12,110 nt of DNA from Dehalococcoidales bacterium (lineage in GTDB: Bacteria; Chloroflexota; Dehalococcoidia; Dehalococcoidales; UBA2162). A model generated the notes under the pieces. The model was not told the DNA's origin. It ran no database searches and worked only from the letters and a program-made list of their open reading frames with translations. The translations under genes and the position numbers were made by a program. Positions 1 to 12,110 of the stretch are shown here, one piece after another; positions within the stretch are counted from its first letter, which is position 1, and each line of letters begins with the position of its first letter. The DNA is taken from positions 1 to 12,110 of the forward strand of contig JAFGCW010000071.1 of assembly GCA_016932435.1 (NCBI GenBank). The letters run 5' to 3'.

Positions 1-2
1 AA

Positions 3-95
3 AATAGTCAAGATAATATCAAGGTTTTACTGCCAAAATACTTAGCGAGTCATAAGTTATCGAATGAACATGCTGAATTGATAAAGTGGGTATAA
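3..95 (+). CDS. possible 3' end of a truncated gene
   Basis: An open frame enters from the left edge and ends at a TAA at 93-95, giving 30 residues that finish KLSNEHAELIKWV. The composition (mixed charged and hydrophobic residues, ordinary codons) looks coding, but there is too little to name a family. It would converge with the minus-strand stress gene that ends at 190. It could also be chance, since only about 30 codons are visible. Reading further left would decide this. Confidence 0.35.
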   Translation, partial: NSQDNIKVLLPKYLASHKLSNEHAELIKWV

Positions 96-189
96 GTCAA
101 TTAAAACGAGTGCCATTTCTTGGTGTGTGACAATATGCTTAAAAGTTACAATAGGCATGAAGAGATATATATTCTGTGTAATTGTGAAA

Positions 190-660
190 CTATTTACGAA
201 TAGTCAGGACGGGATTTCCTGATTTCCGGATGACTTCATCTGTTATACTACCCAAAATGGCTCTCTTCAACCCACCCTTACCGTGTGTCGTCATAATCAC
301 CAGATCAAATTTTTCCTTTTTGGCATAATGGATAATCGCTTCTGATACGACACCAATCATCACTTGGTAAGCTACCTTAATGTTATTTTTACTTATTTCT
401 CTTGCCTTGCGGGTAAGATAATTCTTTGCTCGTTTTTCGTTCCTTTGGTTTTCTTCATACGCTATTTGTATTGCTACCTTTGTAGATGATGGAGTAACTG
501 CTCCGGCCATATTGGTCTCGGTTGGAAACGGAGTCGAAGGATTAATTACCTGCAAGAGTATCACTTCCGAATCGAACTTCTGAGCAATTTCTTCGGCGTA
601 TCGAATCGCTTTCGAAGCAAAACGAGAACCATCGAGCGGAACTAGAATACGTTTAAACAT
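190..660 (-). CDS. universal stress protein, UspA family
   Basis: This 156-residue protein has the single Usp domain expected of the family (usual length 140-160). It opens with FKRILVPLDGS, the first beta strand and nucleotide-contacting Asp. It ends with THGKGGLKRAILGS followed by NPVLTIRK, the C-terminal ATP-binding signature. The G-2x-G-9x-G(S/T) motif is nearly complete: Gly127 and Gly137-Ser138 are present, but the first glycine is Thr124, so the protein may still bind ATP. Such proteins are cytoplasmic, usually dimeric, and are induced under starvation or stress; the precise role here is unknown. AAGGAG lies about 10 bases before the ATG. The gene stands alone, divergent from the small membrane protein gene at 897, with its own promoter at 732-760. 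Confidence 0.93.
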   Translation of the reverse strand: MFKRILVPLDGSRFASKAIRYAEEIAQKFDSEVILLQVINPSTPFPTETNMAGAVTPSSTKVAIQIAYEENQRNEKRAKNYLTRKAREISKNNIKVAYQVMIGVVSEAIIHYAKKEKFDLVIMTTHGKGGLKRAILGSITDEVIRKSGNPVLTIRK

Positions 661-731
661 TGAGTTATTTCTCCTTTAAGTTCAATATTTACGAGTACTC
701 CGAAGGGAACGGTGACTTGAAAAAGTACAAA

Positions 732-760
732 ATTATAACGCCACCCTGCAGCATAGTCAA
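732..760 (-). promoter_or_regulatory. sigma70-type promoter of the Usp gene
   Basis: On the minus strand, TTGACT (755-760) and TATAAT (732-737) are separated by exactly 17 bases. Transcription would start near 725, leaving a leader of about 65 nt before the Usp start at 660. Confidence 0.75.
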
Positions 761-790
761 ATTATATCGGATAATTTATAACCGATCTTT

Positions 791-817
791 AATGATCATT
801 TTTAGGTATGGATCATT
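791..817. repeat. inverted repeat AATGATC-N13-GATCATT
   Basis: Two perfect 7-base arms (791-797 and 811-817) flank a 13-base spacer in the divergent region between the Usp gene and the small membrane protein gene. It could be a regulator site for the plus-strand gene. No regulator can be assigned, and chance occurrence in this AT-rich stretch is possible. Confidence 0.3.
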
Positions 818-896
818 ATCCTCTTGAAGAAAAAGAATCTCTGTAATATATTTCAGAGAAATAGAAAAACAAAATACGAATACATGGAGAAGTATA

Positions 897-1169
897 ATGC
901 CTGAAAAAAAGAGTGAAAAAAGAAAAACATCCATTACCGAGATAGGACAAACAGTACCAGGCAATTTCAAGTTTGGATTGATTGTAGCTGTTGCTTTATT
1001 CTGGACTGATTTCATAAGATCGATACTGAACACTCTTTTCCCTTTCGCTGACATCGATAATACAATTTTGACTGATCTGATTCTCGCCATTGCAGCGACC
1101 GCTTTAGGTTATGGTGTGCTGATAGGATATCGAAAAATACGATCACGGCTTGAAAAAATCAAAATATAG
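897..1169 (+). CDS. small two-helix membrane protein, DUF5654-like
   Basis: The 90-residue product has a basic N-terminus (about residues 1-15). It has a first hydrophobic helix around 26-46 with the pattern FGLIVAVALFWTDFIRSI, a short loop, and a second helix around 58-77 followed by a basic tail (YRKIRSRLEKIKI). This layout and the FGL..A.A..W.D.I pattern recall the DUF5654 family of short membrane proteins, whose function is unknown. The family call is from memory of the pattern and could be wrong. The ATG has GGAGA six bases upstream. The gene is monocistronic as far as can be seen; the next gene starts about 250 bases later. Confidence 0.7.
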   Translation: MPEKKSEKRKTSITEIGQTVPGNFKFGLIVAVALFWTDFIRSILNTLFPFADIDNTILTDLILAIAATALGYGVLIGYRKIRSRLEKIKI

Positions 1170-1313
1170 AATATAACTAAAGTTCTTATCTGACTAGACA
1201 GGTATCGAACGACAGATTCCGGTGGATTGAAGTTTGGCTTAAGCTATTTTTATTGATAGGTACCGGGAAGGTACAATTTTCGATAGTTAAAAAGATCATA
1301 TTTCAATTAACCT

Positions 1314-1343
1314 TTGACTGAGCCGAAACCATGAGTCTATAGT
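1314..1343 (+). promoter_or_regulatory. candidate promoter of the DUF502-like gene
   Basis: TTGACT (1314-1319) and TATAGT (1338-1343) are 18 bases apart, placing a start near 1350 and a leader of about 65 nt before the ATG at 1416. Spacing is one longer than ideal. Confidence 0.45.
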
Positions 1344-1415
1344 TGATAAAATAATCGGGAACAACAGAATGTAAAATCTTACGAGAAAATATAACCGATC
1401 AAGCAGGTGAGAAAA

Positions 1416-1964
1416 ATGAGGAATATTTTTTATAAAGGCTTTCTATCAGTTTTCCTTGTTGGAGTAATATTCTTCTTCGGGAAAGTTGTTATCTATGATT
1501 TTCTTGTAGGCATCTTCCGTCCTATCATCAGGTCAACCCTCGGTATTGAGGAAGACTATCTAATAGTAATCCTGACGGTCGTTTTAATAATCATTATTAT
1601 TTTCATAGCCGGGCTTATACCTTTTGGTATACTTTTCAAAAGAAAAGGTATTGAGAAGAGTCATGGGGCTTTTATCATAATCAGTCCTGGGACCTACTTC
1701 CTTGCAGCAATAATTACCAAGGTAAGATTTAAGAAAGCTGACGGAAGTACGCAGATACTGTATGTACTTTTCTCTCCATATTCTCCTTTCCCCTGGAGTG
1801 GTCTCCCAATAGTGTTTGCTAAAGAGGAAAACGTAATAGCCGTGAATATCTCTTATCGAGAGCTTTATAGTATCACCGTTTCGCTGGGAAGAAATACGCC
1901 GGAGGTTCTGGAAGAAGAAATTCCGAAAATAATCGAAGAACTAACGGATAATAATACAGAGTAA
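1416..1964 (+). CDS. DUF502-like membrane protein
   Basis: This 182-residue protein has two membrane helices (about residues 8-30 and 48-73). A soluble C-terminal part follows that contains FSPYSPFPWSGLPIVFAKEE and then ENVIAVNISYREL. DUF502 proteins share a segment of the form vPTTPNPTSGfl.. followed by a conserved acidic beta region after two helices, and this looks like a divergent member with Ser-Pro in place of Thr-Pro. The function of the family in bacteria is not established. I place the start at the ATG at 1416 because AGGTGAG (1405-1411) sits just before it; the in-frame GTG at 1407 lies inside that ribosome binding site. The C-terminus is acidic. No co-transcribed partner is evident. 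Confidence 0.7.
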   Translation: MRNIFYKGFLSVFLVGVIFFFGKVVIYDFLVGIFRPIIRSTLGIEEDYLIVILTVVLIIIIIFIAGLIPFGILFKRKGIEKSHGAFIIISPGTYFLAAIITKVRFKKADGSTQILYVLFSPYSPFPWSGLPIVFAKEENVIAVNISYRELYSITVSLGRNTPEVLEEEIPKIIEELTDNNTE

Positions 1965-2116
1965 TTTTTAAAAAATATAAGTCTAGATATGAGTTTATCA
2001 CGCATTAGCGAGGACAGGTGTTTCTGCTTATTAAGCAATTGAAATAAACTTCAAAACTGAACAGTATTCTTCAACGGAAACATTCTACTTTTTGTTGGGT
2101 TCAAGGAATTAGCGTA

Positions 2117-2125
2117 TGTTATAAT
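2117..2125 (+). promoter_or_regulatory. extended -10 promoter of the fluoride unit
   Basis: TGTTATAAT (2117-2125) is a perfect extended -10 element; the best -35-like hexamer is TTGGGT at 2095-2100 with a long 19-base spacer. Transcription would begin near 2132, immediately before the riboswitch aptamer, which supports the assignment. Confidence 0.65.
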
Positions 2126-2134
2126 TTAGAGAAC

Positions 2135-2192
2135 AATCGGCGGTGGCGTTCGCCGCAACAGTCACTATCTTGTGACCGATAACGCCTGTCCA
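2135..2192 (+). ncRNA. fluoride (crcB-type) riboswitch
   Basis: The leader carries the compact fluoride aptamer layout. A first stem GGCG/CGCC (2139-2142 with 2151-2154) holds the loop GTGGCGTT. A second stem GTCAC/GTGAC (2161-2165 with 2172-2176) is followed by GATAACGCC. The loop segment GGCGTT (2145-2150) is exactly complementary to AACGCC (2181-2186), giving the diagnostic pseudoknot. The gene directly downstream is the fluoride channel. No U-rich terminator lies between aptamer and gene, so control of ribosome access is more likely than transcription termination; CCTGA (2203-2207) can pair with TCAGG (2223-2227) just before the ribosome binding site. The switch mechanism is inference. 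Confidence 0.85.
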
Positions 2193-2241
2193 TGACTATT
2201 GTCCTGACCATGCAAGTTATAATCAGGTGAAGGAGGTTACG

Positions 2242-2628
2242 TTGCGTGATATCATCTATATTGTAGTGGCTGGTGGTTTCGGAGCACTCGGGCGGTATTT
2301 TATCACCGGCCTGGCTCATCGCCTCTTTGGAGCGGGGTTTCCTTACGGAACGCTAATAGTTAATGTACTCGGCTCTTTTTTAATCGGGTTAGTAATGCAA
2401 GCCAGCATGAGTACTGACCTTGTACCCCCTTCTTGGCGGCTGGCTTTGACACTTGGATTTCTGGGAGCCTTTACTACTTTCTCTGCATTCAGCTACGAAA
2501 CTCTCGGTTATCTTGAAGATGGAGCATGGTTATTAGCTGGAGTGAATATACTGGCGAATGTACTGCCGGCTATAATCGCGGTATTCTTTGGGGTATTACT
2601 GGGGCGAACACTATTTGGAGGGGTATAA
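2242..2628 (+). CDS. crcB: fluoride ion channel FluC/CrcB
   Basis: The product is a 128-residue, four-helix inner-membrane protein. It works as an antiparallel dimer to export toxic fluoride passively. Family motifs are complete: AGGFGALGRY near the N-terminus, GTLIVNVLGSF with the pore Asn41, and GFLGAFTTFSAFSYET with Thr78-Thr79, Phe80 and Phe83 of the phenylalanine track. I choose the TTG at 2242 because a perfect AAGGAGG (2230-2236) lies five bases before it. The in-frame GTG at 2227 would overlap that site. The TTG also brings Asn41/Phe80/Phe83 into register with the numbering I recall for a characterised Fluc homologue. A fluoride riboswitch precedes the gene and a DUF190 gene follows after two bases, so they are one unit. 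Confidence 0.95.
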   Translation: MRDIIYIVVAGGFGALGRYFITGLAHRLFGAGFPYGTLIVNVLGSFLIGLVMQASMSTDLVPPSWRLALTLGFLGAFTTFSAFSYETLGYLEDGAWLLAGVNILANVLPAIIAVFFGVLLGRTLFGGV

Positions 2629-2630
2629 CG

Positions 2631-2990
2631 ATGAGAGAACTTAACGGTGAATCAGTCCTTATGAGAATATTTATAGGTGAGTCTGATAAGTATCAGGGAA
2701 AGCCCTTATACCAGGCGCTCGTGGAGATGCTTCGGCATGAGAAAATCGCTGGAGCCACAGTCCTGCGTGGCGTTCTTGGCTTTGGAGCAAAAAGCCATCT
2801 CCATACTGCTCATATACTCCGCCTGAGCCAGGATATGCCTATTGTGGTCGAAAGTGTAGATTCACAGGACAATATCGACTGGGTCCTTCCTCAAGTGGAG
2901 AAAATGATGGGGGATGGCCTTATCACGATGGAAAAGGTGAAGGTGCTGCGATATTCTGCCAAAGAACCGGATGCAAAGAATTTATCATGA
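2631..2990 (+). CDS. DUF190 family PII-like protein
   Basis: This 119-residue protein matches DUF190 (COG1993) along its length. Residues from about 9 on read MRIFIGESDKYQGKPLYQAL, followed by GATVLRGVLGFG, HTAHILRLSQDMPIVVE and a closing beta strand. Structures of this family show a PII-like trimeric fold, suggesting a small-molecule or nucleotide sensor. DUF190 genes are often next to crcB, and here the ATG follows the crcB stop by two bases with GGAGGGG (2617-2623) as ribosome binding site, so the two are translated from one fluoride-controlled message. A plausible role is modulation of, or signalling for, the fluoride channel, but this is unproven. A later in-frame ATG at 2661 would drop the N-terminal 10 residues. 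Confidence 0.9.
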   Translation: MRELNGESVLMRIFIGESDKYQGKPLYQALVEMLRHEKIAGATVLRGVLGFGAKSHLHTAHILRLSQDMPIVVESVDSQDNIDWVLPQVEKMMGDGLITMEKVKVLRYSAKEPDAKNLS

Positions 2991-3092
2991 TCGGGGACAT
3001 ACTTACTAACGATTTCTTGCTATTAGACAAAATCTTTTAAGTGACATGAAAGCAAGGAGAAATTCATTCTGGGAATCAAAAACTGGGATTTT

Positions 3093-3139
3093 AACCTGTT
3101 TCATAGGATCACCAATAGCCACAGGGGGCCAGGTTTTTT
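3093..3139 (+). terminator. weak candidate terminator after the fluoride unit
   Basis: AACCTG (3093-3098) can pair with CAGGTT (3130-3135), and the second arm runs into six T residues (3134-3139). The loop is long (31 bases) with only a minor internal GCC/GGC pairing, so this is a tentative call. Confidence 0.3.
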
Positions 3140-3186
3140 CAAGTCAGAGACGGAGAAGTTAATCCCCCAATATCATTTAGGTTCCT

Positions 3187-4530
3187 TCATAGCTGTAACA
3201 GCAGGTTGGCTATAAAGAAATATAGAAGAACTCCGAATATATCCATGACGGTCGTGATCAGAGGAGCCGAGACCATTGCCGGATCAATTTTCATCAGACG
3301 GAATACGAAGGGAAGAATACTTCCTGTAATGGTAGCCAGGGTTGAAACAGCTACCAGAGTCAGTGTCACAACAAATGCTACTTGAAGATCACGTCCTATC
3401 AGGTAGGACCATCCAAGAGCAACAAGTCCCAGAATAACTCCCAGTAACAGTCCTACACTCGCCTCTCGAGAAACGATACTAAAAGCTCGTTTCTGTGATA
3501 CTTCCCCAGTTGCCAGTCCTCGAATTACGACAGTGGCCGATTGTGAGCCTACATTGCCGCCGGTTCCAATAAGCAGCGGGATAAAAGCAGCGAGTATGAC
3601 CACCTCCCCCAACAATACGTTCTGACTGGCGATAACCGAACCGGTCACAGTATTCACGAGAATAAGAAGGAAAAGCCAGACAACCCGGCGTTTTACGACA
3701 TTAAGGATGCGACTGGCGAAGTATCCTCGTTCCGTTCCGGGCACAGCACCGAACCGATACACATCTTCGGTGGCTTCCTGTTCCAGGATATCCGCCACGT
3801 CATCATGGGTAATAATACCGACGAGTCTTTGTTCATTATCGACAACCGGCACAGCCAGGAGGTTATGTTCTCGCAATACTTTAGCTACTTCTTCTCTATC
3901 AGTATATGTAAAAACGAAATCAGGATTGGGTTTCATGACATCGGAAAGCGGCGTATCAGGATCGGTAGTAACCAGGTCTCTAAGAGAAACTGTTCCAATA
4001 AGACGCCGTCGTCGGTCCATGACGTAGCACTCGTAAATAGTTTCGCGATTGATGGCGAGCCTGCGTATCCTGGCTAGTGCCTGAGAAACCGTCATTTCGG
4101 TATGAAGGTCTATAAACGAAGGGTTCATCTCTCGCCCGGCAGAGTCTTCTTCATAACCAAGCAACTGCGTCGTCAGACGGCGTTCATTTGGAGAGAGCGA
4201 CTGTATAAGTCTTCTAGCCACCACCGCTGGAACCTCATCCAGTAATTCAACCCTGTCATCCGGTGGCATTGCTTCGAGAAAGCTCCTTGCCGCCTGGTCA
4301 CTGAAAGATTCGAGTAAACGATTTTGAAGGGCTCCATCCAGGCGATCAAAAACTTCGACTGCGAGATCCTTGGGAAGAAGCCGGAAGGCTATCAAAGCTC
4401 TATCGGTGGGTTCATCCGCTAGGATTCGTGCTATATCGGATGGCTCAGACTCAATGAGCGCCTGTCGTAATGTCTTATATTGTTTATTCTCAAGGAGTTC
4501 TTTAAGTTCATCTTCATTGAGAAATGTCAT
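3187..4530 (-). CDS. mgtE: magnesium transporter/channel MgtE
   Basis: A 447-residue protein, very close to the usual MgtE length. Residues 1-130 form the helical N domain rich in acidic and Arg/Leu repeats. Two CBS domains follow (about 137-195 and 200-255), then the plug helix and five membrane helices (about 283-447). The pore signatures PLLIGTGGNVGSQSATVVIR (318-337) and KIDPAMVSAPLITTVMD (414-430) are intact, with the pore aspartate at 430. The N and CBS domains sense cytosolic Mg2+ and close the homodimeric channel. The ATG at 4530 is chosen because GGAGGT (4536-4541) lies five bases upstream. An in-frame extension to 4614 would read through the terminator hairpin and is unlikely. Expression appears to be governed by an attenuator in its leader. 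Confidence 0.96.
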   Translation of the reverse strand: MTFLNEDELKELLENKQYKTLRQALIESEPSDIARILADEPTDRALIAFRLLPKDLAVEVFDRLDGALQNRLLESFSDQAARSFLEAMPPDDRVELLDEVPAVVARRLIQSLSPNERRLTTQLLGYEEDSAGREMNPSFIDLHTEMTVSQALARIRRLAINRETIYECYVMDRRRRLIGTVSLRDLVTTDPDTPLSDVMKPNPDFVFTYTDREEVAKVLREHNLLAVPVVDNEQRLVGIITHDDVADILEQEATEDVYRFGAVPGTERGYFASRILNVVKRRVVWLFLLILVNTVTGSVIASQNVLLGEVVILAAFIPLLIGTGGNVGSQSATVVIRGLATGEVSQKRAFSIVSREASVGLLLGVILGLVALGWSYLIGRDLQVAFVVTLTLVAVSTLATITGSILPFVFRLMKIDPAMVSAPLITTVMDIFGVLLYFFIANLLLQL

Positions 4531-4560
4531 TACTGACCTCCCGGTTTCAAAACTTTCGGC

Positions 4561-4593
4561 AAATAAAAACCCCGCGTCCGGTGAGACGCGGGG
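4561..4593 (-). terminator. intrinsic terminator in the mgtE leader (attenuator)
   Basis: On the minus strand a perfect 9-bp GC-rich stem, CCCCGCGTC (4593-4585) with GACGCGGGG (4578-4570), closes a 6-base loop and is followed by TTTTTATTT (4569-4561). This is a textbook intrinsic terminator. It ends only 30 bases before the mgtE ATG and leaves no room for another promoter, so it must act within the mgtE leader as a conditional terminator. An upstream segment GCGCGGG (4645-4639) can pair with CCCGCGT (4592-4586) in its first arm and would be an antiterminator. Confidence 0.85.
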
Positions 4594-4618
4594 TGAATGA
4601 CGTACTGAACTCAAAAAC

Positions 4619-4726
4619 TTATTCCCGTGAACAAGCCTCCCGCGCTATCCATCGAACGATAATGGCTGAATACCTGCGTTTATGGTCAGGATCTTGTGGT
4701 GAACTGCTATCCATTTCTTTTACCAT
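4619..4726 (-). CDS. putative 35-residue leader peptide of mgtE
   Basis: An open frame of 35 codons begins at an ATG about 2-3 bases after the predicted transcription start, so the message could be leaderless; a second in-frame ATG (4714) gives 31 residues. It ends 26 bases before the terminator hairpin. The peptide starts MDSSSPQDPDHKRRY (counted from the second ATG), an acidic/proline patch followed by basic residues. This is the same kind of layout as the enterobacterial Mg2+-sensing leader peptide MgtL. Codons for Ala-Arg-Glu (about 28-30) overlap the candidate antiterminator segment. No strong Shine-Dalgarno is visible. It may instead be a chance frame within a structured leader RNA. Confidence 0.4.
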   Translation of the reverse strand: MVKEMDSSSPQDPDHKRRYSAIIVRWIAREACSRE

Positions 4727-4735
4727 TTTGCATCA

Positions 4736-4764
4736 ATTGTAGTCTCCATTACATTAACTGTCAA
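4736..4764 (-). promoter_or_regulatory. strong sigma70-type promoter of mgtE
   Basis: On the minus strand TTGACA (4764-4759) and TACAAT (4741-4736) are separated by exactly 17 bases. The start would be near 4729, giving an mgtE leader of about 200 nt that contains the leader frame and the terminator. The -35 box begins directly after the stop of the small frame at 4765. Confidence 0.85.
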
Positions 4765-4869
4765 TTAATGCCTATCGTAGATAATCCACAACCCGGTCGA
4801 AAAGAGCCAGAACATTCCGAGAACTGGAGAAAGTGCTTTATCATCAGAAACTGGTGGAATATTCGTCAC
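4765..4869 (-). CDS. possible 34-residue membrane peptide
   Basis: A short frame between the molybdate transporter and mgtE starts at a GTG (4867-4869) preceded by GAGGAG at a tight three-base spacing, and ends with TAA at 4765-4767. The product has a polar N-terminus (MTNIPPVSDDKALSP) and one hydrophobic stretch (VLGMFWLFSTGLWIIY) ending in DRH, consistent with a single membrane helix. It lies 35 bases downstream of the transporter stop and could be co-transcribed with it. I recognise no family, and a chance frame is possible. Confidence 0.35.
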   Translation of the reverse strand: MTNIPPVSDDKALSPVLGMFWLFSTGLWIIYDRH

Positions 4870-4904
4870 AATCTCCTCGCTTTGCTGGTACCGAACAGGA
4901 TTCT

Positions 4905-6035
4905 CTAGCCATTTATCAGCCAGCGTGAATAACGGTTTTTACCGCCCCACCGGCGAAGCAGGTGATAAACAACGATTGCCGCGACGAATCCTATAGCCAT
5001 ATTTGTCAAGAGAGACAGCCCGGCGGTAAGCGCCATGATAAATATTTCGGTTTTCTTTATATCCCGCACAAATTTGGTCAGTTCGACTCCCACCAGCAGC
5101 AGCATGGCTCCGATGATACTCTCAGGGAAGAGGGCGAAGAGTGTGCCGATGGAGCCAGCAAGGAACAGCCCCATCGCGATTTCTATAATGCCTTCGATGA
5201 TGTTGGTACCTCCGGTCCTGGCCCCGTAGTAATACTGACCTGCCAGACCGCCGGCACCGTGGCACATCGGCATTCCTCCGAAAAACGGAACAATAACGTT
5301 CATTATACCCATGTTGATGGCAAGCTTCTTTTCAGGGACAGGTCTGTCAGGAAAGTACTGCGAAATAAGAGCGCTGGTAGCGATTATCGCGTTGGCCGCG
5401 GTCAGGGCAATCTGGGCAAATCCAGCCTGTACCATACCCTGCCATACCTCGATGGGGCGAAAGAGGGTAATCGGCGGCAGGGTAAAACCGATATCGATTG
5501 CCTGAATCAGTTCGCCTTGCCATCCGATAATGCCGATGCCCATCAACATCAAAATGATTGCCGCAGGAGCATATTTATTAGTACGGAGAAACACCACGAC
5601 AAGAATAGATATAACGCCAAGAATCCAGCCAGTGGCAACCATCTTGAAGCCTTCGATGGCAAGCGTTATACCGAGGGCTATCTGGATACCGCGTACCACG
5701 CTGCGGGGAGTATACTTAGAAATTTTCTGGATAAGACCGGTGAATCCGAGTATCAGCCAGACTATCCCCGTCCCGAACCCGGCGGCATAGATTAGAGTTG
5801 GAGTCCATTTCTGGCTGATGGCGACGACTGCCAGCACTTTCTTCGGTTCGATAGGCATTGGAAGGTGATAAACAATCCCGGTAACGATATTTGCCAGTCC
5901 CATCATCACCAGCACCCCGGCTGGATCAAGACCGTTAACGGCAAAATATCCTATCGCGAGAGGAAATAAGGTTCCGAAATCGCCCATCGAACCGGCAAGC
6001 TCACGAAGATTGAATTCAAAATCTTTTATCCGCAA
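4905..6035 (-). CDS. MOT1-type molybdate/sulfate transporter
   Basis: The 376-residue product is an integral membrane protein with about ten helices. It carries the hallmarks of the MOT1 branch of the sulfate-transporter superfamily: RELAGSMGDFGTLFPLAIGY (11-30), LPMPIEPKKVLAVVAIS (58-74) and GGMPMCHGAGGLAGQYYYG (253-271). It lacks the STAS domain of ordinary SulP proteins, as is normal for this branch. MOT1 members of plants and algae carry molybdate; bacterial ones are usually annotated as putative sulfate/molybdate transporters. The leader of this gene looks like a molybdenum-cofactor riboswitch, which favours molybdate or tungstate as substrate. I choose the TTG at 6035 because GAGGTG lies six bases upstream; a GTG at 6044 within that site is the alternative. 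It is divergent from the ArsR operon. Confidence 0.88.
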   Translation of the reverse strand: MRIKDFEFNLRELAGSMGDFGTLFPLAIGYFAVNGLDPAGVLVMMGLANIVTGIVYHLPMPIEPKKVLAVVAISQKWTPTLIYAAGFGTGIVWLILGFTGLIQKISKYTPRSVVRGIQIALGITLAIEGFKMVATGWILGVISILVVVFLRTNKYAPAAIILMLMGIGIIGWQGELIQAIDIGFTLPPITLFRPIEVWQGMVQAGFAQIALTAANAIIATSALISQYFPDRPVPEKKLAINMGIMNVIVPFFGGMPMCHGAGGLAGQYYYGARTGGTNIIEGIIEIAMGLFLAGSIGTLFALFPESIIGAMLLLVGVELTKFVRDIKKTEIFIMALTAGLSLLTNMAIGFVAAIVVYHLLRRWGGKNRYSRWLING

Positions 6036-6134
6036 CTGAAACACCTCGCAGACCTAATAATTCGAGTAAACAGTGAAAAAAGGATTATTACGTCTCGGAT
6101 GTTAGGATTAGGATATAGACAGTGCAGTTCCATA

Positions 6135-6247
6135 GCTCTCCTTTCCGATACGGGAGGCACCAACGTTTTCATCGGTACCCTCAAAGCTTCTCAGCCTACC
6201 GGCTGTGCGCCATACCTGCTGGCTTCAGGCGTCACAGCTCGAAGAGT
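6135..6247 (-). ncRNA. Moco (molybdenum cofactor) riboswitch-like leader
   Basis: On the minus strand the leader folds into a closing stem CTCTTC (6246-6241) with GGAGAG (6141-6136). Next is a long hairpin GCTGTG-A-CGCC (6238-6228) with GGCGCACAGC (6211-6202), then a small AGCC/GGCT hairpin. The stem GGTACCGA (6179-6172) with TTGGTGCC (6163-6156) follows, leading into GCCTCCCGTATC and GGAAAGG. From memory, the latter two segments and the stem before them match the core of the Escherichia coli moaA Moco riboswitch. The class call relies on this recollection and on the molybdate-type transporter downstream. How it controls the gene is unclear; GGAAAGGA (6146-6139) could alternatively pair with TCCTTTTTT (6084-6076). 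Confidence 0.7.
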
Positions 6248-6255
6248 CAATCATA

Positions 6256-6284
6256 ATTATAACAGGCTTAATAATTTACGACAA
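6256..6284 (-). promoter_or_regulatory. promoter of the molybdate transporter leader
   Basis: On the minus strand TTGTCG (6284-6279) and an extended TGTTATAAT (-10 at 6261-6256) are separated by 17 bases. The start near 6249 falls just ahead of the riboswitch closing stem. Confidence 0.8.
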
Positions 6285-6288
6285 TGTT

Positions 6289-6316
6289 GATAATCTATAT
6301 TCAGATATAATTTATC
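6289..6316. promoter_or_regulatory. candidate ArsR operator, 12-4-12 inverted repeat
   Basis: GATAATCTATAT (6289-6300) and ATATAATTTATC (6305-6316) are inverted copies with 10 of 12 matching positions around a 4-base centre. It abuts the -35 box of the arsR promoter (6317) and lies 5 bases upstream of the -35 of the divergent molybdate transporter promoter. ArsR/SmtB repressors bind AT-rich 12-2-12-type dyads near the promoters they control, so self-repression is the simplest reading. Confidence 0.6.
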
Positions 6317-6345
6317 TTGACAGGCTTTCCCAAAAACGTTATAAG
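6317..6345 (+). promoter_or_regulatory. promoter of the arsR operon
   Basis: TTGACA (6317-6322) and TATAAG (6340-6345) are separated by exactly 17 bases; transcription would start near 6352, leaving a leader of only about 14 nt that is almost entirely ribosome binding site. Confidence 0.85.
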
Positions 6346-6365
6346 TATATAAGTGAGGACTAATA

Positions 6366-6695
6366 ATGTCAATTGAAAACGAAGAGGAACTTCAGGAAGG
6401 TACTGATGAGCAGGCTGCTTTATTCAGCGCCCTGGCTGACCCTACCCGGCTGAAACTCATAAAGCTTCTGCGTAATCAGAAAGAACCCGACGCTCTCTGT
6501 GTCAACGCACTCGCAGGATTACTGGGAGTAACCCAATCGGCTATCTCCCAGCATCTGCGGGTGTTAAAGTCGATAGGACTGGTGAAAGGCGAACGCAGAG
6601 GAATGACCATTCACTATTTTATCAATCAAGATACGCTCGAGCAGTACCGGCGTCTTGCCGAGGCGATACTCAGTCTTGAAAAAATGGAAGAATAG
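6366..6695 (+). CDS. ArsR/SmtB-family repressor
   Basis: This 109-residue winged-helix protein has ALFSALADPTRLKLIKLL (18-35), the recognition region LLGVTQSAISQHLRVLKSIG (52-71) and the wing GERRGMTIHYF (75-85). In classical ArsR the metal site is a CxC in an ELCVCDL segment; here the equivalent is DALCVNAL, with Cys45 kept and the second Cys replaced by Asn. No His/Asp cluster is visible at the C-terminal helix, so the inducer is not evident and may not be arsenite. GAGG lies seven bases before the ATG. It is the first gene of an operon with a His/Cys-rich protein and an ABC exporter, which it most likely represses together with itself through the dyad at 6289-6316. Confidence 0.92.
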   Translation: MSIENEEELQEGTDEQAALFSALADPTRLKLIKLLRNQKEPDALCVNALAGLLGVTQSAISQHLRVLKSIGLVKGERRGMTIHYFINQDTLEQYRRLAEAILSLEKMEE

Positions 6696-6727
6696 TAAAA
6701 GTAAAATAATTTGTCAGGAGGAAAGAA

Positions 6728-6988
6728 ATGCATCATCTGGGATTTGGTTGCGAACACCACACACAAACGGAAAGAAGTCATCATCACCACGGAGGTTGTG
6801 GCTGCGCGAAACACAGTCAACCGCACCAGACTCACGGTTGCGGCTGCCATCATCACGGATATCTGACGCGGCGCTTCCCAACCAGGGAAGAAATGATTAG
6901 CGAGATGGAGGAATACTTGAAACAGCTCCAGGCTGAAGCGAAAGGAGTCGAAGAGCGCCTCGCCGAGATGAAGAAAGAAGACGAATAG
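6728..6988 (+). CDS. His/Cys-rich small metal-binding protein, DUF5320-like tail
   Basis: The 86-residue product has two parts. Residues 2-43 hold 14 His and 5 Cys, including HHHHGGCGC (18-26) and HGCGCHHH (36-43), a near-mirrored pair of Cys-Gly-Cys and His-cluster units. Residues 45-86 are a charged helix (RRFPTREEMISEMEEYLKQL onward) predicted to form a coiled coil, resembling short DUF5320-type proteins. I infer binding of a soft or borderline metal (for example Ni, Co, Zn or Cu) in the cytoplasm, as chaperone or buffer; no signal peptide is present. AGGAGG lies six bases upstream of the ATG. The stop overlaps the GTG start of the ABC ATPase gene by one base (TAGTG), so it is translated together with the exporter. 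Confidence 0.82.
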   Translation: MHHLGFGCEHHTQTERSHHHHGGCGCAKHSQPHQTHGCGCHHHGYLTRRFPTREEMISEMEEYLKQLQAEAKGVEERLAEMKKEDE

Positions 6989-7989
6989 TGTCGAAGTCAG
7001 CACACTTGGACACCTCGATGATAAGTGTTACCGGCCTCACCAAGCGATTTGATGAAGTTATCGCAGTAAACGATATCAGTTTTGAAGTAAACCAGGGAGA
7101 ACTGTTCGGTTTTCTTGGACCGAATGGCGCCGGAAAGACAACAACCATCAATATGCTGACAGGCCTGGCCCGGCTTGACTCGGGTTCGATTACTATCGGC
7201 GGAATCGACTGCACCCGTAACCCGAAAGCCGCCCAGCACCTGGTTGGCGTGGTGCCCGATGAAAGCAATCTCTACCCTGAATTGACCGGTTACGATAACC
7301 TCGTGTTTTGCGCGGCGCTCTACGGTATCGGAAAGACGGAGGGTAAAAAGCGTGCGAGCGAGCTTCTGGAGGTGTTCGGGCTTACCAATGCCGCCAACCG
7401 TAAATTCCAGGGGTATTCCAAGGGGATGAAGCGGAAACTGACTTTTGGCGCCGGTATCATCCACCAGCCACCTGTCCTTTTCCTCGACGAACCGACGACC
7501 GGTATCGATGTCGCCAGTGCCCGGCAGGTCAGGCAGATAATGGCTGATTTGCACAAACAGGGAACGACCGTTTTTCTCACGACCCATTATATCGAGGAAG
7601 CCGAGCGTCTCTGCGAACGCATTGCCTTCATCGTGAACGGCAAGATTGTCAGGACCGACCGGGTAGAGAACCTGCTGAAGCCTGTGCAGGGGAAAAACAT
7701 GCTGCTGCTTACCGTATCGGATTCAGGTAAAGACCATCTTAAATCTCTCACTTCCGAGTTTCCTCACTATGCCTTCGATTCCATCATCAATGGGCAGATA
7801 CGAGCTCAATCCGAAGAGACGATAGTTATCGGCCCCCTGGTGAGATTACTGGAAGAGCGAGGTATCCAGGTTACCGAGGCCCGGCGTCACCGGCCGTCTC
7901 TCGAAGATATATTCGTCGAGGTTACCGGCATAGAGGTAGGTTTGATGCAGAAAGACAGAGAAAGACCGATGGGAGGGGGGAATAAATGA
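6988..7989 (+). CDS. ABC transporter ATP-binding protein (exporter type)
   Basis: The 333-residue protein has one complete nucleotide-binding domain. Walker A is GPNGAGKT (44-51), the signature is YSKGM (143-147) in place of the usual LSGGQ, Walker B is LFLDEP with Asp167-Glu168, and the switch is His200. A C-terminal extension of about 100 residues after residue 230 resembles that of DrrA-like export ATPases. The GTG at 6988 is used because it overlaps the preceding stop; an ATG at 7018 is possible but has no clear ribosome binding site. The gene overlaps the permease gene by four bases (ATGA), so the subunits are made in step. The substrate is unknown; the ArsR and metal-binding neighbours point to a metal or metal complex. 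Confidence 0.94.
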   Translation: MSKSAHLDTSMISVTGLTKRFDEVIAVNDISFEVNQGELFGFLGPNGAGKTTTINMLTGLARLDSGSITIGGIDCTRNPKAAQHLVGVVPDESNLYPELTGYDNLVFCAALYGIGKTEGKKRASELLEVFGLTNAANRKFQGYSKGMKRKLTFGAGIIHQPPVLFLDEPTTGIDVASARQVRQIMADLHKQGTTVFLTTHYIEEAERLCERIAFIVNGKIVRTDRVENLLKPVQGKNMLLLTVSDSGKDHLKSLTSEFPHYAFDSIINGQIRAQSEETIVIGPLVRLLEERGIQVTEARRHRPSLEDIFVEVTGIEVGLMQKDRERPMGGGNK

Positions 7990-8723
7990 AACGCTGGAAT
8001 GCTTTCAGGGCTATCATTGCCAAGGATATGCGTACTTATTACCTTAAGCCGCCAAATCTAAGCTGGGGCATCATATTCCCTATTGCCTGGACGGGTATGT
8101 TCTTTATCAGGTCGGGAAGCGGCCTTGAAAACATCGCTGACATGCTGCCGGGAGTTATGACCATAGCCATACTATTCGGCACAACATCCATGTTATCTGT
8201 GGCTATCACCTTCGAGAGAAGGAATAGTTCATTTGACAGACTGCTCCTGGCTCCGATTTCACTGGAACTGCTGATGCTGGCGAAAACGTCCGGAGCCATC
8301 TTTTTTGGCATCGTCAATGCATTTGTCCCGGTAATTATTGCCGCTTTCCTGGCAGACCTTTCGGGTATTCTGTGGTATCTGCTGATACCGGCTATTATTC
8401 TTATCGGTATCGCGTCGACATTTCTGGGGCTGTTTATTGCCGTATCGGTAAGCGAGGTATTCGAGGCTCAGACGTTTTCAAATTTTTTCCGTTTCCCGAT
8501 GATTTTTCTCTGCGGATTGTTCTTTCCCATCATGTCGCTTCCGATATATATTCGCTGGCTTTCCTTTGTCTTTCCCGTGACCTATGGCGTCGACATTCTT
8601 CACGGGGCTGTAACCGGCGACCAGATAATGCACTACACACTCAGCTTTTCCGTCCTGGCATTATTCTGCATCGGGCTTTTTTTTCTGAGCCTGCGAAATA
8701 TCAGGCGAAGGTGGATTGCCTAA
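7986..8723 (+). CDS. ABC-2 type permease, partner of the preceding ATPase
   Basis: This 245-residue membrane protein has six predicted helices (about 27-41, 54-75, 103-122, 129-153, 166-184 and 218-236). The cytoplasmic segment FERRNSSFDRLLLAPIS (76-92) is the coupling region of ABC-2 permeases. A conserved FPVTYGVDILHG element (196-207) precedes the last helix, as in DrrB/NodJ-like exporters. A strong GGAGGGGGG site precedes the ATG, which overlaps the ATPase stop. With the ATPase it should form a dimeric exporter in the inner membrane. It is the last gene of the arsR operon; a hairpin follows at 8729. Confidence 0.93.
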   Translation: MKRWNAFRAIIAKDMRTYYLKPPNLSWGIIFPIAWTGMFFIRSGSGLENIADMLPGVMTIAILFGTTSMLSVAITFERRNSSFDRLLLAPISLELLMLAKTSGAIFFGIVNAFVPVIIAAFLADLSGILWYLLIPAIILIGIASTFLGLFIAVSVSEVFEAQTFSNFFRFPMIFLCGLFFPIMSLPIYIRWLSFVFPVTYGVDILHGAVTGDQIMHYTLSFSVLALFCIGLFFLSLRNIRRRWIA

Positions 8724-8728
8724 GATCA

Positions 8729-8753
8729 AGTCACATTTTGAGTGAATGTGACT
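8729..8753. terminator. hairpin between convergent operons
   Basis: AGTCACATT (8729-8737) and AATGTGACT (8745-8753) form a perfect 9-bp stem with a 7-base loop between the convergent ABC permease genes. Neither strand has a T tract after it, so it is either an RNA-stabilising 3' end or a weak terminator serving both operons. Confidence 0.5.
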
Positions 8754-8797
8754 CTCAAACATATTGATGATTACAAACTGAGATAAAGCTAAACGAG

Positions 8798-9607
8798 CTA
8801 AGTCTGGTCTGCGTACTTCCACCATAAACTTACCGCCATGATGCTGGTAATGCCAACCAACCCTACGAGGATGTAGCTGATGGCACCGAGAGGTGTAGGT
8901 GTTGCTCCAGTTAAAGCCTCGGCAGCACCGCTGTACAGGGCAGGGATATCCCACGGGAAGTATGGTCCATAGCCGAGCTGGTCGGCAATCTGGGCAAGCA
9001 TGATAATCAGGAAGATGCAACCGACAGCCGGCAGATAACCACGGGCAAGGCAAGCTGCCAGACCGAAAGGAATACACAGGATTATTATCAGACAGCCGGT
9101 AACCAGCAGTGTTTTAAGCCCGTCCAGAATCGTTGTTGATGACCATCCTGGTAGCTGCAGAACCGTACCAACTCCCAGCATGAGGAGATACGCCAGCACG
9201 ACCAGCGCCAGCGACCAGTACGATGCGGTAATAGTTTTTGCGATGACGATAGTCACCCGAGACGTGGGCAACGCCAGCATGTCGTAGACAGTCTTGTCAC
9301 TGAACTCACGACCGAAGATCCAGATGAAGATGAGGCCGAAAATCGCTAACCCTCCGACACTTACAATGACCATCATCAGACTGAAAAAGTTCGGCCAGTC
9401 GGCAGCCCCGCCGAACATCTGTGCCTTTGCGCCAAGCAAACCAAGACTGCGAGCTCTTTCTGGATCCTCTAATATGAACATGAAAAGTCCGCAGACCAGG
9501 GTTATAAACACAAATGCCAGGGCAGAAACCCAGAGTACTTTGGATCGCCAGGCTTTACGGAACTCCACCCATAATGCTGCAGGCAATTCGTTGATAGCAC
9601 TAATCAT
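8798..9607 (-). CDS. ABC-2 type permease of the TetR-controlled exporter
   Basis: The 269-residue protein has six predicted membrane helices (about 22-46, 76-99, 128-150, 163-188, 191-208 and 241-262). FGREFSDKTVYDMLALPTSR (98-117) lies between helices 2 and 3 and is the typical coupling segment of the ABC-2 family of the bacitracin/antibiotic export kind. The ATG lies inside the last codons of the ATPase gene (8-base overlap), so the two are translationally coupled. It is unrelated in sequence to the permease at 7986 beyond the superfamily. Substrate unknown; TetR control suggests export of a drug, peptide or lipid-like compound. Confidence 0.92.
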   Translation of the reverse strand: MISAINELPAALWVEFRKAWRSKVLWVSALAFVFITLVCGLFMFILEDPERARSLGLLGAKAQMFGGAADWPNFFSLMMVIVSVGGLAIFGLIFIWIFGREFSDKTVYDMLALPTSRVTIVIAKTITASYWSLALVVLAYLLMLGVGTVLQLPGWSSTTILDGLKTLLVTGCLIIILCIPFGLAACLARGYLPAVGCIFLIIMLAQIADQLGYGPYFPWDIPALYSGAAEALTGATPTPLGAISYILVGLVGITSIMAVSLWWKYADQT

Positions 9608-10529
9608 TTTCGTTCTCGCCTTTTATACTGACCAGTTTTAGAAAATACGACTCCAGGTCTCCCTTTTCGACCATAAGCCCAGTAGGCGGATAGCCTGCCT
9701 GCACTAAAAGCGCGGCGATATTATCCGGGTGCTTTATTGCATCTTTGTCCGTGATTACCAGTGAGTCACGGTCATTCAGATTCACCGCGATTCCGGCGTT
9801 AGCGAGTACTGACCGCGCCGATTCGACATCAGGAACTCTGACAACCAGACGCTGCTCTTCCTGTTCTGTTAACTCGGCAGAGGTTAGTTCTTTCACCAGA
9901 TGCCCTTCATGCACTACGCCGATACGCGTAGTAAGCCTTGCTATCTCGCTCAAGATGTGACTGGAGATAAAAATTGTGACACCATGCTCTTCCGCAAGGT
10001 TTTTCAGGAGATTTCTTATCTCGACAATACCTGCCGGGTCAAGACCATTCGCCGGTTCATCAAGGACAAGCAAATCCGGATGGTGGATCAGCGCCTTAGC
10101 CAGCCCCAGCCGCTGGGCATTACCGAGAGAGAGTGTTTTGGCACTACGTTGGGCATACTGCGTCAATTTCAATTGTTCTATAATCCTGTCCACTGAATCG
10201 GCGTTATCGAGCTTCCGGAGTCGCCTGACGATTTCCAGGTTCTCCCTGACTGTCAGATCAGGGTAGGCGTGAGGAGTCTCTACCATATAACCGACGCGCT
10301 GCCAGATAGACTTCAGACCTGGATATATCTTGTTACCGAACAGCGAGGCCGAACCCGCGTCTGGTTTAATGATGCCCAGCAGCATACGAATAGTAGTCGT
10401 CTTGCCAGCTCCGTTGAGACCGAGGAAACCGTATATTTCCCCCGGACTGATATTGAGGTCCAACCGATCGACAGCAACGACATCTCGGTAGCATTTTGTC
10501 AATCCCGAGGCAGCTATCACCGTATTCAT
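9600..10529 (-). CDS. ABC transporter ATP-binding protein (TetR operon)
   Basis: This 309-residue protein has one nucleotide-binding domain. Walker A is GLNGAGKT (37-44), the signature is LSLGNAQ (133-139), Walker B is LLVLDE (153-158) and the switch is His191. A C-terminal domain of about 90 residues follows, common in BcrA-type export ATPases. The signature has LSLGN in place of LSGGQ, frequent in this subfamily. The ATG overlaps the TetR gene's TGA (ATGA) and is preceded by AGGGCAGG. It should pair with the permease encoded next to make a complete exporter, and the adjoining TetR gene presumably represses both. Confidence 0.94.
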   Translation of the reverse strand: MNTVIAASGLTKCYRDVVAVDRLDLNISPGEIYGFLGLNGAGKTTTIRMLLGIIKPDAGSASLFGNKIYPGLKSIWQRVGYMVETPHAYPDLTVRENLEIVRRLRKLDNADSVDRIIEQLKLTQYAQRSAKTLSLGNAQRLGLAKALIHHPDLLVLDEPANGLDPAGIVEIRNLLKNLAEEHGVTIFISSHILSEIARLTTRIGVVHEGHLVKELTSAELTEQEEQRLVVRVPDVESARSVLANAGIAVNLNDRDSLVITDKDAIKHPDNIAALLVQAGYPPTGLMVEKGDLESYFLKLVSIKGENEND

Positions 10530-11134
10530 GACCTGCCCTTCTCACTCAGGTAATTCACCATTGTTTCTATCAACATATCCGTCACCCTGTCGTACATAGC
10601 GGTGCCCAGAGTCTCTTTCTGTAGATAGATAAAAAATACCGAAGCTATCATGTTGCCAGCAACCTCGGCGTCGAGCTGCCGGATAATACCTTCCTGCTGC
10701 CACCGGCTAATGAGTTCAATTATAAACGTGATATTCTGGTGATAGTGTTCTTCATACTGCTCGGAAGAGAAAAAGCTTGAGAAACTTTCCATTTCTCCTC
10801 TCCCGAAGACCGCCAGTATCAACGGGTCTTCCTCCAGGATAGCGAAAGAGCTTTTCAACAGGAAGCGCAACTTTTCGTCGGGATCTTTTATTTCTTCCAG
10901 TTGGCGCATCATGTCCGTGCGCAGTTTTTCCTCGGATACTTCGTGCAGCGCTAGGAAAAGAGCTTCTTTGGACTCGAAAAACCGATAAAAAGAGCCCTTG
11001 GCTATCCCCACAGCTTTGGCGATATCGTCGACGCTGGTCTTTTTCAGGCCGTATTTGATGAAATATTCCCGTCCCTTCTGCAGCAATGCGAGTCTTATCT
11101 TCTCTATTTGAGACTGCGTAAACGCCTTTGGCAT
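10526..11134 (-). CDS. TetR/AcrR-family transcriptional repressor
   Basis: The 202-residue protein has the standard TetR layout. The N-terminal helix-turn-helix includes TSVDDIAKAVGIAKGSFYRF (33-52) followed by FESKEALFLAL. An all-helical ligand and dimer domain follows (about 65-200) and gives no hint of the inducer. The gene is first in a three-gene operon with an ABC exporter. A perfect inverted repeat overlaps its promoter, so it very likely represses its own operon until the export substrate or a related compound appears. The ATG at 11134 has no recognisable Shine-Dalgarno (upstream GGTTATAGAATA), which may keep repressor levels low relative to the exporter. Confidence 0.92.
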   Translation of the reverse strand: MPKAFTQSQIEKIRLALLQKGREYFIKYGLKKTSVDDIAKAVGIAKGSFYRFFESKEALFLALHEVSEEKLRTDMMRQLEEIKDPDEKLRFLLKSSFAILEEDPLILAVFGRGEMESFSSFFSSEQYEEHYHQNITFIIELISRWQQEGIIRQLDAEVAGNMIASVFFIYLQKETLGTAMYDRVTDMLIETMVNYLSEKGRS

Positions 11135-11146
11135 TATTCTATAACC

Positions 11147-11176
11147 GTATGACTATATTTATATTTATAGTCATAC
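11147..11176. promoter_or_regulatory. TetR operator, perfect 11-8-11 inverted repeat
   Basis: GTATGACTATA (11147-11157) and TATAGTCATAC (11166-11176) are exact inverted copies around an 8-base AT spacer. The 30-bp dyad overlaps the -10 box of the tetR promoter and the likely start of transcription, the expected place for an autorepressor site. Confidence 0.85.
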
Positions 11177-11201
11177 TATACTTCTCTCTGGTTCTTGTCA
11201 A
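11173..11201 (-). promoter_or_regulatory. promoter of the tetR-ABC operon
   Basis: On the minus strand TTGACA (11201-11196) is followed after 17 bases by TAGTAT (11178-11173); a TATAGT two bases earlier gives a 15-base spacing. Transcription would begin inside the inverted repeat at about 11166. Confidence 0.7.
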
Positions 11202-11280
11202 TAGAGATGGCTCTGGAAATCACGCCTGGAGTATTCCGATTTTTTAGTTATATTTCTTCGTTAACTGCCCAAGGAGGGGG

Positions 11281-11373
11281 ATGATAAACGTGCTAGTTCT
11301 TCTGATTTTACCTTATGACTTTTTGTTAAATAATGAAGCTGAAAACGAAAATTTTCAGCACATTAAAAACTGA
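11281..11373 (+). CDS. possible 30-residue peptide
   Basis: An ATG directly follows AAGGAGGGGG (11271-11280) and opens a frame of 30 codons. The product has a hydrophobic start (MINVLVLLILPYDFLL) and a polar, Asn/Glu-rich end. The ribosome binding site is strong but the spacing is short (three bases from GGAGG). A perfect hairpin lies within the 3' half of the frame. The rest of the stretch from 11177 to 11426 shows no other gene and no clear plus-strand promoter. Function unknown; chance is possible. Confidence 0.25.
   Translation: MINVLVLLILPYDFLLNNEAENENFQHIKN
11338..11359. repeat. perfect hairpin GCTGAAAA-N6-TTTTCAGC
   Basis: Arms 11338-11345 and 11352-11359 pair perfectly around CGAAAA. 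No T tract follows on either strand, so it is not a standard terminator. Its position about 70 bases before the sigma-like gene makes it a candidate regulatory or mobile-element end structure, unproven. Confidence 0.4.
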
Positions 11374-11426
11374 ATACAGCGACTATCTCTGAGCTTGAAC
11401 GTTTGCCCTTTGAAAGGGGGGTAAGT

Positions 11427-12110
11427 ATGAGTTCAAGCGTAGTAGCTCCAGCATCGCCGGACGGCGATAATGGCAATCATCAGGGTTACTGTAGCCGATG
11501 TCATAAAGTTTGGACGCTAAACACAGCGCAGGGCGTTTGTCAGTGGTGCGGTTGCCTGGCAGTCTGCCAGTCATCACCAACAAAGCCCCGCAGTATCAAG
11601 TCTAGGTCTAACTCAAAGAAAAGACAAGCTCCGGTAATCGGTAACGGCTATGACCGGTTAGAAGGTCAATGGTTAGACTTCTATAATGTAGCTTCCAGAT
11701 TTACCGACAAGGTAAAGCCAGAGGATCGAGAGGACATACTCCATACTATAATGATGACCCTTGCCGATGTGGAACGTAACAACGGACATAAGCCTTTTAC
11801 CGAAGCAGTGATGTATCGAATTGCCAGCCGGACAGTATCAGACTACTGGTTTAATCACTACAGCTACACTGCCGGACTGGACTGTAAACACTGTAGCAAG
11901 GCACAACGGCAGAAGTGTAAACAGGACAATCTCTATACCCAATGTCCAAAAGCCATCAAGCTTGAGAATCTGAATAAACCTATCAGAGACAATGAAGGCA
12001 ATACTACCGAACTGGGCGACCTGATTGCCGATGACAAGGCTCTTGACCTGGACGCCTGGGCGGACGCTAAAACCTTCATTCTCCGGTTTCCGAATAGACT
12101 TCTCCAGATA
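11427..12110 (+). CDS. sigma-70-like protein with N-terminal zinc ribbon, partial
   Basis: An open frame of 228 codons starts at an ATG preceded by AAAGGGGGG and runs off the right edge, so the C-terminus is missing. Residues 20-47 form a zinc ribbon (CSRC at 22-25, CQWCGC at 38-43). Residues 80-145 (WLDFYNVASRFTDKVKPEDR, then EDILHTIMMTLADVE) resemble sigma factor region 2. A second cysteine cluster (CKHC at 153-156, Cys164, Cys173) is inserted before LNKPIRDNEGNTTELGDLIA, a linker seen in sigma factors ahead of region 4, which would lie outside the window. I recall similar proteins in Chloroflexota, often in mobile or prophage-like regions. It could direct RNA polymerase to element genes or have lost that role. 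Confidence 0.75.
   Translation, partial: MSSSVVAPASPDGDNGNHQGYCSRCHKVWTLNTAQGVCQWCGCLAVCQSSPTKPRSIKSRSNSKKRQAPVIGNGYDRLEGQWLDFYNVASRFTDKVKPEDREDILHTIMMTLADVERNNGHKPFTEAVMYRIASRTVSDYWFNHYSYTAGLDCKHCSKAQRQKCKQDNLYTQCPKAIKLENLNKPIRDNEGNTTELGDLIADDKALDLDAWADAKTFILRFPNRLLQI

Follow-up and report, generated by a model that had tools for sequence, protein, structure and literature searches.

We found that the mgtE gene of a Dehalococcoidales bacterium (Chloroflexota) is very probably preceded by a transcription attenuator that is run by a leader peptide, as judged from the conservation of its parts across 13 leaders. By analogy with the enterobacterial leader peptide MgtL, we lean towards the view that this leader senses Mg2+ through destabilisation of the translating ribosome. 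The window, by which we mean the whole stretch of 12,110 nucleotides that was analysed, carries both leader and gene on its minus strand; all coordinates below are window positions.

Anatomy and distribution of the mgtE leader

The gene served by the leader (3187..4530, minus strand) encodes an Mg2+ channel/transporter with Pfam MgtE_N, CBS and MgtE matches above their cut-offs; its start codon is the ATG at 4530 on the minus strand. Upstream of it, at 4736..4764 (minus strand), stands a sigma-70-type promoter in which a -35 box TTGACA (4764-4759) is separated by a 17-nt spacer from a -10 box TACAAT (4741-4736). The initial annotation had called this promoter perfect; it is real, and with 11 of 12 consensus letters it is near-perfect. 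The putative leader peptide gene, MDSSSPQDPDHKRRYSAIIVRWIAREACSRE, follows at 4619..4714 (minus strand), with its ATG at 4714 and its stop codon at 4621-4619, and was delimited by alignment to relatives, with an excess of third-position variation in codons 2-14. The frame had been read as 35 codons from an ATG at 4726, as the window alone would have it; the frame is real and conserved, and the longer reading was ruled out by the alignment, in which relatives match the second in-frame ATG, at 4714, leaving 31 codons and a stop. By eye, the ribosome-binding site in the window looks weak.

Three elements within this frame recur in the argument below: a patch of proline and acidic residues followed by basic residues (the PQDPDHKRR region, 4673..4702, minus strand), whose Pro9 and Asp10 are invariant in 13 leaders; the 5' strand of a putative antiterminator helix I, GTTCGATGG (codons V-R-W; 4649..4657, minus strand), recognised by its pairing and by compensatory changes; and the 5' strand of a putative helix II, GCGCGGG (4639..4645, minus strand), in place of which relatives have GTGGGGC pairing with GCCCCAC. 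The leader ends in an intrinsic terminator hairpin (4569..4594, minus strand) and its T-rich tail (4561..4568, minus strand). The strong terminator that had been noted upstream of mgtE is real: its hairpin is kept in 13 leaders, in which 97.9% of cells are paired, and it has the most G-C pairs among 18 terminator-like sites in the window. Folded alone, the window leader is unexceptional (z -1.07); the evidence for it is comparative.

Searching genome contigs with the MgtE protein turned up three loci from Dehalococcoidia MAGs (68-72% identity), two of which have a similar short ORF plus terminator. Our class sample comprised 294 genomes, 56 of them with an MgtE match at E up to 1e-60; within it, 13 mgtE places in 12 genomes share 64-73% identity with the window protein. 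The leader ORF is present at nine of these 13 loci and absent at four, namely G220, G240 and both mgtE copies of G003. That genome has two mgtE copies (L008 and L010), neither with a leader peptide. When the first ten peptides, aligned, were used as query against six-frame translations of 393 class genomes, 16 places fell below E 1e-3: the nine already known, three new ones before mgtE (G373, G365 and G390), two relics and two others (G319 and G325), which lie inside other contexts and which we took for chance matches. Peptide matches above E 1e-3 were very numerous, with 228 of the 393 genomes having one at E up to 1, and by eye none of the six inspected above that threshold (L055-L060) precedes an mgtE-like frame.

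All 12 relatives' leaders stand before mgtE. The promoter boxes TTGACA-17/18-TATAAT are found in each of the 12, and across all 13 leaders TTGACA is combined with TATAAT or TACAAT at a spacing of 17-18, ending 17-24 nt upstream of the ATG, while the distance from stop codon to terminator is 25-29 nt throughout. On this comparison, the joint recurrence of promoter, frame, spacing and terminator in 12 relatives is more than chance would give. Mapped onto an MgtE tree of 22 rows, the leader label needs two changes, one sufficing in 16% of bootstrap trees; the two may be one gain and one loss, the latter in the G003 copy L008.

The window holds further features. A Molybdenum cofactor riboswitch (6256-6122, minus strand; 64.7 bits against a cut-off of 36) stands upstream of a MOT1-type molybdate transporter gene (6044-4905, minus strand). 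A Fluoride riboswitch match at 2130-2195 on the plus strand falls slightly below its cut-off (32 of 34 bits, E 1e-5) and has downstream of it an ORF (2227-2628, plus strand) that we take to be CrcB/Fluc-like. A His/Cys-rich ORF of 86 codons (6728-6988, plus strand; HHHHGGCGC) lies between an upstream regulator ORF, presumably ArsR-like, and an ABC transporter-like ORF.

Coding and pairing constraints on the leader frame

The 13 peptides share an N-terminal consensus, METKSSPDPDHKRR, with a proline/acidic motif near the N terminus in the form of a SPDPD-type patch at codons 6-10. M1, P9 and D10 are invariant in 13 of 13 peptides, and R13 and W22 in the first ten. In codons 2-14 the third-position share of variation is 0.545 in the 13 leaders (p 0.0001, column shuffling), 0.545 in the ten leaders found without the peptide (p 0.0009) and 0.529 in five divergent leaders (p 0.0015), p values to be read in the knowledge that related sequences are not independent. 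Codons 15-22 have no such excess (p 0.52), and pN/pS is 0.33 in codons 2-14 versus 1.03 in codons 15-22. Start and stop are kept in 13 of 13 leaders, and indels are in-frame only.

From the third-position shares and pN/pS it follows that the first half is kept as protein and the second half is not; the comparison thus shows an ORF that appears to be under selection for the peptide in the first half and for the RNA in the second. This coding signal indicates that the short ORF is probably translated. The alignment also answers the check that the initial annotation had proposed: frame, proline/acidic patch and antiterminator/terminator pairing are conserved together, with synonymous-type variation in codons 2-14, and none of the 13 leaders upstream of mgtE has the broken frame that would have spoken against the proposal.

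An antiterminator strand predicted to compete with the terminator lies within the ORF. In helix I, GUUCGAUGG of the ORF pairs with CCACCGGAC, which comprises the loop of the terminator and the first part of its 3' arm, and in helix II GUGGGGC pairs with GCCCCAC, the window version being GCGCGGG with CCCGCGU; the partner of the antiterminator is thus the terminator 5' arm, loop and first 3' bases. Window helix I joins GTTCGATGG (4657-4649) to TCACCGGAC (4584-4576) with 8 of 9 positions paired, and window helix II joins GCGCGGG (4645-4639) to CCCGCGT (4592-4586). GCGCGGG had been put forward as the antiterminator segment; it does pair with the terminator 5' arm, but it is only half of the structure, to which the helix I strand GTTCGATGG has to be added.

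Helix I forms eight or nine of its nine pairs in 12 leaders and seven in the remaining one, L053, and 88.6% of its cells are paired in register versus 22-57% when the register is slid by 1-3 columns. Two helix I pairs have changed in both strands, one from G-C to A-U in L007 and one from U-A to C-G in L053, a count of two-sided changes reached by 3 of 500 shuffles. In helix II the window has C-G in place of U-A, and the terminator pair there has likewise gone from A-U to G-C. In 12 of 13 leaders no more than 6% of shuffles match the antiterminator duplex energy (window, 4%; the exception, L017, 33%); over the 13 leaders the energies sum to -341, whereas 300 shuffles averaged -236 and reached -283 at best. 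These values refer to a full antiterminator (whole loop plus first 3' bases) that was defined after viewing the alignment, the synonymous control being for a shorter definition only. With that shorter arm the result is weak (window at 18% of shuffles, L017 at 78%), swapped arms do about as well as a leader's own, and in all 13 the pairing is about equally good once the last 13 codons are replaced by synonyms. Part of the pairing is thus a consequence of codon choice.

A third pairing, present in many relatives, joins the 5' end, which carries the ribosome-binding site (GGAACGAGA), to the antiterminator strand (UUUUCGUUC). It sums to -121.6; the 300 shuffles averaged -93.0 and went no lower than -115.7. 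Taken singly, 5 of 13 leaders lie at or below 7%. The window 5' end pairs just upstream of the antiterminator strand instead. The third pairing suggests an order of the attenuator type, 1:2, 2:3 and 3:4.

Fold calculations, which are equilibrium estimates for helix I only with the RNA cut after the terminator loop for the nascent state, gave the antiterminator a probability of at least 0.78 in 4 of 13 leaders without a ribosome, and, once a ribosome is placed at codon 10, of at least 0.88 in 6 of 13. Moving the ribosome to the stop codon brings 12 of 13 leaders to 0.15 or less; only the window remains at 0.99, as its ORF extends 18 nt beyond helix II. A standard footprint on the window stop codon leaves the antiterminator uncovered, and the window in this respect fits the model less well than its relatives. 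In full-length RNA the terminator prevails, at 0.99 or more in 12 of 13, whether the antiterminator strand is available or not; since equilibrium then prefers the terminator, the switch would have to be kinetic.

Two relatives that have lost mgtE retain the leader as a relic in which frame or pairing is decayed. In G100 (L050) and G248 (L051) the leader now precedes another gene, which we take to be peptidase-like; by eye, a truncated apparent mgtE begins after the terminator, and neither genome has an MgtE match at E up to 1e-60 in the class sample (membership by handle numbers). The relic frame of G100 meets a stop after 12 codons. That of G248 is open, with basic patch and helix II altered and the pairing decayed.

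Probable signal read by the leader

The initial annotation had proposed a peptide-coding attenuator in place of an M-box, and this stands: the coding signal is conserved and no Mg2+ riboswitch family has a match in the window at E up to 10. The M-box covariance model (RF00380) was run as had been suggested, and the match that would have spoken against the proposal did not appear (window, E up to 10). An M-box or other Rfam riboswitch as the regulator was rejected, with none in the window and no Mg2+ family in 12 further loci. The M-box is rare in the class, at 3 of 294 genomes, and is in none of the nine leader genomes of that sample.

That Mg2+ is the signal, and that translation would be aborted at the proline/acidic patch, we infer from MgtL and from the identity of the gene that the leader serves. 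What counts for Mg2+ is that mgtE is served, that no Mg2+ riboswitch matches the window, that the M-box is found in 3 of 294 genomes and that the patch is of the MgtL kind. According to the available portions of two accounts, the N-terminal proline/acidic patch of MgtL destabilises ribosomes at low Mg2+ (PMC11282234, PMC11552253); drop-off occurs at EPDP in low Mg2+, and changes to the acidic residues abolish it (PMC11282234, in part). The PQDPDHKRR region is accordingly proposed here as a site of ribosome destabilisation, its role modelled on the EPDP of MgtL as given in the portion of PMC11282234 drawn on.

In the mechanism that we propose, ribosomes in ample Mg2+ would pass the Pro-Asp patch and translate to the end of the ORF, occupying the antiterminator strand; with that strand occupied the terminator would form, and RNA polymerase would stop before mgtE. 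In low Mg2+, ribosomes would drop off, destabilised or stalled at the N-terminal Pro-Asp patch, and such unfinished translation would leave the antiterminator strand free to pair with the terminator, allowing mgtE to be transcribed. Without initiation, the 5' end bearing the ribosome-binding site would, in many relatives, pair with the antiterminator strand; because that strand would then be sequestered, only translation that is initiated and left unfinished should turn mgtE on.

The same attenuator could answer charged tRNA (Pro, Arg or Trp), a ribosome stalling at hungry codons so that mgtE is read in starvation. Proline and arginine codons do lie at a suitable distance upstream of the antiterminator, several relatives end in W-W-W-G, and low proline acts in the Salmonella mgtA and mgtC leaders, according to the available part of PMC3641672. 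We nevertheless consider this unlikely: there are one or two proline codons only, the first half is without a run of any single amino acid, and acidic residues are conserved as much as proline. No codon run for one regulatory amino acid was found before the antiterminator in the peptides. Trp runs occur in some relatives only, being missing in the window, L007, L016 and L017, and their codons lie inside the antiterminator strand, which a stalled ribosome would cover; Trp attenuation was ruled out on both counts.

An arrest-peptide attenuator, in which the nascent chain halts the ribosome on a ligand or drug and Mg2+ is not sensed by destabilisation, is likewise improbable. W22 and R13, conserved in the first ten peptides, could be tunnel contacts, and the geometry fits a stall before codon 16 equally with drop-off; yet the later part of the peptide is not under selection as protein (pN/pS 1.03), and the patch that is conserved, at codons 6-14, comes early for an arrest peptide.

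An RNA-only element, whose terminator/antiterminator folding would answer Mg2+ or an unknown ligand with the frame incidental, has very little probability: RNA folding is affected by Mg2+ and the helix strands are well conserved, but the coding signal speaks against it (excess variation at third positions, no indels other than in-frame ones, and start and stop codons retained by all 13 leaders), and there is no Rfam riboswitch in the window to serve mgtE. Terminators and short ORFs are common, but a constitutive, unregulated uORF plus terminator, or translational coupling only, is highly unlikely given that patch, spacing and alternative pairings are conserved together and that the leader decays once mgtE is lost.

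Known leaders and acidic/Pro ORFs in the class

The anatomy, that of a peptide-coding attenuator, is already known; what is new is the peptide, the host phylum, the gene and the combination with an intrinsic terminator. MgtL has a basic stretch after its proline/acidic patch, and the leader described here shares the order of an N-terminal proline/acidic patch and then basic residues. As far as the excerpts of PMC11282234 and PMC11552253 go, MgtL, too, is a short ORF upstream of an Mg2+ transporter gene (mgtA; Salmonella, E. coli), and its incomplete translation in low Mg2+ is proposed as the trigger that turns transcription on. MgtL differs in serving a P-type pump gene, mgtA, through a Rho-dependent terminator in enterobacteria, in contrast to the intrinsic terminator and MgtE channel of Chloroflexota; peptide and length also differ, and the likeness is claimed for the features only.

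Other systems share single aspects. CorL (corA) and MgtP (mgtCBR) are leader ORFs that attenuate Mg2+ transport genes (PMC11552253 and PMC3641672, both in part), but they belong to other genes, have other peptides and use Rho or proline signals. The M-box (ykoK leader, RF00380) controls mgtE by an intrinsic terminator in Bacillus (PMC12810186, in part); it is an aptamer RNA without a peptide and is unmatched in the window. In amino acid attenuators (trp, his and the Corynebacterium ilvB uORF) the end of the uORF holds an antiterminator strand set against an intrinsic terminator (for ilvB, PMC11109978, in part), whereas the Dehalococcoidia leader is without a run of product-amino-acid codons and serves an ion channel. 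The mycobacterial mgtE leader also has a uORF upstream of mgtE, with ribosome protection (PMC4974804, in part), but that uORF overlaps an M-box and encodes a VcgB-like peptide, and there is no acidic/Pro leader. A search of open-access literature on mgtE, Chloroflexi and Dehalococcoidia leader peptides found no such leader, and none is described in the portions of PMC11109978, PMC4833913, PMC4974804, PMC12810186 and PMC3641672 drawn on here.

Among 52 further mgtE upstream regions of the class, 11 fit an acidic/Pro short-ORF pattern that was chosen after viewing the class (shuffled mean 3.8, maximum 9 in 100 shuffles), and 9 fit a stricter form of it (mean 2.15, maximum 5); the 52 regions include four leaderless clade members, with L036 dropped as too short and the second G128 copy left out, and several of the matches are near relatives of one another. 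In a phylum sample the pattern was found in 4 of 67 regions versus a shuffled mean of 5.06, with 6 of 73 places left out (four class genomes already seen and two near contig ends) and with three loci at contig edges, whose estimated starts may be wrong; because this count does not exceed the shuffled mean, the sample gives no sign of such leaders outside the class.

Several of the class regions have ORFs of recognisable kinds upstream of mgtE. L028, L029 and L030 have MSPD(G/A)S... ORFs of 27-28 codons with a strong Shine-Dalgarno sequence, and L033 and L034 have an acidic/Pro ORF plus a terminator. Very short acidic/Pro ORFs (MGDPSS-, MGDTNG- and MDPSDT-type) stand directly upstream of mgtE in L035, L037, L038, L069, L070 and L076, for example MDPSDTTLPRMRR in L070, MSDPSDTRLSAQRR in L076 and MGDPSSPSSSRLS in L037; behind them are hairpins able to cover the mgtE ribosome-binding site. 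A tentative and on balance doubtful extension is that translation serves as an Mg2+ sensor across the class, acidic/Pro leaders having arisen independently of MgtL and forming a module whose output would be an intrinsic terminator in the clade of the window and, in other Dehalococcoidia, a hairpin masking the ribosome-binding site of mgtE.

If the Mg2+ dependence of the leader is true, sensing by ribosome destabilisation would not be enterobacterial only, having evolved in a distant phylum with another transporter and another terminator type than in MgtL. Such sensing would account for the control of mgtE in a class with few M-boxes (3 of 294 genomes), and would provide a second natural system for what makes nascent proline/acidic chains unstable, together with a searchable signature for more leaders in uncultured bacteria.
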